Shown here piece by piece: positions 1-64,000 of a DNA stretch of 64,000 nucleotides. A program made the position numbers and the translations under genes. Position 1 is the first letter of the stretch, and each line of letters starts with the position of its first letter. The stretch is from Saccharothrix longispora (GTDB taxonomy: Bacteria; Actinomycetota; Actinomycetes; Mycobacteriales; Pseudonocardiaceae). Where the stretch lies: positions 62,001-126,000 of the forward strand of contig NZ_NSDM01000006.1 of NCBI RefSeq assembly GCF_030852425.1, read 5' to 3'. Under the pieces are notes generated by a model that was given only the letters and a program-made list of their open reading frames with translations, made no database searches and was not told the DNA's origin.

Positions 1-831
1 GTCCGAGCGGGTCTGGTCCAGCAGAGGTGGACCGGCGACAAGGATTCGATGATCGCGAACGCGGTCGAGGCGGTCCGGTCGGCGGCGTCGCGGGGGGCGC
101 AGGTCGTGTGCCTCCAGGAGCTGTTCTACGGGCCGTACTTCTGCCAGGTGCAGGACGCGGACTACTACTCCTACACCGAGGGCATCCCCGACGGGCCGAC
201 CACCGAGCTGATGTGCCAGGTGGCCGAGCAGAACGGCGTGGTGCTCGTCGTGCCGATGTACGAGGAGGAGCAGCCGGGCGTCTACTACAACACCGCCGCG
301 GTGATCGACGCCGACGGCACGTACCTGGGCAAGCACCGCAAGAACCACATCCCGCAGGTCAAGGGGTTCTGGGAGAAGTTCTACTTCAAGCCCGGCAACC
401 TCGGCTACCCGGTGTTCGACACGGCCGTGGGCAAGGTGGGCGTCTACATCTGCTACGAGCGGCACTTCCCCGAGGGCTGGCGGATGCTCGGCCTGAACGG
501 CGCGCAGATCGTGTTCAACCCGTCGGCGACGAGCCGGGGCCTGTCCGAGTACCTGTGGCGGCTGGAGCAGACGTCGGCGGCCGTGGCCAACGAGTACTTC
601 GTCGGCACCATCAACCGGGTGGGCGTCGAGCCGTTGGGGGACAACGACTTCTACGGCCAGTCGTACTTCGCCGACCCGCGCGGCCAACTGGTGGGCGACG
701 CGGCGTCCGACACGGAGGAGGAGGTCGTCGTCCGCGACCTGGACATGGACCTGCTGGCCGAGGTGCGCGACCTGTGGGCGTTCTACCGGGACCGGCGCCC
801 CGACACGTACGGGGGGCTGGTGCAGCCGTGA
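1..831 (+). CDS. Beta-ureidopropionase-type carbon-nitrogen hydrolase (5' end off window)
   Basis: Predicted to hydrolyse N-carbamoyl-beta-alanine (or the beta-aminoisobutyrate analogue) to the beta-amino acid, CO2 and ammonia, the last step of reductive pyrimidine breakdown, in the cytoplasm. The frame is open from base 1, and VRAGLVQQRWTGDKDSM, which precedes and includes the first ATG at 49, already fits the family N terminus, so the true start is probably just upstream of the window. The nitrilase triad is visible: Glu in CLQELFYGPYF, Lys in HRKNHIP and Cys in YICYERHFPEG. It ends in a GTGA overlap with dihydropyrimidinase, the enzyme making its substrate, which supports the assignment over a generic nitrilase. 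Confidence 0.9.
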   Translation, partial: VRAGLVQQRWTGDKDSMIANAVEAVRSAASRGAQVVCLQELFYGPYFCQVQDADYYSYTEGIPDGPTTELMCQVAEQNGVVLVVPMYEEEQPGVYYNTAAVIDADGTYLGKHRKNHIPQVKGFWEKFYFKPGNLGYPVFDTAVGKVGVYICYERHFPEGWRMLGLNGAQIVFNPSATSRGLSEYLWRLEQTSAAVANEYFVGTINRVGVEPLGDNDFYGQSYFADPRGQLVGDAASDTEEEVVVRDLDMDLLAEVRDLWAFYRDRRPDTYGGLVQP

Positions 832-2213
832 GACTGTTGATCAAGGGCGGGACGGTCGTCAACGCGACCGGCGCCGTGCGCGCCGACGTGCTGGTGGAGG
901 GCGAGACGATCGCGGCGCTGCTCTCCCCCACGTTCACCGTGCACGCGGACGAGGTGGTCGACGCGACCGGCCGGTACGTCATCCCCGGCGGCATCGACGC
1001 GCACACGCACATGGAGATGCCGTTCGGCGGCACGTCCTCCGCGGACACCTTCGAGACCGGCACGATCGCGGCGGCGTGGGGCGGCACCACCACGATCATC
1101 GACTTCGCCGTGCAGGCCAAGGGCACCTCGCTGCTGTCCACACTGGACAAGTGGCACCGCAGGGCGGACGGGAACTGCGCCGTCGACTACGGGTTCCACA
1201 TGATCGTCTCCGACGTGGACGACACGTCGTTGAAGGAGATGGAGTCCTGCGTCGACGCGGGCGTGAACACGTTCAAGATGTTCATGGCCTACCCCGGTGT
1301 CTTCTACGCCACCGACGGCGAGATCCTGCGCGCCATGCAGAAGGCCCGCGAGACCGGGTCCACGATCATGATGCACGCCGAGAACGGCATCGCGATCGAC
1401 CAGCTCGTCGCGCAGGCGCTCGCGCAGGGCCGCACGGACCCCGTGGAGCACGGCCTGACCCGGCCGCCCGAGCTGGAGGGCGAGGCCACGTCGCGCGCCA
1501 TCACGCTGGCCAAGGTCACCGGCGCGCCGCTCTACATCGTGCACCTGTCCGCCGCGCAGGCGCTGGACGCGGTGACGAAGGCGCGCGACACCGGGCAGAA
1601 CGTGTTCGCCGAGACGTGCCCGCAGTACCTGTACCTGTCGCTGGAGGACCTGGCCAAGCCGGGCTTCGAGGGGTCCAAGTACGTCGCCTCCCCGCCGCTG
1701 CGGCCCAAGGAGCACCAGTCGGAGCTGTGGCGCGGGCTGCGCACCAACGACCTGTCGGTGGTGTCGACCGACCACTGCCCGTTCTGCTTCAAGGACCAGA
1801 AGGAGCTGGGGCGCGGCGACTTCTCCAAGATCCCCAACGGGATGCCGGGCGTGGAGCACCGGATCGACCTGCTGCACCAGGGCGTGGTGGCCGGCGAGAT
1901 CAGCCTGGAGCGGTGGGTGGAGATCTGCTCCACCACGCCCGCCAGGATGTTCGGCCTGCACCCGCGCAAGGGTGTCGTGGCGCCCGGCGCGGACGCCGAC
2001 CTCGTGGTGTACGACCCGGCCGCGCGGCAGGTCATCTCGGCGGAGACGCACCACATGAACGTCGACTACTCGGCGTACGAGGGCATGGAGATCACCGGGA
2101 AGGTGGAGACCGTGCTGTCGCGCGGCCGGGTCGTCGTCGACGGCTCCGGGTTCCGCGGCTCCACCGGGCACGGCCGGTTCCTGTCCCGCGAGCTGAACCA
2201 GTACCTGGTCTAG
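828..2213 (+). CDS. Dihydropyrimidinase / D-hydantoinase
   Basis: Cyclic amidohydrolase of 461 aa that opens dihydrouracil, dihydrothymine or hydantoins to the N-carbamoyl amino acid used by the preceding gene. Metal-centre signatures are in order: HTH near residue 57 (GGIDAHTHME), the carbamylated Lys in NTFKMFMAYPG, His in MMHAENG, His in YIVHLSAAQ and Asp in STDHCPFC. Length fits the family. The GTG at 828 is chosen because it overlaps the upstream stop (GTGA) and gives the expected start MRLLIKGGTVVNA; the same frame stays open far upstream but that part is antisense-like shadow of the previous gene. Translational coupling with its neighbour is likely. Confidence 0.95.
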   Translation: MRLLIKGGTVVNATGAVRADVLVEGETIAALLSPTFTVHADEVVDATGRYVIPGGIDAHTHMEMPFGGTSSADTFETGTIAAAWGGTTTIIDFAVQAKGTSLLSTLDKWHRRADGNCAVDYGFHMIVSDVDDTSLKEMESCVDAGVNTFKMFMAYPGVFYATDGEILRAMQKARETGSTIMMHAENGIAIDQLVAQALAQGRTDPVEHGLTRPPELEGEATSRAITLAKVTGAPLYIVHLSAAQALDAVTKARDTGQNVFAETCPQYLYLSLEDLAKPGFEGSKYVASPPLRPKEHQSELWRGLRTNDLSVVSTDHCPFCFKDQKELGRGDFSKIPNGMPGVEHRIDLLHQGVVAGEISLERWVEICSTTPARMFGLHPRKGVVAPGADADLVVYDPAARQVISAETHHMNVDYSAYEGMEITGKVETVLSRGRVVVDGSGFRGSTGHGRFLSRELNQYLV

Positions 2214-2221
2214 GAGGCGCT

Positions 2222-3214
2222 GTGGACTTCGGTGTGGTGCTCCAGACCGACCCGCCCGCGCGGGACGTCGTGGCCGGCCTGCGGGCGGCGGAGGACAACG
2301 GGTTCCGGTACGGCTGGACGTTCGATTCATGCGTGCTGTGGCAGGAGCCGTTCGTCATCTACTCGCAGGTGCTGGCGGCGACGAAGTCGCTGGTGGTCGG
2401 CCCGATGGTGACGAACCCGAGCACGCGGGACTGGTCGGTGACCGCGTCGCTGTTCGCCACGCTGAACGACATGTTCGGCAACCGCACGGTGTGCGGCATC
2501 GGGCGCGGCGACTCGGCGCGGCGGGTGATCGGGCAGGAGCCGGCGTCGCTGGCCACCCTCGGGCGGGCCATGACGGTGATCAAGGAGCTGGCCGAGGGGC
2601 GCGAGGTCGAGCACCACGGCACGCCGGTGCGCATCCCGTGGGTGCGCGACGGCAGGCTGGAGGTGTGGATGGCCGCGTACGGACCGAAGGCGCTCAGGAT
2701 GGTCGGCGAGCAGGCCGACGGGTTCATCCTCCAGACGGCGGACCCGGACATCGCCCGCTGGACCATCGGGTCGGTGCGCGAGGCGGCGGTGGCGGCGGGG
2801 CGCGACCCGTCGGCGATCACGATGTGCGTGGCCGCGCCCGCGTACGTCGGCGACGACCTGCCGCACCAGCGCGAGCAGCTGCGCTGGTTCGGCGGCATGG
2901 TCGGCAACCACGTGGCCGACCTGGTCGCCCGCTACGGCGACTCGGGCGCGGTGCCGGCGGCGTTGACCGACTACATCAAGGACCGCGAGGGCTACGACTA
3001 CGCCCACCACGGCCGCGCGGGCAACCGGTCGACCGACTTCGTGCCGGACCCGATCGTGGACCGGTTCTGCCTCCTCGGGCCGGCGTCGGCGCACGTGGAG
3101 CGGTTGCGGGAGCTCAAGGAGATCGGCGTGGACAACTTCGCGCTGTACCTGATGCACGACGAGAAGGACAAGACCCTGGCCGCGTACGGGGAGCAGGTGA
3201 TCGGCGCGGTGTGA
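2222..3214 (+). CDS. LLM-class flavin/F420-dependent oxidoreductase (TIGR03842-like)
   Basis: A 330-aa luciferase-like TIM-barrel protein starting MDFGVVLQTDPP at a GTG preceded by AGGAGG (2212-2217). The family uses F420 or FMN; substrate is unknown. Recognisable features are the N-terminal FGVVLQ strand, the MVTNPSTRDW stretch after strand 3, the G-IGRGDS loop and the C-terminal FALYLMHD segment. It lies 8 bases after the dihydropyrimidinase stop, so it belongs to the same operon. Members of this subgroup commonly sit next to hydantoinase genes, so a redox step on a pyrimidine or hydantoin is a reasonable inference but is not shown by the sequence. Confidence 0.85.
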   Translation: MDFGVVLQTDPPARDVVAGLRAAEDNGFRYGWTFDSCVLWQEPFVIYSQVLAATKSLVVGPMVTNPSTRDWSVTASLFATLNDMFGNRTVCGIGRGDSARRVIGQEPASLATLGRAMTVIKELAEGREVEHHGTPVRIPWVRDGRLEVWMAAYGPKALRMVGEQADGFILQTADPDIARWTIGSVREAAVAAGRDPSAITMCVAAPAYVGDDLPHQREQLRWFGGMVGNHVADLVARYGDSGAVPAALTDYIKDREGYDYAHHGRAGNRSTDFVPDPIVDRFCLLGPASAHVERLRELKEIGVDNFALYLMHDEKDKTLAAYGEQVIGAV

Positions 3215-3220
3215 GCCGCG

Positions 3221-3255
3221 GTGCCGGTCCCCGGGCCACGTCCGGGGACCGGCAC
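3221..3255 (+). terminator. Perfect 14-bp hairpin after the pyrimidine operon
   Basis: GTGCCGGTCCCCGG and its exact reverse complement are separated by 7 bases, starting 7 bases after the LLM gene stop. No T run follows, as is usual in actinomycetes. It lies between convergent transcripts and may serve both. Confidence 0.75.
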
Positions 3256-3274
3256 GCTTGCTCGGCGCGGCGGG

Positions 3275-3457
3275 TCAGCGCTCCTTCACCCCTCCGAGGA
3301 AGGCGTGCCACGCGGTGGGGCTGAAGGCCAGGCGCGGAGCGGCGTCCTTGGAGTCCCGCACGCCGACGGCCCCCGGTGCGAACGCCACTTCCACGCACTC
3401 CGTATTCCCGCCACCGCTGTAACTGCTCCTACGCCACTGCCCCTCCTCCAGCCCCAC
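3275..3457 (-). CDS. DUF397 small protein, partner of the adjacent XRE regulator
   Basis: A 60-aa protein with the DUF397 pattern: WRRSSYSGGG, then CVEVAF, then VRDSKD and a C-terminal FSPTAWHAFLGGVK. The start is taken at the GTG at 3457, which gives MGLEEGQWRRSS; it overlaps the 3' end of the upstream XRE gene by 29 bases, so translation is probably coupled. In actinomycetes DUF397 proteins are typically paired with XRE/DUF5753 regulators (WhiJ/BldB-like systems) and are thought to modulate them. Its exact role here is unknown. Confidence 0.85.
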   Translation of the reverse strand: MGLEEGQWRRSSYSGGGNTECVEVAFAPGAVGVRDSKDAAPRLAFSPTAWHAFLGGVKER

Positions 3458-4286
3458 GCCGTTCCTCCCGCAGTCGGTCGTAGCGGTCCGCCCACGCGGC
3501 GAACACCGACCACGATTGTTCCTCACCCAGCGCCACCCGGTCGAGGTCGTCGCACGCCTGCCGGAACCGCTCGGTGGTCTCGGCCTCGTCCGAGAGCAGC
3601 GACACCGGACCGGCCTCGACGTACGAGACGGGCGGGTGCTCGGCGAAGGTCATGAAGGTGAAGGCGGAGGTCAGCGACGCGGGCAGTTGATCCGCGAAGG
3701 GCACCACCCGCACCCCGCCGCGGAACAGCAGTCGCAGCACCTGCTCGTACATCACCTGCGGACCGCCCACCACGTGGTGCAGCGCCGGTTCGAGGATGAA
3801 GAAACGCCCCTCGGGCGGCCGGAGCCGCTCGAAGATCCCCTGCCGGGCCATGCGCTCGGCCACGCCGTGCTCGAAGTTCTCCGGACCTATCATCGCGCGG
3901 GCGTAGTCCGCGGTCTGGAGCAGTCCGGGGATGTCGATGACCCGGTACGACCAGATGACCTCGGCGGTCTGCTCGTGCAGGAGGAGCGCGCGCAGGTTGT
4001 CGGGCATCGCGATCTCGTGCGACCGGACGACGTGGCCGGTGTTCTGCGCCTGGGCCAGGGACATGATGTGGTCGTAGGTGGGTTGGTCGGCGTGGAGCCG
4101 GCCGACGTAGCGGGCGATGTCCGGCAGGCTCGTGCCACGCGTCCCGTGTTCCAGTTTCGATATCTTCGCGACCGACCAGCCCAACTCCTCGACGAGGACC
4201 CCGACCTTGACGGCGGACCGGCGGCGGGCTCGGCGAAGGGCGTCACCCAGTTCACGGCTGAGCGCGCTGGACACGCGTGGCTCCAT
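3429..4286 (-). CDS. XRE-family regulator with DUF5753 domain
   Basis: A 285-aa DNA-binding protein. An N-terminal helix-turn-helix occupies about residues 12-70 (LGDALRRARRR, WSVAKISKLEHG, SLPDIARYV). The rest is a DUF5753-type domain, with EVIWSYRVIDIPGLLQTADYARA and GRFFILEPALHHVVGG as landmarks. Such proteins control development or antibiotic genes in Streptomyces relatives, often with a DUF397 partner, which is the next gene here. The ATG at 4286 gives a normal-length N terminus. Targets cannot be read from the sequence. Confidence 0.9.
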   Translation of the reverse strand: MEPRVSSALSRELGDALRRARRRSAVKVGVLVEELGWSVAKISKLEHGTRGTSLPDIARYVGRLHADQPTYDHIMSLAQAQNTGHVVRSHEIAMPDNLRALLLHEQTAEVIWSYRVIDIPGLLQTADYARAMIGPENFEHGVAERMARQGIFERLRPPEGRFFILEPALHHVVGGPQVMYEQVLRLLFRGGVRVVPFADQLPASLTSAFTFMTFAEHPPVSYVEAGPVSLLSDEAETTERFRQACDDLDRVALGEEQSWSVFAAWADRYDRLREERRGAGGGAVA

Positions 4287-4429
4287 ACCGCCACGCTAGG
4301 GCCGCCCGGTCGGGCGCTCCAAGCCGAAGCCCGTCCTGTCAGCCCAGGGGGTCACCGGTGTACCGCGGGCAACCGCCGACCCGATCGGGTGCCCGACGGA
4401 GGTCGTGACGGGTGGCGGCTCGCGGGCCG

Positions 4430-4924
4430 TCACCCGTCCCGGAGGCGGATGTCCAGGCGCACCCGCCACTTCGTCTTCATCCGCTCGGTGCGCGGATCGG
4501 TCAGGTACATCTCGTACCGGCAGCCGAACGCGTCCCCCTCCGGCGTGTCCGCCCGGTCCGGGACGAGGCCGGTCCCCGCGATCCACTCGACGAGCGCCCG
4601 GTTGGCCCGGCGGGCGTGGTCGACATGGGTGAGGCTCGCGTAGCGCCCGGCGGGCAGCGTGCCGGGCCCGACCCGGTCGTCGCCCCCGTGGGCGGTGGGC
4701 GTGGTGACGCCGACCTCCACGTCCATCACGCCCGCCATGTCCACGACGTGGAGGCGGAAGAACGCGGCGCCGTGCTCGACACCGCGCCCGGTCAGCCACT
4801 CGTGCAGCTCCGCCAGGAGCGCGTCGCGCACGGCCAGCATGCCGCGGAACGGCGTCCTGACGCGGATGCCGAGCGTGTGCCGGGCGTCCCTCTCCACGAT
4901 CGCGGGTCCTTCGACGACAGCCAC
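4430..4924 (-). CDS. GyrI-like / AraC effector-binding-domain protein
   Basis: About 164 aa, resembling the free-standing SOUL/GyrI-like effector-binding fold: VVEGPAIVERDARHTLGIRVRT at the start, FRLHVVDMAGVMDVEVGV in the middle, AGRYASLTHVDH and YLTDPRTERMKTKW near the end. No DNA-binding domain is present. Such proteins bind small hydrophobic cations or act as accessory sensors; ligand unknown. The start is taken at the GTG at 4924 because GGAAGGGGG lies at a proper distance; an in-frame GTG at 4951 would add nine residues. Confidence 0.7.
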   Translation of the reverse strand: MAVVEGPAIVERDARHTLGIRVRTPFRGMLAVRDALLAELHEWLTGRGVEHGAAFFRLHVVDMAGVMDVEVGVTTPTAHGGDDRVGPGTLPAGRYASLTHVDHARRANRALVEWIAGTGLVPDRADTPEGDAFGCRYEMYLTDPRTERMKTKWRVRLDIRLRDG

Positions 4925-4986
4925 GACCCCCCTTCCCCGACCTCCGGGCACCGGGATTGTCGGACCCCGACGCTACCTTTCGCCCC

Positions 4987-5505
4987 ATGATCCTCCCCAC
5001 CGCCGCCGACGAGGCCCGTTTCTGGACGATGCTGGAGAACGCCTGGGTCGGGCTCGGTCCCGAGGCGAACGACCTGCGTCGTGCCCTGGCGAAGCGCGAC
5101 ACGTCCACCGAGGCGTTCGACGAGGCCGCCCAGCTCGAAGAGCACCTCGACCGGGTGCTGGTCGCCCTGCGCGAGGCCGCCGCCGACCTGTCCTCCGCCG
5201 AGCTGACCGCCCTGGACCGCGTGGTCGAGCGCAAGCTGCACGACATCGACCGGCGGGACGTGCACGAGGTCACCGACGGCTCCGACGACGGCTTCCTCTA
5301 CGCCCGCGGCTTCGTCGTCGCCCTCGGGCAGGAGTTCTACGAGGCCGTGGCGCGCGACCCCCGGATCGCCGTGGAGGACGCGTCGGCCGAGTCGTTCTGC
5401 TACCTGTTCGCCCACCTGCACTCGGAGAAGTTCGGGGTCTTCCCGGAGACGGGATCGGGGATCACCCGGGAATCGTTCGCCAACCCGGCGGGGTGGCGCG
5501 ACTAG
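4987..5505 (+). CDS. DUF4240 domain protein
   Basis: A 172-aa soluble acidic protein. The N-terminal pattern of Phe-Trp followed by a helical stretch (EARFWTMLENAW), the LEEHLDRVLVAL helix and the later DDGFLYARGFVVALGQEFYEAVARDP match DUF4240 proteins, a family of unknown function common in actinomycetes. The ATG at 4987 is preferred; a TTG at 4957 would extend the frame by ten residues. It is divergent from the effector-binding gene, with about 60 bases between, and is followed by the PH-domain gene. Confidence 0.7.
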   Translation: MILPTAADEARFWTMLENAWVGLGPEANDLRRALAKRDTSTEAFDEAAQLEEHLDRVLVALREAAADLSSAELTALDRVVERKLHDIDRRDVHEVTDGSDDGFLYARGFVVALGQEFYEAVARDPRIAVEDASAESFCYLFAHLHSEKFGVFPETGSGITRESFANPAGWRD

Positions 5506-5522
5506 CGGGTACCGTCGAACGC

Positions 5523-5897
5523 GTGATCGACTTCGAGAAGCAGTCCGTCTTCAAGCTCGCGCCGTGCCGGCCGGAGGACATCGCGTCGCAGGTCTCGCCC
5601 ATCCTGATCCAGGGCGAGCAGATCGTGTCGTGCTTCAAGACCGTCCGCGACTTCGTGGTGTTCACGAACAAGCGGATCGTCGCGGTCAACGTCCAGGGCA
5701 TGACCGGCCGCAAGAAGGACTTCACGACCCTGCCCTACAGCCGCGTCCAGGTGTTCTCCATCGAGACCGCCGGGACGTTCGACATGGACTCGGAACTGGA
5801 CCTGTGGTTCTCCGGCCTGGGCAAGGTGCGGCTGGAGTTCAAGGGCCACGCCGACGTGAAGCTGCTGGGGCAGATCATCGCCACGTACGTGCTCTGA
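5523..5897 (+). CDS. Bacterial PH-domain protein
   Basis: A 124-aa protein, nearly all one bacterial pleckstrin-homology domain: ILIQGEQIVSCFKTVRDFVVFTNKRIVAVN carries the characteristic 'F-TNKR-I-V' strand, followed by the TTLPYSRVQVFSIET turn and a C-terminal helix LLGQIIATYVL. Families of this kind have no known enzymatic activity; a stress or membrane-surface role has been suggested for relatives. The GTG start at 5523 gives MIDFEKQSVFKLAP. It follows the DUF4240 gene by 17 bases, in the same direction. Confidence 0.8.
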   Translation: MIDFEKQSVFKLAPCRPEDIASQVSPILIQGEQIVSCFKTVRDFVVFTNKRIVAVNVQGMTGRKKDFTTLPYSRVQVFSIETAGTFDMDSELDLWFSGLGKVRLEFKGHADVKLLGQIIATYVL

Positions 5898-5904
5898 CAC
5901 CGGG

Positions 5905-6885
5905 TCACCGCACCGACCGGGTCGTGCCGTCCCAGCCACCCAGCACGTCGGGCAGCACCTCGGGGAGCTGCACCGGGTACACGGTGGCGTCGACCGAGGC
6001 CAGGTCGTCGGCCGACCACCAGCGGTGGCGGCGGATGGTGCGCTGCTCGACGTCGTCGAAGCGGGACGTGTCGACCTCGACGCCGGTGGGCACGCGGGCC
6101 ACGAAGAACCACTCCACGGCCGCGTACCCCAGGCCGTCGAACGAGAACACGGCGTGCCGCTTCCACACCGGGCCGACCAGGTCGGCCGCGGCCAGCCGCA
6201 GGCCGGTCTCCTCGAACAGCTCGCGCACGGCCGCGTCCCGCAGCTCCTCGCCGGGCTCGACGCCGCCGCCGACGGTGAACCAGAACAGCTCGTCCGGCCG
6301 CACGGGGTCGAAGCCCTCGAACATCAGCACCCGGTCGGCCGGGTCGAGCAGCACGACGCGCGCCGACACCCGCTGGGTCAGCGTGGACGGCTCGTCGTCG
6401 ACGCCGGGTTCGGCGATCTCGAAGTACGACGGCGTGGGCGCGGTGCCCGCGAGCCGCAGCCAGCGCACCGACCGGCGCCGGCGCAGCGCGAGGGTGTCGC
6501 GCACGGCGTCGTTGTGCACCCGCCGCGCCAGCACGACGCGCTGCTCGGCGTCGGACAGCTCGGCGGCCAGCGCGGGCTCCAACCGGCTCCGGTCCAGGTC
6601 CTCCAGCAGCGCGGACAGCCGGTTCTCGGCCGCTTCGCGCTCCGGGCGCGGCGCCCGTTCGGCCTCGTCCGCGGCGGCCCGCACCTCCGGCTGCCCGCAC
6701 ACCACCGCCACCGCCCTGGTCACCACGGCGCGGCGCGCGAGGGCCGCGTCGAGGGCCAGCCACGCCGAGTCGGTGCGCACGTGCAACCGGTCGAGCCGGT
6801 TGGCCGTGCCGAGGGTCCACGGCCCGACGAGCACCGCCAGCGCCAACAGGACCAGGAACGCCGTCGCGACACCCGAGCTGGTCAC
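5905..6885 (-). CDS. Membrane-anchored NUDIX hydrolase (Rv2609c-type)
   Basis: A 326-aa protein. Residues about 5-27 form one membrane segment (VATAFLVLLALAVLVG). A LemA-like helical stretch follows (LHVRTDSAWLALDAALARR), then a NUDIX domain whose box, near residues 205-227, reads G-x5-E-x7-REL-x-EE-x-GL and is complete, so hydrolase activity is likely; the nucleotide-diphosphate substrate is unknown. It overlaps pimA by 4 bases and is the last gene of the PIM operon. Mycobacteria carry the same gene (Rv2609c) at the same place, so a link to PIM metabolism is plausible but unproven. Confidence 0.85.
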   Translation of the reverse strand: MTSSGVATAFLVLLALAVLVGPWTLGTANRLDRLHVRTDSAWLALDAALARRAVVTRAVAVVCGQPEVRAAADEAERAPRPEREAAENRLSALLEDLDRSRLEPALAAELSDAEQRVVLARRVHNDAVRDTLALRRRRSVRWLRLAGTAPTPSYFEIAEPGVDDEPSTLTQRVSARVVLLDPADRVLMFEGFDPVRPDELFWFTVGGGVEPGEELRDAAVRELFEETGLRLAAADLVGPVWKRHAVFSFDGLGYAAVEWFFVARVPTGVEVDTSRFDDVEQRTIRRHRWWSADDLASVDATVYPVQLPEVLPDVLGGWDGTTRSVR

Positions 6886-8003
6886 GCCTCCCCCACCCGC
6901 CGCGGGTCGGCCGCCGTCGCGCTCTCGTAGACGCGCAGCACCTGGTTGGCCACCACGGACCAGTCGAACGCCATCACCCGCTGCCGCGCCGCGTCCGCGT
7001 AGCGGGCACGCCGGTCGGGGTCGGTCAGCAGGTCGCGCAGCGCCGAGGCCAGCGCGGCCGGGTCGCCGACCGGGGTCAGCACCCCCGCCTTGCCGTCGTC
7101 GAGCACGCGCCGGAACGCGTCGAGGTCGCTCGCCGCGACCACCGCGCCCGCCGACATCGCCTCGGTGAGGATGATCCCGAAGCTCTCGCCGCCGGTGTTG
7201 GGCGCGCAGTAGACGTCGACGCTGCGCAGCGCGCGCGCCTTCGTCTCGTCGTCGACCATGCCGAGGAACACCATCCGCGAGGCCAGCTCCGGGCCGGCCT
7301 GCTTGCGCAGCTCGTCCTCCTCGCCGCGCCCCACCACGAGCAGCCGCACGTCCGGCAGGTCGAGCGCGCGGAACGCCTCCAGGAGCACCGGCATGCCCTT
7401 GCGCGGCTCGGTGAACCGGCCGACGAACCCGATCGTGCCGCCGGGGCGCGGGTAGCCGTCCAGCGGGGGCGCGTCGGCGAAGAACCCGACGTCCACGCCG
7501 TTGGGGATCTCCACCGCGTCACCGCCCAGGTGCTCCACCTGCACGCGCCTGGCCAGCGCGGACACCGCGATCCGGGCGGTGATCTTCTCCAGGAACGGCT
7601 GGAGCACCGCCTGGAACGCGGACAGCATCTTCGACCGGGGCGTGGAGGTGTGGAAGGTGGCCACGATCGGCCCCTCGGCGACCATCAGCGCGAGCATCGA
7701 CAGCGACGGCGCGGTGGGTTCGTGCAGGTGCAGGACGTCGAACTCGTGCTCGGCGATCCACCGCCGGACCCGGCTGAACGACACGGGGCCGAACGACAGC
7801 CGCGCCACCGACCCGTTGTAGGGGATGCCGACGGAGCGCCCGGCGGGTGTCACGAACTCCGGCACGGGCGTGTCGTCGTCGGCCGGGGCCAGCACCTCGA
7901 CCTCGTGGCCGAGGCCGCGCAGGGCACGTGCCAGGTCCACCACGTGCGCCTGCACCCCGCCGGGGACCTCGAACGAGTACGGGCAGACGATGCCGACCCT
8001 CAC
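6882..8003 (-). CDS. pimA: Phosphatidylinositol alpha-mannosyltransferase PimA
   Basis: Transfers the first mannose from GDP-mannose to phosphatidylinositol at the inner face of the membrane, starting PIM/lipomannan synthesis. The 373-aa product is a GT-B glycosyltransferase of family 4: the N-terminal domain starts MRVGIVCPYSFEVPGGVQ (glycine-rich loop), a membrane-interacting basic/aromatic stretch follows (FHTSTPRSKMLSAF), and the donor site shows GFVGRFTEPRKGMPVLLEA and the EX7E-type region GGESFGIILTEAMSAG. The start is the GTG at 8003, which overlaps the acyltransferase stop (GTGA). Context (pgsA, acyltransferase, NUDIX) matches the mycobacterial pimA locus. Confidence 0.95.
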   Translation of the reverse strand: MRVGIVCPYSFEVPGGVQAHVVDLARALRGLGHEVEVLAPADDDTPVPEFVTPAGRSVGIPYNGSVARLSFGPVSFSRVRRWIAEHEFDVLHLHEPTAPSLSMLALMVAEGPIVATFHTSTPRSKMLSAFQAVLQPFLEKITARIAVSALARRVQVEHLGGDAVEIPNGVDVGFFADAPPLDGYPRPGGTIGFVGRFTEPRKGMPVLLEAFRALDLPDVRLLVVGRGEEDELRKQAGPELASRMVFLGMVDDETKARALRSVDVYCAPNTGGESFGIILTEAMSAGAVVAASDLDAFRRVLDDGKAGVLTPVGDPAALASALRDLLTDPDRRARYADAARQRVMAFDWSVVANQVLRVYESATAADPRRVGEA

Positions 8004-8926
8004 TCCGGGGCCTCCCTGCGCGCGAGCGCCCTGGCCAGCGCCCGCTGCCTGCTCTCGGGCAGGTCGGCGAGCCACAGCGGCTGCATCATGTGCCAGTCCG
8101 CGGGGTGCGCGGCGATGTCGGCGGCGAACACGTCCGCCAGCGACTGGGTCGCCGACGCCACGTCGGCGACGCCCTGGACCCGGACGGGCGGGTGGATGCG
8201 GAACGTCCAGCCGCTGCCGGTGAACCAGACGCCCACCGGCAGCAGCGCGGCGCCCGTCGTGGCGGCGAGGTGCGCGGGGCCGGCGGGCATCATCGTGCGC
8301 TCGCCGAAGAACGTCACCGGCACGCCGCCCGCGGTCAGGTCGCGGTCGGCGAGCAGGCACACCACCCGGTTGGCGCGCAGCCGCTCGGCCAGCACGACCG
8401 CCGGGTTGTGCTCGCCGCCGGTCAGCGGTACCACCTCGAAGCCCAGCGTCTCGCGGAAGGCGATGAACCGCCGGTACAGCGACTCGGGCTTGAGCCGCTC
8501 GGCGACCGTGGTGAACGTGCCGGAGTGCCCGACGAGCCACACCCCCGCCATGTCCCAGTTGCCGCTGTGCGGGAGCGCGGCCACCGCGCCCCGCCCCTCG
8601 GCGAGCGCCGCGTCCAGGTTCTCCACGCCGGTGATCGACCGGTCCAGCTCGGCGAAGACGGCCTCCAGGTCCATCGACGGCAGCCGGAACGCCTCGCGCC
8701 AGTACCGCAGGTAGGAGCGCATGGAGGAGCGCACCAGCTCGTCCATCTCGGCTTCGCCGGCCTGCGGCACGACGCGCTTCAGGTTGGCCCGCAACTGCGC
8801 CGGGCCCCCCTTGCGGGCGGTCCAGTCGGCGATGCGGTCGAACAGCGCGACCGCCGGTCTCTCCGGCAGCAGCCGCACCAGCCGCCACCCGGCCGCGTAG
8901 CCGAGGTCGGCCAGCCGTTCCTTCAC
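8000..8926 (-). CDS. Phosphatidylinositol mannoside acyltransferase
   Basis: A 308-aa member of the LpxL/HtrB-like acyltransferases. In actinobacteria this gene (Rv2611c, PatA) acylates the mannose of PIM1/PIM2 using acyl-CoA at the cytoplasmic membrane. The H-x4-D catalytic motif is present as HSGNWD (about residue 115), followed by the substrate-contact block FFGERTMMPAGPA. The GTG at 8926 overlaps the pgsA stop in a GTGA, and the 3' end overlaps pimA in the same way, so these genes are translationally coupled. Confidence 0.92.
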   Translation of the reverse strand: MKERLADLGYAAGWRLVRLLPERPAVALFDRIADWTARKGGPAQLRANLKRVVPQAGEAEMDELVRSSMRSYLRYWREAFRLPSMDLEAVFAELDRSITGVENLDAALAEGRGAVAALPHSGNWDMAGVWLVGHSGTFTTVAERLKPESLYRRFIAFRETLGFEVVPLTGGEHNPAVVLAERLRANRVVCLLADRDLTAGGVPVTFFGERTMMPAGPAHLAATTGAALLPVGVWFTGSGWTFRIHPPVRVQGVADVASATQSLADVFAADIAAHPADWHMMQPLWLADLPESRQRALARALARREAPE

Positions 8927-9549
8927 GTTGGGATGTCCTCCTCGTCCCGGTCGTCCCTCGCGGCGCGGCTCACGGCCAGCACCCGCTGCACGACGGTGAT
9001 GGTGACCAGCGCGGCCAGCAGGTACAGCGCGATCGGCAGGACGTGGGGCACCCCGAGGCCGTGCAGGCCGACGCCGAGCAGGGAGATGATGAACCGCTCG
9101 GCGCGTTCCGCGAGGCCGCCGTCCGCGGACAGCCCGGACGCCTCGGCGCGCGCCTTCACGTAGGACGTGACCTGCGCGCCGACCAGCGACACCAGGGTCG
9201 CCGCGGCGAGGCCCCGCTCCCCCGCGTCGAATGCCCACCACGCGACGGCCGCGAACAGCGCGCCGTCGGCGATGCGGTCGCAGCTCGCGTCGAGCACGGC
9301 CCCGAACCTCGTGCCGCCTCCCCGGGCGCGCGCCATCGCCCCGTCGAGGAGGTCGAACAGCACGAACGCGGCGACGACCGCCGCGCCCGCGAACAGCTCC
9401 CCGCGCGGGATGAACCACAGGGACGCGGCGACGGAGCCGACGGTGCCCAGCACGGTGACGGCGTTCGGGGTGAGGCCGCGGCGCAGCAGCCACGCCCCGA
9501 TCGGATCGGTGACGCGCGAGACCGACGCGCGGGCGAAGATGTTCAGCAT
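8923..9549 (-). CDS. pgsA: Phosphatidylinositol phosphate synthase
   Basis: CDP-alcohol phosphotransferase that joins CDP-diacylglycerol and inositol-phosphate, giving PI phosphate, precursor of PI and PIMs. The full family signature D-x2-DG-x2-AR-x8-G-x3-D-x3-D is visible in FDLLDGAMARARGGGTRFG followed by AVLDASCD. Six hydrophobic segments fit the family fold, and the length of 208 aa is usual. The ATG at 9549 (MLNIFARASVSRVTDP) is chosen; a GTG at 9564 would add five residues. It heads the run pgsA - acyltransferase - pimA - NUDIX, all with 4-base overlaps. Confidence 0.92.
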   Translation of the reverse strand: MLNIFARASVSRVTDPIGAWLLRRGLTPNAVTVLGTVGSVAASLWFIPRGELFAGAAVVAAFVLFDLLDGAMARARGGGTRFGAVLDASCDRIADGALFAAVAWWAFDAGERGLAAATLVSLVGAQVTSYVKARAEASGLSADGGLAERAERFIISLLGVGLHGLGVPHVLPIALYLLAALVTITVVQRVLAVSRAARDDRDEEDIPT

Positions 9550-9609
9550 GGGGTGGTGCGGCACCTACCGACGGGGACGACGTGGTCCCCGGCAGCGTAA
9601 CGACCCAGC

Positions 9610-10449
9610 TCAGCCGAGCTTGCGGTGGTCCCTGGAGATGTTCTCCAGCAGGTCCTCCAGCGCCTCCCCGCGCACCGCGAGCCGCTCCAGCCGGCCGAAC
9701 AGGGCCAGGTACTCGCGCACGTCGTGCGGGTCGGTGATGGTGGCGTTGCCGGTCAGCACGCTCAGCGTCACCACGCGCTCGTCGTAGACCTGGAAGCCGT
9801 GCAGCGCGACCATGTTCGCGTCCACGGTCCACGGCACCACGCCGAGCTGCACGTTGGACCTGCGCATGGTCTGCACCAGGTGGTCGATCTGCTCGCACAT
9901 CAGGTCCGCCGAGCCCATCCGCCAGCGCAGCGCGCTCTCCGCGAGGAGGAACACGAACCGCTTGCCCAGGTCGTCCATGCGCGCCCGGCGGTTGCGCAGG
10001 GTGGCGATGGCGGTGTCCTGCTCGTGCGACGGCGTGGTGTTCAGCACCACCCGCAGGTAGTTCTCGCTCTGCAGCAGCGCGGGCACACCCGCGTTCTGGA
10101 AGAAGCGGCTGGTGGTGGCCCTGGCCTCGATGCGGGCGACGGTCTGCTGGTGGCGGTGCGCGCCCCGGTGCAGCACCACGCGGCGGGTCTCGGCCTCGGC
10201 GTGCAGCTGCCGGGCCAGCTCCACCAGCTCCAGCCTGGTCTCCCTGGTCGCCGACAACTCGGCCACCAGTCTCTCCACGTCGGTCACGGACGGGAGGAGC
10301 ATGCCGTTCTCGATCTTCGACAGCTTCGACTGGCTCATCCCGGTTGCGCGCGCCGTGGCCGTGCCGGTCATCTTGGCCTCGGTGCGCAGCCGCCGTAACT
10401 CGCGCGAGAGCCGTTCTCGGGCCAGCCGCGAACGCTCTGGTGCGGTCAT
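9610..10449 (-). CDS. XRE-family regulator with DUF5753 domain, inserted in the PIM locus
   Basis: A 279-aa regulator: N-terminal helix-turn-helix (ATARATGMSQSKLSKIENGMLLPS, about residues 28-52), then a DUF5753 effector domain (FFQNAGVPALLQSENYLRVVL; MCEQIDHLVQTMRRSNVQLGVVPW). No DUF397 gene is next to it, unlike the pair at 3.3-4.3 kb. It lies between the HIT gene and pgsA, which are adjacent in mycobacteria, so it looks like an insertion into an ancient gene order. The ATG at 10449 is preferred over an upstream GTG at 10473. A cluster of TGCA motifs lies upstream and may be its own control region. Confidence 0.88.
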   Translation of the reverse strand: MTAPERSRLARERLSRELRRLRTEAKMTGTATARATGMSQSKLSKIENGMLLPSVTDVERLVAELSATRETRLELVELARQLHAEAETRRVVLHRGAHRHQQTVARIEARATTSRFFQNAGVPALLQSENYLRVVLNTTPSHEQDTAIATLRNRRARMDDLGKRFVFLLAESALRWRMGSADLMCEQIDHLVQTMRRSNVQLGVVPWTVDANMVALHGFQVYDERVVTLSVLTGNATITDPHDVREYLALFGRLERLAVRGEALEDLLENISRDHRKLG

Positions 10450-10553
10450 GGAACGCACCGTATCGATGCGCACCCCTCTTGACGATCGGCCAGCAAGGTG
10501 TCCGGGGCCCCTTCACACGTCACGCAGCAGTGATCTGCGGCACGCAGTCGGCG

Positions 10554-10625
10554 TGCAGGGGCCGATGCACGTGCAGCGGGCCGTGCACCTGCGTTTGCAC
10601 AGGTCGCGGGGTGCGGATCGATGCA
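10554..10625. promoter_or_regulatory. TGCA motif cluster upstream of the XRE gene
   Basis: TGCA occurs at 10554, 10566, 10572, 10584 and 10596, all on a 6-base grid, and once more at 10622. Several copies extend to GTGCA or TGCAC. The cluster sits 105-175 bases upstream of the XRE gene, in a 225-base gap before the HIT gene stop. Repeated palindromic tetramers with regular spacing suggest a multi-site binding region, perhaps for the XRE protein itself; this is inference. Confidence 0.35.
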
Positions 10626-10674
10626 GTGGGGCGCTCGGCGCGACACTGCGGCACCCCGGAGCGCGTTCACCCTG

Positions 10675-11223
10675 TCAGGTCGGGTCCCCCCACGCGTCGG
10701 ACAGCAACCGGCGGGTCTCCCCCAGCAGCTGCGGCAGCACCTTCGTCTGGCCGATCACGGGCATGAAGTTCGCGTCGCCGCCCCACCGGGGCACGACGTG
10801 CTGGTGCAGGTGGGCCGCGATGCCCGCGCCCGCCACCACACCCTGGTTCATCCCGATGTTGAAGCCGTGCGGGCTCGCCACCCGCCGCATCACGCGCATG
10901 GCGCGCTGCGTGAACGCGGCGAACTCGGCCGTCTCCGCGACCGTCAGGTCGGTGTAGTCGGGCACGTGCCGGTAGGGCAGCACCATCAGGTGACCCGGGT
11001 TGTACGGGTAGAGGTTGAGCACCGCGAAGACCAGTTCGCCGCGGGCCAGGATCAGGCCGTCGGCGTCGTCGAGGTCGGTGACCCGGCAGAACGGGCACCC
11101 CTCGGGTTCGTCGCCGACGGCCTTGCCCTCGCCGCGCACGTACGACAGGCGGTGCGGGGTCCACAGGCGCTGCAGCGCGTCGTGGACCCCGACCCCGTCC
11201 TGCTCCTCGAAGTCCGTCGTCAC
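10675..11223 (-). CDS. HIT-family diadenosine polyphosphate-type hydrolase/phosphorylase
   Basis: A 182-aa histidine-triad protein. The catalytic motif is [10 protein letters not shown] near residue 140; the upstream [12 protein letters not shown] cysteine pair and [19 protein letters not shown] strand are typical of the Rv2613c/AP4A-phosphorylase group, predicted to break down Ap4A. It follows thrS with a GTGA overlap, as in mycobacteria; Ap4A is a by-product of aminoacyl-tRNA synthetases, so coupling to thrS makes sense. The GTG at 11223 is used because of that overlap. Confidence 0.88.
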
Positions 11224-13235
11224 TGGACGAGGTCCGCCGTGGGCGAGGCGTTCTCGCGGCGGGCGACCCAGTCGACGACCTTCTCGACCGCCTGGTCGAC
11301 CGGCACGCCGTTGACCTGCGTCCCGTCGCGGAACCGGAACGACACCGCGCCCTGCTCCACGTCCTTGCCACCCGCGAGCAGCATGAACGGCACCTTCTGC
11401 GTGGTGTGGGTGCGGATCTTCTTCTGCATGCGGTCGTCCGAGGTGTCCACCTCGACGCGGACGCCCTTCGCCTTGAGCCGCTTCGCCACCTCGAACAGGT
11501 GGTCGGCGTGCTCGTCGGCGATCGGGATGCCCACGACCTGCACCGGCGCCAGCCACGCCGGGAACGCGCCCGCGTAGTGCTCGGTCAGCACGCCGAAGAA
11601 CCGCTCGATCGAGCCGAACAGGGCGCGGTGGATCATGATCGGCCGCTGCCGCGAGCCGTCCGCCGCGGTGTACTCCAGCTCGAACCGCTTGGGCTGGTTG
11701 AAGTCCAGCTGGATGGTGGACATCTGCCACGACCGGCCGATGGCGTCCTTGGCCTGCACCGAGATCTTCGGCCCGTAGTACGCGGCGCCGCCCGGGTCGG
11801 GCACCAGTTCCAGGCCGGAGTCGAGCGCCGCCCGGCGCAGCGTCTCGGTCGCCTCTTCCCACTCCTCCGGGTCGCCGATGAACTTGGGCGAGTCGTCCCG
11901 GGTGGACAGCTCCAGGTAGAAGTCGCTCAGGCCGTAGTCGGCGAGCAGGTCGAGCACGAACTTGAGCAGCGACCGGAGCTCGCCCGGCATCTGCTCCTTG
12001 GTGCAGTAGATGTGGGAGTCGTCCATGGTCAGGCCGCGGACCCGGGTGAGGCCGTGCACGACGCCGGACTTCTCGTACCGGTAGACCGTGCCGAACTCGA
12101 ACAGCCGCAGCGGCAGCTCCCGGTAGGACCGCCCGCGCGACCTGAAGACCAGGTTGTGCATCGGGCAGTTCATGGCCTTGAGGTAGTAGTCCTCGCCCTC
12201 GAACTCGATGGGCGGGAACATCGTGTCCGCGTAGTACGGCAGGTGGCCGGAGGTGTGGAACAGCCCGCTCTTGCTGATGTGCGGGGTGTTGACGAACTCG
12301 TACTCCGCCTCCTCGTGCCGGCGGCGCGCGTAGTCCTCCAGCTCGCGGCGGATGATGCCGCCCCTGGGGTGGAACACCGGCAGGCCGGAGCCCAGCTCGT
12401 CCGGGAAGCTGAACAGGTCCAGCTCCGCGCCCAGCTTGCGGTGGTCGCGCCGCTCGGCCTCGGCGATGCGCTCCAGGTGGGCGTCGAGGGCCTCCTGCGA
12501 CTCCCACGCCGTGCCGTAGATGCGCTGGAGCTGCGGGTTCTTCTCGTTGCCGCGCCAGTAGGCGGCGGCGACCCTGGTCAGCTTGAACGCCGGGATGTGC
12601 TTGGTCGTCGGCACGTGCGGGCCGCGGCACAGGTCGCCCCAGACGCGGTCGCCGGAGCGCGGGTCGAGGTTGTCGTAGACGGTCAGCTCGCCGCCGCCCA
12701 CCTCCATGACCTCGGCGGTGTCCACGTCGCTCTTGAGGTCGACCAGTTCGAGCTTGAACGGCTCGTCGGCCAGTTCGGCCTTGGCGGCGTCGACCGACTC
12801 GACGACGCGGCGGTCGAACCGCTGCGCGCCCTTGACGATCGCCTTCATGCGCTTCTCCAGCGCCTGGAGGTCCTCGGGGGTGAACGGCTTGTCCACCTGG
12901 AAGTCGTAGTAGAAGCCGTCCCGGATCGGCGGGCCGATGCCGAGCTTGGCCTCCGGGAACTGCTGCTGCACGGCCTGCGCCAGCACGTGGGCGGCGGAGT
13001 GCCGGATCACGCCGCGGCCGTCCTCGGTGTCGGCGGCGACCGCCTCCACCTCGACCTCCACCCGAGGCGCCCACGACAGGTCGCGCAGGTTGCCCTCGGG
13101 GTCGCGGACGACCACGACGGCGTCGGGGCCCTTGCCCGGCAGACCGGCCTCGCGGACCGCGGTGCCCGCCGTGGTCCCCGCCGGCACCACCACGCGAGGT
13201 GGGTCGAAAGCGGCCGCGGGACGTGGCTCGGACAC
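11220..13235 (-). CDS. thrS: Threonyl-tRNA synthetase
   Basis: Charges tRNA-Thr; class II synthetase of 671 aa. Domain order is TGS (residues about 1-65), the editing domain ([16 protein letters not shown], then YYDFQ), the catalytic core (motif 2 region [23 protein letters not shown]; zinc ligands Cys in KAMNCPMH, His in the core and His in [10 protein letters not shown]) and the anticodon-binding domain ([21 protein letters not shown]). The GTG at 13235 is preferred because AGGAG lies five bases upstream; a further GTG at 13256 has no such site. I see no clear T-box in the short leader. Confidence 0.97.
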
Positions 13236-13318
13236 GGTGACTCCTAGGGGTGGCACGACGATGCTGACCCACCGATGTTATCGGTGCTCACCTAACGGGT
13301 TGCGCGCGGCGGTGGGCG

Positions 13319-14452
13319 TCAGCAGGTGGTGGCGAGGTAGTCGACCAGGGCCCAGCCGGTGCGACCGCCCGGCAGCGCCACCCGCACCCACGGCCCGTCC
13401 CGCTCGCCGTCGAGGTGGACCGGCTCGCCGCGTCGCAGGGTGACCACCACGTCGCGGCTGCGGGGCGCGTCCCGCACCATGACGGTTTCCGCGCAGACGA
13501 CGCGGTCCTCGGCCCCGCCGTCCCGGTGGGCGAGCGTCCACAGCACCGCCGCGACCGCCGCGACGACCACCGCCACCACCAGCGCGGCGACCCGGGTGGC
13601 GCGGCGGGAGGGCCGCCGCGGTGGCCGCCCGGACGCCGCGGCGCGCACCGCCGCGGCGAACGCGCCCGCGTCCGCGTACCGGCGGTCGGGGTCCTTGTCC
13701 ATCGCGGTCGCGACGACGTGGTCCAGGCCGGGGTGCGCGCCGGTCCGCGGGGGCGGGGCCATCGCGACGGCGAAGGCCAGCTCGGGCAGCGACCGGTGCT
13801 CGAAGGGGCGCCTGCCGGTGAGCGCGGCGTGCAGGACGCACCCCAGCGCGTACACGTCGCACCGCCGGTCGCCGGGCTCACCGCGCCACTGCTCGGGCGC
13901 CATGTAGGCGTAGGTGCCGGGAGCGGCCTCGGCGCCGGCGCCGGTGGCCGTGCCCGCCCACTCCGACCCCCCGGTGAGGTCCGCGGCCCCGGCGGTCGCG
14001 GTGCGGGCGACGCCGAAGTCGGTGACCACAGGCCGGTCGCCGCGCAGCAGGATGTTCGAGGGCTTGAGGTCGCGGTGCACCACGCCCGCCGCGTGCACGG
14101 CGGCCACCGCGTCGGCGATGTCGGCGACGAGCCCGGCGGCGCGTGCCGGGGGCAGCGGACCGTCCTCGTCCAGCAGCCGCTGGAGGTCGGGTCCCGGCAC
14201 CAGGTCCATGACGAGCCACGCGGCCGTGCCGCCGCCGACCTCGTGCACCCGCACCACGCCGGGGTGGTCCACGTCCGCGGCGCGGCGCGCTTCGCGGTGC
14301 ACCCGGCGCAGGTCGTCGCCGTCCCGGCCGCGCAGCACCTTCACCGCGACCTCGACGCCGTCGGCGATCCGGGTCGCGCGGAAGACCTCGCCGGTCGCCC
14401 CCGCGCCGATCCGCTCCGCGAGCCGGTAGCCGGGCACGTCCACGATCCGCAC
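13319..14452 (-). CDS. Membrane Ser/Thr protein kinase with extracytoplasmic SH3-like domain
   Basis: A PknB-like (Hanks-type) kinase of 377 aa. Kinase landmarks are the glycine loop IGAGATGEVF, Lys in VAVKVL, the catalytic HRDLKPSN, VTDFGVA and MAPEQW. A single membrane helix (VAALVVAVVVAAVAAVLW, about residues 290-310) is followed by an outside domain of some 60 residues with an SH3b pattern (VCAETVMVRDAPR, GEPVHLDGERDGPWVRVALPGGRTGW). That tail resembles the two secreted proteins coded 0.6-1.3 kb away. The start is taken at the GTG at 14452, directly after the stop of the upstream gene. Likely senses the cell wall or a small ligand; this is inference. Confidence 0.9.
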   Translation of the reverse strand: MRIVDVPGYRLAERIGAGATGEVFRATRIADGVEVAVKVLRGRDGDDLRRVHREARRAADVDHPGVVRVHEVGGGTAAWLVMDLVPGPDLQRLLDEDGPLPPARAAGLVADIADAVAAVHAAGVVHRDLKPSNILLRGDRPVVTDFGVARTATAGAADLTGGSEWAGTATGAGAEAAPGTYAYMAPEQWRGEPGDRRCDVYALGCVLHAALTGRRPFEHRSLPELAFAVAMAPPPRTGAHPGLDHVVATAMDKDPDRRYADAGAFAAAVRAAASGRPPRRPSRRATRVAALVVAVVVAAVAAVLWTLAHRDGGAEDRVVCAETVMVRDAPRSRDVVVTLRRGEPVHLDGERDGPWVRVALPGGRTGWALVDYLATTC

Positions 14453-14453
14453 A

Positions 14454-14987
14454 CTAACCGGCACCCGAGGCCACCTCCACGTTCTCGTCGGAAAGCCGAA
14501 CCACGTCCCGAACCCCGTCCAGCGCGCGCAGGACGCCCTCGCGGAGGTCGTCCACGTCACCGCCCAGCGGGGCCAGCAGCTCCCGCACGGCCCGGCCCAG
14601 CGCGTCCTCCTCGGCCGCGGCGACGAGCGGCAGCAGCTCGCGCACCTCGGCGGCCGCCTTGGACAACAACTGCGGCCGGGCCGGCTCCTCCAGCACGAGA
14701 GCGGCGAGCCGCAGCACCCGGCGGCACGCCCGCAGCGCGGTGGCCGGCTCCAGCGGGCGGGTCCCGCCGTCCGCGGACCGGCGGCCCACGCGGTCGATCC
14801 ACGGCTCGACGGTCTCCCCGCGCCAGATGGGCCCCGAGGACAGCTCGGCGTCCGGCTCGGGCATCGCGTGACTGCGCCGGCGACGCCAGACCGTCACCAG
14901 CTGCCTGCTCAGGCCGAGCGCGTCGGCGATCTCCGCGATGCCGTAGAAAGCGCGCCTGACCTGCACGGGATGTCGCTGTTCCACCAC
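14454..14987 (-). CDS. Excisionase/AlpA-like winged-helix DNA-binding protein
   Basis: A 177-aa protein with an N-terminal winged-helix pattern FYGIAEIADALGLSRQLV, then IWRGETVEPWIDR as the wing and recognition end, similar to excisionase-type or MerR-like domains. The remaining 120 residues are helical, rich in Ala and Leu (LLPLVAAAEEDALGRAVREL), without a recognisable fold. It ends one base before the kinase start, so the two are probably co-transcribed, and it is divergent from the secreted SH3-like genes. The GTG at 14987 is used; an in-frame start at 15038 would run into the divergent promoter region. Confidence 0.75.
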   Translation of the reverse strand: MVEQRHPVQVRRAFYGIAEIADALGLSRQLVTVWRRRRSHAMPEPDAELSSGPIWRGETVEPWIDRVGRRSADGGTRPLEPATALRACRRVLRLAALVLEEPARPQLLSKAAAEVRELLPLVAAAEEDALGRAVRELLAPLGGDVDDLREGVLRALDGVRDVVRLSDENVEVASGAG

Positions 14988-15016
14988 CGCACCAGTGTAG
15001 CCGCAGAGGACACGGC

Positions 15017-15045
15017 TTGCTATCTGCGATAACGGCATCTACCGT
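15017..15045 (+). promoter_or_regulatory. Candidate promoter for the secreted SH3-like genes
   Basis: TTGCTA (15017-15022) and TACCGT (15040-15045) are spaced by 17 bases, placing transcription start near 15052, directly at the inverted repeat described next. A small inverted repeat TATC-TGC-GATA (15021-15031) overlaps the -35 element. Confidence 0.45.
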
Positions 15046-15051
15046 CTGACA

Positions 15052-15068
15052 TGTCATCCAAGATGACA
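15052..15068. promoter_or_regulatory. Perfect inverted repeat TGTCATC-CAA-GATGACA (candidate operator)
   Basis: Two exact 7-base arms with a 3-base spacer, in the 97-base gap between the divergent DNA-binding-protein gene and the secreted SH3-like gene, at the predicted transcription start and just before AGGAGG (15073-15078). The arrangement fits an operator; the neighbouring winged-helix protein is the natural candidate to bind it. Confidence 0.5.
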
Positions 15069-15084
15069 ACACAGGAGGTTTGAG

Positions 15085-15396
15085 ATGACACGGCGACAGA
15101 GGTTGGTCCTGAGCACGGCGGTGGTGGGAGCCGCGCTGGCGATGACCGCGCCGGCGGCGAGCGCGGACCCGGTGACCCCGGACCACGCGATCATCGTGTG
15201 CCAGGACGCCACCTTCTACGACAACGTGCCGTCCTCGGGCGGTCAGCCGGTGCGGGTGCTCGGCTACGGCGACAAGGTCGGCCACACCCGCGGCGCGCAC
15301 CCCGTCTACAGCGGCTGGGCCGCCACCTTCGACTTCGGCCCCAACGACTGGGGTTACGTCCGCTACGAGTGCCTGGGCGGCTGGGGCTCGTGGTGA
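15085..15396 (+). CDS. Small secreted SH3-like protein, first of two
   Basis: A 103-aa exported protein. A signal peptide is clear: MTRRQRL, a hydrophobic core (LSTAVVGAALAMTAPAA) and an Ala-x-Ala cleavage site at ASA-DP (about residue 27). The mature part of some 75 residues has two cysteines (IIVCQDAT and YECLGGW) that could pair, and the beta-rich pattern ATFYDNVP, GQPVRVLGYGDKVGHT, DWGYVRYEC of an SH3b fold. The strong site AGGAGG precedes the ATG. Function unknown; it may bind peptidoglycan or the kinase ectodomain. Confidence 0.75.
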   Translation: MTRRQRLVLSTAVVGAALAMTAPAASADPVTPDHAIIVCQDATFYDNVPSSGGQPVRVLGYGDKVGHTRGAHPVYSGWAATFDFGPNDWGYVRYECLGGWGSW

Positions 15397-15428
15397 CCGG
15401 GCACGCTCACCGACCGAAGGAGAACGCC

Positions 15429-15719
15429 ATGTCCCCGTTCCGCTCCGCCCGCGCCGCGATCGGCGTCGGCGCGCTCGCCGCGGCGCTGTTCACCGGCGTC
15501 GCCGCGCCCGCCCAGGCCGACGACGTGGCGGCACAGGCCCGCGAGACCGTGTGCGCGGCCGACCTGTACGTGCGCACCGACCCGAACGGCGCGTTCCTCG
15601 GCACGCTGTACCGCGGGGAGAGCTTCGACGTCCAGCGCACCTCCGGCAACTGGGCGTACGGCTTCGCCTACGGCGCGGTCAACCGGCACGGCTGGGTCCA
15701 GCTCGGCTGGTTCTGCTGA
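15429..15719 (+). CDS. Small secreted SH3-like protein, second of two
   Basis: A 96-aa exported protein with a signal peptide (RSARAAIGVGALAAALFTGVA, cleavage after AQA near residue 29). The mature part starts with VCAADLYVRTDPNG and continues GTLYRGESFDVQRTSGNW, then HGWVQLGWFC, a compact SH3b pattern closed by a Cys pair. It resembles the outside domain of the kinase at 13.3-14.5 kb (VCAETVMVRD, GEPVHL, RTGWALVDYLATTC), including the two flanking cysteines. It lies 32 bases after the first secreted gene, in one transcript. Confidence 0.75.
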   Translation: MSPFRSARAAIGVGALAAALFTGVAAPAQADDVAAQARETVCAADLYVRTDPNGAFLGTLYRGESFDVQRTSGNWAYGFAYGAVNRHGWVQLGWFC

Positions 15720-15741
15720 CGCACCCGCCCTTCGGGGCACC

Positions 15742-15779
15742 CCGGCGCGCGGGATCGGTCCGGCCGACCCGCGCGCCGG
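15742..15779 (+). terminator. Strong hairpin between convergent genes
   Basis: CCGGCGCGCGGG pairs exactly with 15768-15779; inside it, after a bulged A, TCGG pairs with CCGA around a 5-base loop. It lies 22 bases after the second SH3-like gene and before the 3' end of the GntR gene on the other strand. Confidence 0.7.
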
Positions 15780-15846
15780 CGCGGCGGGGTTCGGCGGATG
15801 GACGGCGGCGGAGCAGTCCGCCGTCACGCGGCAGCCGGCCCTGCCG

Positions 15847-16548
15847 CTACGCCAGGAACCCGCGCAGCAGCAGGGCCGTCCCGTCCAGGTGCTCGGCCAT
15901 CGCCCGGCGGGCCGCCTCGGCGTCACCGGCCAGGATCCGGGTCACGATCACCTCGTGCTGCTCGTTGGAGTGCGCGAGGTTGGGCGGCAGCAGCGGGATG
16001 CGGTCCAGCAGCTCGTTGACGCGCATCCGGACGTCCGCGACCGCCGCCGTGAGCGACGCCGACCCGGTCGCCTCCGCGATGGCCAGGTGCAGCCGCGAGT
16101 CCTTGCGCCGGTACTCGTCCACCTCGGCGTCCCCGCACTCGGCCAGCCGCGCCAGCAGGTCGCGCCGGTCCACGGCGCCCAGCGCGCGCCCCGCCGCGCA
16201 CTCCGCCGCACCGGTCTCCAGCACCGACCGCAGCGTCACGACGTCCAGCAGCTCACCCGCGGGCACGTGCCCCCCGGCCGGCGAGACCGGCACGGACGCG
16301 GTGACGAACGTGCCGCCGTACCGCCCGCGCCGCGACTCGACGAACCCCTCGTCCTGCAACGACCGGATCGCCTCGCGCAACGTCACCCGGCTCACGCCGA
16401 GCCGCCGCGCCAACTCCCGCTCGGCGGGCAGGCGCTCCCCCGGCCCCACCGCGCCGAGCCGGATCGCCCGCATGAGCCGTTCCACGGTCTCCTCGAACGC
16501 GTTGCCCACCCGCACGGGGCGGAACAACGCGTCCGCCAGCGGGGTCAC
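15847..16548 (-). CDS. GntR/FadR-subfamily transcriptional regulator
   Basis: A 233-aa regulator. The winged helix is at about residues 18-80 (AIRLGAVGPGERLPAERELARRLGVSRVTLREAIRSLQDEGFV), followed by an all-helical FCD ligand domain with metal-site-type residues (YRRKDSRLHLAIAEATG; HSNEQHEVIVTRILAGD). Such proteins usually repress a catabolic operon and are released by a pathway acid. It ends the operon of SDR, aldehyde dehydrogenase, amidase and glutamine-synthetase-like genes, overlapping the SDR by 4 bases (GTGA), so it is very likely their regulator. The inverted repeats at 20764-20813 are candidate sites. Confidence 0.88.
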   Translation of the reverse strand: MTPLADALFRPVRVGNAFEETVERLMRAIRLGAVGPGERLPAERELARRLGVSRVTLREAIRSLQDEGFVESRRGRYGGTFVTASVPVSPAGGHVPAGELLDVVTLRSVLETGAAECAAGRALGAVDRRDLLARLAECGDAEVDEYRRKDSRLHLAIAEATGSASLTAAVADVRMRVNELLDRIPLLPPNLAHSNEQHEVIVTRILAGDAEAARRAMAEHLDGTALLLRGFLA

Positions 16549-17312
16549 AGCGGGGTCACGTAGGCACCGGCGATACCGCCGTCCACGAGGAAGTTCGACG
16601 CGGTGATGAACGACGAGTCGTCACTGGCCAGGAACGCCACCGCGGCGGCGATCTCCTCGGGTTCGGCGAACCGCCCGAGCGGCACGTGCACCAGCCGCCG
16701 CGCGGCCCGCTCCGGGTCCTTGGCGAACAGCTCGCGCAGCAGCGGGGTGTTCACCGGTCCCGGCGAGAGGGCGTTGACGCGCACCCCCTGCCGGGCGAAC
16801 TGCACGCCCAGCTCCCGGCTCATCGCGAGCACGCCGCCCTTGGAGGCGGTGTAGGAGATCTGCGACGTCGCCGCGCCCATCGTGGCCACGAACGACGCGG
16901 TGTTGATCACCGACCCCCGGCCCCGCTCGAGCATGTGCGGGATGGCGTGCTTGCAGCACAGGTACACCGAGGTCAGGTTGACCTTCTGCACCCGGTCCCA
17001 CGCCTCGATGCCGGTGGTGAGGATGGAGTCGTCGTCGGGCGGCGAGATGCCCGCGTTGTTGAACGCGATGTCGAGCGACCCGTAGGTGTCCACGGCGGTC
17101 CGGAACAGACCGCGCACCTGCTCCTCATCGGTCACGTCGACCTGCGCGAACAAGCCGGACACCTCGTCCGCGGCGGCCTTGCCCGCGTCGCCGTCGACGT
17201 CGGCGACGACCACCCGCGCGCCCTCCGACGCGAGCCGCCGGACCGAGGCCAGCCCGATCCCGCTGCCGCCGCCGGTGACGACCGCGACCCGGCCCTCAAG
17301 TCGCTGAACCAT
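16545..17312 (-). CDS. Short-chain dehydrogenase/reductase
   Basis: A 255-aa SDR. The cofactor motif TGGGSGIG (residues 13-20), Asp after strand 2 (VVVADVDGD, suggesting NAD), NNAG, the Ser of the catalytic triad in INTASF and the YTASK motif are all present; FabG-like fold. In this operon it stands where an alcohol oxidation would be needed between gamma-glutamylation and the aldehyde dehydrogenase. I therefore infer that it oxidises gamma-glutamylethanolamide to the aldehyde; the sequence alone shows only the SDR family. Confidence 0.85.
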   Translation of the reverse strand: MVQRLEGRVAVVTGGGSGIGLASVRRLASEGARVVVADVDGDAGKAAADEVSGLFAQVDVTDEEQVRGLFRTAVDTYGSLDIAFNNAGISPPDDDSILTTGIEAWDRVQKVNLTSVYLCCKHAIPHMLERGRGSVINTASFVATMGAATSQISYTASKGGVLAMSRELGVQFARQGVRVNALSPGPVNTPLLRELFAKDPERAARRLVHVPLGRFAEPEEIAAAVAFLASDDSSFITASNFLVDGGIAGAYVTPL

Positions 17313-17335
17313 GTGCTCTCCAGGGTTTCCGAAGC

Positions 17336-18694
17336 TCAGTGCGCGATGAAGACGTTCTTGGTCTCGGTGAACGAGTCGAGGGCGTCCGGCCCCAGCTCAC
17401 GGCCCAGCCCGGACTGCTTGAACCCGCCGAACGGGGTCCAGTACCGCACGGACGAGTGGGAGTTCACCGAGAGGTTGCCGGCCTCGACGGCGCGCGAGAC
17501 GCGCAGCGCGCGGCCCACGTCGCGGGTCCAGATCGAGCCGGACAGGCCGAAGTCGCTGTCGTTGGCCAGCCGCACGGCGTCCTCCTCGTCGGTGAACGGC
17601 AGCACGGCCACCACGGGGCCGAACACCTCCTCGCGGGCCACCGGGTCGGTGGGCGCGACCGGCGCGAGGACGGTGGGGGGGAACCAGAAGCCCGGTCCGG
17701 ACGGCGCCGTGCCCCGGAACGCCACGGGCGCGTCGGACGGCACGTAGGAGGCGACCTTGTCGCGGTGCGCGGCGGAGATCAGGGGCCCCATCTCGGTGGC
17801 CTCGTCACGGGGGTCGCCGACCACGACGCCCTTGACGGCGGGTTCGAGCAGCTCCATGAACCGGTCGTGGACCGACGCCTGCACGAGGATGCGGGACCGG
17901 GCGCAGCAGTCCTGGCCCGCGTTGTCGAACACCCCGTGCGGCGCGGTCGCGGCGGCCCGTTCCAGGTCGGCGTCGTCGAACACGATGTTCGCGGACTTGC
18001 CGCCCAGCTCCAGCGTCACCCGCTTGACCTGCGCGGCGCACCCGGCCATGACCTGCTTGCCGACCCGGGTGGAGCCGGTGAACACGACCTTGCGCACGGC
18101 CGGGTGCGTGACGAACCGCTGCCCCACCACCGCTCCCGAGCCCGGCAGCACCTGGAACACGTCCTCGGGGATGCCCGCGTCGCGGGCCAGCTCGGCCAGC
18201 CGCAGCGCGGTGAGCGGGGTCAGCTCGGCCGGCTTGAGCACGACGGTGTTGCCGGCGGCGAGGGCGGGCGCGAAGCCCCACCCGGCGATGGGCATGGGGA
18301 AGTTCCACGGCACGATCACGCCGACGACGCCCAGCGGCTCGTGGAAGGTCACGTCCAGGCCGCCGGGCACCGGGATCTGCTTGCCGAACAGGCGTTCCGG
18401 CGCGGCCGAGTAGTAGTGCAGGACGTCGCGGACGTTGCCCGCCTCCCACCGCGCGTTGCCGATGGTGTGCCCGGAGTTGAGCACCTCCAGCGCGGCCAGC
18501 TCCTCGACCGCGCCGTCGACCGCCTCGGCGAAGCGGCGCAGCAGCCGGGCCCGGTCGCCCGGCGCGACGGCGCGCCACGCGGGCAGCGCCCTCGCCGCCC
18601 GGTCGATCGCCGCGTCGGTCTCCTCCGGTGACGTCGGCGGCACCTGGCGGACCAGTTCCCCGGTGGCCGGGTTGATCACGTCGAACGCGGTCAT
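17336..18694 (-). CDS. Aldehyde dehydrogenase (gamma-glutamyl-aldehyde type)
   Basis: A 452-aa NAD(P)-dependent aldehyde dehydrogenase. Conserved points: VPWNFPMPI, the Glu in VTLELGGKSANIVF, the catalytic Cys in GQDCCARSRI, EEVFGPV and the C-terminal PFGGFKQSGLGRELG. The family includes PuuC-type enzymes oxidising gamma-glutamyl amino-aldehydes. It overlaps the upstream amidase in an ATGA and is followed after 23 bases by the SDR. It is slightly short at the N terminus compared with 470-500-aa relatives, but all catalytic blocks are present. Confidence 0.88.
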   Translation of the reverse strand: MTAFDVINPATGELVRQVPPTSPEETDAAIDRAARALPAWRAVAPGDRARLLRRFAEAVDGAVEELAALEVLNSGHTIGNARWEAGNVRDVLHYYSAAPERLFGKQIPVPGGLDVTFHEPLGVVGVIVPWNFPMPIAGWGFAPALAAGNTVVLKPAELTPLTALRLAELARDAGIPEDVFQVLPGSGAVVGQRFVTHPAVRKVVFTGSTRVGKQVMAGCAAQVKRVTLELGGKSANIVFDDADLERAAATAPHGVFDNAGQDCCARSRILVQASVHDRFMELLEPAVKGVVVGDPRDEATEMGPLISAAHRDKVASYVPSDAPVAFRGTAPSGPGFWFPPTVLAPVAPTDPVAREEVFGPVVAVLPFTDEEDAVRLANDSDFGLSGSIWTRDVGRALRVSRAVEAGNLSVNSHSSVRYWTPFGGFKQSGLGRELGPDALDSFTETKNVFIAH

Positions 18695-19410
18695 CTCACT
18701 CCTCCGTCACGGGCGTGCGCGGGCCGGCGGGCCGCCACCAGGGCGGCGAACAGCCGGTCGTCCTCGCGGTCGGCCTCCGGGTGCGACTGCACGCCGAGCG
18801 CGAACCGGGCGCCGGGCAGCTCGACGGCCTCCGGGGTGCCGTCGGGCGCGGTCGCGGTGACGAGCAGCCCGTCGCCGAGGACGTCCAGCGCCTGGTGGTG
18901 GTGGCAGTGCACGGTCGTGGCCCGGCCGACGACGGAGGAGAGCACCGAGCCGGCCGCGACGGTGATGCCGGTGTGCTCGAACACGCCGGGCGCGGCGCAG
19001 TGGCCGTCGACGTGCTGCACCAGCGTGCCGCCGAGCGCGACGTTGAGCACCTGCATGCCCCGGCACACGGCCAGCAGCGGCAGGTCCAGCTCGAGCGCGG
19101 CACGGGCCAGGTCCAGTTCGGCGGCGTCGCGCTCGGGGCGCGGCGGTCCGGTGCGCGGGTCGCGCGGTCGGCCGTACCGCGCCGGGTCGACGTCCGCGCC
19201 GCCGGCGAGCACCAGGCCGTCGAGGAAGCCGATGGAGTCGGCGTCCCAGTGCCCGACGGGCGGCAGCAGCACGGGGTTGCCGCCCGCGCGCACCACCGAG
19301 TCGAGGTAGTCGCGGTGCAGGACGGCCGCCTCCGCGTCCCAGATGCCGAACGCCGCGCGTTCGAGGTACGTGCTGACGCCGATCAGCGGCCTAGAGCCGT
19401 TCGAAGCCAC
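18691..19410 (-). CDS. Gamma-glutamyl amide hydrolase (PuuD-like class I amidotransferase)
   Basis: A 239-aa peptidase-C26-type hydrolase that would cut the gamma-glutamyl bond at the end of the pathway and release glutamate. Start LIGVSTYLERAAFG, the oxyanion region DGLVLAGGADVDPARYG, the nucleophile Cys in LLAVCRGMQVLNVALGG, and the His-Glu pair in FALGVQSHPEAD are all intact. It overlaps the 3' end of the glutamine-synthetase-like gene by 20 bases and the aldehyde dehydrogenase by 4, so the three are tightly coupled. Confidence 0.88.
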   Translation of the reverse strand: MASNGSRPLIGVSTYLERAAFGIWDAEAAVLHRDYLDSVVRAGGNPVLLPPVGHWDADSIGFLDGLVLAGGADVDPARYGRPRDPRTGPPRPERDAAELDLARAALELDLPLLAVCRGMQVLNVALGGTLVQHVDGHCAAPGVFEHTGITVAAGSVLSSVVGRATTVHCHHHQALDVLGDGLLVTATAPDGTPEAVELPGARFALGVQSHPEADREDDRLFAALVAARRPAHARDGGVR

Positions 19411-20731
19411 GGATGCGCTCCCAGTCGGTCACGGCGGAGTCGAACGCGGCCAGCTCCACCCTGGCCGCGTTGAGGTAGTGGTCCACCACGTCCTGCCCGA
19501 ACGCCTCGCGCGCGATCTCGCTGCGGCGCAGCAGGGACGCGGCGTCGCGCAGCGTGGACGGCACCGTGGGGCGGTCGGAGGCGTAGGCGTTGCCGGTGAA
19601 CTCCGCCTCCAGCGGCAGTTCGTTGTCCACGCCGTGCAGGCCGGCCGCGATCAGCGCGGCCACCGCGAGGTACGGGTTGACGTCGGCGCCCGGCACCCGG
19701 TTCTCGAACCGCAGCCCGTGGCCGTGCCCGACCACGCGCAGCGAGCACGTCCGGTTGTCCCTGCCCCACGCCACGGCGGTCGGCGCGAAGCTGCCGCGCG
19801 CGAACCGCTTGTAGGAGTTGATGTTCGGGGCCAGGAAGCAGGTCAGCTCGCGCAGGCCGGCGAGCTGGCCCGCCATGAAGTGCTCCATGAGCCGCGACAT
19901 GCCGCGCCCCTCGGCGAACACCGGCCGGCCGTCGGCGTCGCGCAGGCTGAGGTGGATGTGGCACGAGCTGCCCTCGCGCTCGTTGTACTTGGCCATGAAC
20001 GTGAGCGACTTGCCGTGCTGCGCCGCGATCTCCTTGGCGCCGGTCTTGTAGATGCCGTGGTTGTCACAGGTCGCCAGGGCCTCGGCGTAGCGGAACGCGA
20101 TCTCGTGCTGGCCGGGGTTGCACTCGCCCTTGGCGGACTCCACGACCATGCCCGCGCCCGCCATGTGGTTGCGGATGGCGCGCAGCAGCGGCTCGATGCG
20201 CCCGGTGCCCAGCAGCGAGTAGTCCACGTTGTACTGGTTGGCCGGGACCAGGTCGCGGTAGCCGCTGTTCCAGGCGTCCTCGTAGGTGGTGTCGAAGACG
20301 ATGAACTCCAGCTCGGTGCCCACGAACGCGGTCCAGCCGCGCTCGGCGAGCCGGTCGAGCTGCTTCCGGAGGATCTGCCGGGGCGAGACCGCGACGGGGT
20401 CGCCGTCCTCCGTCACGATGTCGCACATGACCAGGGCGGTGCCCTCGTGCCACGGCACGCGGCGCAGCGTGGACAGGTCGGGGCGCATGACGAGGTCGCC
20501 GTAGCCGCTGTCCCAGGAGGACGAGGCGTAGCCCTCGACGGTGTTCATCTCGACGTCCACGGCGAGCAGGTAGTCGCAGCCCTCGGCGGTGCGCTCCATC
20601 ACCTCGTCGACGAAGTAGCGCGCCGCGCAGCGCTTGCCCTGGAGGCGGCCCTGCATGTCGACGACGGCGACCAGCACCGTGTCGACCTCTCCGCTGTCCA
20701 CGAGCACGCGCAACTCCTCGACGGAGAGCAT
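19391..20731 (-). CDS. Glutamine-synthetase-like gamma-glutamylamine ligase
   Basis: A 446-aa member of the GlnA3/GlnA4/PuuA group, which uses ATP to attach glutamate to an amine instead of ammonia. Landmarks: FVGTELEFIVFD (metal Glu), VVESAKGECNPGQHEIAFRYA, GSSCHIHLSLRD and the glutamate-binding Arg region FENRVPGADVNPYLA. The adenylylation Tyr motif of housekeeping GlnA is not evident. GGAGGT lies 8 bases before the ATG at 20731. First gene of the catabolic operon and divergent from a permease; with that context I favour gamma-glutamylethanolamide synthetase, though putrescine or another amine cannot be excluded. Confidence 0.85.
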   Translation of the reverse strand: MLSVEELRVLVDSGEVDTVLVAVVDMQGRLQGKRCAARYFVDEVMERTAEGCDYLLAVDVEMNTVEGYASSSWDSGYGDLVMRPDLSTLRRVPWHEGTALVMCDIVTEDGDPVAVSPRQILRKQLDRLAERGWTAFVGTELEFIVFDTTYEDAWNSGYRDLVPANQYNVDYSLLGTGRIEPLLRAIRNHMAGAGMVVESAKGECNPGQHEIAFRYAEALATCDNHGIYKTGAKEIAAQHGKSLTFMAKYNEREGSSCHIHLSLRDADGRPVFAEGRGMSRLMEHFMAGQLAGLRELTCFLAPNINSYKRFARGSFAPTAVAWGRDNRTCSLRVVGHGHGLRFENRVPGADVNPYLAVAALIAAGLHGVDNELPLEAEFTGNAYASDRPTVPSTLRDAASLLRRSEIAREAFGQDVVDHYLNAARVELAAFDSAVTDWERIRGFERL

Positions 20732-20763
20732 CGGCAGTACCTCCAAAGGTATGGCAGCGAACC

Positions 20764-20813
20764 ATTGGACGCGCCAATCTTGACACCATCGAGTGGCCCA
20801 CGCCACCCTCGAT
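20764..20813. promoter_or_regulatory. Divergent control region with two inverted repeats
   Basis: Between the ligase operon (minus) and the permease (plus) lie ATTGG-ACGCG-CCAAT (20764-20778) and, 10 bases on, ATCGAG with CTCGAT (20788-20813) enclosing TGG and CCA. A consensus -35, TTGACA (20780-20785, plus strand), sits between them; the matching -10 (CACCCT, 18 bases on) is weak. These are candidate sites for the GntR protein at 15.8 kb. Confidence 0.45.
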
Positions 20814-20854
20814 TCCCCTTCAAAGGAACGCGACTGACCCATTAGGGAGCGTCG

Positions 20855-22273
20855 ATGGCCAAGCACGTCGAATACGAGAAGGTGGGCAGCGACTACCTGG
20901 AGCAACGCCAGTTGAAGCGGGGCGCGGCGGGCTGGGTGCTGCTCGCGGGCCTGGGTGTCTCCTACGTCATCTCCGGCGACTTCGCCGGCTGGAACTTCGG
21001 TCTCGCCCAGGGCGGTTGGGGCGGGCTGCTCATCGCGACGGCCCTGATGGGCCTCATGTACACGTGCATGGTGTTCGGCCTGGCGGAGATGGCGTCGGCG
21101 CTGCCCGTGGCGGGCGGCGGGTACGGCTTCGCGCGCCGCGCCCTCGGACCGCTCGGCGGGTTCGCCACCGGCGTCGCCATCCTCATCGAGTACGCCATGG
21201 CGCCGGCGGCCATCGCGGTGTTCATCGGCGGGTACGTGGAGACGCTCGGGCTGTTCGGGCTCACCAACTCGTGGCCGGTGTACCTGGTGTGCTTCCTGGT
21301 GTTCATCGGCGTGCACCTGTACGGCGTGGGCGAGGCGCTGCGGCTGATGTTCGCGATCACCGCCGTCGCGGTGGTGGCGCTCGTGGTGTTCGTGGTCGGC
21401 ATGGTGCCGAAGTTCGACCCGGCGAAGCTGTTCGACCTGGCCGAGGGCGACTCGTTCCTGCCGTTCGGCGTCACCGGCGTGCTGGCCGCGCTGGTGTTCG
21501 GCATCTGGTTCTTCCTCGGCGTGGAGGGCGTGCCGGTGGCCGCGGAGGAGGCGCGCGACCCGCGGCGGGACATGCCGCGCGGCATCATCGCGGCGATGGT
21601 CGTGCTGCTGGTGTTCGCCGCGGCCATCCTGGTGTTCGCGGCGGGCGGGGCCGGGTCGGAGGCGCTGAAGGCGTCGGACAACCCGCTGCCGGCGGCGGTG
21701 CGCGCGGCCTACGGCGGGGACAACGCGCTCGCCCAGGTCGTGAACTACGTGGGCCTGGCCGGCCTGGTGGCGAGCTTCTTCTCGCTGATCTTCGCCTACT
21801 CGCGGCAGCTGTTCGCGCTGTCGCGGGCCGGGTACCTGCCGCGCTGGCTGTCGCGCACCGGCCGGCGCAAGACGCCGTACCTGGCGCTGGTCGTGCCGGG
21901 TGCGATCGGGTTCGCGCTGGCGGCGATCACGCGGAACGGCGCGGTGCTCATCAACATCGCGGTGTTCGGCGCGGCGCTGTCCTACGTGCTGATGACGTTG
22001 TCGCACATCGTGCTGCGGGTGCGCGAGCCGGACCTGGAGCGGCCCTACCGGACGCCGGGCGGCGCGGTCACCACCGGCGTGGCGCTGGTGCTGGCGGTGG
22101 CGGCGGTCGTGGCCACGTTCTTCGTCGACGAGGTGGCCGCCGGGATCACCGCGGGCATCGTCGTGGTGGCGCTGGCCTACTTCTGGTTCTACAGCCGCCA
22201 CCACCTGGTCGCGTCCGCGCCGGAGGAGGAGTTCGCGGCCATCGCGCAGGCCGAGGGGGAGTTGAAGGACTGA
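20855..22273 (+). CDS. APC-family permease, ethanolamine-permease type
   Basis: A 472-aa transporter with 12 hydrophobic segments. The N terminus VEYEKVGSDYLEQRQLKRGA, then GLGVSYVISGDFAGWNFGLAQGGWGGLL, closely fits the ethanolamine permease group (TIGR00908) rather than general amino-acid permeases; conserved APC blocks such as FFLGVEGVPVAAEEARDPRRDM and FSLIFAYSRQLFALSRAGYLP follow. It imports the substrate of the divergent operon, and is the best clue that this is ethanolamine. Transcribed from the shared 123-base control region. Confidence 0.85.
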   Translation: MAKHVEYEKVGSDYLEQRQLKRGAAGWVLLAGLGVSYVISGDFAGWNFGLAQGGWGGLLIATALMGLMYTCMVFGLAEMASALPVAGGGYGFARRALGPLGGFATGVAILIEYAMAPAAIAVFIGGYVETLGLFGLTNSWPVYLVCFLVFIGVHLYGVGEALRLMFAITAVAVVALVVFVVGMVPKFDPAKLFDLAEGDSFLPFGVTGVLAALVFGIWFFLGVEGVPVAAEEARDPRRDMPRGIIAAMVVLLVFAAAILVFAAGGAGSEALKASDNPLPAAVRAAYGGDNALAQVVNYVGLAGLVASFFSLIFAYSRQLFALSRAGYLPRWLSRTGRRKTPYLALVVPGAIGFALAAITRNGAVLINIAVFGAALSYVLMTLSHIVLRVREPDLERPYRTPGGAVTTGVALVLAVAAVVATFFVDEVAAGITAGIVVVALAYFWFYSRHHLVASAPEEEFAAIAQAEGELKD

Positions 22274-22280
22274 CCGGGCC

Positions 22281-22315
22281 GTCGGGTGGCGGTTCCCCTC
22301 GTACCGCCACCCGAC
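22281..22315 (+). terminator. 13-bp perfect hairpin after the permease gene
   Basis: GTCGGGTGGCGGT and its exact reverse complement around a 9-base loop, starting 8 bases after the permease stop. Confidence 0.8.
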
Positions 22316-22398
22316 TCCACTCGAAGGTGGACTTTCGCTCACCCACCGCGATGGGAACCCCGTGTCCAACGGGTGCCACCGGGTGAGGAGGTAGGGCC

Positions 22399-22860
22399 AT
22401 GACCGCCAGGACGTTCGCCACCGGGATCGCCGTCGCGGCACTGCTCGTGACCACGGGCACGGCGACCGCGGCGCCGAGTTCCGAGGAGCGGGTGCTGTCG
22501 CTGACCAACGGGGAGCGGGCCGCGGCCGGCTGTCCGGCGCTGACCGCCGACGCGCGGCTCGACTCGGCCGCCAAGCGGCACAACGACGAGATGGCGCGCA
22601 CCGGGAACTTCAGCCACACGGGTGTCGACGGCAGCACGCCGGCGCAGCGCGTGGCCGAGGCAGGCTACACCTACCGCGTCACGGCGGAGAACATCGCGAT
22701 GGGCCAGGGCACGGCCGAGGAGGTCGTGAGCTCGTGGATGGCCAGCGAGGGCCACCGCGCCAACATCCTGAACTGCGACCTGCGCGACCTGGGCGTCGCG
22801 TTCGCCACCGACGCCGGCGGGCGCACGTACTGGACGCAGGAGTTCGGCCTGCACCAGTGA
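22399..22860 (+). CDS. Secreted CAP/SCP-domain protein
   Basis: A 153-aa exported protein. The signal peptide (MTARTFATGIAVAALLVTTGTATAAP) is followed directly by a CAP domain: LSLTNGERAAAGCPALTADARLDSAA, then NFSHTGVDGSTPAQRV, AENIAMGQ, SSWMASEGHRANILN, with the conserved His and Glu residues of the CAP cavity (HNDEM, FSHTG, AENI, GHR) present. Two cysteines (GCPAL, LNCDL) could form a disulfide. Function of bacterial CAP proteins is mostly unknown. Good ribosome site GAGGAGG before the ATG. Confidence 0.85.
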   Translation: MTARTFATGIAVAALLVTTGTATAAPSSEERVLSLTNGERAAAGCPALTADARLDSAAKRHNDEMARTGNFSHTGVDGSTPAQRVAEAGYTYRVTAENIAMGQGTAEEVVSSWMASEGHRANILNCDLRDLGVAFATDAGGRTYWTQEFGLHQ

Positions 22861-22881
22861 CCCGGTGCGCGGTCACCGAGG

Positions 22882-23952
22882 TCAGCAGTAGACCTCCGCG
22901 AACAGCCCGATGACGGCTTCGGCGGGCACCCCGGCGGGCAGCGGGTTGTAGGACAGGGTCGCCCGCCTGCCGTCGTCCGAGCGGACGGCGTAGGTGAGGT
23001 AGCCGACCAGCTCGCCGCCGTGCCCCCAGACGGAGCGGCCGCACGGCAGGTCGTACCGCTGCAAGCCCAGGCCGTAGGCGAAGATCGTGCCGGTGGCCGT
23101 GGTCTCCCGCATGGCCGCGAGGGAGGCCGCGCTGGTGAGCCGGCCGCCGAGCAGGGCGTCGAGGAACCGGTTGGGGTCGTCGGCGGTGGAGATCATCTCC
23201 CCGGCCGCCCAGTCCAGCGACGGGTTCATCAGGGTCGCGTCGACCGGCCGCCCGTCGACCTCGGTCCAGCCGCGGGCGTGCGGGTGCGGCAGTCCGGGCC
23301 GGTGGCCGGGCACGCTCGTGCGCGTGAGGCCGAGCGGCCGGAGGACGCGGCCGCGGACCTCCGCGCCGTAGGGCCGACCGGTCACCCGCTCGACGAGCAC
23401 CCCGGCGACGACGTAGTTGGTGTTCGAGTAGCGCCAGCCCGTGCCGGGCTCGAAGTTCGACGGGTGGCGGAACGCCTCGTCCAGCAGCTCCTGCGGCCGG
23501 TAGCCCCGGAACCGGTCGGCACCGCGCCACCGGTTGGTCGACCAGCCCTCGCCGTGCGCGTAGTCGTAGAGCCCGCTGGTGTGGTTGAGCACCTGGCGCA
23601 CGGTGATCAGGTCGCCCTTCGGCACGCCGGCGACGTACCGGCCCACGGGGTCGTCCAGCCGCACCCTGCCCTCGTCCACGAGCTGCAGGACGACCGTGGC
23701 GGCGAAGGTCTCGGTGACGCTGCCGATGCGGAGGTACCCGTCGGTCCGCGCCTCGCCGGCGGCGTCCGCGCGCGGGCCGGCGGTGTCCTCGACGGCGAGC
23801 AGGGCACTCGCCGCCCACCCCTGCTCGACCCACTCGTCCAGAGCGGGGAAGGTGCTGGTCAGCGCCGGCACGGCACCGACGGCCGCGGTTCTGATCATCA
23901 TGTCGGCGACGCCGGGGAAGGCCGCGACGGCCGACCATGGTGAGCGCCGCAT
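22882..23952 (-). CDS. Serine beta-lactamase/D-Ala carboxypeptidase-like hydrolase, SxxK changed to SxxE
   Basis: A 356-aa class-C beta-lactamase-fold protein. The nucleophile region reads LRIGSVTETFAATVV, where the family has S-x-x-K; the Lys codon position (23710-23712 on the plus strand) is GAG, Glu. The other motifs are intact: YSN in GWRYSNTNYVV, HTSG in LNHTSGLYDY and HGG in WGHGGELVGY. Loss of the general-base Lys predicts weak or altered activity, or a sensor role. No convincing signal peptide is seen, which is unusual for this family; an ATG at residue 18 is an alternative start. Convergent with the CAP gene, 21 bases apart. Confidence 0.8.
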   Translation of the reverse strand: MRRSPWSAVAAFPGVADMMIRTAAVGAVPALTSTFPALDEWVEQGWAASALLAVEDTAGPRADAAGEARTDGYLRIGSVTETFAATVVLQLVDEGRVRLDDPVGRYVAGVPKGDLITVRQVLNHTSGLYDYAHGEGWSTNRWRGADRFRGYRPQELLDEAFRHPSNFEPGTGWRYSNTNYVVAGVLVERVTGRPYGAEVRGRVLRPLGLTRTSVPGHRPGLPHPHARGWTEVDGRPVDATLMNPSLDWAAGEMISTADDPNRFLDALLGGRLTSAASLAAMRETTATGTIFAYGLGLQRYDLPCGRSVWGHGGELVGYLTYAVRSDDGRRATLSYNPLPAGVPAEAVIGLFAEVYC

Positions 23953-24032
23953 GATCGGCTGCGGAAAACCCCGCCCCCGCGTCCCGGCATCGCGCCCATG
24001 CCCCTCCGCGGACGCCCTGGCAGGATCGGGGC

Positions 24033-24896
24033 GTGAGTGACATTCAACGTGTTGGAGTGGTGGGCTCGGGCCTGATGGGTTCCGGCATCGCCGAGGTCTG
24101 CGCCCGCGCCGGCCTCGACGTGCTGGTGGCCGAGGTCAGCCCGGACGCCACGGAGGCCGCGCGCGGGCGGATCGCCTCGTCGCTGGGCCGAGGGGTGCGC
24201 AGCGGGAAGCTGTCCACCGAGGACCGGGACGCCGCACTGGAGCGCCTGCGGTTCACCACCGACCTCGCCGACTTCGCCGACCGGAACCTGGTCGTGGAGG
24301 CCGTCGCGGAGAACGAGCAGGTCAAGACCGAGGTCTTCGCGGCGGTGGACGAGGTCGTCACCGACCGGGACGCGATCTTCGCGTCGAACACCTCGTCGAT
24401 CCCGATCATGAAGCTGGGCATGGCCACCAGCCGGCCCGAGCAGGTCATCGGCGTGCACTTCTTCAACCCGGTGCCGGTGCTGAAGCTGGTGGAACTGGTG
24501 CCGTCGCTGCTGACGGGCGAGCAGACCAAGGCCCGCGCGGAGGCGTTCGTCACCGACGTCCTGCACAAGGAGGTCATCCGCTCGCAGGACCGGGCCGGGT
24601 TCGTGGTGAACGCGCTGCTCATCCCGTACCTGTTGTCGTCGATCCGGATGCTGGAGTCCGGGTTCGCCAGCGCGGAGGACATCGACAACGGCATGGTGCT
24701 GGGCTGCGCGCACCCGATGGGCCCGCTGCGCCTGACCGACCTGATCGGCCTGGACACGACCAAGGCCATCGCCGAGTCGATGTACGAGGAGTTCAAGGAG
24801 CCGCTCTACTCGCCGCCGCCGCTGCTGCTGCGCATGGTGGACGCGGGCCTGCTGGGCAAGAAGAGCGGGCGCGGGTTCCACAACTACGCGTCCTGA
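24033..24896 (+). CDS. 3-hydroxybutyryl-CoA dehydrogenase
   Basis: A 287-aa enzyme oxidising (S)-3-hydroxybutyryl-CoA to acetoacetyl-CoA with NAD(P), in butyrate or PHB-type metabolism. Rossmann start RVGVVGSGLMGSGIAEVCARAG, then LVVEAVAENEQVK, the Ser/His/Asn active-site region ASNTSSIPI and GVHFFNPVPVLKLVELV, and the C-terminal GPLRLTDLIGLDT and GLLGKKSGRGFHNY. Length is normal for the single-domain form. It stands alone, starting at a GTG (24033) and ending before a strong terminator. Confidence 0.92.
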   Translation: MSDIQRVGVVGSGLMGSGIAEVCARAGLDVLVAEVSPDATEAARGRIASSLGRGVRSGKLSTEDRDAALERLRFTTDLADFADRNLVVEAVAENEQVKTEVFAAVDEVVTDRDAIFASNTSSIPIMKLGMATSRPEQVIGVHFFNPVPVLKLVELVPSLLTGEQTKARAEAFVTDVLHKEVIRSQDRAGFVVNALLIPYLLSSIRMLESGFASAEDIDNGMVLGCAHPMGPLRLTDLIGLDTTKAIAESMYEEFKEPLYSPPPLLLRMVDAGLLGKKSGRGFHNYAS

Positions 24897-24910
24897 CCCG
24901 CCCGACCCCG

Positions 24911-24946
24911 ACGGGGCCGTCGATCCACGCGGATCGGCGGCCCCGT
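24911..24946 (+). terminator. Strong hairpin after 3-hydroxybutyryl-CoA dehydrogenase
   Basis: ACGGGGCCG pairs with CGGCCCCGT; inside, past a single T/G mismatch, CGATCC pairs with GGATCG around the loop ACGC. Starts 14 bases after the stop codon. Confidence 0.8.
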
Positions 24947-25215
24947 TCGCGCGCCGGGGTCGCGGCGCGGCGGGCGGGCGCCGCCGGAACAATTAACAGA
25001 AGTGTCTCGAATGGGTCGGACAATCCGGCCGGACGCTCGACCGTACCCCACGCCGAAGTGGGCACAAAATACCACGATGCGTCATCGGCGATCGTCCGCA
25101 CATTGGTGCGAAAGTATGACAGTGGTCTAGTCAATAGGCCGTTCGGAGCAGTCTTGATTACCGTTCCCTGCGGACGGCACCCTGATCGACAGCGGCCCTG
25201 ACGTGCCTTTAGAGT
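24947..25215 (+). other. Long AT-richer leader region before the prenylindole genes, with a possible 39-codon leader ORF
   Basis: No real gene is evident in this stretch, which is clearly less GC-rich than its surroundings. An ATG at 25011 opens a 39-codon frame ending at TAG 25128-25130 with Trp at residues 17 and 32. Because the genes beyond include tryptophanase, a TnaC-like Trp-sensing leader comes to mind, but ribosome-site and codon support are weak and the predicted promoter lies downstream of it. I regard it as a speculation only. Confidence 0.2.
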
Positions 25216-25272
25216 GCCCTACGTCACGCTAGGGCCGACCGGTGGACAAGATTGGTTCGCCTAGCGTAACTT
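25216..25272 (+). promoter_or_regulatory. Promoter and paired operator-like half-sites for the prenyltransferase/tryptophanase genes
   Basis: TGGACA (25243-25248) and TAACTT (25267-25272), 18 bases apart, form a plausible promoter. TCACGCTAGG (25224-25233) upstream and CCTAGCGTAA (25260-25269), its near-exact reverse complement, overlapping the -10, form a widely spaced inverted pair. The upstream half is also inside GCCCTA-N8-TAGGGC (25216-25235). The layout suggests cooperative repressor binding. Confidence 0.45.
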
Positions 25273-25303
25273 TCGGTTCGCACCCCACGAGGAGAACCCC
25301 GCC

Positions 25304-26398
25304 TTGGACCCTCACAACGTTTCCGTACGCGATTTCACAGGCCGCCAGCTGAGCGCGATCCTGCATTCTGTGGGCATTACCGGAAACACCGTCAAGTCCG
25401 TCGGCCTGCTCGCGGAGACCCTGGGTCCCGGGGGTCTGCACCCGATTTCCGAGAACCCCGCCTGGCCCTCCGGCGTGGCCGACGACCACTCCCCCGTCGA
25501 GTTCTCCGCGGCCTTCGAGGCGGACCGGCCGCCGACCGTCCGCGCGATCGTGGAGACCAGCGCCACCAGGCCGTCCAGGTCGGCCAACGTCTCGGCCGCG
25601 CTCGCCGCGCTCGACCGGCTCCGACGCCGGGAGTCCCTCGACACGACGCGCTTCGACGCCGTCCGCGACCTGTTCCTCCCGGCACGCCTGGAACACGATT
25701 TCGCGTTCTGGTACTCGCTGGTCTTCCGGGCCGGCGCGGCACCCGCCGTGAAGGTGTACTTCAACCCCGAAGTGCGCGGTCCGGAAGCGGCCGGCGGATT
25801 GGTCCGGGAAGCGCTCGGCCGAACCGGTTTCGCCGCCGGTTTCCCGGTCCTGCGCGACCACGCGGTGACCCGTCCCGGGCTCGACACGTATTCCTTCTTC
25901 GCGCTCGACCTGCTCGACCCGCGGCAGGCCCGGGTCAAGGTGTACGTCTCGCACCAGAGCGCCGGGGTAACCGAAGTCACGCGCGCGGCCAAAGCCGCCC
26001 ACGGCGTCGACGTGGACAGGGTGCCCGACTTCTGCCTGCTCACCGGCGGCCGCACGGAGGCGTTCGACGGGCGCCCGCTGATTTCCAGCTACACGTTCCT
26101 GGACGGCGACGTCGCCGCCCCCAGCGGGTATTCCCTGTACGTGCCCATCAGGGACTACGTCGCGGACGACGAGGAAGCCCGCAGGCGCGTGCTCCAGGTC
26201 ATGGCGAAGTACGGCCTCGACCCCGCCCAGTTCGACAACGCCCTGCGCGCCGTCGCCAGGCGCCCGCTCGACGAGGGCGTCGGCCTGATCGCGCACGTGT
26301 CGCTGCGCATGGGCAGGCCGCGCCCCGGCATCACCGTGTACCTGTCGTCCGAGGCGTACGACGTGGCGTCCCCGCGCCCGGTCAGCCTGGTTGTCTAG
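25304..26398 (+). CDS. DMATS/ABBA-type indole (tryptophan) prenyltransferase
   Basis: A 364-aa aromatic prenyltransferase predicted to attach a dimethylallyl group from DMAPP to the indole ring of tryptophan. The family pattern is seen in the N-terminal GGLHPISENPAWPSGVADDHSPVEFS region, then repeated basic/aromatic strands that hold the diphosphate (FWYSLVFRAG, VKVYFNPEV, ARVKVYVSHQ, SYTFLDGD, YSLYVPIRDYV, GITVYLSSEAY). Metal-binding DDxxD motifs are absent, as normal for this fold. The start is a TTG at 25304 nine bases after GAGGAG. The tryptophanase gene follows 9 bases later. Bacterial tryptophan dimethylallyltransferases of the IptA type have this context; the ring position prenylated cannot be read. 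Confidence 0.85.
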   Translation: MDPHNVSVRDFTGRQLSAILHSVGITGNTVKSVGLLAETLGPGGLHPISENPAWPSGVADDHSPVEFSAAFEADRPPTVRAIVETSATRPSRSANVSAALAALDRLRRRESLDTTRFDAVRDLFLPARLEHDFAFWYSLVFRAGAAPAVKVYFNPEVRGPEAAGGLVREALGRTGFAAGFPVLRDHAVTRPGLDTYSFFALDLLDPRQARVKVYVSHQSAGVTEVTRAAKAAHGVDVDRVPDFCLLTGGRTEAFDGRPLISSYTFLDGDVAAPSGYSLYVPIRDYVADDEEARRRVLQVMAKYGLDPAQFDNALRAVARRPLDEGVGLIAHVSLRMGRPRPGITVYLSSEAYDVASPRPVSLVV

Positions 26399-26407
26399 GA
26401 GTTCGCA

Positions 26408-27775
26408 GTGCCCATCATGGAGCCGTACCGCATCAAGGTCGTGGAGCCGATCCCGATCACCACGCGAGAGCACCGCGAACGGGCGCTCGCCGCCGCCGGG
26501 TACAACCCGTTCAACCTCGCCGCCGCCGACGTGACGATCGACCTGCTCAGCGACTCGGGCACCGGCGCCCTGTCGGCGGAGCAGCAGTCCGCCGGGCTGC
26601 GCGGTGACGAGACCTACGCGGGCGCGCGCTCCTACTACCGGTTCCGCGACGTGGTGGAGGACCTGACCGGCTACCCGCACCTGTGGCCCGTGCACCAGGG
26701 TCGCGCGGCCGAGCGCATCCTGTTCACCGCGTTGCTCGAGCCCGGCCAGGTCTGCGTCAGCAACACCCACTTCGACACCACGCGCGCGAACGTCGAGATC
26801 CTCGGCGGCCAGGCCGTCGACCTGCCGTGCCAGGCCGCCAAGGACCTCGACAGCGACGCGCCGTTCAAGGGCGACATCGACCTGGACGCGCTGGAGGCCG
26901 TGCTCTCCGGTCCCCAGGACGTCGCCCTGGTGCTCATGACCATCACCAACAACGGCGGCGGCGGCCAGCCGGTGTCGATGGGGAACCTCAAGGCCGCGGC
27001 GGCCATCGCCCGGCGGCACGGCGTGCCGTTCTTCCTCGACGCCGCGCGCTTCGCCGAGAACGCCTGGCTCGTCACCCAGCGGGAGCCCGGCTACACCGAC
27101 CGCACGCCGCGCGAGGTGGCCGAGGAGGCGTTCCGGATCTCCGACGGCTGCGTGGCGAGCCTGAAGAAGGACGCGATCGTCCACATCGGAGGGTTGCTGG
27201 CGGTCAAGGACCCCGAGCTGGCGCAGAAGTGCGAGCTGCTGCTCATCGCCACCGAGGGGTTCCGCACCTACGGCGGGCTCGCCGGGCGCGACCTGGAGAT
27301 GCTGGCCCAGGGCCTGCTGGAGGTCACCGAGCCGTCGTACCTGCGGGCCCGCGCGGAAGCGACGGCGTACGTGGCGGACCTCGCCGCCGCCGCCGGCGTG
27401 GACAGCGTCCGGCCGACCGGCGTGCACGCCGTGTACCTCAACGCCGGCCGGCTGCTGCCGCACCTCCCGCCGGCGCGGTTCCCGGGGTTCGCCCTGGCGA
27501 CCGAGCTGTACCTGGCGGGCGGCATCCGGTGCGCCGAACTGGGCTCGCTCTACCTGGGCGAGCTGGACGACGGGGGGAACCTGCTCAAGGCCGCGCCGTA
27601 CGAGCTGGTCCGCCTGGCCATCCCGCGCCGCGTCTACACCCAGAGCCACCTGGAGTACGTCGGCGAGGTCCTGGCCGGGATCGCGCAGGACCCGGAGCGG
27701 GTCCCCGGCTACCGGCTGACCCACGCCCCGCCCCTGCTGCGCCACTTCAACTGCCGCCTGGAACCCGTGTCCTGA
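26408..27775 (+). CDS. tnaA: Tryptophanase (tryptophan indole-lyase)
   Basis: A PLP-dependent beta-eliminating lyase of 455 aa, releasing indole, pyruvate and ammonia from tryptophan, or here more likely prenylindole from prenyltryptophan. Evidence: HQGRAAERILF, NTHFDTTRANVEILGG, the cofactor Asp in PFFLDAARFAENAW, and the PLP-binding Lys in CVASLKKDAIVHIGG; the C-terminal EYVGEVL and LRHFNCRLEPV close the fold. The GTG at 26408 follows AGGAG at the right distance; an ATG at 26417 is possible. Tightly linked to the prenyltransferase, so the pair forms one pathway. No flavin monooxygenase, found in some related loci, is next to it. Confidence 0.92.
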   Translation: MPIMEPYRIKVVEPIPITTREHRERALAAAGYNPFNLAAADVTIDLLSDSGTGALSAEQQSAGLRGDETYAGARSYYRFRDVVEDLTGYPHLWPVHQGRAAERILFTALLEPGQVCVSNTHFDTTRANVEILGGQAVDLPCQAAKDLDSDAPFKGDIDLDALEAVLSGPQDVALVLMTITNNGGGGQPVSMGNLKAAAAIARRHGVPFFLDAARFAENAWLVTQREPGYTDRTPREVAEEAFRISDGCVASLKKDAIVHIGGLLAVKDPELAQKCELLLIATEGFRTYGGLAGRDLEMLAQGLLEVTEPSYLRARAEATAYVADLAAAAGVDSVRPTGVHAVYLNAGRLLPHLPPARFPGFALATELYLAGGIRCAELGSLYLGELDDGGNLLKAAPYELVRLAIPRRVYTQSHLEYVGEVLAGIAQDPERVPGYRLTHAPPLLRHFNCRLEPVS

Positions 27776-27812
27776 GCGGACGGGGCCTCCGCGCCCCCGC
27801 CACGCGGGAACG

Positions 27813-28088
27813 TCAGGCGGGCCGGTCGCCGATCGTGCCGCGGTCCGGTCGGACGCCGCCGTCCGACCGGACCAGCACGGCGGCGTCGGGCACGGCCGAC
27901 CGGGTCCCGACGAGCGGCGCGAGGGTGGACGAGGTCGGCCTGGGGACCGCGGGCGACCGCGCTTCCCAGGAGTCGGCCTGCTCCAGGACCGGCAGCGCCG
28001 GCGCGCCACCGCGTGTCGGGGCGAGGTCGTCGAGCCGCGCCGGCAGGGCGTCCCGGACGTACCGCTCGGCGCATTCCGGGGCCGGGAA
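27813..28088 (-). pseudogene. Open frame with coding-like base use but no start codon (gene remnant?)
   Basis: On the minus strand a frame runs from a TGA at 28203-28205 to the TGA at 27813-27815. From about 28088 downwards its third codon positions are about 95% G or C against roughly 60% at second positions, the signature of real genes here, whereas the part above 28088 does not show this. It reads FPAPECAERYVRDALPAR at the start and contains no usable ATG, GTG or TTG near the beginning. I do not recognise the product. Most likely a 5'-truncated remnant; chance cannot be excluded. Confidence 0.35.
27842..27873. terminator. 13-bp perfect hairpin downstream of tryptophanase
   Basis: GGTCCGGTCGGAC and its exact reverse complement around a 6-base loop, 66 bases after the tnaA stop. 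Probably the terminator of the prenylindole operon; it also lies within the remnant frame on the other strand. Confidence 0.55.
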
Positions 28089-28117
28089 TCGTCGGACCCC
28101 GTCGGTAGGATCGAGAA

Positions 28118-28144
28118 CAGGGGTCCCCTGGGCGGGGACCCCTG
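28118..28144 (-). terminator. 11-bp perfect hairpin after the conservon
   Basis: CAGGGGTCCCC and GGGGACCCCTG around the loop TGGGC, 74 bases beyond the stop of the GTPase gene in its direction of transcription. Confidence 0.7.
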
Positions 28145-28217
28145 CGGAGCGTTCACCCGACCGGCGCGTTCCTGGGCGGTAGTGTCCCGGGTCGGCGTCC
28201 CGTCAGGCCGGCACGGC

Positions 28218-28811
28218 TCAGGCCATCGCGTCGAGCCGGTCCATCGTGTGCTGGATCAGGCTGATCAGCACCGACTTCGCCGACTCGCGATCCCGCGCGT
28301 CGCACAGCACGAGCGGGATCGCGGCGTCCACGTCGAGGGCCCGGCGGACCTCCTCGACCTCGTAGTTGTGGGCTCCCTCGAAGCAGTTCACGGCGATGAT
28401 GAACGGGATGCCGCGACGCTCGAAGAAGTCGATCGACGGGAAGCTGCTGTCCAGCCGCCGGGTGTCGACGAGGATGACCGCGCCGATCGCCCCGAAGGCG
28501 AGCTCGTCCCACATGAACCAGAAGCGGTTCTGGCCGGGGGTGCCGAACAGGTACAGCACCACCTCCGGGTTGATGGTGATGCGACCGAAGTCCAGGGCGA
28601 CCGTGGTGGTCTCCTTGTTCTCCAGCCCGACCACGTCATCGACGCCGACACCGGCCTCGGTGAGCAGCTCCTCGGTGTGCAGCGGGGGGATCTCGCTGAC
28701 CGAGTTGACCATCGTCGTCTTGCCGGTGCCGAACCCCCCGGCGATGACGATCTTGACTGGGGTGGGGACCAGCAGTTCCCCACCCGGCCGCTCAGATTCC
28801 ACGGACACCAT
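28218..28811 (-). CDS. Conservon GTP/ATP-binding protein (CvnD-like)
   Basis: A 197-aa P-loop protein, the small-GTPase-like member of actinomycete 'conservons'. Walker A is GGFGTGKTT (residues about 24-32), a switch-like LYLFGTPGQNRFWFMWDEL gives the G3 motif, and ILVDTRRLD and IIAVNCF (in place of NKxD) follow. Relatives associate with the sensor kinase and the roadblock protein at the membrane and act as a G-protein-like switch in development and secondary metabolism. Last gene of the operon; it overlaps the DUF742 gene by 20 bases. Confidence 0.92.
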   Translation of the reverse strand: MVSVESERPGGELLVPTPVKIVIAGGFGTGKTTMVNSVSEIPPLHTEELLTEAGVGVDDVVGLENKETTTVALDFGRITINPEVVLYLFGTPGQNRFWFMWDELAFGAIGAVILVDTRRLDSSFPSIDFFERRGIPFIIAVNCFEGAHNYEVEEVRRALDVDAAIPLVLCDARDRESAKSVLISLIQHTMDRLDAMA

Positions 28812-29163
28812 CCAGCACAGCCTGCAGCAGGTTCCGGTCCGGCACTTGCGGGACTCGGGCGGGATCTCGGATCACGACGTCACCTCGCTGGATGAGGTCG
28901 CTCAACAGGACCTTGACGACCACCAGGGGGACGTCGAGGTAGGCGGCGACCTCGGCCACGGACAACGGGCGCCGGCAGAGCTCCATGATCTCCAGGTGCT
29001 CGACCGACAGCGCGTCGGGGTCCGACGGCGAGGGCATCGCGCGCACCTGGGTGACCAGGTGCAGTTCGGGGCGCAGCGGACGGGTCCGGCCGCGCACCAT
29101 GGCGTAGGGCCGGACGAGGGGGCCCGCCGCCTCGTCGTACCACCAGTCCTCGCGGGGCGGCAT
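28792..29163 (-). CDS. Conservon DUF742 protein (CvnC-like)
   Basis: A 123-aa DUF742 protein. It begins MPPREDWWYDEAAGPLVRPYAMVRGRTRP, a family hallmark, and contains a winged-helix-like stretch (LCRRPLSVAEVAAYLDVPLVVVKVLLSDLIQRGDV). Such proteins are part of the conservon complex and may bridge to DNA or to the GTPase. Its ATG overlaps the stop of the roadblock gene (ATGA). Confidence 0.92.
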   Translation of the reverse strand: MPPREDWWYDEAAGPLVRPYAMVRGRTRPLRPELHLVTQVRAMPSPSDPDALSVEHLEIMELCRRPLSVAEVAAYLDVPLVVVKVLLSDLIQRGDVVIRDPARVPQVPDRNLLQAVLDGVRGI

Positions 29164-29600
29164 CAGGAAGACCTTCGGGCGGTCGGCAGGCTCGCGGCGG
29201 CTGTCCCGCGCGGCGCCGACGACAGGTAGGTCCCGACCCGCTTGACCAGCATGTTCATCTCGTAGGCGATCATGCCCATGTCCGAGTCCTCTTCGCCCAG
29301 CACGGCCAGGCACGCGCCGTGGCCTGCCGCGGTGACGAAGAGGTAGGCGTGCTCCATCTCCACGATGGTCTGCCGCACGGCGCCACCGCCGAAGTGCCGG
29401 CCGGTGCCGCGGGCCAGGCTCTGGAACGCGGAGGCCATCGCCGACAGGTGGTCCGAGTCGTCCTTCGACAGTCCTGGTGAACGGCCCAGCAGCAGACCGT
29501 CCGCGGAGAGGACCACGGCGTGGCGCGCTCCGACCACCCGGCCGACCAGGTCCTCCAACAACCAGTTCAGCTCGTTGTGCTGGCTGCTCATGTCGTTCAT
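29163..29600 (-). CDS. Conservon roadblock/LC7 protein (CvnB-like)
   Basis: A 145-aa roadblock-fold protein: LNWLLEDLVGRVVGARHAVVLSADGLLLGRS followed by LSAMASAFQSLARGTG and ETAYLF-like strands (EMEHAYLFVTAAGHGACLAVLGEE). Roadblock proteins act as GTPase regulators or scaffolds. The ATG at 29600 follows GGAAAGG. It stands 44 bases after the sensor kinase gene. The last 20 residues are a variable Ala/Ser-rich tail. Confidence 0.92.
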   Translation of the reverse strand: MNDMSSQHNELNWLLEDLVGRVVGARHAVVLSADGLLLGRSPGLSKDDSDHLSAMASAFQSLARGTGRHFGGGAVRQTIVEMEHAYLFVTAAGHGACLAVLGEEDSDMGMIAYEMNMLVKRVGTYLSSAPRGTAAASLPTARRSS

Positions 29601-29644
29601 CGGGTTGCCTTTCCGGTTTCCAGTCGTCCGGCCACTGCTGCTGG

Positions 29645-32116
29645 TCAGGGTTCGAGGTCGTCGCCGGAGGTCCGGCGGGCGTCGCGGGTGCCCCGTTGGA
29701 ACGCCGACAGCCCCTTGCGGACCTTCTCGGCGGACTGCTCGGGATCGACCTCGGTGAGCGGTTCGGGCGAAGGGTGGAAATCGTTGCGCACCAGTTGGGG
29801 CGCCAGGTTCTGCTGGCGGCGCCTGCGTGGCAGTTCGGGTCGACCGCCGGGGCCGGTGCCACCGGCGGCCGGTTCGCCGTTGTTCGCGGGCCGCTCCTCG
29901 GGGGCCCGCTTGCGCTGCGGCAGTTCCAGCTCGCCGCTGCGCTGCGACAGGTCCAGGGTGCCGCTGCGCTTCGGCAGGTCGAGCCCGCCGCTCAGTCGCT
30001 CGACCTCTGGAAGGGGATTCGGGTCGGCTTCGGCGTTGGCTGCCGCCTCGGCCTGGGCCCAGAAGCCCTCCAGGTCGCGGGAGTTGTCGGGAAACCTGGC
30101 GTCTCGCACTGAGTCGTCGCCCTGCTCCGGGATCTCGTGGTAGGTGCGGCGCGGCAGCTGCCGCGTCTCGGCGGGTTCCGTCGCCGTGGTGGGGCCCGCG
30201 ACGATCGAGGACGGGATCAGCACGAGGGCCAGCGTGCCGCCGTAGGGCGACTCGCGCAGCTCGACGTGGATGCCCCGGCGGGCGGCCAGACGTGCGACGA
30301 CGAACAGGCCGAGGCGTGATTCGCCGCGCAGGCGCATCGCGTCGAACTCCGGCGGGTCGGCGAGCATGGCGTTGTGCTGCTCGCGGTCCTCCGGGTTGAT
30401 GCCGAGGCCGTGGTCCTCGATCTCCACCACGATGCCCTGGGGGACCTCGCTCGCGTGGACCTGCACCTGGGAGCGCGGCGAGGAGAACGCGGTGGCGTTG
30501 TCGACCAGTTCGGCGACGAGGTGGATGGTGTCGGCGACGGCCGCGCCGACCAGCGCGGTGTCGGGGATCGGGTTGACCTTCACCCGCACGTACTGCTCGG
30601 TCTCGGCGACGGCGGCGCGCAGCACGTCCTGGAGCCGGACGGGCTTGCGCCACTGCCGCCCGGGCTGCTCGCCGGCCAGGATGATCAGGTTCTCGGCGTT
30701 GCGGCGGGCGCGGGTGGCGAGGTGGTCGAGCTGGAACAGCGCGTCGAGCTGCTCGGGGTTCTCCTCCTCGCGCTCCAGCTTGTCGAGGATCTTGAGCTGG
30801 CGGTGCACGAGCCCCTGGTTGCGGTGGGCGATGTCGAGGAAGACCCGGTTGACGCCTTCGCGGGCCTGGCTCTCCTTCACGGCCGCGGCGACGGCGGTGT
30901 ACTGGGCGGCGTTGAACGCGTCGGCCACCTGGCCGATCTCGTCGCTGCCGTAGTCCAGCGGCGGGACCTCGACCTCGACGTCGACGTGCTTGCCCTCGCG
31001 CAGCCGGTCGACGATGTCGGGCAGGCGCTCGTGGGCCAGGGCGAGCGAGTCCTTCTTCAGCGCCGCGAGGCGGGTGATCAGGGCGCGGTTGACCAGGCGG
31101 TTCGACGTGCGCACCGCGATCAGGATGCCGATGATCACGGCGAGCAGGGCGATGAGGGAGCCGATGAGCACGGTGCGGAACTTGCTCTCGCCGCGGGCCA
31201 TGGTGACCTCGACGGCGTCGGACGCCTGCTCGTCCACCAGGGCGGTCAGCTCGGCCGAGATGGGTCCGCTGAGGTTCTGCCAGTCCTGGAGCGTGCCGGC
31301 CCGGGCCGGGTCGTCGCCGTTCTGGACCAGCCTGTTCTCGAACTCGATCAGCCGCTTCCACGGGTCGCCGTCGACCATGAACTGGTAGTGCTCGCGCGTC
31401 CGCTGGAGGGCGTAGGGGGCGATCGAGTCGTAGGACGAGTGGTAGGCGCCGACCAGGCTCGCGAACTCGACGTGCTCCTCGGGGGTGAACTCGCCCGCGG
31501 CCAGCGCGCCCGAGGCCAGCGAGGTGGCGCGGGACATCCAGTCGGAGGCCTTGAAGTAGTCGGCCGCGGTGATGGCGTTCTGCACCGACTGGTGGTCGGG
31601 CACGATGCGGGCCTGCACGTTGAACAGCGCGTTGCCCGCGTCGAGGACGCTGTTGTAGTACGTGTAGATCTCGGTCTTGGAGGCGCGGCCGGACTCCAGC
31701 GCGGACCGGCGCTGCGGCAGTTGGTCGAGCAGCGCGTTCAGCGCGTTGATCCGGTCGACGATCTCCTGCGGCGCGGAGGACGCCAGTTCCTCGAACGCGG
31801 CGCGCATCTCGGTGACCGAGCGGTCGGTGGCCTGCTGCTGGGCCTCCAGGTCGCTGGTGCCGCGGTCCGGCTGGCTCAGCGCCGTCATGCTCAGCTCGCG
31901 CTCCTTCTGGATCGCGGCGAAGGACTGGACGGCCGGGATGGAGGCGTCCTTGACGCCGGAGGCGACGGCGCGCAGGTAGAAGCCGTCGAAGACGGTGTAG
32001 GAGGAGAACAGGGCCCACATGATGAGCAGGACGATGCTGGGGACGACGACGACGACACCCGTGAGCCGTGAACGGATGGTCTTGTAGTTCGTCTCCGTGG
32101 TGCTCTTCTGCTTCAC
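29645..32116 (-). CDS. Conservon sensor histidine kinase with NIT domain (CvnA-like)
   Basis: An 823-aa membrane kinase. TM1 lies at about residues 20-45 and TM2 at about 312-335, enclosing a nitrate/nitrite-sensor (NIT)-like outside domain with the start KERELSMTALSQP. A HAMP region follows, then HRNQGLVHRQLKILDKLE near residue 434 instead of a classical H-box, and an HATPase domain (VDNATAFSSP near 540, DHGLGI, LGLFVVARLAAR). The C-terminal 180 residues are disordered and rich in Pro/Arg, with three tandem 9-mers of form SG-x-LxL-x-x-R (about 706-733) and further LPRR motifs. Head of the conservon operon. Confidence 0.92.
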   Translation of the reverse strand: MKQKSTTETNYKTIRSRLTGVVVVVPSIVLLIMWALFSSYTVFDGFYLRAVASGVKDASIPAVQSFAAIQKERELSMTALSQPDRGTSDLEAQQQATDRSVTEMRAAFEELASSAPQEIVDRINALNALLDQLPQRRSALESGRASKTEIYTYYNSVLDAGNALFNVQARIVPDHQSVQNAITAADYFKASDWMSRATSLASGALAAGEFTPEEHVEFASLVGAYHSSYDSIAPYALQRTREHYQFMVDGDPWKRLIEFENRLVQNGDDPARAGTLQDWQNLSGPISAELTALVDEQASDAVEVTMARGESKFRTVLIGSLIALLAVIIGILIAVRTSNRLVNRALITRLAALKKDSLALAHERLPDIVDRLREGKHVDVEVEVPPLDYGSDEIGQVADAFNAAQYTAVAAAVKESQAREGVNRVFLDIAHRNQGLVHRQLKILDKLEREEENPEQLDALFQLDHLATRARRNAENLIILAGEQPGRQWRKPVRLQDVLRAAVAETEQYVRVKVNPIPDTALVGAAVADTIHLVAELVDNATAFSSPRSQVQVHASEVPQGIVVEIEDHGLGINPEDREQHNAMLADPPEFDAMRLRGESRLGLFVVARLAARRGIHVELRESPYGGTLALVLIPSSIVAGPTTATEPAETRQLPRRTYHEIPEQGDDSVRDARFPDNSRDLEGFWAQAEAAANAEADPNPLPEVERLSGGLDLPKRSGTLDLSQRSGELELPQRKRAPEERPANNGEPAAGGTGPGGRPELPRRRRQQNLAPQLVRNDFHPSPEPLTEVDPEQSAEKVRKGLSAFQRGTRDARRTSGDDLEP

Positions 32117-32341
32117 AGCGCTCCGCAGCCTCGTCCTCGTTGGCAGGTCAGACGCAGCGCTAGGACCACTGCCTCTTCTTCACCCGATCGGCCACGGAAC
32201 GGTAACACCAGAAGATCATTATTACGAAGAGACAGCGATCACTTGCGCGACGCGACGATGAGGTTACCCAGTCGAGTGATGCCACGAACAGGGGGCCGAT
32301 GTGAACTTCTGAACACCGACCCCCCGACTTTCCCGTTCGGT

Positions 32342-33262
32342 TCACGCCCGGGGAACGGAAACCGCGTCGTACGTCGTCGTGGGCGTGGGCGGGGTGGTGA
32401 AGCGCGCGTTCGGCAGGTACAGCCGGTGACCGAACGAGGCGACCGTCGTGGGCACGTCGAACCGCGGGTCGGTGATCCTGGTCACCGACCTCCCGCCGCT
32501 CCCGTCCCTGGTGAGGCCGAACACCGCCACGGTGTTCAGCCTGTTCTGCACCACGTGGAGGGTCCGCCCCTCGACGAGGAGGCCGTCACCGTTCGTCAGC
32601 ACCTCGCCGCCCAGGTCGACGAGATCGGTCACGCCGGTCCTCTTGTCCACCCGGTGCAGTTGGCCGGTGTTGCTCTGGACGATCAGCAGCGCTTTGCCGT
32701 CCGGGGTCTCCGCGATCCCGTTCGCGTTGTTCACGCCGGGGGTGAGCACGAAGTCGCCGGTGAGCGGAATCGGGGTGTGCGACTCGGGCAGGGCGCCGAA
32801 CCGGCCGAAAGGGATCTTGTACAGCACGGACTTGCGCGAGTCGGTGAAGTAGGCGGCCTCGTCGGTGATCACCACGTCGTTGACGAACGTGTCGCTCCCG
32901 GCGAAGTGGTAACTCCTGAGGATCTCTCCTGTTCTCGCGTCGACCACCCGGCCGTCGCCCCCGGCGCCACCCGCCACGAACAGCCGCTCGCGCCGATCGA
33001 CCTTCAAACCGACCGACGCCGTGCCGGGCCCCTGGCTGAACACCTCGCCCCGCCCGGTGCGGAGGTCGACCCGGAACAGGTCGCCGTCGGCCCGCGACCC
33101 GAAGTACGCGGTGGGCGCGTCCCCGATCGCGATGCCCTCCGGCAGGAACCCGTCGGGGAGGGGGAACCCGGAGGGGAACGCGTGCGCTGCGGTGGCGGGC
33201 GCGGCGGTGACGAGGGAGACCCCCAGCACCACGGCGGCCAGCGCACCGAGTGTGCGAGACAT
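32342..33262 (-). CDS. Secreted SMP-30/NHL-type beta-propeller protein
   Basis: A 306-aa exported protein. After a signal peptide (TLGALAAVVLGVSLVTAAPATAA) come six or so propeller blades typical of SMP-30/gluconolactonase-like folds: GDLFRVDLRTGRGEVF, GDGRVVDARTGEIL, SVLYKIPFG, GQLHRVDKRTGVTDLV, NTVAVFGLTRD. It may bind a metal in the centre, but no lactonase assignment can be made. The ATG at 33262 is preferred, with AGGAG just upstream; an in-frame GTG lies 6 bases before. About 225 bases separate it from the conservon. Confidence 0.8.
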   Translation of the reverse strand: MSRTLGALAAVVLGVSLVTAAPATAAHAFPSGFPLPDGFLPEGIAIGDAPTAYFGSRADGDLFRVDLRTGRGEVFSQGPGTASVGLKVDRRERLFVAGGAGGDGRVVDARTGEILRSYHFAGSDTFVNDVVITDEAAYFTDSRKSVLYKIPFGRFGALPESHTPIPLTGDFVLTPGVNNANGIAETPDGKALLIVQSNTGQLHRVDKRTGVTDLVDLGGEVLTNGDGLLVEGRTLHVVQNRLNTVAVFGLTRDGSGGRSVTRITDPRFDVPTTVASFGHRLYLPNARFTTPPTPTTTYDAVSVPRA

Positions 33263-33326
33263 GACCACTCCTTCACGGTTGAGTCCGCCGCGAGTCTTCC
33301 GCGACGGGCGGCGCGGGGAGAAGGCC

Positions 33327-33859
33327 CTACAGGAAAGCGACAGGAAGGACGGCCGCCGCGACCGCCTTCGTCCAGGGTCGACGCACCACGTGCGCGTACC
33401 CGCGCCGCGCGGGGCGACGTGCGGGTGGCCGGCCGGCGATGTCCGAGGAGGCCGCGGACCGCCTGGTGGGGTGCGTGGGCACCGGCCGCCGGTGCGGGGA
33501 GTGGGCGCCGTGCTCCCACGAGCGGCCAGGGCTGGTCGCGGAACACCTGGTCGCGGTAGGGCTGGAACCCGTGCCAGGCGGCGGGTCCCCTCCCGAGGCC
33601 GAGGATCGCGGCGAGCGCGCCGTCACCGCCGCCGCGCACGTGCGGCGCGATCGCCTCGACCGGGTCGTGGTGGCCGATGTCCACCTCGATGCCCCGGCCC
33701 TCGCCGGTCGGCACGCCCCGGACGGGATCGTTCAGGTCGATGCCCCGCTCGGCCGCGCGCAGGCCGTCGTGCACGGTGGTGAGCGGTCCGATCGGGGGGC
33801 AGGTCGTCGACGGGCAGGTCGTCGACGGACCGCAGGTCCTCGGACAACGGGTACGGCAT
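33327..33859 (-). pseudogene. Gene of unknown function broken by two frameshifts
   Basis: Coding signal on the minus strand jumps frame twice. The ATG at 33859 gives MPYPLSEDLRSVDDLPVDDL; at a run of six G on the plus strand (33794-33799) the signal shifts to GPLTTVHDGLRAAERGIDLN and goes on through GHHDPVEAIAPHVRGGGDG to YRDQVFRDQPW; near 33525 it shifts again to SWEHGAHSPHRRPVPTHPTR and ends RRPWTKAVAAAVLPVAFL at TAG 33327-33329. Removing one base at each place restores one frame of about 177 codons. GC3 is high in each piece. No known family is recognised. A homopolymer sequencing error could explain the first shift. Confidence 0.55.
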
Positions 33860-33896
33860 GACGTCCCGGCTCGGCCGCGCGGTGTGCCGGCCTGCG

Positions 33897-35384
33897 TCAG
33901 CCCGCCTGGAGTGCCAGGTAGAGGTCGACGCGTTCGGCGAAGTTCGACAGGTCCGCGCCGAGCAGGTCCTCCACCCGGCCGATGCGGTAGCGCAGGGTGT
34001 TCACGTGGACGTGCAGGCGACCGGCGGCGGTGGTCCACGAGCCCGAGCAGTCGAGGAAGACACGCAGGCTGCCCAGCAGGTCCGAGCCGTGCTCGGCGTC
34101 GTAGTCGATGACCGGACCCAGCAGGCGGCGGCGCAGGGAGCCCCTCAGCTCCTCCGGGACGCCGGCCAGCAGCAGCTGGTGGAACGCGATCTCCTCGCCC
34201 GCCACGACCTGGGTCCGGCCGGCTCGCCGCTCCCCCAGCCTGCGCGCGTGCGACGCCTCCTCCGCCGCGCCGCGCAGACCGGTGTGGCCCACCGGGGACG
34301 AGATGCCGACCAGGAAGCGGGTGGCGCCCAGGCCCGGTTCCAGGACGCGCAGCGCCGACCGCACGTCGTCCACCCACGGGCCGGCGGGGGCCAGCGCGTA
34401 GACCTCGTCGCCGATCCCGGCCACCAGGGACCGGGGCGCGACCGCCGCCAGCACCTCTTCGAGCAGGGCGGCGGCGCCGGCGGTGGTCGCGGCCCTGCCG
34501 CCGGACAACGAGGCCGCCACGACGCGCAGCGGGGCGTCGGGGTCCCAGCCGACGGCGGCCACGCGGGCGGACAGGTCACCGCCCGCCAGCACCTGGCGCA
34601 GCAGGGGGCCCGCAGCGCGGTTCTCGATCTCCCGCCCCTGCACGACGCGCGCCCGTTCGACCCCCACCAGGCTGGCCAGTTCGGCGGCGACCTCGTCGCG
34701 GGTGCGGTCGCCGGAGACGACGAGGACCCACGACGTCAGCCTCGGCCCGCCGCGCGCGGCCACCGGCAGCAGCGTCACCCCGCGCACCACTCGCGGGAGC
34801 CGGTCGGCCAGCAGGAACTCGCGGACCAGGAAGGCCGGGTCGTCCGGCTCCGGTCCCGCCACGACGTGACCGGTGCACGCGAGCACCAGGCAGGGCGCGC
34901 CCAGCTCGGCCGCGCCCGCGGCGATCAGCTCCGCCAGGTCGCCGCCGTCGGCGACCACGGTCAGCAACCGCCGGTGCCGGTCCAGCTGGGCGCCCGCCGC
35001 GCCGACCCGTTCGGCGGCCAGCTCCAGCACGACGTGCTCGGTGATCGTCGCGAACGACAGGTCCACCGGCACCTCCAGCAGCGGCACGCCGTGTCGTTCG
35101 CACGCCTCCACCAGGGCCGGGGGCAACGCGCCCGCCTCGGGTGGGCCGGCCGCCAGCGCCGCCACGCCGGAGGCGGCCAGCGACGCCACGAACGTGTCGC
35201 AGTCGGCGTCCGTGCGGTGCCACAGCAGGCCGGACAGCACCAGCTCGCCGCCCGACAGGTAGCGCGCGGGGTCGGGCAGCTCGGTGCCGTAGAGCCCGGT
35301 CACCGGGCGGTCGAGCAGGTCCGCGCCGACGACCGGTCGGAGTCGGAGCTCGGGCATCCCCACCAGGCTGCGAACCAGCAACAC
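33897..35384 (-). CDS. PucR-family transcriptional regulator
   Basis: A 495-aa regulator of purine catabolism type. The N-terminal PucR domain begins MLLVRSLVGMPELRLRPVVGADLLDRPVTGLYGTEL and runs to about residue 125 (SLAASGVAALAAGPP); a GGDEF-like middle part follows; the C-terminal HTH_30 is LLGSLRVFLDCSGSWTTAAGRLHVHVNTLRYRIGRVEDLLGADL. Homologues sense purine metabolites and switch xanthine/urate genes. Divergent from the xanthine-dehydrogenase-like operon across 175 bases. The GTG at 35384 is used; GGAGGGG lies upstream. Confidence 0.92.
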   Translation of the reverse strand: MLLVRSLVGMPELRLRPVVGADLLDRPVTGLYGTELPDPARYLSGGELVLSGLLWHRTDADCDTFVASLAASGVAALAAGPPEAGALPPALVEACERHGVPLLEVPVDLSFATITEHVVLELAAERVGAAGAQLDRHRRLLTVVADGGDLAELIAAGAAELGAPCLVLACTGHVVAGPEPDDPAFLVREFLLADRLPRVVRGVTLLPVAARGGPRLTSWVLVVSGDRTRDEVAAELASLVGVERARVVQGREIENRAAGPLLRQVLAGGDLSARVAAVGWDPDAPLRVVAASLSGGRAATTAGAAALLEEVLAAVAPRSLVAGIGDEVYALAPAGPWVDDVRSALRVLEPGLGATRFLVGISSPVGHTGLRGAAEEASHARRLGERRAGRTQVVAGEEIAFHQLLLAGVPEELRGSLRRRLLGPVIDYDAEHGSDLLGSLRVFLDCSGSWTTAAGRLHVHVNTLRYRIGRVEDLLGADLSNFAERVDLYLALQAG

Positions 35385-35432
35385 GCACGTCCCCTCCGCG
35401 TCACCCGGCGCGTCTAGCCTCGTCCGATCGTG

Positions 35433-35450
35433 TTCGTAGGAAAGCACGAA
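35433..35450. promoter_or_regulatory. Inverted repeat TTCGT-N8-ACGAA in the pucR / xdh intergenic region
   Basis: A short perfect inverted repeat, 49 bases upstream of the pucR start and 110 bases from the first xdh-type gene. It is a candidate PucR site only by position. Confidence 0.3.
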
Positions 35451-35559
35451 TCCACTCCCGGTAGCAGGCTGGGATTCATGCGCCACCGCCGTAGCCGACC
35501 ACCCCCGCCACTCTGTGTACTGGCCCACACACCGCAGCACCCACCCTCCGAGGTAGCCG

Positions 35560-36432
35560 ATGGACTTCCTTCGCCCCGACAGCCTCGCCGAAGCACTGGC
35601 CCTGAAGGCGCAGCGGCCGGACGCCGTGCCGATCGCGGGCGGCACGGACGTGATGGTCGAGCTGAACTTCGACCACCGCAGGCCGGCCGCGCTGCTCGAC
35701 CTGACCCGCGTCGAGGACCTGCGCACCTGGGACGTCGACGGCGGCTCGGTGCGCGTCGGGGCGGGCGTGACGTACACCCGGATCATCGAGGAGCTGGGCG
35801 ACCGCCTGCCGGGGCTGGCGATGGCGTCGCGCACCGTCGGCTCGCCGCAGATCCGCAACCGGGGCACGGTCGGCGGCAACCTCGGCGCGGCCTCCCCCGC
35901 GGGCGACGCGCACCCGGTGCTGCTGGTCGCGGACGCCGTCGTCGAGGTCGCGTCGACCCGCGGCACGCGCCGCATCGCCGCCGCCGACTTCTACCTGGGC
36001 GTGAAGCGCAACGCGCTGGAGCCCGACGAGCTGATCACCTCCGTGCGCCTGCCCGCCGCCCGGGCGCCCCAGCAGTTCGCCAAGGTCGGCACCCGCAACG
36101 CCATGGTCATCGCGGTGTGCTCGTTCGCCGTGGCCCTGCACCCCGAGCAGCGGCGGGTCGGCGCGGCCGTCGGGTCGGCCGCGCCCACGCCCCGGCGCGC
36201 GTCGGCGGCCGAGGAGTTCCTGTCCGCCGAACTGACCGCCACCGGGCAGTGGGAGTCGCCGAGACCCCTGCCCGACTCGGTGAAGCGCCGGTTCGGCGAG
36301 CTGGTCGCCGAGGCCGCGAGCCCCATCGACGACGTGCGCGGCAGCGCCGCGTACCGCAAGCACGCCCTCTCCGTGCTCGCCCGCCGCACGCTCGGCTGGG
36401 CGTGGCAGGACTACCCCGGGAAGGTCGCCTGA
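35560..36432 (+). CDS. Xanthine dehydrogenase family, FAD-binding subunit
   Basis: A 290-aa CoxM/XdhB-type subunit carrying FAD between the iron-sulfur clusters and NAD. Flavin-binding blocks PIAGGTDVMVEL and TVGSPQIRNRGTVGGNLGAASPAGD are present, and the C-terminal CO_deh_flav_C region follows (QFAKVGTRNAMVIAV). First gene of the operon, ribosome site GAGGT before the ATG. Ends one base before the next ATG. Confidence 0.92.
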   Translation: MDFLRPDSLAEALALKAQRPDAVPIAGGTDVMVELNFDHRRPAALLDLTRVEDLRTWDVDGGSVRVGAGVTYTRIIEELGDRLPGLAMASRTVGSPQIRNRGTVGGNLGAASPAGDAHPVLLVADAVVEVASTRGTRRIAAADFYLGVKRNALEPDELITSVRLPAARAPQQFAKVGTRNAMVIAVCSFAVALHPEQRRVGAAVGSAAPTPRRASAAEEFLSAELTATGQWESPRPLPDSVKRRFGELVAEAASPIDDVRGSAAYRKHALSVLARRTLGWAWQDYPGKVA

Positions 36433-36433
36433 C

Positions 36434-36895
36434 ATGCGCGTGGACGTGACGGTGAACGGCGAGCGGCGGGTCGCCGACGACGTGTGGGAGGGCGAGAGCC
36501 TGCTGTTCCTGCTGCGCGAGCGGCTGGGCCTGCCCGGCTCCAAGAACGCCTGCGAGCAGGGCGAGTGCGGCTCCTGCACGGTGTACCTGGACGGGGTGCC
36601 GGTCTGCTCGTGCCTCGTCGCCGCGGGCCAGGCCCACGACCGCGAGGTGCGCACGGTGGAGGGGCTCGCCGACGGGGAGCGGCTCGACCCGGTGCAGGAG
36701 GCGTTCATCGAGGCGGGCGCCGTGCAGTGCGGGTTCTGCACCCCCGGCCTCGTGGTCGCCGCGCACGACCTGCTCGCCCGCGTGCCGCACCCCGGTGACC
36801 CGGAGATCCGCGAGGCGCTGGCGGGCAACCTGTGCCGCTGCACCGGGTACGAGAAGATCCTCGACGCGGTGCGGCTGGCGGCGTCGAAGCGATGA
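36434..36895 (+). CDS. Xanthine dehydrogenase family, 2Fe-2S subunit
   Basis: A 153-aa small subunit with two [2Fe-2S] clusters. The plant-type ferredoxin cluster ligands are in NACEQGECGSCTVYL with a fourth Cys further on (VPVCSCL); the second cluster is in VQCGFCTPG and NLCRCTGYEKI. Length is typical for CoxS-type subunits. It passes electrons from the molybdenum subunit to FAD. Its stop overlaps the ATG of the amidohydrolase (ATGA). Confidence 0.93.
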   Translation: MRVDVTVNGERRVADDVWEGESLLFLLRERLGLPGSKNACEQGECGSCTVYLDGVPVCSCLVAAGQAHDREVRTVEGLADGERLDPVQEAFIEAGAVQCGFCTPGLVVAAHDLLARVPHPGDPEIREALAGNLCRCTGYEKILDAVRLAASKR

Positions 36896-38247
36896 CGTCC
36901 ACCATCGTCGACGGCGCGTCCATCGCGACGGTGGACGCCGCCGGCACCGAGATCGCCTCCGGCCACGTCGTGGTCGAGGACGGCCGCGTCACCGCGGTCG
37001 GCCCCGGACAGGCCCCGAGGCCCGCGGGCCCGCACACCTGGGTCGACGGCACCGGCTGCCTCGTCACGCCCGGTCTGGTCAACACGCACCACCACCTCTA
37101 CCAGTGGGCCACGCGCGGCATCGCCCAGGACGCCACCCTGTTCGAGTGGCTGACCACGCTCTACCCGGTGTGGGGCGGCCTCGACGCGGGGATCACCCAC
37201 GCCGCCGCCTCGGCGGGCCTCGCCCGGCTCGCCACCACCGGCTGCACCACGGCCGCCGACCACCACTACGTCTTCCCGCGCGAGGGCGGCGACCAGTTCG
37301 AGGCCCTGGTGGGTGCGGGCAGGCGCGTCGGCATCCGCCTGCACGCCGTGCGCGGCTCGATGGACCGGGGCCGGTCCCGGGGCGGGCTGCCGCCGGACAA
37401 CCTCGTCGAGGAGACCGAGGCCGCGCTCATCGCCACCGAGCAGGCCGTCAACGACCACCACGACCCGGCCGCGGACGCCCTCGTGCGCGTCGCCGTCGGC
37501 CCGTGCTCGCCCTTCTCGGTGAGCCGGGAGCTGATGACCGGCGCCGCCGAACTGGCCCGCGCCAAGGGCGTGCGGCTGCACACCCACCTCGCCGAGACCG
37601 TCGACGAGGAGGAGCAGTGCCGGGCCGAGTACGGCTGCACGCCCACCGAGTACGCCGAGCGGGTCGGCTGGCTCGGCGAGGACGTGTGGCTCGCCCACAC
37701 CGTGCACCTCGCCCCGGACGCGGTGACGCGGCTCGGCGCCACCGGCACCGGCTCGGCGCACTGCCCCACGTCCAACGGCCGGCTCGGCACGGGCATCGCC
37801 CCGGTCCGCGACCTGCTCGACGCGGGCGCGCCGGTCGGCCTCGGCGTGGACGGCGCGGCGTCCAACGAGTCGTGCGGCATGGTCGAGGAACTGCACCAGG
37901 CCGTGCTCCAGGCCCGCCAGCGCGGCGGCCCCAAGGCGCTCGACGTGCGCCAGGCGCTGTGGCTGGGCACCATGGGCGGCGCGCGCTGCCTCGGCCGGGA
38001 CGCCGAACTCGGCTCGATCGAGCCCGGCAAGCTGGCCGACCTCGCCGTGTGGCGGCTCGACGGCCTCGACCACGCGGGCATCGACGACCCGGTCGCCGCG
38101 CTCGTCCTCGGTCCGCTGCCGACGTTGAAGCTGCTGCTGGTCGGCGGCCGGACCGTCGTGGTCGACGGGGAGCTGCGCACCGCCTCGGAGACCGATCTCG
38201 CGCGCGAGCTGCGCGCCGCCGCCACCCGGCTGAAGGGGTCCGCATGA
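36892..38247 (+). CDS. Amidohydrolase, 8-oxoguanine-deaminase type
   Basis: A 451-aa metal-dependent amidohydrolase of the AtzA/TrzN/8-oxoguanine deaminase group, predicted to convert 8-oxoguanine or a related oxidised purine to urate. Metal ligands: HHH in GLVNTHHHLYQW, His in LHTHLAET, His in AHCPTSN and Asp in GLGVDGAASNE. The TAADHHYVFP motif and the FEWLTTLYPVW stretch are characteristic of the 8-oxoguanine deaminase branch. It lies between the small and large subunits of the molybdenum enzyme, an unusual place that suggests a linked purine step. Confidence 0.85.
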   Translation: MTSTIVDGASIATVDAAGTEIASGHVVVEDGRVTAVGPGQAPRPAGPHTWVDGTGCLVTPGLVNTHHHLYQWATRGIAQDATLFEWLTTLYPVWGGLDAGITHAAASAGLARLATTGCTTAADHHYVFPREGGDQFEALVGAGRRVGIRLHAVRGSMDRGRSRGGLPPDNLVEETEAALIATEQAVNDHHDPAADALVRVAVGPCSPFSVSRELMTGAAELARAKGVRLHTHLAETVDEEEQCRAEYGCTPTEYAERVGWLGEDVWLAHTVHLAPDAVTRLGATGTGSAHCPTSNGRLGTGIAPVRDLLDAGAPVGLGVDGAASNESCGMVEELHQAVLQARQRGGPKALDVRQALWLGTMGGARCLGRDAELGSIEPGKLADLAVWRLDGLDHAGIDDPVAALVLGPLPTLKLLLVGGRTVVVDGELRTASETDLARELRAAATRLKGSA

Positions 38248-38411
38248 CCACGCCACGCCGCGACGCCGGCGGGGCGGTGAGCAGGGCGGGGTCGGCGGGC
38301 AGGGCCACGACCAGCCACCTCCCGCCGTCCCGCGCGTCCGGGGCGCCACCGCGGACGACACCGACCTCGACGACACCCGCCTCGACGACACCGACCTTGG
38401 GGACGCGATGA
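38244..38411 (+). CDS. Putative 55-aa coupled small ORF
   Basis: An ATG at 38244 overlaps the amidohydrolase stop in an ATGA, and the frame ends in another ATGA (38408-38411) shared with the large subunit start. The product, starting MTTPRRDAGGAVSRAG, is basic and Thr/Pro-rich with a tandem TSTTPASTTP-like end and no known fold. About 89% of its third positions are G or C. Both junctions are of the type used by real coupled genes in this operon, so it may serve as a translated bridge that delivers ribosomes to the large subunit, or may be a real peptide. Confidence 0.45.
   Translation: MTTPRRDAGGAVSRAGSAGRATTSHLPPSRASGAPPRTTPTSTTPASTTPTLGTR
38354..38398 (+). repeat. Three tandem 15-base repeats
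   Basis: GACGACACCGACCTC is repeated three times with small changes (second copy CGC for GAC near the end, third copy ending CTT), directly before the large-subunit start. In the frame of the large subunit the repeats would read DDTDL-DDTRL-DDTDL, but that frame has no start codon. Confidence 0.8.
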
Positions 38412-40642
38412 GCCTGACCCCCGCTGGACTGACCTCTTCGGTGTCGGGCGGGATCGGCTCCAGCCCGCAGCGACCCGACGGCAACCTCAAGGTGCGCGGC
38501 GAGTTCGCCTACGCCTCGGACCTGTGGCACGAGGACATGATCTGGGGCGCGACCCTGCGCAGCCCGCACCCGTACGCGCGGATCGTGTCGGTGGACCTCA
38601 CCGAGGCGCTGAAGGTGCCCGGTGTGCACGCCGTGCTCACGCACCGGGACGTCACCGGGCTCAACCGCTACGGCCTGGAGCACAAGGACCAGCCGGTGCT
38701 CGCCGAGGACGTCGTGCGCTACCAGGGCGAGCCCGTCGCCCTCGTCGGCGCCGACCACCCCGAGACGGCCACGCGCGCCATGAAGCGCGTCAGGGTCGAG
38801 TACGAGGTGCTCACCCCGGTCGTGGACATGGAGACCGCGGCCGACGACACGCCGCTGCACCCCGGTGGCAACCTCGTGCGGCACGTGCCGATCCGGCGCG
38901 GCGACCAGGACGCCACCGCCGAGGTGGTCGTCACCGGCCGGTACGAGGTCGGCATGCAGGACCAGGCGTTCCTCGGACCCGAGTCGGGGCTCGCGGTGCC
39001 CGCCGAGGACGGTGGCGTCGACCTCTACGTCGCCACGCAGTGGCTGCACGTCGACCAGGCGCAGGTGGCGGCGGCGCTCGGACTGCCGCTGGAGAAGGTG
39101 CGGCTGACGCTCTCCGGGGTCGGCGGCGCGTTCGGCGGGCGCGAGGACCTGTCGATGCAGGTGCACGCCTGCCTGCTCGCGCTGCACACCGGCAAGCCCA
39201 CGAAGATGGTCTACAACCGCGAGGAGTCGTTCTACGGGCACGTGCACCGCCACCCCGCGGTGCTGCACTACGAGCACGGCGCGGACCGCACGGGCAGGCT
39301 CGTCTACGTCAGGGCGCGGATCTTCCTCGACGGCGGCGCGTACGCCTCCAGCACGGGCGCCGTGGTGGCGAACGCGGCCACGCTCGGCATCGGCCCCTAC
39401 GACGTGCCCAACGCGACCGTCGACTGCTGGGGCGTCTACACCAACAACCCGCCGTGCGGCGCGATGCGCGGGTTCGGCGCCGTGCAGGCCGGTTTCGCCT
39501 ACGAGTCCCAGATGGACAAGCTGGCGCACGCGCTGGGCATGGACCCGGTGGACGTGCGGATCGCCAACGCCATGGCGGAGGGCTCGGTCATGCCGACCGG
39601 CCAGGTCGTCGACTCCGCCGCGCCCGTCGCGCGGTTGCTGGAACTGGTCCGCGACAAGCCCATGCCGCCGGTCCCGGCCGAGGTGGACCTGAGGGACATG
39701 CCCGGTGGCGTCTCCAACACCACCCACGGCGAGGGGGTCGTGCGCGGGGTCGGCTACGCGGTCGGCATCAAGAACATCTGCTTCTCCGAGGGCTACGACG
39801 ACTACTCCACCGCCCGCGTGCGGGTGCAGGTCATCAACGGCGAGGCGGTCGCGCTGGCGCACACCGCCGCGGCGGAGGTCGGGCAGGGCCTGGTGACGAT
39901 CGTGCAGCAGATCGTGCGCACCGAGCTGGGCGTGCAACGGGTGACCATCCTGCCGATGGACACCACCATCGGCAACGGCGGCTCCACCTCGGCCTCCCGG
40001 CAGACCTACGTCACCGGCGGGGCGGTCAAGGCGGCGTGCGCGGCGGTGCGGGCGGAGCTGGCGAAGCTCGCGGGTGGCCGGGACCCCGCCGACCTCGACC
40101 CCGCCGACCTCGCCGACCTGCTCGGTGACGGGGTCGTCGACGAGACCGTCGAGTGGCGACACCGGGCCACCGAGCCGCTCGACCCGGTGACCGGGCAGGG
40201 CAACGCCCACGTGCAGTACGGTTTCGCCGCGCACCGCGCCGTGGTCGACGTGGACACCGAGCTGGGCCTGGTGAAGGTCGTGGAGCTGGGCTGCGCGCAG
40301 GACGTCGGCAAGGCGCTCAACCCCCAGGCGGTGATCGGCCAGATCCAGGGCGGCTCGGCGCAGGGCCTGGGCCTCGCGGTGATGGAGGAGATCCAGACCG
40401 CGGGCGGGGTCGTGCGCAACCCGTCCTTCACCGACTACCTGATCCCGACCGTGCTGGACATGCCGCCGATGAGCATCGACGTGCTGGAGCTGGCCGATCC
40501 GAACGCGCCCTACGGCGTGCGGGGCGTGGGCGAGCCACCTACGATTTCCGCCACCCCGGCCATCGTCGCGGCCATCCGCGACGCCACCGGCCGCGCGCTG
40601 ACCCGCGTGCCGGTGCGGCCGGAGCACATCACCGGCACCTGA
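38408..40642 (+). CDS. Xanthine dehydrogenase family, molybdopterin-binding subunit
   Basis: A 744-aa catalytic subunit with the molybdenum cofactor, hydroxylating a purine such as hypoxanthine or xanthine. It starts with the a/b hammerhead domain (NLKVRGEFAYASDLWHEDMIWGATLRSPHPYARI), continues with GVGGAFGGREDLSMQVHACLLA, the PPCGAMRGFGAVQAGFAYE cofactor block and QGNAHVQYGFAA, and ends with the active-site Glu in VRGVGEPPTISATPAIVAAI. Substrate cannot be fixed from sequence; the PucR, guanine deaminase and 8-oxoguanine deaminase neighbours support a purine. The ATG overlaps the preceding small ORF stop. Confidence 0.92.
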   Translation: MSLTPAGLTSSVSGGIGSSPQRPDGNLKVRGEFAYASDLWHEDMIWGATLRSPHPYARIVSVDLTEALKVPGVHAVLTHRDVTGLNRYGLEHKDQPVLAEDVVRYQGEPVALVGADHPETATRAMKRVRVEYEVLTPVVDMETAADDTPLHPGGNLVRHVPIRRGDQDATAEVVVTGRYEVGMQDQAFLGPESGLAVPAEDGGVDLYVATQWLHVDQAQVAAALGLPLEKVRLTLSGVGGAFGGREDLSMQVHACLLALHTGKPTKMVYNREESFYGHVHRHPAVLHYEHGADRTGRLVYVRARIFLDGGAYASSTGAVVANAATLGIGPYDVPNATVDCWGVYTNNPPCGAMRGFGAVQAGFAYESQMDKLAHALGMDPVDVRIANAMAEGSVMPTGQVVDSAAPVARLLELVRDKPMPPVPAEVDLRDMPGGVSNTTHGEGVVRGVGYAVGIKNICFSEGYDDYSTARVRVQVINGEAVALAHTAAAEVGQGLVTIVQQIVRTELGVQRVTILPMDTTIGNGGSTSASRQTYVTGGAVKAACAAVRAELAKLAGGRDPADLDPADLADLLGDGVVDETVEWRHRATEPLDPVTGQGNAHVQYGFAAHRAVVDVDTELGLVKVVELGCAQDVGKALNPQAVIGQIQGGSAQGLGLAVMEEIQTAGGVVRNPSFTDYLIPTVLDMPPMSIDVLELADPNAPYGVRGVGEPPTISATPAIVAAIRDATGRALTRVPVRPEHITGT

Positions 40643-40717
40643 CCAGGACCACCGCGCCGCACACCGGAGCCGGGCGAACAGCCGCGGCACGGACCGGCAC
40701 GCCCCGAGGAGCACCCC

Positions 40718-41200
40718 ATGACCACCTCCCTCTCCCCCGACCACGCCTGGCTGCGCGAGTCGGTCGACCTGGCGACGCGCAACGTCGCCGAGGGCGGCGG
40801 CCCGTTCGGCGCGGTGGTCGTGCGCGACGGGGTCGTCGTCGCCACCGGCACCAACCAGGTCACCTCGGCGCTCGACCCGACGGCGCACGCCGAGGTGGTG
40901 GCGATCCGCGCGGCCTGCCGGGCGCTGGGGGACTTCCGGCTCACCGGTTGCGCGCTGGTCTCCTCCTGCGAGCCGTGCCCGCTGTGCCTCTCGGCGGCGC
41001 TGTGGGCGCGGGTGGACCGGGTCCTCTACGCCGCCGACCGGGACGACGCCGCCGCGGCCGGGTTCGACGACCGCGAGTTCCACGAGCTGTTCGGGAGGCC
41101 GCGCGAGACGTGGAGCATGCCGGTCGAGCGGATCTCGACCGGTCGGGACGCCGCGCCGTTCACGGCGTGGCTCGCCCGGGAGGACCGGGTCGACTACTGA
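40718..41200 (+). CDS. guaD: Guanine deaminase-type nucleobase deaminase
   Basis: A 160-aa cytidine-deaminase-fold enzyme predicted to convert guanine to xanthine, feeding the xanthine-dehydrogenase-type enzyme before it. Zinc ligands: His with catalytic Glu in TAHAEVVAIRAACRAL and the two Cys in SCEPCPLCLSAALWARV. The following VLYAADRDDAAAAGFDDREFHELF segment is typical of bacterial GuaD rather than tRNA adenosine deaminase. GAGGAG precedes the ATG; the gap of 75 bases to the operon holds no terminator. Confidence 0.88.
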   Translation: MTTSLSPDHAWLRESVDLATRNVAEGGGPFGAVVVRDGVVVATGTNQVTSALDPTAHAEVVAIRAACRALGDFRLTGCALVSSCEPCPLCLSAALWARVDRVLYAADRDDAAAAGFDDREFHELFGRPRETWSMPVERISTGRDAAPFTAWLAREDRVDY

Positions 41201-41331
41201 GGCGGCGGGACGCGGGCGGGCCGCCGCGGCGCGGGAGGGGGAGTCGCTGCTCATGGGACCAGGCTGCGCCGGTCCGCCGAGGACGGCGACACATTACCCG
41301 TCGGTTGTGGACAACTCCCGAACGGGTGACC

Positions 41332-41949
41332 TCAGGTCCCCAGGAGTCCCCGGTCGTAGGCGACGGCGACCGCGGCGGCGCGGTCCTTCACACCCAGCTT
41401 GGCGTAGACGTGCACCAGGTGCGTCTTCACGGTCGCCTCGCTGATGAACAGCCTCGCCGCAGCCTCGCGGTTCGTGCAGCCGCGGGCGATGAGGCCCAGC
41501 ACCTCCACCTCGCGGTCGCTCAACGGCTCGGCCGCGGGCCGGCGGACCTGGCCCACCAGGCGCGTGGCCACCGAGGGCGACAGCACCGCCTCCCCCCGGG
41601 CCGCCGAGCGCACCGCGCGGAACAGCTCGTCGCGCGGCGTGTCCTTGAGCAGGTAGCCGGTGGCGCCCGCCTTGATCGCGGGCAGGACGTCGCTGTCGGT
41701 GTCGTAGGTGGTCAGCACCAGAACGCGGGTCGGGAAGCCGCGCAGCCGCCCGATGGCGGTGACGCCGTCGACGCCGGGCATCCGCAGGTCCATGAGCACC
41801 ACGTCCGGGGACACCGCGCGCACCACGGCCACCGCCTCGGCGCCGTCGGCCGCCTCGCCCACGACCTCCACGTCCCCGGCGGAGGCGAGCATGCCGCGCA
41901 GGCCGTCGCGCACCACCGGGTGGTCGTCCACGATCACCACGCGGATCAC
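41332..41949 (-). CDS. NarL/LuxR-family response regulator
   Basis: A 205-aa regulator. Receiver domain: DD in IRVVIVDDHPVVRDGL, phospho-acceptor Asp in PDVVLMDLRMPGVDG, Thr/Ser in VLVLTTYD and Lys in GYLLKDTP. The C-terminal LuxR HTH is PLSDREVEVLGLIARGCTNREAAARLFISEATVKTHLVHVYAKLGV. It is coupled to the sensor kinase by a GTGA overlap (GTG at 41949), which identifies its partner. Probably controls the ABC exporter genes upstream in the same operon. Confidence 0.93.
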   Translation of the reverse strand: MIRVVIVDDHPVVRDGLRGMLASAGDVEVVGEAADGAEAVAVVRAVSPDVVLMDLRMPGVDGVTAIGRLRGFPTRVLVLTTYDTDSDVLPAIKAGATGYLLKDTPRDELFRAVRSAARGEAVLSPSVATRLVGQVRRPAAEPLSDREVEVLGLIARGCTNREAAARLFISEATVKTHLVHVYAKLGVKDRAAAVAVAYDRGLLGT

Positions 41950-43145
41950 CGCGCCACCTCCGCCGGGATGGCGGGCACCGACGCGGACACGGCCGTGCCG
42001 CCGCCCGGCTCGGACTCCACCACCAGGGCGCCCGCCAGGCGCGACACCCGCTGGCGCATCCCGACCAGGCCGAACCCGTCGGTCGCCGTGCCCGGGTCGA
42101 ACCCCGCGCCGTCGTCGCGCACGTCCAGCGTCACCACGTCCTCCATGTACGACAGGGTCAGGCCGACGCGGGACGCCGCCGCGTGCTTGGCCACGTTGGA
42201 CAGCGCCTCCTGCGCGGCCCGCAGCAGCGCCACCTCCACCTCGGGGTGCAGGGGCCGCGCCGCGCCGGTGGTGGCGACCGACGCGGGCACGCCCGTCTGG
42301 TCGGTCCACCCGGCGGCGACCTCGGACAGCGCGTCCGGCAGGTTCGAGTCCTCCAGCGCCGGCGGCCGCAGGGCGTGCACCGAACGGCGTGCCTCGGCCA
42401 GGTTCTCCCGGGCCAGCCGCAGGGCCGTCTCGACGTGGCGCGGCGGGTGGTCGTCGACCTGGAGCTGGGTGATGATGCCGGTGAACCCCTGGGCGAGGGT
42501 GTCGTGGATCTCCCGCGCCAGCCGCTGGCGCTCGTCCAGCACGCCCGCCTCGCGGGCCTGGATGAGCAGCTGGGCGTGCAGGCCCGCGTTCTCCTCGATC
42601 ATCGCGGCCATGTCCGCCACCATCTCCTTGCGGCGCAACGACTGCTCGTGGGTGTAGTGGCCGAACAGGGTGAACGTGCACGCCACCGCCACGACGATGA
42701 GCACCATGACCGCGTACAGGCCGATCGCCGCCGGTTCGGGCACGGGCAGGCCCCCGTGCATCGAGGTGGCGGCGAGGACCGCGGTGGCCGTCACCCCGGC
42801 GAGCTTCCAGCGCCCCGGCAGGAACTCGGTCGCGTAGATGTACCCGGCGAACGAGTAGAACCCGAACATGGGGTGCCGCAGCCCGAGCACGCCGTAGAAC
42901 ACCAGGACACCGAGGAAGAACACGACCATCGGTCCGGTCCGGTCGTGCCACCGCGGGTGCAGCTCCACCCACCAGAGCATCCACAGCACCGCGGCGACCG
43001 CGATGCCGAGGTTGGTCCACCGGACCGGCCACGGCTCCGCGGAGACCATCAGGTACGAGGCGGTGGACAGGACCAGCACGAAGTACGGGATCGCCTGTCC
43101 CGCCACGTGCAACCGGCGCTCCCAGACGTCGAGCCTGTCCGTCAT
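41946..43145 (-). CDS. NarL-type sensor histidine kinase (HisKA_3)
   Basis: A 399-aa membrane kinase. Five or six N-terminal membrane segments (about residues 18-160) are followed by a coiled dimerisation region with the H-box ERQRLAREIHDTLAQGFTGIITQLQ and the HATPase domain (AAQEALSNVAKHAAASRVGL, DDGAGFDPG, GFGLVGMRQRV). The DesK/LiaS-like layout with no large outside domain suggests sensing of the membrane or of stress within it. Third gene of the exporter-TCS operon, beginning three bases after the permease stop. Confidence 0.92.
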   Translation of the reverse strand: MTDRLDVWERRLHVAGQAIPYFVLVLSTASYLMVSAEPWPVRWTNLGIAVAAVLWMLWWVELHPRWHDRTGPMVVFFLGVLVFYGVLGLRHPMFGFYSFAGYIYATEFLPGRWKLAGVTATAVLAATSMHGGLPVPEPAAIGLYAVMVLIVVAVACTFTLFGHYTHEQSLRRKEMVADMAAMIEENAGLHAQLLIQAREAGVLDERQRLAREIHDTLAQGFTGIITQLQVDDHPPRHVETALRLARENLAEARRSVHALRPPALEDSNLPDALSEVAAGWTDQTGVPASVATTGAARPLHPEVEVALLRAAQEALSNVAKHAAASRVGLTLSYMEDVVTLDVRDDGAGFDPGTATDGFGLVGMRQRVSRLAGALVVESEPGGGTAVSASVPAIPAEVAR

Positions 43146-43147
43146 GC

Positions 43148-43873
43148 CTACTCCCAGCGGAAGGATTTCGCCGCGACGGTACCCGCCACCAGCGTGACCA
43201 GGGCGAGGACGCCCAGGTGGACCGGGTCGGGCGCGGCGCCGAGCCACGACGCCTGGAGGGCGCCGACGCCGGGCGGCAGGTGGTCGCCGATGGTGTTGAG
43301 GAGATCCGGCAGCAGCATCCTCGGCAGGTAGGCCCCGCCGAAGAACATGATCAGCATGAACACCACGGTCGCCCAGCCGCCGGCGGCGCGCGCGTTCGGC
43401 GCCCACGCCGCCACCAGCAGCCCCAGCGCGGACAGCGACAGCATGCCGAGCAGGCAGGTCACCAGGAACCCGAGGGGGTGGTGGGGCAGGTCGATGCCGA
43501 ACACGAGCTTGCACACGGCCATGAGCAGCACGACGGAGACCGCGCCCGCGGCCACGTTGACCACGACCTGGGCGACGAGCAGCTTCGCCGGGTGCACCGG
43601 GGTGGTGGAGAACCGGCGCAGCACGCCCTTCTCCCGGTAGGTGGCGACGGTCTGGGGCAGCTTGTTCAGCCCCAGGAACGCGAACGAGATGACGACCAGC
43701 GTGCCCACGTAGTGGTCGATGAACCGCAGGTCGCCGAACTCGGGGTCGGGGGTGCGCAGGGCGGGGATCGCGCCGAGCACCAGCAGCAGGACGGTCGGGA
43801 ACGCGATGGCGAACGCCACCATGACCGGCTCCCGCAGGAACAGCTTCCACTCGATCCCGACGATCTTCAGCAT
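43148..43873 (-). CDS. ABC-2 type exporter permease
   Basis: A 241-aa ABC-2 permease with six membrane segments. It starts MLKIVGIEWKLFLREPVMVAFAIAFPTVLLLVLG, contains the conserved YREKGVLRRFSTTPVHPAKLL cytoplasmic loop, and ends SFRWE. With the ATPase gene before it, it forms a drug- or lipid-exporting transporter of the DrrB/YhhJ type. Separated by 7 bases from the ATPase and 2 bases from the kinase gene. Confidence 0.9.
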   Translation of the reverse strand: MLKIVGIEWKLFLREPVMVAFAIAFPTVLLLVLGAIPALRTPDPEFGDLRFIDHYVGTLVVISFAFLGLNKLPQTVATYREKGVLRRFSTTPVHPAKLLVAQVVVNVAAGAVSVVLLMAVCKLVFGIDLPHHPLGFLVTCLLGMLSLSALGLLVAAWAPNARAAGGWATVVFMLIMFFGGAYLPRMLLPDLLNTIGDHLPPGVGALQASWLGAAPDPVHLGVLALVTLVAGTVAAKSFRWE

Positions 43874-43880
43874 GATCGGG

Positions 43881-44789
43881 TCACTCCGTGAGCGCGCGGC
43901 CGGTGAGGTGGATGAAGGCGTCGTCCAGGCCGGCCCGCTCGATGCGCAGGTCGGCGGCGACCACGTGGTTGCGGGCGAGGCAGGACGTGACGGCGTGCAG
44001 CAGGTTGCCCTTGCCGGTCACGACGACCTGCGGCCCGTGCCGCTCGACGGATCCGACCTCCGGGAGGTCCGCCAGCAGGGCGAGGTCGAGCGGCGCGGTC
44101 GGCCGGAACCGGACGCGCTGCTCGCCGTCCAGCCGGGAGACCAGGCCCGCCGGGCTGTCGACGGCGACCAGCTTGCCGGCGTCGATCAGGGCGAGCCGGT
44201 CGCACAGCCGCTCGGCCTCCTCCATGAAGTGGGTGACCAGCACGACCGTGACGCCGGAGTCGCGGACCTGCTCGACCAGCGCCCACGTGTCGCGGCGCGC
44301 CTGCGGGTCCAGGCCGGTGGTCAGCTCGTCGAGCACGGCGATCCGGGGCTTGCCGATCAGGGCGAGCGCGATGGACACGCGCTGCTTCTGGCCGCCGGAC
44401 AGCTTGCGGTACGGGGTCTTCGCGCGGTCGCCGAGGCCGAGCCGGTCGAGCAGCTCGCGCCAGTCGGCCGGGTCCCGGTGGAACGACGCGTACAGGTCGA
44501 GCGCCTCGCCGACCCGGATGTGGTCGGGCAGTTCGCTCTGCTGGAGCTGCACGCCCAGCCGGGAGCGCAGTCCGGCTCGGTCGCGGCGCGGGTCGAGCCC
44601 GTCCACCCGGATGGTGCCGCCGTCCGGCGAGCGCAACCCCTCGACGCACTCGACGGTCGTGGTCTTCCCGGCCCCGTTGGGACCGAGGATGCCGAAGATC
44701 TCCCCCTCGTCGACGGTGAACGAGACCCCGTCCACCGCGACCTTCCGGTCGTACCTCTTCACGAGGTCGACCACTTCGATGATCGCCAT
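43881..44789 (-). CDS. ABC exporter ATP-binding protein
   Basis: A 302-aa ATPase of the drug-export (DrrA/CcmA) class. Walker A GPNGAGKTTTVECVEGL, Q-loop QLQQSELPDHIRVGEAL, signature YRKLSGGQKQRVSIALAL, Walker B PRIAVLDELTTGLDP and the His switch VLVTHFMEEAERLCDR; the C-terminal 80 residues carry the DrrA-like tail (LRIERAGLDDAFIHLTG). The ATG at 44789 is preferred. A perfect palindrome lies 55-78 bases upstream, so the operon ATPase-permease-kinase-regulator is probably repressed there. Confidence 0.92.
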   Translation of the reverse strand: MAIIEVVDLVKRYDRKVAVDGVSFTVDEGEIFGILGPNGAGKTTTVECVEGLRSPDGGTIRVDGLDPRRDRAGLRSRLGVQLQQSELPDHIRVGEALDLYASFHRDPADWRELLDRLGLGDRAKTPYRKLSGGQKQRVSIALALIGKPRIAVLDELTTGLDPQARRDTWALVEQVRDSGVTVVLVTHFMEEAERLCDRLALIDAGKLVAVDSPAGLVSRLDGEQRVRFRPTAPLDLALLADLPEVGSVERHGPQVVVTGKGNLLHAVTSCLARNHVVAADLRIERAGLDDAFIHLTGRALTE

Positions 44790-44843
44790 GCCCCCAGACT
44801 CGTCGGCGGGGCGGTGGAAGTGATCACCTGCGCGGTCGTACCC

Positions 44844-44867
44844 GAGGTCAACCGATCGGTTGACCTC
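44844..44867. promoter_or_regulatory. Perfect 24-bp palindrome before the ABC-TCS operon
   Basis: GAGGTCAACCGA followed directly by its exact reverse complement, with no spacer. Centre at 44855.5, 66 bases from the ATPase start. Length and shape suit a TetR-type dimer (or pair of dimers); the TetR gene at 45.3-45.9 kb is the nearest candidate. Confidence 0.7.
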
Positions 44868-44874
44868 CCCTGGA

Positions 44875-44922
44875 CCGCCTCCGGGTGATCCCCGAGCGCG
44901 GTCGGGGATCACCCGGAGGCGG
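44875..44922 (-). terminator. 21-bp perfect hairpin after the S4-domain gene
   Basis: A flawless 21-base stem (core arms CCTCCGGGTGATCCCCGA and its complement, extended by three further pairs) around a 6-base loop, beginning 2 bases after the S4 gene stop. It isolates the TetR-S4 transcript from the exporter operon that continues in the same direction. Confidence 0.85.
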
Positions 44923-44924
44923 GG

Positions 44925-45287
44925 TCAGGGCTGCCCGGTGCGGAACCTGTCGAGCACGCGGCGCTCGCGCTTGGTGGGACGGCCCGCGCCGCGTTCGCGC
45001 CGCGCCACGGGCACCGCCTCCAGCGGGGGCGGCGGCGGGGTGCGGTCGATGAAGCAGGTGGCGGCGTCGGCCGCGCCCACCCTCTTCCGGATCACGCGGA
45101 CCACCTCGACGACCTTGACCACGTCGCCCACGCGGGCGCGCACCTCGTCGCCGGGGACGACGACGGACGAGGGCTTGGCCGGTTGGTCGTTGATGCGCAC
45201 GTGGCCCCCGCGGCACGCCGCCGCGGCGTCGGGCCTGGTCCTGGTCAGCCGCACGGCCCACAGCCAGCTGTCGATCCGGTCGGCCAT
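44925..45287 (-). CDS. S4-domain RNA-binding protein (Hsp15/RlbA-like)
   Basis: A 120-aa protein. The S4 domain covers about residues 3-60: MADRIDSWLWAVRLTRTRPDAAAACRGGHVRIND and PSSVVVPGDEVRARVG. Such proteins bind structured RNA; Hsp15 relatives recycle stalled 50S subunits. The basic tail ARRERGAGRPTKRERRVLDRFR is typical. Its ATG overlaps the TetR stop (ATGA), so both are one transcription unit, closed by the strong hairpin. Confidence 0.88.
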   Translation of the reverse strand: MADRIDSWLWAVRLTRTRPDAAAACRGGHVRINDQPAKPSSVVVPGDEVRARVGDVVKVVEVVRVIRKRVGAADAATCFIDRTPPPPPLEAVPVARRERGAGRPTKRERRVLDRFRTGQP

Positions 45288-45868
45288 CAGCGGACCACCC
45301 CGTGCAGGACCTGGGCGACCAGGGCCGCGACCACGGTCTCGTTGTGCCCGGCGTCGCCGGGGCGCAGGGTGCGCGCGGCGGCCTCGACGGCGCCGTGGAC
45401 GAGCAGCGCGCGCAGTCCGGGATCGGGCACGCGGGCCTCGGCCAGCACGTCCACCAGCGGGGCGAGCAGCTTCTCGTGCTCGGCGCGGATCCGGGTGCGG
45501 GCGGCCTCGGGCAGGGCGTGGGCGGACAGCGCGACGACGGCGCCGTGGCTGCCGTCGGCGATGATCTCCAGCTCGGTGCGCAGGTACGCCTCGACCTTCG
45601 CGGGCACGCCCTCCACCGCCCGGACCGCGTCGGCGAGCCTGCGCGCCCGGTCCGGCAGCTCGTCGGACACGATCGCGGCGACCAGCTCCTCGCGCGACCG
45701 GAAGTACTCGTACAGGCTCGGGCGCGACAGCCCGACGCGCCGGGCCAGGGACGCGAGGGTCAGCGCGTCGGCGCCCTCCTCGGCGACGATGTCGCGGCCC
45801 GCGTCGAGCAGGGCGCGCAGCCGGTTCGCACGGTGCTGCGCGAGGGTGTCGGCGCTGATCCGGGGCAC
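45287..45868 (-). CDS. TetR/AcrR-family transcriptional regulator
   Basis: A 193-aa regulator. The TetR HTH spans about residues 12-60: NRLRALLDAGRDIVAEEGADALTLASLARRVGLSRPSLYEYFRSREELVAAIV. The C-terminal helical ligand domain is not assignable. The GTG at 45868 (MPRISADTLAQHR) is used. The gene lies 1 kb from the perfect palindrome at 44844-44867, which I infer may be its operator, controlling the ABC exporter and two-component genes. Confidence 0.9.
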   Translation of the reverse strand: MPRISADTLAQHRANRLRALLDAGRDIVAEEGADALTLASLARRVGLSRPSLYEYFRSREELVAAIVSDELPDRARRLADAVRAVEGVPAKVEAYLRTELEIIADGSHGAVVALSAHALPEAARTRIRAEHEKLLAPLVDVLAEARVPDPGLRALLVHGAVEAAARTLRPGDAGHNETVVAALVAQVLHGVVR

Positions 45869-45948
45869 CCGCCAGATCCTAGCCCTTGCTTTCCCGACGC
45901 GCCGTTGGAACAGTTCCCCACACCCCGTCGGGAACCCCGGAGGTGCAC

Positions 45949-46265
45949 GTGTTCGTCGCGACCAACCGCCTGCTCGTGCCCGCGGACCGCGCCGAGGAGT
46001 TCGAGCCCGCTTCCGGGACGGCATGCGCACCCACCTGCCCGGCGTCCGGGGCCTGCGCCGGAGCACGCTGCTGCGCCCCACGCGCCCGGATCAGCCGTAC
46101 GTGTCGGTGAACGAGTTCGACACCGAGGACGACTTCCGCGCGTGGGTCGCCTCCGACTCGTTCAAGGAGGCGCACCGGCGCGACCCCGGCATCGCCCGCC
46201 ACGTGACGGGCAACGCGGTGGAGACCTTCCACTCCTCGGAGGACCTGCTGCTCACGGGATCGTGA
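45949..46265 (+). pseudogene. Antibiotic-biosynthesis-monooxygenase (ABM)-like gene with a -1 frameshift
   Basis: The GTG at 45949, after GGAG, gives MFVATNRLLVPADRAEEFE; there the coding signal continues one base out of phase as ARFRDGMRTHLPGVRGLRRS, then YVSVNEFDTEDDFRAWVASD and HVTGNAVETFHSSEDLL to TGA 46263-46265. One missing base near 46005 (GAGCCCGC where GAG-GCC-CGC is expected) explains it. The joined product of about 105 aa is a complete ABM/heme-monooxygenase-like fold, so the lesion is either recent or a sequence error. Its 3' end overlaps the convergent DUF305 gene by 14 bases. Confidence 0.7.
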
Positions 46266-46875
46266 TCGCCCTCATCCGGGCGATCTCGTCGCTCTGCGAG
46301 GCGACCACGTCGTTGGCCATCTCCTCGACCCGCACGTCGGACCCGTTCGACAGCAGGTCGACGGCCATCCGCAGGGCGCCCTCGTGGTGGGCGATCATCA
46401 ACTGGAGGAAGAGGCGGTCGAACTCGGCGCCGGTGGCGGCCTCCAACGCCGCCATCTGCGCGTCGGTGGCCATGCCGGGCATCGAGGCGTGGTCCACCTC
46501 GGGCAACGAGCCGCTGTGGCCGTGCGCGGGCGCGTTCTCGGCGTACTGGCGCCGCCACTGCTCCATCGCGCCGATCTCGGGGCCCTGGGTGTCGTGGATG
46601 CGCGAGGCCAGGCCCTTGACGGTCTCGTGCTGCGCGCGCTCCGGCGCGAGCGCCGCCATGTCCAGCGCCTGCCGGTGGTGCAGGATCATCTTCGCCACGT
46701 AGGTCACGTCCGCCTCGCTGGGCGCGACCCAGCGGTCGGTGCCCACCTCATCGGGCGACACGGTCTCGGCCTGCTCGCCGGGGCCCTTCGGCGCGAGGAT
46801 CGGCGCCTCGTCCACCGGCTGCGACGTGCAGCCCGCCAGCACGGCCAGCAGCACCGCGACGAACACGACTCGCAT
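46252..46875 (-). CDS. DUF305 lipoprotein
   Basis: A 207-aa exported lipoprotein: signal MRVVFVAVLLAVLAGC with the lipobox Cys at residue 16. The mature part is two DUF305 ferritin-like repeats with the paired motifs KMILHHRQALDMA and LQLMIAHHEGALRMA, and Met/His-rich segments (HGHSGSLPEVDHASMPGM) that could bind copper or another metal. AGGAGGGGG precedes the ATG. Function of the family is not settled; metal handling at the cell surface is a fair guess. Confidence 0.88.
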   Translation of the reverse strand: MRVVFVAVLLAVLAGCTSQPVDEAPILAPKGPGEQAETVSPDEVGTDRWVAPSEADVTYVAKMILHHRQALDMAALAPERAQHETVKGLASRIHDTQGPEIGAMEQWRRQYAENAPAHGHSGSLPEVDHASMPGMATDAQMAALEAATGAEFDRLFLQLMIAHHEGALRMAVDLLSNGSDVRVEEMANDVVASQSDEIARMRAITIP

Positions 46876-47028
46876 CCCGAACCCCCTCCTGCACCCGGAC
46901 GGCGTCAACGTACCCGCCGTTCCGGTAACCGGAAAGTCATCGGCAACCGACGATCGGGTCTGGTACTTAGCCTTGCGAACGGGCGATACTGCGGTTCCTG
47001 CACTGTAGGGTTGGAAGGGGAACCTGAA

Positions 47029-48534
47029 GTGGAAGCACGCGTTTCTACCCGAGGTCGGCGCAGAGCGCCGATCGCGGTCCTGGGGGCGTTCGCGCTCGTC
47101 CTGTCGGCGGTCGCCATGGCCCCGCAGGCGATCGCGGCTCCGGACGACGCCGACCTGGCCGGCCTGTCCGAGACCCAGCTGTCCAGCCAGGAGCAGCCGG
47201 CCACCGGCATCCCGGGCGTGGACGAGATCCGCAACTCGCGCAACGTCAAGCACCTGGCGAACCTGCCCAAGCCGGCCCCGTTCACCTCGTCGTCGACCTG
47301 GTCCGACCTGGCCTTCCAGGGCAACTACGCGTTCAACGGCAACTACGACGGCTTCGTGATCTACGACGTGCGCAACCCGCGCGCCCCGAAGGTCGTGAGC
47401 TCCGTGCTGTGCCCGGGCTCGCAGAACGACATCTCGGTCAAGGACAACCTGCTGTTCCTGTCGACCGACTCGTCGCGCAGCGACGACTCGTGCGCCAGCA
47501 CCCCGCTCCCCGCGACCAACAAGGACGCGTGGGAGGGCATCAAGATCTTCGACATCAGCGACAAGAAGAACCCGAAGTACATCAAGTCGGTCGAGACCAA
47601 GTGCGGCTCGCACACGCACACCCTCGTCCCGGACAAGCGCGGCAAGGACGTCTACGTCTACGTCTCGTCGTACAGCCCGAACGCGGCGTTCCCGGACTGC
47701 CAGCCCCCGCACGACCTGATCTCCATCGTCAAGGTCCCGCTGAAGGACCCGACCTCGGCGTCGCTGCTGTCCGAGACCGTCCTGTTCCCGGACGGCGGCA
47801 ACACCGGCCGACCGGGCACCGTCCCGACCGGTTACGTGACGGCCACCTCCGGCTGCCACGACATCACCGTGTACCCGTCGAAGGACCTCGCGGCCGGCGC
47901 CTGCATGGGTGACGGCGTGCTGTGGGACATCTCCGACCGGACGAAGCCCCGCGAGATCAGCCGCGTGCAGGACGACGTGAACTTCGCGTTCTGGCACTCG
48001 GCCACCTTCAACAACGCCGGCACCAAGGTGGTCTTCACCGACGAGCTCGGCGGCGGCGGCGCGGCGACGTGCAACGAGACCATCGGCAAGACCCGCGGCG
48101 CGGACGGCATCTACGACATCACCGGGCGCGGCGACGCCCGCAAGCTGGAGTTCCGCTCGTACTACAAGATCTCCCGCACCCAGGCCGACACCGAGAACTG
48201 CGTGGCCCACAACGGCTCGCTGATCCCGGTGCAGGGTCGGGACATCATGGTGCAGTCCTGGTACCAGGGCGGCATCTCGATCTGGGACTTCACCGACTCC
48301 CGCAACCCCAAGGAGATCGGCTGGTTCGAGCGCGGCCCGCTGCCCAACGGCTCCGGCGGCGGCACGTGGTCGGCGTACTACTACAACGGCTACATCTACT
48401 CGTCCGACATGGCCAAGGGCTTGGACGTGCTGGACATCCGCGACCCGCGGACCGTCACCGGCAAGCTCGTGCGCGTGGACGAGCTGAACGTGCAGTCGCA
48501 GGGCTCCTACCGGGACCTGTTCCCGCGTCGGTGA
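47029..48534 (+). CDS. Secreted LVIVD-repeat beta-propeller protein
   Basis: A 501-aa exported protein. Signal peptide at residues about 10-38 (RRRAPIAVLGAFALVLSAVAMAPQAIAAP). The body has LVIVD-like repeats: NYDGFVIYDVRNPRAPKVV, GIKIFDISDKKNPKYIKSV, GVLWDISDRTKPREISRV, GISIWDFTDSRNPKEIGWF and GLDVLDIRDPRTVTGKLV. Conserved HTHTL and GCHDITVYP motifs may bind a metal. Function unknown. The GTG at 47029 fits AAGGGG upstream. Lysine codons are more frequent than in neighbours, and GC3 is extreme, suggesting good expression. Confidence 0.85.
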   Translation: MEARVSTRGRRRAPIAVLGAFALVLSAVAMAPQAIAAPDDADLAGLSETQLSSQEQPATGIPGVDEIRNSRNVKHLANLPKPAPFTSSSTWSDLAFQGNYAFNGNYDGFVIYDVRNPRAPKVVSSVLCPGSQNDISVKDNLLFLSTDSSRSDDSCASTPLPATNKDAWEGIKIFDISDKKNPKYIKSVETKCGSHTHTLVPDKRGKDVYVYVSSYSPNAAFPDCQPPHDLISIVKVPLKDPTSASLLSETVLFPDGGNTGRPGTVPTGYVTATSGCHDITVYPSKDLAAGACMGDGVLWDISDRTKPREISRVQDDVNFAFWHSATFNNAGTKVVFTDELGGGGAATCNETIGKTRGADGIYDITGRGDARKLEFRSYYKISRTQADTENCVAHNGSLIPVQGRDIMVQSWYQGGISIWDFTDSRNPKEIGWFERGPLPNGSGGGTWSAYYYNGYIYSSDMAKGLDVLDIRDPRTVTGKLVRVDELNVQSQGSYRDLFPRR

Positions 48535-48566
48535 CCTCGTGAGGACCTAGCACGGCACAGCGCACC

Positions 48567-48600
48567 GGAGGGGCCCGCCGCACCGGCGGCGGGCCCCTCC
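48567..48600. terminator. 14-bp perfect hairpin between convergent genes
   Basis: GGAGGGGCCCGCCG and its exact reverse complement around CACCGG, 32 bases after the LVIVD gene and 30 before the 3' end of the ABC ATPase gene; probably works both ways. Confidence 0.8.
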
Positions 48601-48629
48601 GCCGTGCCGGCCCGCGGACCGGCGGGGCG

Positions 48630-49688
48630 TCACGCCTCGACCACCATCAGCCTCCCGGCGTCGAGGGCGAGCGCGACGGTCGTGCCGGGCGGGAAGTCGG
48701 TCGCGCGGCCGGAGGGCTGGTCGACGCGCACCACCTGGCCACCGCCGCCGAGCCGCACCGACAGCCTGGTCACGGGGCCCAGGAAGCTCTGCGCCAGCAC
48801 GTCGCCCACCAGCACGTCCCCCGTCGGGGCGTCGTCGTCCCCGCCGCCGTGCCGGGTGATCGCGATGTCCTCCGGCCGGACGATCACCTTCACGTCGCCG
48901 TGCAGCCCGTCGGCCGCGTCGGTGGCCAACCGGAACGCGCCCAGCCGCACCCCGCCCGGCTCGGCGGTGCCGAACACCGCGTTCGTGACGCCGACGAACT
49001 CCGCCACGAACGCCGACGCGGGCTCCCGGTACACGCGGGCCGGGGTGTCCAGCTGCTCCAGCCGACCGTGCGACATCACGCCCACCCGGTCGGAGACGGC
49101 CAGCGCCTCCTCCTGGTCGTGCGTGACGAACAGCGTCGTCGTGCCCGACTCGGTCTGGATGCGCCGGACCTCGTCGCGCAGTCCCACCCGCACCTTGGCG
49201 TCCAGGGCGGACAGCGGTTCGTCGAGCAGCAGCACGCGCGGCCGGATCGCCAGCGCCCGCGCCAGGGCCACCCGCTGCTGCTGGCCGCCGGACATCTGGT
49301 GCGGGTAGCGCTTGCCCAGGTGCGCCAGGCCGACCAGCTCCAGCAGCTCGCCGACCCGGGCGCCGCGGTCGGGCGCCCGGCGCAGCCGCAGGCCGAACGC
49401 GATGTTCTCCGCCGCGGTCATGTTCGGGAACAGGCTGTAGGCCTGGAACACCATGCCCATGTCCCGCTTGTTGGCGGGCACCCCGGTGACGTCCTCGCCG
49501 GCCACGGTGACGCGACCCGCGTCGGCGGTCTCGAACCCGGCCACGATCCGCAGCGCGGTGGTCTTGCCGCAACCGCTGGGCCCGAGCAGGCTGACCAGCT
49601 CGCCCTCGGCCAGCTCCAGGTCGAGCCCGGCGAGTGCCGTCTGGCCGCCGAACGACTTGCGCAGCCCGTCGAGTCGCAGGTAACCCAT
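48630..49688 (-). CDS. ABC importer ATP-binding protein (PotA/FbpC type)
   Basis: A 352-aa ATPase. Walker A GPSGCGKTTALRIVAGFE, Q-loop VFQAYSLFPNMTAAENIAFGL, signature HQMSGGQQQRVALARALA, Walker B LLLDEPLSALD, His switch LFVTHDQEEALAVSD, then a C-terminal TOBE domain (VIVRPEDIAITRHGG). This class serves iron(III), polyamine, 2-aminoethylphosphonate or thiamine importers. It is the last gene of the operon binding protein - permease - permease - ATPase. Confidence 0.92.
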   Translation of the reverse strand: MGYLRLDGLRKSFGGQTALAGLDLELAEGELVSLLGPSGCGKTTALRIVAGFETADAGRVTVAGEDVTGVPANKRDMGMVFQAYSLFPNMTAAENIAFGLRLRRAPDRGARVGELLELVGLAHLGKRYPHQMSGGQQQRVALARALAIRPRVLLLDEPLSALDAKVRVGLRDEVRRIQTESGTTTLFVTHDQEEALAVSDRVGVMSHGRLEQLDTPARVYREPASAFVAEFVGVTNAVFGTAEPGGVRLGAFRLATDAADGLHGDVKVIVRPEDIAITRHGGGDDDAPTGDVLVGDVLAQSFLGPVTRLSVRLGGGGQVVRVDQPSGRATDFPPGTTVALALDAGRLMVVEA

Positions 49689-49689
49689 C

Positions 49690-50484
49690 TCAGCCTTCCT
49701 CCGGAGAACCGTTCGCGGGGGAGGCGTCCCGCCGCCTGCCGACGAACGAGAGCAGGAACAGCAGCGCGAACGCGAACAGCAGGCTCAGCAGCGACACCGC
49801 GATGGACACGCCCGCGGCGCGCTTGCCGAGCAGGTTGACCCGCACCTGCACCGTGTCGAAGTTCAGCAGCGAGGCGATGGTGAACTCGCCGAGCACCAGC
49901 GCCACCGACAGCAGGGACGCGCCGATCAGGGCGCTGCGGATGTTCGGCACCACGACCCGCAGCAGCACCGTCCCCCAGGACGCGCCGAGACCGCGCGCCG
50001 CCTCCGCGAGCGTCCTCAGGTCGATCGCGGACAGGCCGGCGTCGATCGCCCGGTAGGCGAACGGCAGCACCAGCACCGCGTAGGCGAAGGTCAGCGTCAG
50101 CGGCGAGTCGCCGAGGAAGTGGTCGACCCACGCGTACAGCGGGGCCAGGCCGACGACGAGCACGATCGCCGGGATCGCCACCGGCAGCAGGCACAGGAAC
50201 TCCACGAGCCGGCGCAGCCCCGGCAGCCGGAGCCTGATCCACGCCATGGTCGGCACGAGCAGCACCAGCACCAGCACCGAGCTGGTCACGGCCAGCTGCA
50301 CCGACACCAGGATCGCGTCGACCAGGTCGGGGTCGTCGACGATGCCCGACCACGACTCCAGGCTGCGCGTGCCGTTCGCACCCCGGGTGGAGAACTCGGC
50401 CATGGCGACCAGCGGCAGCAGGAAGTACGCGCCGAGCACCAGCAGGACCGCGGACCGCGTGATCCCCCTCTTGGTCACTGCCAC
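49690..50484 (-). CDS. ABC importer permease 2
   Basis: A 264-aa permease with six membrane segments and the EAA loop LAEAARGLGASWGTVLLRVVVPNIR (about residues 165-190). It starts at the GTG at 50484, preceded by GGAGG; a second GTG at 50478 overlaps the upstream stop and is an alternative. It ends one base before the ATPase start region, in a tight operon. Confidence 0.9.
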   Translation of the reverse strand: MAVTKRGITRSAVLLVLGAYFLLPLVAMAEFSTRGANGTRSLESWSGIVDDPDLVDAILVSVQLAVTSSVLVLVLLVPTMAWIRLRLPGLRRLVEFLCLLPVAIPAIVLVVGLAPLYAWVDHFLGDSPLTLTFAYAVLVLPFAYRAIDAGLSAIDLRTLAEAARGLGASWGTVLLRVVVPNIRSALIGASLLSVALVLGEFTIASLLNFDTVQVRVNLLGKRAAGVSIAVSLLSLLFAFALLFLLSFVGRRRDASPANGSPEEG

Positions 50485-51401
50485 CGGGTGAACCTCCGCT
50501 GGAGCAGGGCGTACAGGCCCATCGCGACGGCGACGACCACGATCATGCCGAAGCCGAGCGCCTTGCCCAGGTTCTCCTGCCCGAGCAGCACCTCACCGGT
50601 CAGCGCGCCCCGGATCCGGAGCGGCACGATCGGGCTGCCCTGGGACACCAGCGCGGCGGCCGTGGCGTAGGCGGAGAACGCGTTGGCGAACAGCAGCAGC
50701 AGCGAGCCGAGGAACGCGGGCAGCAGGATCGGGCCGCCGACGTGCCGCCAGTAGGTCCACGACGAGCCGCCGAGGCTGTCCACCGCCTCCCGCCACTGGG
50801 GGCGCAGGCCGTCCAGGGCGGGCAGGAACACGATGACCATCAGCGGGATCTGGAAGAACGTGTAGACCAGGGTCAGGCCGGGCAGCTCGAACAGCCAGGC
50901 GCCCGTGGCGAACAGGTCCACGCCGAACGCGTCGCGCAGGAACGTCGTGACGAAGCCCTGGAAGCCGACGGTGGCGAGGAACGCGAACGCCAGCGGCACG
51001 CCGCCGAACTGGGCCAGCACCCCCGCCCCGGCGATCACGACGCGGCGCAGCGCCCCCTCGCGGCGGCCGGTGGCGACGGCCCAGGACAGCAGCGCGCCGA
51101 ACACCGCGCCGAGCAGCGCGGTGAGCGCGGACAGCTCGATGCTGCGCAGGAACGCCTGGAGGTGGACGCCCCGGGTCAGCTCGGCGAGGTTGGCCAGGGT
51201 GAACGCACCGTCCCCGTCCTGGAACGCCCCGGCCAGCACGAGTGCCGTCGGGTAGAGCAGGAACGTGCCCGCGTAGGCCAGGAACGGCACGACGACCAGC
51301 CACGCCGCCCAGGGCGCGCGGGACGGACCGCTGTCGGTCCTCCTCCGGCGGGGCCCGGGCGAAGGGCCCTTCCCGGCCGCCGTCGTGACGGGTGCGACCA
51401 C
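50475..51401 (-). CDS. ABC importer permease 1
   Basis: A 308-aa permease with a charged N-terminal tail (GPSPGPRRRRTDSGPSRAP), about six or seven membrane segments and the EAA loop WREAVDSLGGSSWTYWRHVGGPILLPAFLG. It pairs with permease 2 and overlaps it by 10 bases. GTG start at 51401. Confidence 0.9.
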   Translation of the reverse strand: MVAPVTTAAGKGPSPGPRRRRTDSGPSRAPWAAWLVVVPFLAYAGTFLLYPTALVLAGAFQDGDGAFTLANLAELTRGVHLQAFLRSIELSALTALLGAVFGALLSWAVATGRREGALRRVVIAGAGVLAQFGGVPLAFAFLATVGFQGFVTTFLRDAFGVDLFATGAWLFELPGLTLVYTFFQIPLMVIVFLPALDGLRPQWREAVDSLGGSSWTYWRHVGGPILLPAFLGSLLLLFANAFSAYATAAALVSQGSPIVPLRIRGALTGEVLLGQENLGKALGFGMIVVVAVAMGLYALLQRRFTRWQ

Positions 51402-51404
51402 CGG

Positions 51405-52535
51405 TCAGCCCACCGCCCGCGCCCACGACGCGGACAGCACCTGCTTGGCCTTGTCCGACTGCTCCTGGGTCAGGAACACCTGTTCGCCGCCGGTGTCGGG
51501 CAGCTTGGCCGCGGCGGCGGCGTCGAGCGTGCCCGCCTTCGCCATCGCGTCCATGCGCACCGGCCGCGAGAGCCCTCCGAGGTACAGGTTCTGCCCCTCG
51601 TCGGAGTACAGGAACTCCTGCCACAGGCGGGCGGCGGCCGGGTGCGGAGCGTCCTTGTTGACCGCCTGGTTGTAGTACGCGCCGACCTGGGCGTCCCGCG
51701 GGACGACGACCTTCCAGTCGACCTTGCCCGCGAGCTTCGCGGTCTGCGCGGCGTTGGTGTAGTCCCAGTCGATCACGACCGGCGTCTGGCCTGACTCGAT
51801 GGTCGCGGGCGACGGGTCGACCGGCAGGAAGTTGCCCGCGGCCTTGAGCCGGGCGAAGAACTCGACGCCGGGCGCGATGTCGTCGGCCGAACCGCCGTTG
51901 CCGAGCGAGGCCATCACGACGCCGGAGAACGCGGCGCCGGCCTGCGTCGGGTCGCCGTTGAGCGCGACCTTGCCCTGGTACTCGGGCTTGAGCAGGTCCT
52001 TCACCGAGGTCGGCGCGGGCACCTTCGAGGCGTCGTAGCCGATCGACATGAAGCCGCCGTAGTCGCCGTAGTGGAGGCCCGAGGGCTCCTTCAGCTCGTC
52101 GGGGATGTCCGCCCAGGTCTCCACCTGGTAGGGCGCGAACACGTCGGTGTTGGCGAGGGCGACGTTGAGGCCCAGGTCGAACACGTCGGGGGCGCGGTCG
52201 CCGCCCTTGAGCTGCTTGGCCGCGTTGATCTCGTCCTGGCTGGAGGCGTCGGGCTGCGCGGAGTCGACCTCGATGCCGTACTTCGCCTCGAACGCGGAGA
52301 TGATCGCGCCGTAGTTGGCCCAGTCCGGGGGCAGCGCGATGACGTTGAGCCTGCCCTCCGCCTTCGCGGCCTCGACGAGCTCCTCCAGGCCGCCGAACTC
52401 GGCGGCGGACTTCGCGGTGGCCGCGGGCGTGCCGCTCGCGGCGCCCTCCTTGGGCGGAGGCGTGCCGCAGGCCGCGACGAGCGCCAGCGCCGCGGCGCCG
52501 GCGCCGACCAACCGCAGGACTCGGGTGTGGGTCAC
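51405..52535 (-). CDS. ABC importer substrate-binding lipoprotein
   Basis: A 376-aa extracellular binding protein. Signal and lipobox: VLRLVGAGAAALALVAACG (Cys at about 23). The body is a periplasmic-binding fold of the iron/polyamine/2-aminoethylphosphonate class (COG1840-like): LEELVEAAKAEGRLNVIALP, VFDLGLNVALANTDVFAPY, MSIGYDASKV, PVVIDWDYTNAAQ. The paired tyrosines typical of Fe(III)-binding FbpA are not obvious, so I would not call iron; the substrate is open. First gene of the operon. Confidence 0.88.
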   Translation of the reverse strand: MTHTRVLRLVGAGAAALALVAACGTPPPKEGAASGTPAATAKSAAEFGGLEELVEAAKAEGRLNVIALPPDWANYGAIISAFEAKYGIEVDSAQPDASSQDEINAAKQLKGGDRAPDVFDLGLNVALANTDVFAPYQVETWADIPDELKEPSGLHYGDYGGFMSIGYDASKVPAPTSVKDLLKPEYQGKVALNGDPTQAGAAFSGVVMASLGNGGSADDIAPGVEFFARLKAAGNFLPVDPSPATIESGQTPVVIDWDYTNAAQTAKLAGKVDWKVVVPRDAQVGAYYNQAVNKDAPHPAAARLWQEFLYSDEGQNLYLGGLSRPVRMDAMAKAGTLDAAAAAKLPDTGGEQVFLTQEQSDKAKQVLSASWARAVG

Positions 52536-52989
52536 GGGTCGAACCTTCCTGGAGGTGGCACAGGGCTTGGCAGCGTGATCGCGTCCGGGACGTGCGGAGG
52601 ATTCGCGAATTGCGCTCGCCTTGTCAAGCGGCGCGTTGTGCCAAGTCTCGATTCAGCGCACCGGACGAATTCCCCGGGCTGTTCCGGTGGACGGCGGGTT
52701 AACCGAGCGTCGTCCGGTCACACAGCCGTGACCAGCGCGAAATCCCCGGATCGGCCCAGTGCGCTGGGCCGGTCGTCGGCCGCGAAAGGCCTCCGCCGTC
52801 ACCCGCCGGAATGCGCGTTGGGCCACCTGAACGGTCCACCGCCGGCAAAGGGGTGACCGGTGCACCCCATTTCTGCCGAAAGCCCACCGGTGTTTCCCGA
52901 CCGCGGTAACGCGCCTCGCGGGGAGCCCGACTCCGTGGTGTCACGTGACGGGAATGCCCAGTTCTCCCCACCCCCAGAAGGGCAGATCC
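52536..52989. other. 454-base divergent intergenic region without a gene
   Basis: Separates the ABC importer (minus) from the large secreted protein (plus). It contains the importer promoter candidate (52598-52627), and a hairpin CGGCCCAG-TGCG-CTGGGCCG (52752-52771) of unknown role. Short open frames here lack ribosome sites and coding-type base use. Confidence 0.6.
52598..52627 (-). promoter_or_regulatory. Candidate promoter of the ABC importer with a palindrome over the -10
   Basis: On the minus strand TTGACA (52622-52627) and AATCCT (52598-52603) are 18 bases apart, about 65 bases before the binding-protein start. The 10-base palindrome ATTCGCGAAT (52601-52610) covers the end of the -10 region, as a repressor site would. 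Confidence 0.4.
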
Positions 52990-55239
52990 ATGCGTCATCC
53001 ACGAAGATCAGTCGCCGTGGCGGCCGTCGGGGCGCTGCTGCTCCCGGTCGGCCTCCCCGCGACGGCGTCGGCGGCCCCGGTCGCCGGCGAGGACGTGCTC
53101 TACACGCTCGACGCCGACTTCGACCAGGGCGTGCTCCAGGACGTGAACCACGACGCGCCGAACGGCGACCAGCTCCAGCTCGACCGGCGCACCACCTTCT
53201 TCCCCTACGTCAACGTCGCCGCCTCCGCGCGCGGCACGATGGTGCGCATCGACGTGGACACCGGCGAGATCCTCGGTGAATGGCTGTCCGCGCCGGACGG
53301 CCAGGGCCGCAACCCCTCCCGCACCACCGTCGACAAGCTCGGCAACACCTGGCTGTCCAACCGGAACGAGGCGGGCGGCGGGCAGGGTTCGGTGACCCGC
53401 GTCGGCGTCATCCGGGGCGGCACGCGCGTGAACGGCGACGGCACGCCGAACCCGACCGGCGACCACCTGGTCGGCCCGTTCTCGTACAACACCTGCGAGG
53501 ACCGCGACCAGGACGGCCTGTTCGCCACCTCGCGGGGACTGGGCGACATCCGGCCGTGGACCAACGCGGGCGGGGTCGACACCGACGGCGGGGTCGAGAC
53601 CGCCGCCGACGAGTGCCTGATCACCTACAGCAGGGTCGCGGGCACGAACACCCGCACGGTCGCCGTGGACGCCGACAACAACCTGTGGACCGGCGGGTCC
53701 AACACGCGGCACCAGCTGATCTCCGGGGCGGACGGCAGCCCGCTGACGGCGCCGGTCGACCTCGGCTGCGGCGGGTACGGCGGCCTGGTGGACCAGGCGG
53801 GCACGCTCTGGTCGGCCCGGTACGGGGCCAACCTGCTGCGCTACGAGCCGGGCACCGGCACGGGCGCGTGCCTCGACACCTCCCACGGCGACTACGGCCT
53901 GGGCATGGACCCGAACACCGGCGAGATCTGGCACACCGGTGTCGCCACCGGCCGCACGGTGAAGATGGACGCGGCGGGCAACGTGCTCGGCTCGTTCCCG
54001 CACGGCCACCCGCGCGCCCAGGGCGTGGCGGTCGACGTGGACGGCAACGTGTGGGTCGCCCACGCGCTGGACAACGGCACGAACACGGTCGGGCACCTGC
54101 GCACCGACGGCACGTTCGTCGGCAACGTGGTGCTGCCCGGCGGCAACGGGCCCACCGGTGTCGCGGTGGACAGCAACGGCAAGGTGTGGGTCACCAACAT
54201 CAACTCGAACAACGCGCAGCGCATCGACCCGGACGCCGGCCCGGTGGGCGGCGGCGGGTTCCCGGTGGGCGCGGTCGACCTGACCGTGGACCTCGGCGCG
54301 GGCGCCGGGCCGTACAACTACAGCGACATGACCGGTTCGGTGCTGGGCGAGATCACCGCGCCGATCGGCACGTGGTCGGTGGTGCAGGACGGCGGTGTCG
54401 CGGGCCAGACGTGGGGCACGGTCACCTGGAACACCGAGGCGCAGGGCAGCGTGCCGCCGGGCACCTCGATCACGGTGGAGGCGCGCGCGTCCGACACCGA
54501 GGCCGGGTTGGCGGGCGAGGCGTTCGCGCCGGTGTCCAACGGGGTGGAGTTCGCCCTGGTCGGGCGGTACGTCGAGGTGCGCGCGACGTTGACCGCGTCG
54601 CCGTCGGGCGTGAGCCCGGTGCTGTCGGACCTGCGGATCACCACATCCGAGCGGACCGGCGTGTTCTCCTGCCAGGCCACCGCGCTGAACCTCGCCGGGG
54701 TGGTCGTGGCGCGGGCGAACCCGCCGGACGTGCCGTGCGTGGACGACGCCGTGACCGTGGCGGACGTGAACCTGCCCGCGGGCATCCTGAACGTCAGGGC
54801 GACCGCGTTGACCGCGCGCACCGACCAGACGCCGGACGACCTGCTCGCGCTGCCGCCGGCACCCGGCGACGGCGCGGTGTCCACGGCGCGCGTGGAGACC
54901 ACCCGGATCACGACCCTGCTGGTGACGATCGAGGTGGGCGTGATCCGGGCGACCGCCTCGGTGACGTGCGACGCGGGGCTGAACCCGGTGTTCGCCGGCT
55001 CCTCGCAGATTGCGAGCCTGCGGATCAACGGGGTGGACATCGCGGTGGGCAGCGCGCCCCTGACGATCCCCCTGGTCATCGGCTCGCTGCGGCTCAACGG
55101 CACGACGACGACCTCGTCCAGCCTGGTGCAGCAGGCGTTCGCGCTCGACACCGCGCTGACCGACGTGGTGCTCGGCGAGGCGCGGGTGAACCTGGAGGCG
55201 TTGCCGGGTGAGCCCGGCGGCAGCCCCTGCCGGGTCTGA
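52990..55239 (+). CDS. Large secreted beta-propeller protein with choice-of-anchor-P-like C terminus
   Basis: A 749-aa exported protein. Signal peptide MRHPRRSVAVAAVGALLLPVGLPATASAAP. Residues about 60-430 form an NHL/Vgb-like propeller with repeats such as TVDKLGNTWLSNRNEAG, VDADNNLWTGGSN, VDVDGNVWVAHALDNG and VDSNGKVWVTNINSN. A beta-sandwich (about 440-560) follows, then 180 residues resembling choice-of-anchor-P domains (FSCQATALNLAGVVVARANP; SVTCDAGLNPVFAGSSQIASL). No sortase LPxTG or membrane tail is seen. The ATG at 52990 follows GAAGGG. Probably a cell-surface or matrix protein. Confidence 0.8.
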   Translation: MRHPRRSVAVAAVGALLLPVGLPATASAAPVAGEDVLYTLDADFDQGVLQDVNHDAPNGDQLQLDRRTTFFPYVNVAASARGTMVRIDVDTGEILGEWLSAPDGQGRNPSRTTVDKLGNTWLSNRNEAGGGQGSVTRVGVIRGGTRVNGDGTPNPTGDHLVGPFSYNTCEDRDQDGLFATSRGLGDIRPWTNAGGVDTDGGVETAADECLITYSRVAGTNTRTVAVDADNNLWTGGSNTRHQLISGADGSPLTAPVDLGCGGYGGLVDQAGTLWSARYGANLLRYEPGTGTGACLDTSHGDYGLGMDPNTGEIWHTGVATGRTVKMDAAGNVLGSFPHGHPRAQGVAVDVDGNVWVAHALDNGTNTVGHLRTDGTFVGNVVLPGGNGPTGVAVDSNGKVWVTNINSNNAQRIDPDAGPVGGGGFPVGAVDLTVDLGAGAGPYNYSDMTGSVLGEITAPIGTWSVVQDGGVAGQTWGTVTWNTEAQGSVPPGTSITVEARASDTEAGLAGEAFAPVSNGVEFALVGRYVEVRATLTASPSGVSPVLSDLRITTSERTGVFSCQATALNLAGVVVARANPPDVPCVDDAVTVADVNLPAGILNVRATALTARTDQTPDDLLALPPAPGDGAVSTARVETTRITTLLVTIEVGVIRATASVTCDAGLNPVFAGSSQIASLRINGVDIAVGSAPLTIPLVIGSLRLNGTTTTSSSLVQQAFALDTALTDVVLGEARVNLEALPGEPGGSPCRV

Positions 55240-55254
55240 GCCACCCACCCCACC

Positions 55255-55284
55255 AGTAGCCGTACTATATGTAGTACGGCTACT
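55255..55284. promoter_or_regulatory. Perfect 13-bp inverted repeat, AT-rich centre, before the membrane-protein gene
   Basis: AGTAGCCGTACTA and its exact reverse complement around TATG. It begins 15 bases after the stop of the secreted protein and ends 15 bases before the next ATG. It could be a terminator or an operator; the GTACTA/TAGTAC core in a GC-rich setting and the nearness to the start favour an operator. Confidence 0.6.
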
Positions 55285-55299
55285 AGTGGGGGTTCGCCG

Positions 55300-55920
55300 A
55301 TGAGTCGGAAACTGCTGGTCTGGGCGCACGTCGTGTCGTCCACCGGGTGGATGTTCATGGCGCTGGCGTTGTTCGTGGTGGTCGACTACGCGCTGTCCGC
55401 GCCCGGTCGGCTCGCCGCGTTCGACGCGGCGCTGCTGCTCGACGTCGAGGTGCTCCAGTTCATGGCCACCACGTCGGCGTTCAGCGGGCTGATGCTGTCC
55501 GGCCTCACGCCGTGGGGCTACTTCCGGCACTGGTGGGTACTGCTGAAGACGGTCGTCACGTTCACCCAGCTCTACGTCGGGATCTTCGTGCTCAGCCCCA
55601 ACCTGCACCCCGGCGGGTCGCCGCTGATGATGCGGGTCGGGTCGCTGCTGATGGCCTCGGCGCTGGCGTGCCAGGTGTGGCTGTCGGTGGCGAAGCCGCT
55701 CCGGCGCACGCCGTGGGCCGGGGCGGCCAAGCCGAGGACGGCGCCCGGCTGGGCGTTCGCGCTGTGCCTGGCCGTGCCGGCGGCGGACTACGCGCTGGGC
55801 GAGCTCGTGCTGGGGCGGTCGACGCCGGTGCTCGCCCTGGCGATCGTGGTGATCTTCCCGGTCGTGCGCGCCGTTCGACGACCGGCGCGTAGTCGGGTGG
55901 TAACTTCCGGTGACCGATGA
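55300..55920 (+). CDS. Integral membrane protein of unknown function
   Basis: A 206-aa protein with five or six predicted membrane segments (about residues 5-28, 50-70, 82-102, 112-132, 150-168 and 172-190). Motifs KLLVWAHVVSSTGWMFMAL and SGLMLSGLTPWGYFRHWWVLLKTV resemble DUF2269-like membrane proteins, but I do not assign a function. A ribosome site GTGGGGG is weak. The stop overlaps the ATG of the SOD-like gene (ATGA), so the two may be coupled. The inverted repeat at 55255-55284 precedes it. Confidence 0.7.
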   Translation: MSRKLLVWAHVVSSTGWMFMALALFVVVDYALSAPGRLAAFDAALLLDVEVLQFMATTSAFSGLMLSGLTPWGYFRHWWVLLKTVVTFTQLYVGIFVLSPNLHPGGSPLMMRVGSLLMASALACQVWLSVAKPLRRTPWAGAAKPRTAPGWAFALCLAVPAADYALGELVLGRSTPVLALAIVVIFPVVRAVRRPARSRVVTSGDR

Positions 55921-56513
55921 CGGCCGCCGAGACCCGGAAGGCACGAGACGTGAAACGCCCTGTCGCCCTGTTCGCCGGTGCCCTGCTGGCATCCCTGGTG
56001 ACCGCTCCGCCGGCCGAGGCCGCACCCGTCACCGGCGGTGTGGCCGTGACCGTGGCCCGCTTCGCCGCACCGGGTGCCGCGACCCGCGCCTACACCTACG
56101 ACACCGCCCTGATCGCGCCCGGCGCGGTCGTCGTGGTCGTCGCCACGCCGACGCGCGGCGGCACCAGGGCGCTGCTGAGCGTCCGCGGCCTGCTGCCGGA
56201 CCGCACGTACGGCGCGCACGCCCACCAGCACCCGTGCGGGGCGCTGCCCACCGACGCCGGGGCCCACCACCAGCACGAGGTGGACCCGGCCCAGCCGTCG
56301 GTCGACCCGGCGTACGCCAACCCCGCCAACGAGATCTGGCTGGACTTCACCACCGACCACCGGGGCCGCGCCACCGTCGCCACGACCGTCGGCTGGCGCT
56401 TCGCCGACCGCCGCGCGGGCTCGGTCGTGGTGCACGCCCAGCGCACCGCCACGGAACCGGGCAAGGCGGGCACCGCGGGTCCGCGCCTGGGGTGCGCGAC
56501 GGTGGACTTCTAG
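55917..56513 (+). CDS. Secreted Cu/Zn superoxide-dismutase-like protein
   Basis: A 198-aa exported protein with signal peptide VKRPVALFAGALLASLVTAPPAEAAP (an inner GTG at 55950 is an alternative start). The body follows the SOD_Cu beta-barrel: GLLPDRTYGAHAHQHPCG, AHHQHEVDP, EIWLDFTTDHRGRATVATTVGWRF, SVVVHAQRT, GPRLGCATVDF. His residues at the metal sites are partly kept (HAHQH, HHQH, VVHAQ), and the two Cys of the conserved disulfide (HPCG, LGCA) are present. Whether it is an active dismutase is uncertain. Confidence 0.75.
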   Translation: MTAAETRKARDVKRPVALFAGALLASLVTAPPAEAAPVTGGVAVTVARFAAPGAATRAYTYDTALIAPGAVVVVVATPTRGGTRALLSVRGLLPDRTYGAHAHQHPCGALPTDAGAHHQHEVDPAQPSVDPAYANPANEIWLDFTTDHRGRATVATTVGWRFADRRAGSVVVHAQRTATEPGKAGTAGPRLGCATVDF

Positions 56514-56528
56514 CCCCGGCGGACTTCC

Positions 56529-56566
56529 GGACGCGGGCCCGGCTCCCTACCGCCGTGCCCGCGTCC
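56529..56566. terminator. 10-bp hairpin between convergent genes
   Basis: GGACGCGGGC and its exact reverse complement 18 bases apart, reaching into the 3' end of the DAHP synthase gene. Likely shared by the SOD-like gene and the aroG transcript. Confidence 0.5.
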
Positions 56567-57560
56567 GCGCGGCGGCGGCCAGGGTGCGGAGCAGGGGCAG
56601 GGTGTTGTCCCAGCCCAGGCAGGCGTCCGTCACGCTCAGGTCCGGGCGCAGCCGGCCCGCCGCCAGGTCCTGCCTGCCGTCCGCCAGGTAGGACTCGACC
56701 ATGACGCCGACCAGGGCGCGGTTGCCGTCCTCGACCTGCGCCGCCAGGTCGGCGACCACGCCCGGTTGCCTGCGGTGGTCCTTGCCGCTGTTGCCGTGCG
56801 AGGCGTCGACCACCACGCGGGGCGGGAGGCCGGCCCCGGCCAGGGTGGCGAGGGCGTCCGCCACGTGCGCGGCGCCGTAGTTGGGGGTCGGGCCGCCCCG
56901 CAGGACCAGGTGGGCGTCCGCGTTGCCGGTGCTGCGCAGGGTGGTGAGCCTCCCGTCGGCGGCCACCCCCGGGAAGGCGTGGGGCAGGCCGGCGGCGCGG
57001 ATGGCGTCCACCGCCGTGTCCAGACGGCCGGAGACGCAGTTCTTCATGCCGATCGGCATGGGCAGCCACGACGCCAGGTGCCGGTGCGGTTGGCTGGCCA
57101 CGGTGCGCGCGCCCACCGCGCCCCACGTCACGACGTCGGCCACGTAGTGCGCCAGCATCGGGTCGACGAACTCGTAGGCCAGGGGCAGGCCGGTCGCCGC
57201 GGCCTCGGCCAGGAACGACCGGCCCTGCCGGACGCCGGTCGCGATGTCGCCCTTGCCGTCGAGCGTCGGGTCGGGGAGCAGGCCGGTCCACCCCGCGACG
57301 GTGCGCGGCTTCTCCAGGTAGGCGCGCATGACCACGACCAGGTCGTCGGCGAACCGGTCGGCGGCGTCCTTGAGCAGGCCCGCGTAGTCCAGCGTCGCCG
57401 CCGGGTCGTGCACGGAGCAGGGGCCGACCACGACGAGCAGCCTCGGGTCGCGCCCGCCGAGGACGTCGGCGACGGTCCCCCGGTGCCGGGCCACCGCCTC
57501 CGCCACCGAGCGGTCCGCGCCCACCTCGGCCGGTGTGGGGAGGGTGTCCTGGTCAGGCAT
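56547..57560 (-). CDS. 3-deoxy-7-phosphoheptulonate (DAHP) synthase, class I
   Basis: A 337-aa AroG/AroF-type enzyme that joins phosphoenolpyruvate and erythrose-4-phosphate, opening the shikimate pathway. Motifs: RLLVVVGPCSVHDPAA, VVMRAYLEKPRT, GLLPDPTLDGKGDI, ARTVASQPHRHLAS, PIGMKNCVSGRLDTA and VVVDASHGNSGKDHRRQ. Actinomycetes usually use the unrelated class II enzyme for primary metabolism, so a class I copy overlapping an exporter gene and NRPS points to dedicated supply of an aromatic precursor. ATG at 57560, overlapping the MFS stop by 8 bases. Confidence 0.92.
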   Translation of the reverse strand: MPDQDTLPTPAEVGADRSVAEAVARHRGTVADVLGGRDPRLLVVVGPCSVHDPAATLDYAGLLKDAADRFADDLVVVMRAYLEKPRTVAGWTGLLPDPTLDGKGDIATGVRQGRSFLAEAAATGLPLAYEFVDPMLAHYVADVVTWGAVGARTVASQPHRHLASWLPMPIGMKNCVSGRLDTAVDAIRAAGLPHAFPGVAADGRLTTLRSTGNADAHLVLRGGPTPNYGAAHVADALATLAGAGLPPRVVVDASHGNSGKDHRRQPGVVADLAAQVEDGNRALVGVMVESYLADGRQDLAAGRLRPDLSVTDACLGWDNTLPLLRTLAAAARTRARR

Positions 57561-58959
57561 CTGCGTGGCCCTTCTCGTGAACGGGACGGGGCAACCTGGT
57601 CGCACCCAGCGCGGCCACCAGCGCGAAGCCGAGCACCCACCAGAAGGTGTCGGCGAACGCGGCGGGCGTGTCGGGTCCGCGAGCCGTCAACCTGGTGCTC
57701 AGCACGACCGCGAGGACGGCGGTGCCGACGGAGCCGCCGACCGTGTTGAGCAGGTTGAGCGCGCCGGCGGCCCCGGGCAGCCGCGCGGGTTCGATCCGGC
57801 TGTAGACGATGTTCATCACCGGTGCGCCGATCATGGCCGCGCCCGCGCCGCGCACGAGCAGCGACAGCGCGATGACGACGTCCGGCAGGTCGTGGTGGAG
57901 CTGCGTGAACGGGGCCGTGCCGACGGCCACCAGCGCGATGCCGGTCAGCACCAGCGTGCGCGGCGCGACGGTGTCCACCGCGCGGGTGACCAGGACGGAC
58001 CCGATCGCCGCGCCCACCCCCTGCGGCGCGAGCAGCAGGCCGGTCTCCCAGGCCGAGAGCCCGCCGCCGGTCTGGAGGAACAGCGGCAGCAGGAACATCG
58101 TGCCGAACACGGAGGCGCCGAGGACGACCAGCGCCAGCGCGGCCACGCCGAACGGGGGCCGGGCGAACAGGCGCGGGTCGATCAGCGGGGTGCCGCGGGT
58201 GCGCAGGCCGTGCACGACGAACCCGGCCAGCATCGCCAGGCCCGCGGCGATCGACGCGGCGACCACCGCCGGCGGGACGGCCTGGTCCACGGCGGTGAGG
58301 CCGAAGACGAGCACGGCGAGACCCGGCGACAGCAGCAGCGCGCCGCGCACGTCGAACGGCGTGCGCCCACCGGCGGCCGGCACGGCGGGCACGGTGCGGC
58401 GGGCGAGCAGGATGGCCACCGCGCCGACCGGCAGGTTGACGTAGAACAGCCACGGCCAGTCCGCCACGGCCAGGATCGACCCGCCGGCCAGCGGGCCGAG
58501 CACCGGCGACAGCAGGGGCACCACCGAGACGACGCCCAGCACGCGGCCGATCCGCTCCCGCCCGGCGGCCCGCGCGAGCAGGGCCTGGCCGGTCGCCGGC
58601 AGCAGCCCGCCGGCCAGGCCCTGGAGCACCCGGAACGCCACCAGGGCCGGCAGCGACCAGGCCAGCGCGCACAGCACCGAGGCCAGCAGGAACACCGCCA
58701 CGGCGGTGATCCACACGCGCCGGCCGCCGAAGCGGTCCGCGAGCCAGCCCGACGCGGGCACGGCGGTGACCACCGCGAGCAGGTAGGCCGTGGTGACCCA
58801 CTGGATGTCGGTGACCCGCGCGTCGAACCGGTCGGCCAGGGCGTCGATGCCGACGAGGACGATCGTGCTGTCCAACGTCGCCATGAACGTGCCGAGCACC
58901 AGCGTGAACGCCGTGCGCCACAGCGCCGCGTCCACCTTCACCCCCGTCGCCCCGCTCAC
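57553..58959 (-). CDS. MFS exporter (DHA2/EmrB-QacA type)
   Basis: A 468-aa transporter with about 13-14 membrane segments. Motif A loop is WLADRFGGRRVWI; FMATLDSTIVLVGIDAL and GPLAGGSILAVADWPWLFYVNLPVG are typical of the DHA2 drug-proton antiporters. It starts at the GTG at 58959, overlapping the NRPS stop (GTGA), and is likely the exporter or self-resistance pump of the NRPS product. Confidence 0.92.
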   Translation of the reverse strand: MSGATGVKVDAALWRTAFTLVLGTFMATLDSTIVLVGIDALADRFDARVTDIQWVTTAYLLAVVTAVPASGWLADRFGGRRVWITAVAVFLLASVLCALAWSLPALVAFRVLQGLAGGLLPATGQALLARAAGRERIGRVLGVVSVVPLLSPVLGPLAGGSILAVADWPWLFYVNLPVGAVAILLARRTVPAVPAAGGRTPFDVRGALLLSPGLAVLVFGLTAVDQAVPPAVVAASIAAGLAMLAGFVVHGLRTRGTPLIDPRLFARPPFGVAALALVVLGASVFGTMFLLPLFLQTGGGLSAWETGLLLAPQGVGAAIGSVLVTRAVDTVAPRTLVLTGIALVAVGTAPFTQLHHDLPDVVIALSLLVRGAGAAMIGAPVMNIVYSRIEPARLPGAAGALNLLNTVGGSVGTAVLAVVLSTRLTARGPDTPAAFADTFWWVLGFALVAALGATRLPRPVHEKGHADA

Positions 58960-61900
58960 GGCCGCGCCCCGATCAGGGCGGTGACGTCGCCGTCCAGGTG
59001 CGCGGGCAGGTCCCGCAGCACGCGCAGCAGGTCGGCGGCCAGCGCCTCGACCTCGTCCCGCTCGAACACCCCGGCCTGGTGGCCGAGGACGCCCGTCCAG
59101 CCGTCGTCCCCCGGCACGACGGTCAGCGTCACCGGGTGGTGCGTCCGCTCGCGGAACCGGGTGCCGGTGACGGTGAGGCCGGGGGCCGGTTCGCGCAGCC
59201 GCGCCGGGTCCACCGGGTAGTTCTCGAACACCACGAGGCTGTCGAACAGCCGGTCGCGGCCGGTCAGCCGCTCCAGCTCGGGCAGGCCGACGTGGTCGTG
59301 CTCCGCCATCGCCTGCCGGCGGGCCTGCGCGTCGACCAGCGACGCCGCCACCGTCCCGGTGAACCGGACGCGCACCGGCACCGTGCCGGCCAGCAGCCCG
59401 ATGATCTCCTCGACGCCGTCCACGTCGGCGGCCCGGTTGGCGACCATCGCGCCGAAGCACACGTCCCGCCGTCCCGAGCGGGCCGCGAGCACCACCGCCC
59501 ACGCGCCCTGGAGGACCGCGTTCGGCGTCAGGCCGCGCCGCGCCGCCTCCCGCGTCAGCGCCGCCACCAGCGGGGCGTCCACCCGGAACAGCACCGGCTC
59601 CGCCGCGCCGACGACGAGGTCCCGGCCCCGGGTCAGGTAGTCGCCCTCGGGCAGGTCCGCCAGTTCCGCGCCCCACGCCCGCAGGTGCCCCTCGCGGTCC
59701 GCGGTGGACAGGTGGCGCAGGTAGCGGCTGAACGGGACGGGTTCGGGCAGCGCGCGGCCGGCGTAGAGCGCGAACAGCTCGGTGAGGATGCGCGGGGCGG
59801 ACCACCCGTCCGACAGCACGTGGTGGCTGGTCAGGACGAGCACGTGCCGCCCGGGCGCGGACCGCAGCACGGTCAACCGCAGCGGCGGCCCGACGGCCAG
59901 GTCGAACGGCTCCGCCAGGTCCTCGTCGAGCGCGCGTTCCGCGTCGTCCACGTCGCGGAGCCGGAACCCGGGGCGCGGGTCGCGCGGGATCACCTGCACG
60001 GCGGGCGACTCCGGGAACAGCGCGCCGAGGTTGGGGTGCCGCCGCAGCAGGGCCTCGCCCGCCGCGCGCAGGGCCCCGACGTCGAGCGGGCCGGACAGCG
60101 AGAACGCCGCCTGCACGGTGTACGGGTCGGTCGCGTGCGCCCGCGCGTGCCGCAGCATCACCTGCTGCAACGGGGTCGGCGGCAGCACGTCGGCCACCGG
60201 CCCCCTCGCCTCCAGGGCGTCGATCTGCCGCTGGTCGAGCCGGACCAGCGGCAGGTCGGAGGGGGTGAGCCCGGCCCCCGCCGACACGTCGGGGTCGCCC
60301 GCGAGGCGGGTCAGGGCGTCCACCAGGCGCCGCGCGAGGTCACCGATCTCCACGTCGTCGAACAGGGCGGCGGGCCAGGTGAACCGGATGCCGAGCGCCT
60401 CGCCGTCACCGTCGTCGCGCGCCAGGGCGTTGATCATCAGCGCGTGCGGCAGCGGCAGGTCGTCACCGCCGCCCGAACCGAGCGGGTCGGCGTCCGCCGG
60501 GGCCTGCCACGGGGTGTCCGCGCCGGTCCGGGCGGGGAAGCGGCCGAGGTAGTTCCAGCTGATCTCCGGCGCGCACGGCGGCGCCTCGTCGCCGAGGATG
60601 CCGTAGCCGAGGCCGTCACCCGCGGCGTTCAACTGCTCCTTGACCGCCTTCAGCGCCCCGGCCGCTCCGGTGTCCGGCACCCGCACGCGCGCCGGGTGCA
60701 CGGCGGTGAGCCAGCCGACGGTCTGGGACAGCTCGACCGGCCCCGAGTGGTCGGGGGCGTGCGGCGGGCGGCCGTGGCCCTCCAGGGCCACCAGCAGGTC
60801 CGGCTCGGTGCCGCGCCACTCCCCCACGGCTCGGGCGAGGGCGGTGAGCAGGACGGTGTCCGGGGTGGTGCGGTACGCGGCGGGCAGGGTGGTGAGGACG
60901 GTCCGCGTCGTGGCGGGGTCGAGGTGGACGACGTGGTGGACGGCGGTGGCCGCGGTGTCCCGGACGGGGTCCGGCGTGACGCGGGCCGGTGGCGCGGCGG
61001 CCACGTGCCGCCAGTGCGGGAGTTCCGCGCGGCGGTGCGGCACGGCGTCGCGCAGCGCCTTCGCCCAGCCGAGGAACGACTGGCCGTGCCGGGCCGGCGG
61101 GCGGCCGGTGTCGTGGACGTGGGCGATGTCGTCGAGCAGCACGCGCCAGGACACGGCGTCCACGACGGCGTGGTGCGCGACCAGGGCGAGCCGGCCGGGA
61201 CGCGTCGGCCCGGCGTCGACCCACACGGCGCGCAGCAGCGGTCCCGCGCGCAGGTCCATGCGGTCGCGGGCGTCGGCGACGTGCCGGTCGACGAGCGCGC
61301 GCGGGTCGTCGGTCCGGGGAACGCGGGTCAGCACGTCCGCACCGGTCACCGCGCCGACGGCGGGGATGCGCAGGACGTCGCCGGCCAGGTGGGCGCGCAG
61401 CACGTCGTGCCTGGCCAGCACGGCGTCGAACACGGCGTGCCAGGTCGCGAGGTCGCCGCCCGCGGGGACGACCACCTCGACCCACTGGCAGAACCCGTCG
61501 GCCGCCGGGCCGGAGCGCCGCACCAGGTCCCGCATGACCGGGAGCAGCGGGGCGTCACCGGTCGCGGGGGCCTCCTCGGAACGCCCGACGGCACCGCAGC
61601 GCGCGGCGATCCCGGCCACGGTGCGCCCCTCGAAGACGTCCCGCGCGGTCAGGGACAGTCCCTCGCGGCGCGCCCGGGAGACGACCCGCAGCGACACGAT
61701 GCTGTCGCCGCCGACGTCGAGGAACGCGTCGTCCGGGCCGACCTCGTCGGTGCCCAGCACCTCGCGGAACACGGCCAGCAGCACGGCTTCCGCGTGCGTG
61801 GCCGGTTCCCGGGCCGGCGCGGTGGCGCCCGAGCCCGGCGCGGGCAGCGCGGCCCGGTCGAGCTTGCCGCTGGGGCCGAGCGGCAGCCGGTCGAGCAGCA

Positions 61901-64000
61901 CGAACGCGCCCGGCACCATGTGGTCGGGCAGCTCCGCGGACAGGTGCCCGCGCAGCGCCTCGACGTCGGGGGCGGCGTCGTCGGCGGGGATCACGTAGCC
62001 GACGAGCCTGCGGTCGCCGGGCCGGTCCTCGCGGACGACCACGGCGCACGCCCGCACGTCGGGGTGCCGGGTCAGCACGGTCTCGATCTCGGACAGCTCG
62101 ATGCGGAAGCCGCGCACCTTGACCTGGTGGTCGGCGCGGCCCAGGAACACCAGCTGCCCGTCCGGTCGCCACCGCACCAGGTCGCCGGTGCGGTACATGC
62201 GCTCACCCGGCCGGGCGCCGAGGGAACCGGCGAACGGGTCCGCCACGAACCGCTCGGCGGTCAGGGCGGGTCGGTTGAGGTAGCCGCGGGCCAGCTTCGG
62301 CCCGGCCAGGTACAGCTCGCCGGTCACGCCGACGCCGACCGGCTGGAGGCCGCCGTCGAGCACGTAGGCGCGCACCTCGGGGTCCGGGCGGCCGATCGGC
62401 AGCGGTCCGTCGTCGTCGGGCTCGTACTTCCAGGTCACCGAGTTGATCGTGACCTCGGTGGGGCCGTAGGCGTTGAACAGCGCGCGCCGCCCGGTGCCCC
62501 AGCGGCGGGCCAGTTCGGGGTCGAGGCGCTCCGCGCCGACGACGAAGAACACGTCCGGGTCGACCTCGCGGTCGTCGGGCACGGCGGCCAGGAACGACGG
62601 CAGCAGGTTCACGCCGGTGCACCGGTGCTCGGCGATGTAGTCCAGGAGCTCGTCACCGGGCACCCGCACCTCCTCCGGCGCGATGACCGACGTGCCGCCG
62701 GACAGCAGCGGCAGCATGAACTGCCAGAACGCCACGTCGAAGCTGGTCGAGGCGAAGTGCAGGTACCGCTCGCCGCGCCCGATGCCGACGACGTCCTCCT
62801 GGAGCGCGACCAGGCTGGGCACGCCGCGGTGCGGCACGGCGACGCCCTTGGGCCTGCCGGTCGTGCCGGAGGTGTAGATGACGTAGGCCAGCGAGTCCTC
62901 GGTGAGGTCGCGGCGCGCGTCGACGGGATCGGCGTCCCAGCCGTCCGGGCCGTCCGAAGTGGATGGGTCGGCGAGGTCCAGCACGGGCAGGCCGGACAGC
63001 ACGACCGGCGTGCCGCCGGACGTCACGGCGGCGGCGGGCGCGGCGTCGCGGAGCATGTGCGCCAGCCGCTCCGCCGGGTAGTCCGGGTCCATGGGCACGT
63101 ACACCGCGCCCGCCTTGAGCACGCCGAACAGCGCCACGACCATCTCCACGTCGCGGCCGAGCAGCACGGCGACGGTGTCCTGCGGGCGCACGCCGCGGGC
63201 CAGCAGGGCGTGCGCGAGCCGGTTGGCCCGCCGGTCCAGCTCCGCGTAGCCCAGCGACCGGTCGCGGCACACCACGGCCTCCGCGTCCGGCGTGCGGTCG
63301 ACCCACGCGCCGAACTCCGCCAGGCAGCCGCCGCGCTCGCGGACGGGTTCCGCGCCGAGGCCCAGGCGCAGCAGGCGGTCGCGCTCCCCGTCGTCCACGG
63401 CGCGCAGCCGCTCCACCGGCCGGTCCGGGTCGTCGACGATCTCGTGCAGCAGGGTGCGCAGCCGCCGGCCGCAGTCGCGGACGGTCTCCTCGTCGAAGGC
63501 GTGCGGCTGGTAGCCGAGGCCGACGACGATCTCGTCCTCCGGGATGACGATCACGGTCAGCGGGTAGTGCGTGGCGTCGGTGATGTCCACGCCCACCAGC
63601 TCCAGGCCGGGTGCGAGCGGGGCGCGACGCCGGCTGGAGAGCGGGAAGTTCTCCATCACCAGCATCGTGTCGAACAGCTCGCCGACGCCGACGGCCCGCT
63701 GCACGTCCGACAGCCCGACGTGGTGGTGCTCGGCGAGCGCGACGCTCTCCTCGTGCACGCGGTCCAGCAGCGCCGCGGCGGTCTCGCCGGACGCGTGCCG
63801 CACCCGCACCGGGACGGTGCCGCCGAGCTGGCCGATCATGGCCTCGACACCGTCGACCTCGGCGGGCCGGCCGGACACGGGGCAGCCGAAGACGACGTCG
63901 CGACGCCCGGTGAGCCTGCCCAGCAGCACGCCCCACGCGGTCTGGAACACGGTGGTCGGCGTGACGCCGCGATCGCGGGCGAACGCGCGCAGCCGGTCGC
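58956..64000 (-). CDS. Non-ribosomal peptide synthetase, C-A-PCP-E-C (5' end off window)
   Basis: About 1,680 residues are visible, the N terminus lying beyond 64000. Order (counted from the edge): C-terminal half of a condensation domain (to about 220); adenylation domain with A3 YTSGTTGRPKG (near 375), AYGPTEVTI and the YRTGDLVRWRPDG block; carrier site DVGGDSIVSLR (near 765); epimerisation domain with HHAVVDAVSW (near 945); then a last condensation domain with intact HHVLSDGW (near 1395). No thioesterase or further carrier follows before the stop. By-eye A-domain pocket residues D-V-W-L-F-V-A-I-N give no clear substrate. The E domain predicts a D-amino acid. GTGA overlap with the exporter. 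Confidence 0.93.
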   Translation of the reverse strand, partial: DRLRAFARDRGVTPTTVFQTAWGVLLGRLTGRRDVVFGCPVSGRPAEVDGVEAMIGQLGGTVPVRVRHASGETAAALLDRVHEESVALAEHHHVGLSDVQRAVGVGELFDTMLVMENFPLSSRRRAPLAPGLELVGVDITDATHYPLTVIVIPEDEIVVGLGYQPHAFDEETVRDCGRRLRTLLHEIVDDPDRPVERLRAVDDGERDRLLRLGLGAEPVRERGGCLAEFGAWVDRTPDAEAVVCRDRSLGYAELDRRANRLAHALLARGVRPQDTVAVLLGRDVEMVVALFGVLKAGAVYVPMDPDYPAERLAHMLRDAAPAAAVTSGGTPVVLSGLPVLDLADPSTSDGPDGWDADPVDARRDLTEDSLAYVIYTSGTTGRPKGVAVPHRGVPSLVALQEDVVGIGRGERYLHFASTSFDVAFWQFMLPLLSGGTSVIAPEEVRVPGDELLDYIAEHRCTGVNLLPSFLAAVPDDREVDPDVFFVVGAERLDPELARRWGTGRRALFNAYGPTEVTINSVTWKYEPDDDGPLPIGRPDPEVRAYVLDGGLQPVGVGVTGELYLAGPKLARGYLNRPALTAERFVADPFAGSLGARPGERMYRTGDLVRWRPDGQLVFLGRADHQVKVRGFRIELSEIETVLTRHPDVRACAVVVREDRPGDRRLVGYVIPADDAAPDVEALRGHLSAELPDHMVPGAFVLLDRLPLGPSGKLDRAALPAPGSGATAPAREPATHAEAVLLAVFREVLGTDEVGPDDAFLDVGGDSIVSLRVVSRARREGLSLTARDVFEGRTVAGIAARCGAVGRSEEAPATGDAPLLPVMRDLVRRSGPAADGFCQWVEVVVPAGGDLATWHAVFDAVLARHDVLRAHLAGDVLRIPAVGAVTGADVLTRVPRTDDPRALVDRHVADARDRMDLRAGPLLRAVWVDAGPTRPGRLALVAHHAVVDAVSWRVLLDDIAHVHDTGRPPARHGQSFLGWAKALRDAVPHRRAELPHWRHVAAAPPARVTPDPVRDTAATAVHHVVHLDPATTRTVLTTLPAAYRTTPDTVLLTALARAVGEWRGTEPDLLVALEGHGRPPHAPDHSGPVELSQTVGWLTAVHPARVRVPDTGAAGALKAVKEQLNAAGDGLGYGILGDEAPPCAPEISWNYLGRFPARTGADTPWQAPADADPLGSGGGDDLPLPHALMINALARDDGDGEALGIRFTWPAALFDDVEIGDLARRLVDALTRLAGDPDVSAGAGLTPSDLPLVRLDQRQIDALEARGPVADVLPPTPLQQVMLRHARAHATDPYTVQAAFSLSGPLDVGALRAAGEALLRRHPNLGALFPESPAVQVIPRDPRPGFRLRDVDDAERALDEDLAEPFDLAVGPPLRLTVLRSAPGRHVLVLTSHHVLSDGWSAPRILTELFALYAGRALPEPVPFSRYLRHLSTADREGHLRAWGAELADLPEGDYLTRGRDLVVGAAEPVLFRVDAPLVAALTREAARRGLTPNAVLQGAWAVVLAARSGRRDVCFGAMVANRAADVDGVEEIIGLLAGTVPVRVRFTGTVAASLVDAQARRQAMAEHDHVGLPELERLTGRDRLFDSLVVFENYPVDPARLREPAPGLTVTGTRFRERTHHPVTLTVVPGDDGWTGVLGHQAGVFERDEVEALAADLLRVLRDLPAHLDGDVTALIGARP

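Follow-up and report, generated by a model that had tools for sequence, protein, structure and literature searches.

Tail of a probable mirubactin-type siderophore operon, likely under iron control, in Saccharothrix longispora, with a proposed pathway

The end of the window, a stretch of 64,000 nucleotides of Saccharothrix longispora DNA, holds the downstream part of what we read as a probably iron-regulated siderophore operon of the mirubactin type, with a proposed pathway (probability about 0.8). By analogy with its counterpart in Actinosynnema mirum, the product is most likely an iron-scavenging molecule of the known mirubactin type. Gene content and gene order are read from the DNA itself, while the substrates, the product, the regulation and the supply in trans are taken mainly from the A. 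mirum counterpart. An earlier note had described what seemed a partly seen, new natural-product locus. The locus is indeed only partly seen, as the NRPS gene runs to 69275, but the claim of novelty is not supported: gene order, protein identity and adenylation (A) codes point to the mirubactin type. The features in the window are as follows.

56547..57560, minus strand: DAHP synthase of class I (AroFGH type), the gene that closes the unit (profile matches)
57553..58959, minus strand: MFS (DHA2/EmrB-like) exporter, probable siderophore exporter (profile matches)
58956..64000, minus strand: C-terminal part of a 3439-aa NRPS (profile matches)
58959..60269, minus strand: Ct, the terminal condensation domain (aa 3003-3439), of the DCL clade and with the motif HHVLSDG (approximate limits)
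60291..61562, minus strand: E2, the second epimerisation domain (aa 2572-2995; approximate limits)
61596..61787, minus strand: PCP2, the second peptidyl carrier domain, with GGDSI at aa 2522 (approximate limits)
61836..63323, minus strand: A2, the second adenylation domain, with the code DVWLFVAIN(K) and expected from the A. mirum enzyme to take N5-formyl-N5-hydroxyornithine (approximate limits)
63381..64000, minus strand: part of the internal C2 domain, which continues past the window (domain comparison)

The whole NRPS gene (contig C51:120956-131275, equivalent to 58956-69275 in window numbering) encodes one protein with the domains C-A-T-E-C-A-T-E-C. Its C-terminal 1664 aa lie in the window and comprise an A domain, a PCP and three Condensation-family stretches. 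The E-C end without a thioesterase, proposed in the earlier note, is confirmed. E2, whose HHxxxD motif reads HHAVVDA, is followed by the last C domain, and the stop codon comes directly after it. This C domain had been called apparently active, which agrees with its preserved catalytic motif. The suggested coupling to a class I DAHP synthase and an exporter is also borne out: with start codons picked by eye, the MFS gene shares 4 nt with the end of the NRPS gene and 8 nt with the beginning of the DAHP synthase gene. The exporter scores above the cut-off of TIGR00711 (DHA2/EmrB-like). The start of the feature at 56547 is exact; its end at 64000 is the window edge.

The operon consists of thirteen genes on one strand. 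Nine of its 12 junctions overlap by 4-8 nt and the three gaps measure 142, 34 and 32 nt. A full 2,3-dihydroxybenzoate (DHB) gene set and a ferric-siderophore importer are found upstream of the NRPS. The EntA-type dehydrogenase (TIGR04316, 338 bits) and the isochorismate synthase (TIGR00543) score above cut-off, and the EntE-type ligase reaches 661 bits with TIGR02275, under the cut-off of 724. The further families are an isochorismatase, an aryl carrier protein, a siderophore-interacting protein, an SBP, two FecCD proteins and an ABC ATPase. No halogenase was identified among the thirteen genes. Membership of the mirubactin type requires genes for 2,3-DHB synthesis and loading with the carrier protein, and these are present; so are the importer, the siderophore-interacting protein, the MFS exporter and the IdeR-like box that it also requires. 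The 142-nt gap, which precedes the isochorismate synthase gene, contains the box; it has one mismatch to the consensus, and 0 of 200 shuffles match. No IdeR-like box was found in the 64-kb window or in locus L011. Judged by sequence, the operon is probably iron-regulated. A stand-alone Condensation-family protein is encoded some 25 kb past the EntA-type gene (C51:165471-166871); as none of the 73 loci, among the matches listed, contains a relative at 1e-10, it was not counted to the cluster.

Comparison with genome G021, taken as A. mirum 101T, shows that the 12 non-NRPS proteins match at 67-84% in identical order. The NRPS is 67.6% identical to its counterpart over its own residues 20-3435 and shares the same nine domains. 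The A codes, at positions set by eye with GrsA as the guide, read DSDDVGMVD and DVWLFVAIN here versus DSDDVGAVD and DVWLFVAVN in A. mirum, each one residue apart. According to PMC9609785, A. mirum carries the mirubactin A cluster and both ornithine-type residues are D-configured.

The DAHP synthase of the window is of class I (PF00793, 218 bits; TIGR00034, 374 bits, above cut-off). An aromatic building block, as had been proposed, is its best explanation because the DHB genes lie just upstream, and its probable role is extra flux to chorismate and hence to 2,3-DHB. It is not alone in the genome, which the earlier note would have counted as a refutation: contigs C52 and C12 carry class II DAHP synthase matches, and C7 has a weak match to PF00793 (37 bits). 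Among the matches listed, DAHP synthase is commoner in loci containing an EntE relative (at least 55% identity and more than 300 bits), as counted in the assessable loci of 73; 18 of the 73 are not assessable because the contig stops or an anchor gene is absent. The sole DAHP synthase-positive locus without such a relative, among the assessable loci of the matches listed, is L094, which contains an EntE fragment truncated by the locus edge.

No N-hydroxyornithine genes are found in the cluster; the nearest on the contig is at C51:295 kb. An ornithine-hydroxylase-family gene (C51:295343-296686) and a formyltransferase gene (C4:282124-283071) both lie outside the cluster, and both proteins score below the cut-off of every substrate-naming NCBIfam model. 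The hydroxylase gene has an iron box with 2 mismatches; no iron box is seen within the 20 kb surrounding the formyltransferase. In 19 of the 73 loci, among the matches listed, relatives of the hydroxylase (54-66%) and the formyltransferase (73-76%) both lie close to the NRPS, no more than about 10 kb away, and never singly. By a hand tally, for which Fisher tests were run, the hydroxylase occurs in 48/48 NRPS-bearing genomes of the family versus 185/249 others, and the formyltransferase in 44/48 versus 146/249. The 48 genomes were hand-picked by identity and length, with the partial matches in G164 and G139 counted as without the NRPS; a formyltransferase match at 1e-60 is missing in G018, G174, G275 and G279. 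Both genes are present in all 25 searched genomes of the genus. Since 12 of these have no match to the E-C end, the two genes may serve another siderophore.

Based on these genes, the following pathway is proposed. The DAHP synthase would raise chorismate flux, and isochorismate synthase, isochorismatase and the EntA-type dehydrogenase would lead to 2,3-DHB. The EntE-type ligase would load it onto the stand-alone aryl carrier protein. The NRPS would link DHB, D-Arg and D-N5-formyl-N5-hydroxyornithine (hfOrn) in this order, with hfOrn supplied in trans by the unlinked iron-boxed hydroxylase and the unlinked formyltransferase. The terminal C domain would take over the D-configured peptidyl thioester bound to PCP2 and release a free acid. 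The MFS protein would export the siderophore, and the SBP/FecCD/FecE importer with the siderophore-interacting protein would recover the iron.

The odd E-C end is, by sequence comparison, a conserved feature of this NRPS family. Relatives were collected in a scan that matched 586 stretches, 580 of which encode a relative, and the top 80, forming 70 loci, were kept. Among the matches listed, 66 homologues have more than 90% of the length of the terminal C domain, their ends differing in position by no more than a few residues, and the motif HHxxxDG is intact in 67/67 rows with the domain, our own included. This count required more than 90% of the domain (67 of 75 rows, including our own). Left out were L073 (no domain), L117 and L124 (other ends), L122 (an earlier stop), L071, L123 and L125 (which extend past the available sequence) and the second ORF of L111 (a short piece). 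The Lentzea californiensis enzyme lacks the terminal C domain. The phylogeny of the last C domain suggested in the earlier note places it inside the DCL clade (support 100/99), as sister to C2 and not with C1, which would be placed to take DHB from DHB-ArCP. In this clade, 22 of 23 rows are post-E domains. The tree comprises 8 of 75 family rows and 30 of 69 own-genome Condensation matches, after C44_333825, which has no HHxxxD, was dropped from 31 extracted.

No thioesterase is found in the NRPS or the scanned neighbours (10 window ORFs and 9 proteins upstream, the NRPS among them). The role that we favour for the terminal C domain is to release the D-peptidyl chain, at slightly less than even odds; the estimate was lowered a little from an even chance because stand-alone thioesterases are found elsewhere in the genome. 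PF00975 is matched 30 times in the genome, in part by short frames (C51:55611-56279, for example) but nowhere in the operon, so release by an unlinked thioesterase in trans is possible. No described role for the terminal C domain was found in the literature searched, mostly at title level. Mirubactin contains an acylguanidine, and the terminal C domain might instead put a second DHB on the Arg guanidine, the chain leaving otherwise, for example by an unlinked thioesterase. We consider this unlikely though worth weighing. It would fit the two DHB groups that mirubactin A bears (PMC9609785), the intact motif in all 67 rows among the matches listed and the thioesterases elsewhere in the genome. 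No separate acyltransferase is identified among the operon genes, and loss in L. californiensis would be tolerable if the domain merely decorates. However, the domain groups with DCL domains, which use D-peptidyl donors, apart from C1, and C1 could act twice. To our knowledge, neither guanidine acylation nor hydrolytic release has been assigned to C domains of the DCL class. That this DCL-type domain performs one of them, acylating the guanidine with a second DHB or hydrolysing the D-chain in place of a thioesterase, is a tentative proposal, at roughly one chance in three.

A related but different DHB siderophore, in which A2 of the S. longispora strain takes another residue, is improbable. 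The unlinked hfOrn genes, the Nocardia relatives L117 and L124 with other ends and A2 codes, and the four NRPS-bearing genomes without a formyltransferase match would allow it. However, the A2 code differs from that of A. mirum by an Ile/Val change only, 60 of 72 readable rows share our own code (own included, among the matches listed), and the genome carries the hydroxylase gene as well as that for the formyltransferase. An E-C end is a common layout upstream of another module, and the earlier note had allowed a split assembly line. Yet transfer of the chain to a separate A-PCP protein is very improbable: no A-PCP is found among the scanned neighbours (10 window ORFs; 9 upstream proteins including the NRPS), 66 homologues keep the end at almost the same residue and in most loci the NRPS is followed by an MFS relative (both among the matches listed), and by a hand sum the mass of mirubactin A given in PMC9609785 needs only two DHB, Arg and hfOrn.

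With the mirubactin-type reading, a suspected new locus comes off the list and a product prediction is gained. It also isolates a testable question, the role of the terminal C domain in a siderophore synthetase without a thioesterase, with a shorter natural homologue for comparison. If the domain has one of the two proposed new roles, nature would have provided a knockout in the L. californiensis enzyme. Should the NRPS be served by the unlinked iron-boxed hydroxylase, a siderophore building block is supplied in trans and would be missed by cluster-bound mining.

The mirubactin cluster (mrb) of A. mirum 101T has the same content and order from DAHP synthase to EntA and the same nine NRPS domains, and likewise no hydroxylase or formyltransferase match in the 40 kb examined. 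The S. longispora operon differs in sequence (67-84% identity outside the NRPS, 67.6% for the NRPS), and its product is a predicted one. The Nocardia synthetases L117 and L124 are homologous in the C-A-T-E-C-A-T part (48% and 45% identity), but their A2 codes are DAMMVLFIG and DAMMCLFIG; L117 has three Condensation-family stretches and a thioesterase at its end, and the end of L124 is closely similar. As described in PMC9609785, Streptomyces drozdowiczii MDA8-470 shares the core cluster and mirubactin A was detected in its cultures, whereas its DHB gene homologues lie about 130 kb off and the cluster adjoins coelichelin genes. The same source places the chlorocatechelins in one compound family with mirubactin. 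They differ by a chlorinated catechol.

The cluster at the end of the window is a known kind of locus, most likely for a siderophore of the mirubactin type, and not the new one that the earlier note had proposed. The observation behind that proposal is sound, since an NRPS, an MFS exporter and a class I DAHP synthase do follow one another on the minus strand, and interest now centres on the role of the terminal C domain. The three genes belong to a 13-gene same-strand unit in the 8.28 Mb draft genome of this actinomycete (window coordinates, the window being contig C51:62001-126000; genes listed as upstream lie upstream of the NRPS and are family matches):

56547-57560, minus: class I DAHP synthase, overlapping the MFS gene by 8 nt
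57553-58959, minus: MFS exporter, overlapping the NRPS by 4 nt
58956-69275 (window-equivalent), minus: NRPS, a single protein of 3439 aa read past the window edge; TTG start picked by eye
Upstream, same strand: FecE-type ATPase
Upstream, same strand: two FecCD permeases
Upstream, same strand: ferric-siderophore-type binding protein
Upstream, same strand: siderophore-interacting protein
Upstream, same strand: stand-alone carrier protein
Upstream, same strand: isochorismatase
Upstream, same strand: EntE-type ligase
Upstream, same strand: isochorismate synthase
Upstream, same strand: EntA-type 2,3-dihydro-2,3-DHB dehydrogenase (DHB, 2,3-dihydroxybenzoate)

Genes overlap at 9 of the 12 junctions, and the remaining gaps are 142, 34 and 32 nt. 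In the 142-nt gap lies an IdeR-like box of 19 bp (C51:139860-139878, on the same contig) that differs at one position from what we take to be the IdeR consensus. The box thus heads 12 genes, from isochorismate synthase through DAHP synthase. A separate ABC importer set lies nearby (window 48630-52535: an SBP_bac_6-type binding protein, a permease, a TOBE-type ATPase and a 308-aa protein without Pfam match), and no IdeR-like box was found at it. About 25 kb past the EntA-type gene is a stand-alone Condensation-family protein (C51:165471-166871, 466 aa, PF00668 72 bits), with no relatives among the matches listed in the 73 loci extracted around relatives of the NRPS.

The best 80 contig matches gave 70 loci, most covering the query in full; they come from Streptomyces, Amycolatopsis, Actinokineospora, Saccharothrix and others. 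The E-C end is matched in 86/297 family genomes at 1e-130, and we counted an NRPS orthologue in 48/297. A same-genus genome, taken as Actinosynnema mirum 101T, has a locus with the identical gene set in identical order. PMC9609785 assigns the mirubactin A cluster to A. mirum and describes two DHB groups, a hydroxamate and a guanidine (absent from mirubactin C), both ornithine-type residues as D, and an [M+H]+ of 605.2. Two DHB, Arg and N5-formyl-N5-hydroxyornithine (hfOrn) minus three waters also give 605.2 by hand sum, which agrees with the published value and thus points to a free acid.

Domain search of the full-length protein finds two A, two carrier and five Condensation-family domains, ordered C-A-T-E-C-A-T-E-C from domain order, motif and tree. 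The protein stops at the last C, so the E-C end without thioesterase described earlier holds, and no A-PCP protein of a split assembly line was found among the neighbours. HHxxxDG is kept in 67/67 rows with a terminal C, our own included. This domain shares 39% identity with the internal domain C2, and of the proteins with solved structures PvdL is the best match to its sequence. A tree of 70 domains groups the terminal C of all eight family members included as one clade (100/100), with C2 as its sister (95/89), and separates it from C1, the domain placed to take DHB. The terminal C falls within a 100/99 DCL clade with the six post-E C domains of the genome that were used; one non-post-E C is also there. 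Since the donor for a DCL domain should be D-peptidyl, we favour release of the D-hfOrn thioester by the terminal C, at a probability of about 0.45. C1 would then act twice to add the second DHB. It is also possible that the terminal C acylates the guanidine, or that a thioesterase elsewhere in the genome releases the chain; thioesterases unlinked to the cluster do exist, and for this reason our estimate for release by the terminal C was lowered from 0.5. The N5-formyl and acylguanidine details of mirubactin are presumed here.

The best account of the DAHP synthase is that DHB synthesis needs chorismate, as the DHB genes lie in the same unit. The earlier note would have dropped its reading had this been the genome's only DAHP synthase; class II matches occur on contigs C52 and C12, and contig C7 has a weak match to class I. 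Among the matches listed, the cluster enzyme is found in 25/36 loci with an EntE relative versus 1/19 without (55/73 loci assessable), and that one locus carries a cut EntE piece. The second of these class II matches (C12:74957-76072) is about 3 kb away from a condensation domain of an NRPS. In L057, L060, L062, L063, L065 and similar Streptomyces loci an aryl carrier protein stands beside the NRPS and no close EntB/EntE relatives were found in the locus, so DHB may come from elsewhere.

Hydroxylase and formyltransferase were found neither in the unit nor in the 40 kb examined at the A. mirum locus, which is alike in this respect. The genome has 8 hydroxylase-family matches (3 strong) and 4 formyltransferase-family matches, including two stand-alone genes identified by family match:

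C51:295343-296686, divergent from two ABC transporter genes (the group is L130:9343-14212 in the extracted locus): hydroxylase
C4:282124-283071: formyltransferase

IdeR-like boxes lie between the hydroxylase and the transporter genes, among them one with two mismatches upstream of the hydroxylase; none was found in 20 kb near the formyltransferase. Neither protein reached an NCBIfam cut-off, and their substrates are predicted. In 19/73 loci, among the matches listed, relatives of both lie within ~10 kb of the NRPS, on the same or opposite sides and never one alone. By our tally from genome searches, with kinship ignored, the hydroxylase occurs in 48/48 NRPS-bearing family genomes versus 185/249 others (Fisher p ~4e-6) and the formyltransferase in 44/48 versus 146/249 (p ~5e-6). 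Both are present in 25/25 same-genus genomes searched whether or not the NRPS is, so a further siderophore pathway may use them too.

Other ends occur among the relatives. In Lentzea californiensis (L073, 9239-18424) the NRPS ends at E2 without a terminal C and an MFS gene follows directly; a published survey (PMC9120177) also notes a domain difference in the mirubactin-like cluster of this species. The Actinomadura homologue (L122:9143-16039) carries a single A domain along with two carrier domains, which looks as though the second A had been lost or were supplied in trans. Whereas our NRPS ends in C, that of Nocardia L117 (9875-18490) has three Condensation-family stretches and ends T-TE, and Nocardia L124 (9965-18829) has a closely similar end; in both the A2 code is unlike ours. 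The A. mirum NRPS differs from ours by one code residue in each of its two A domains.
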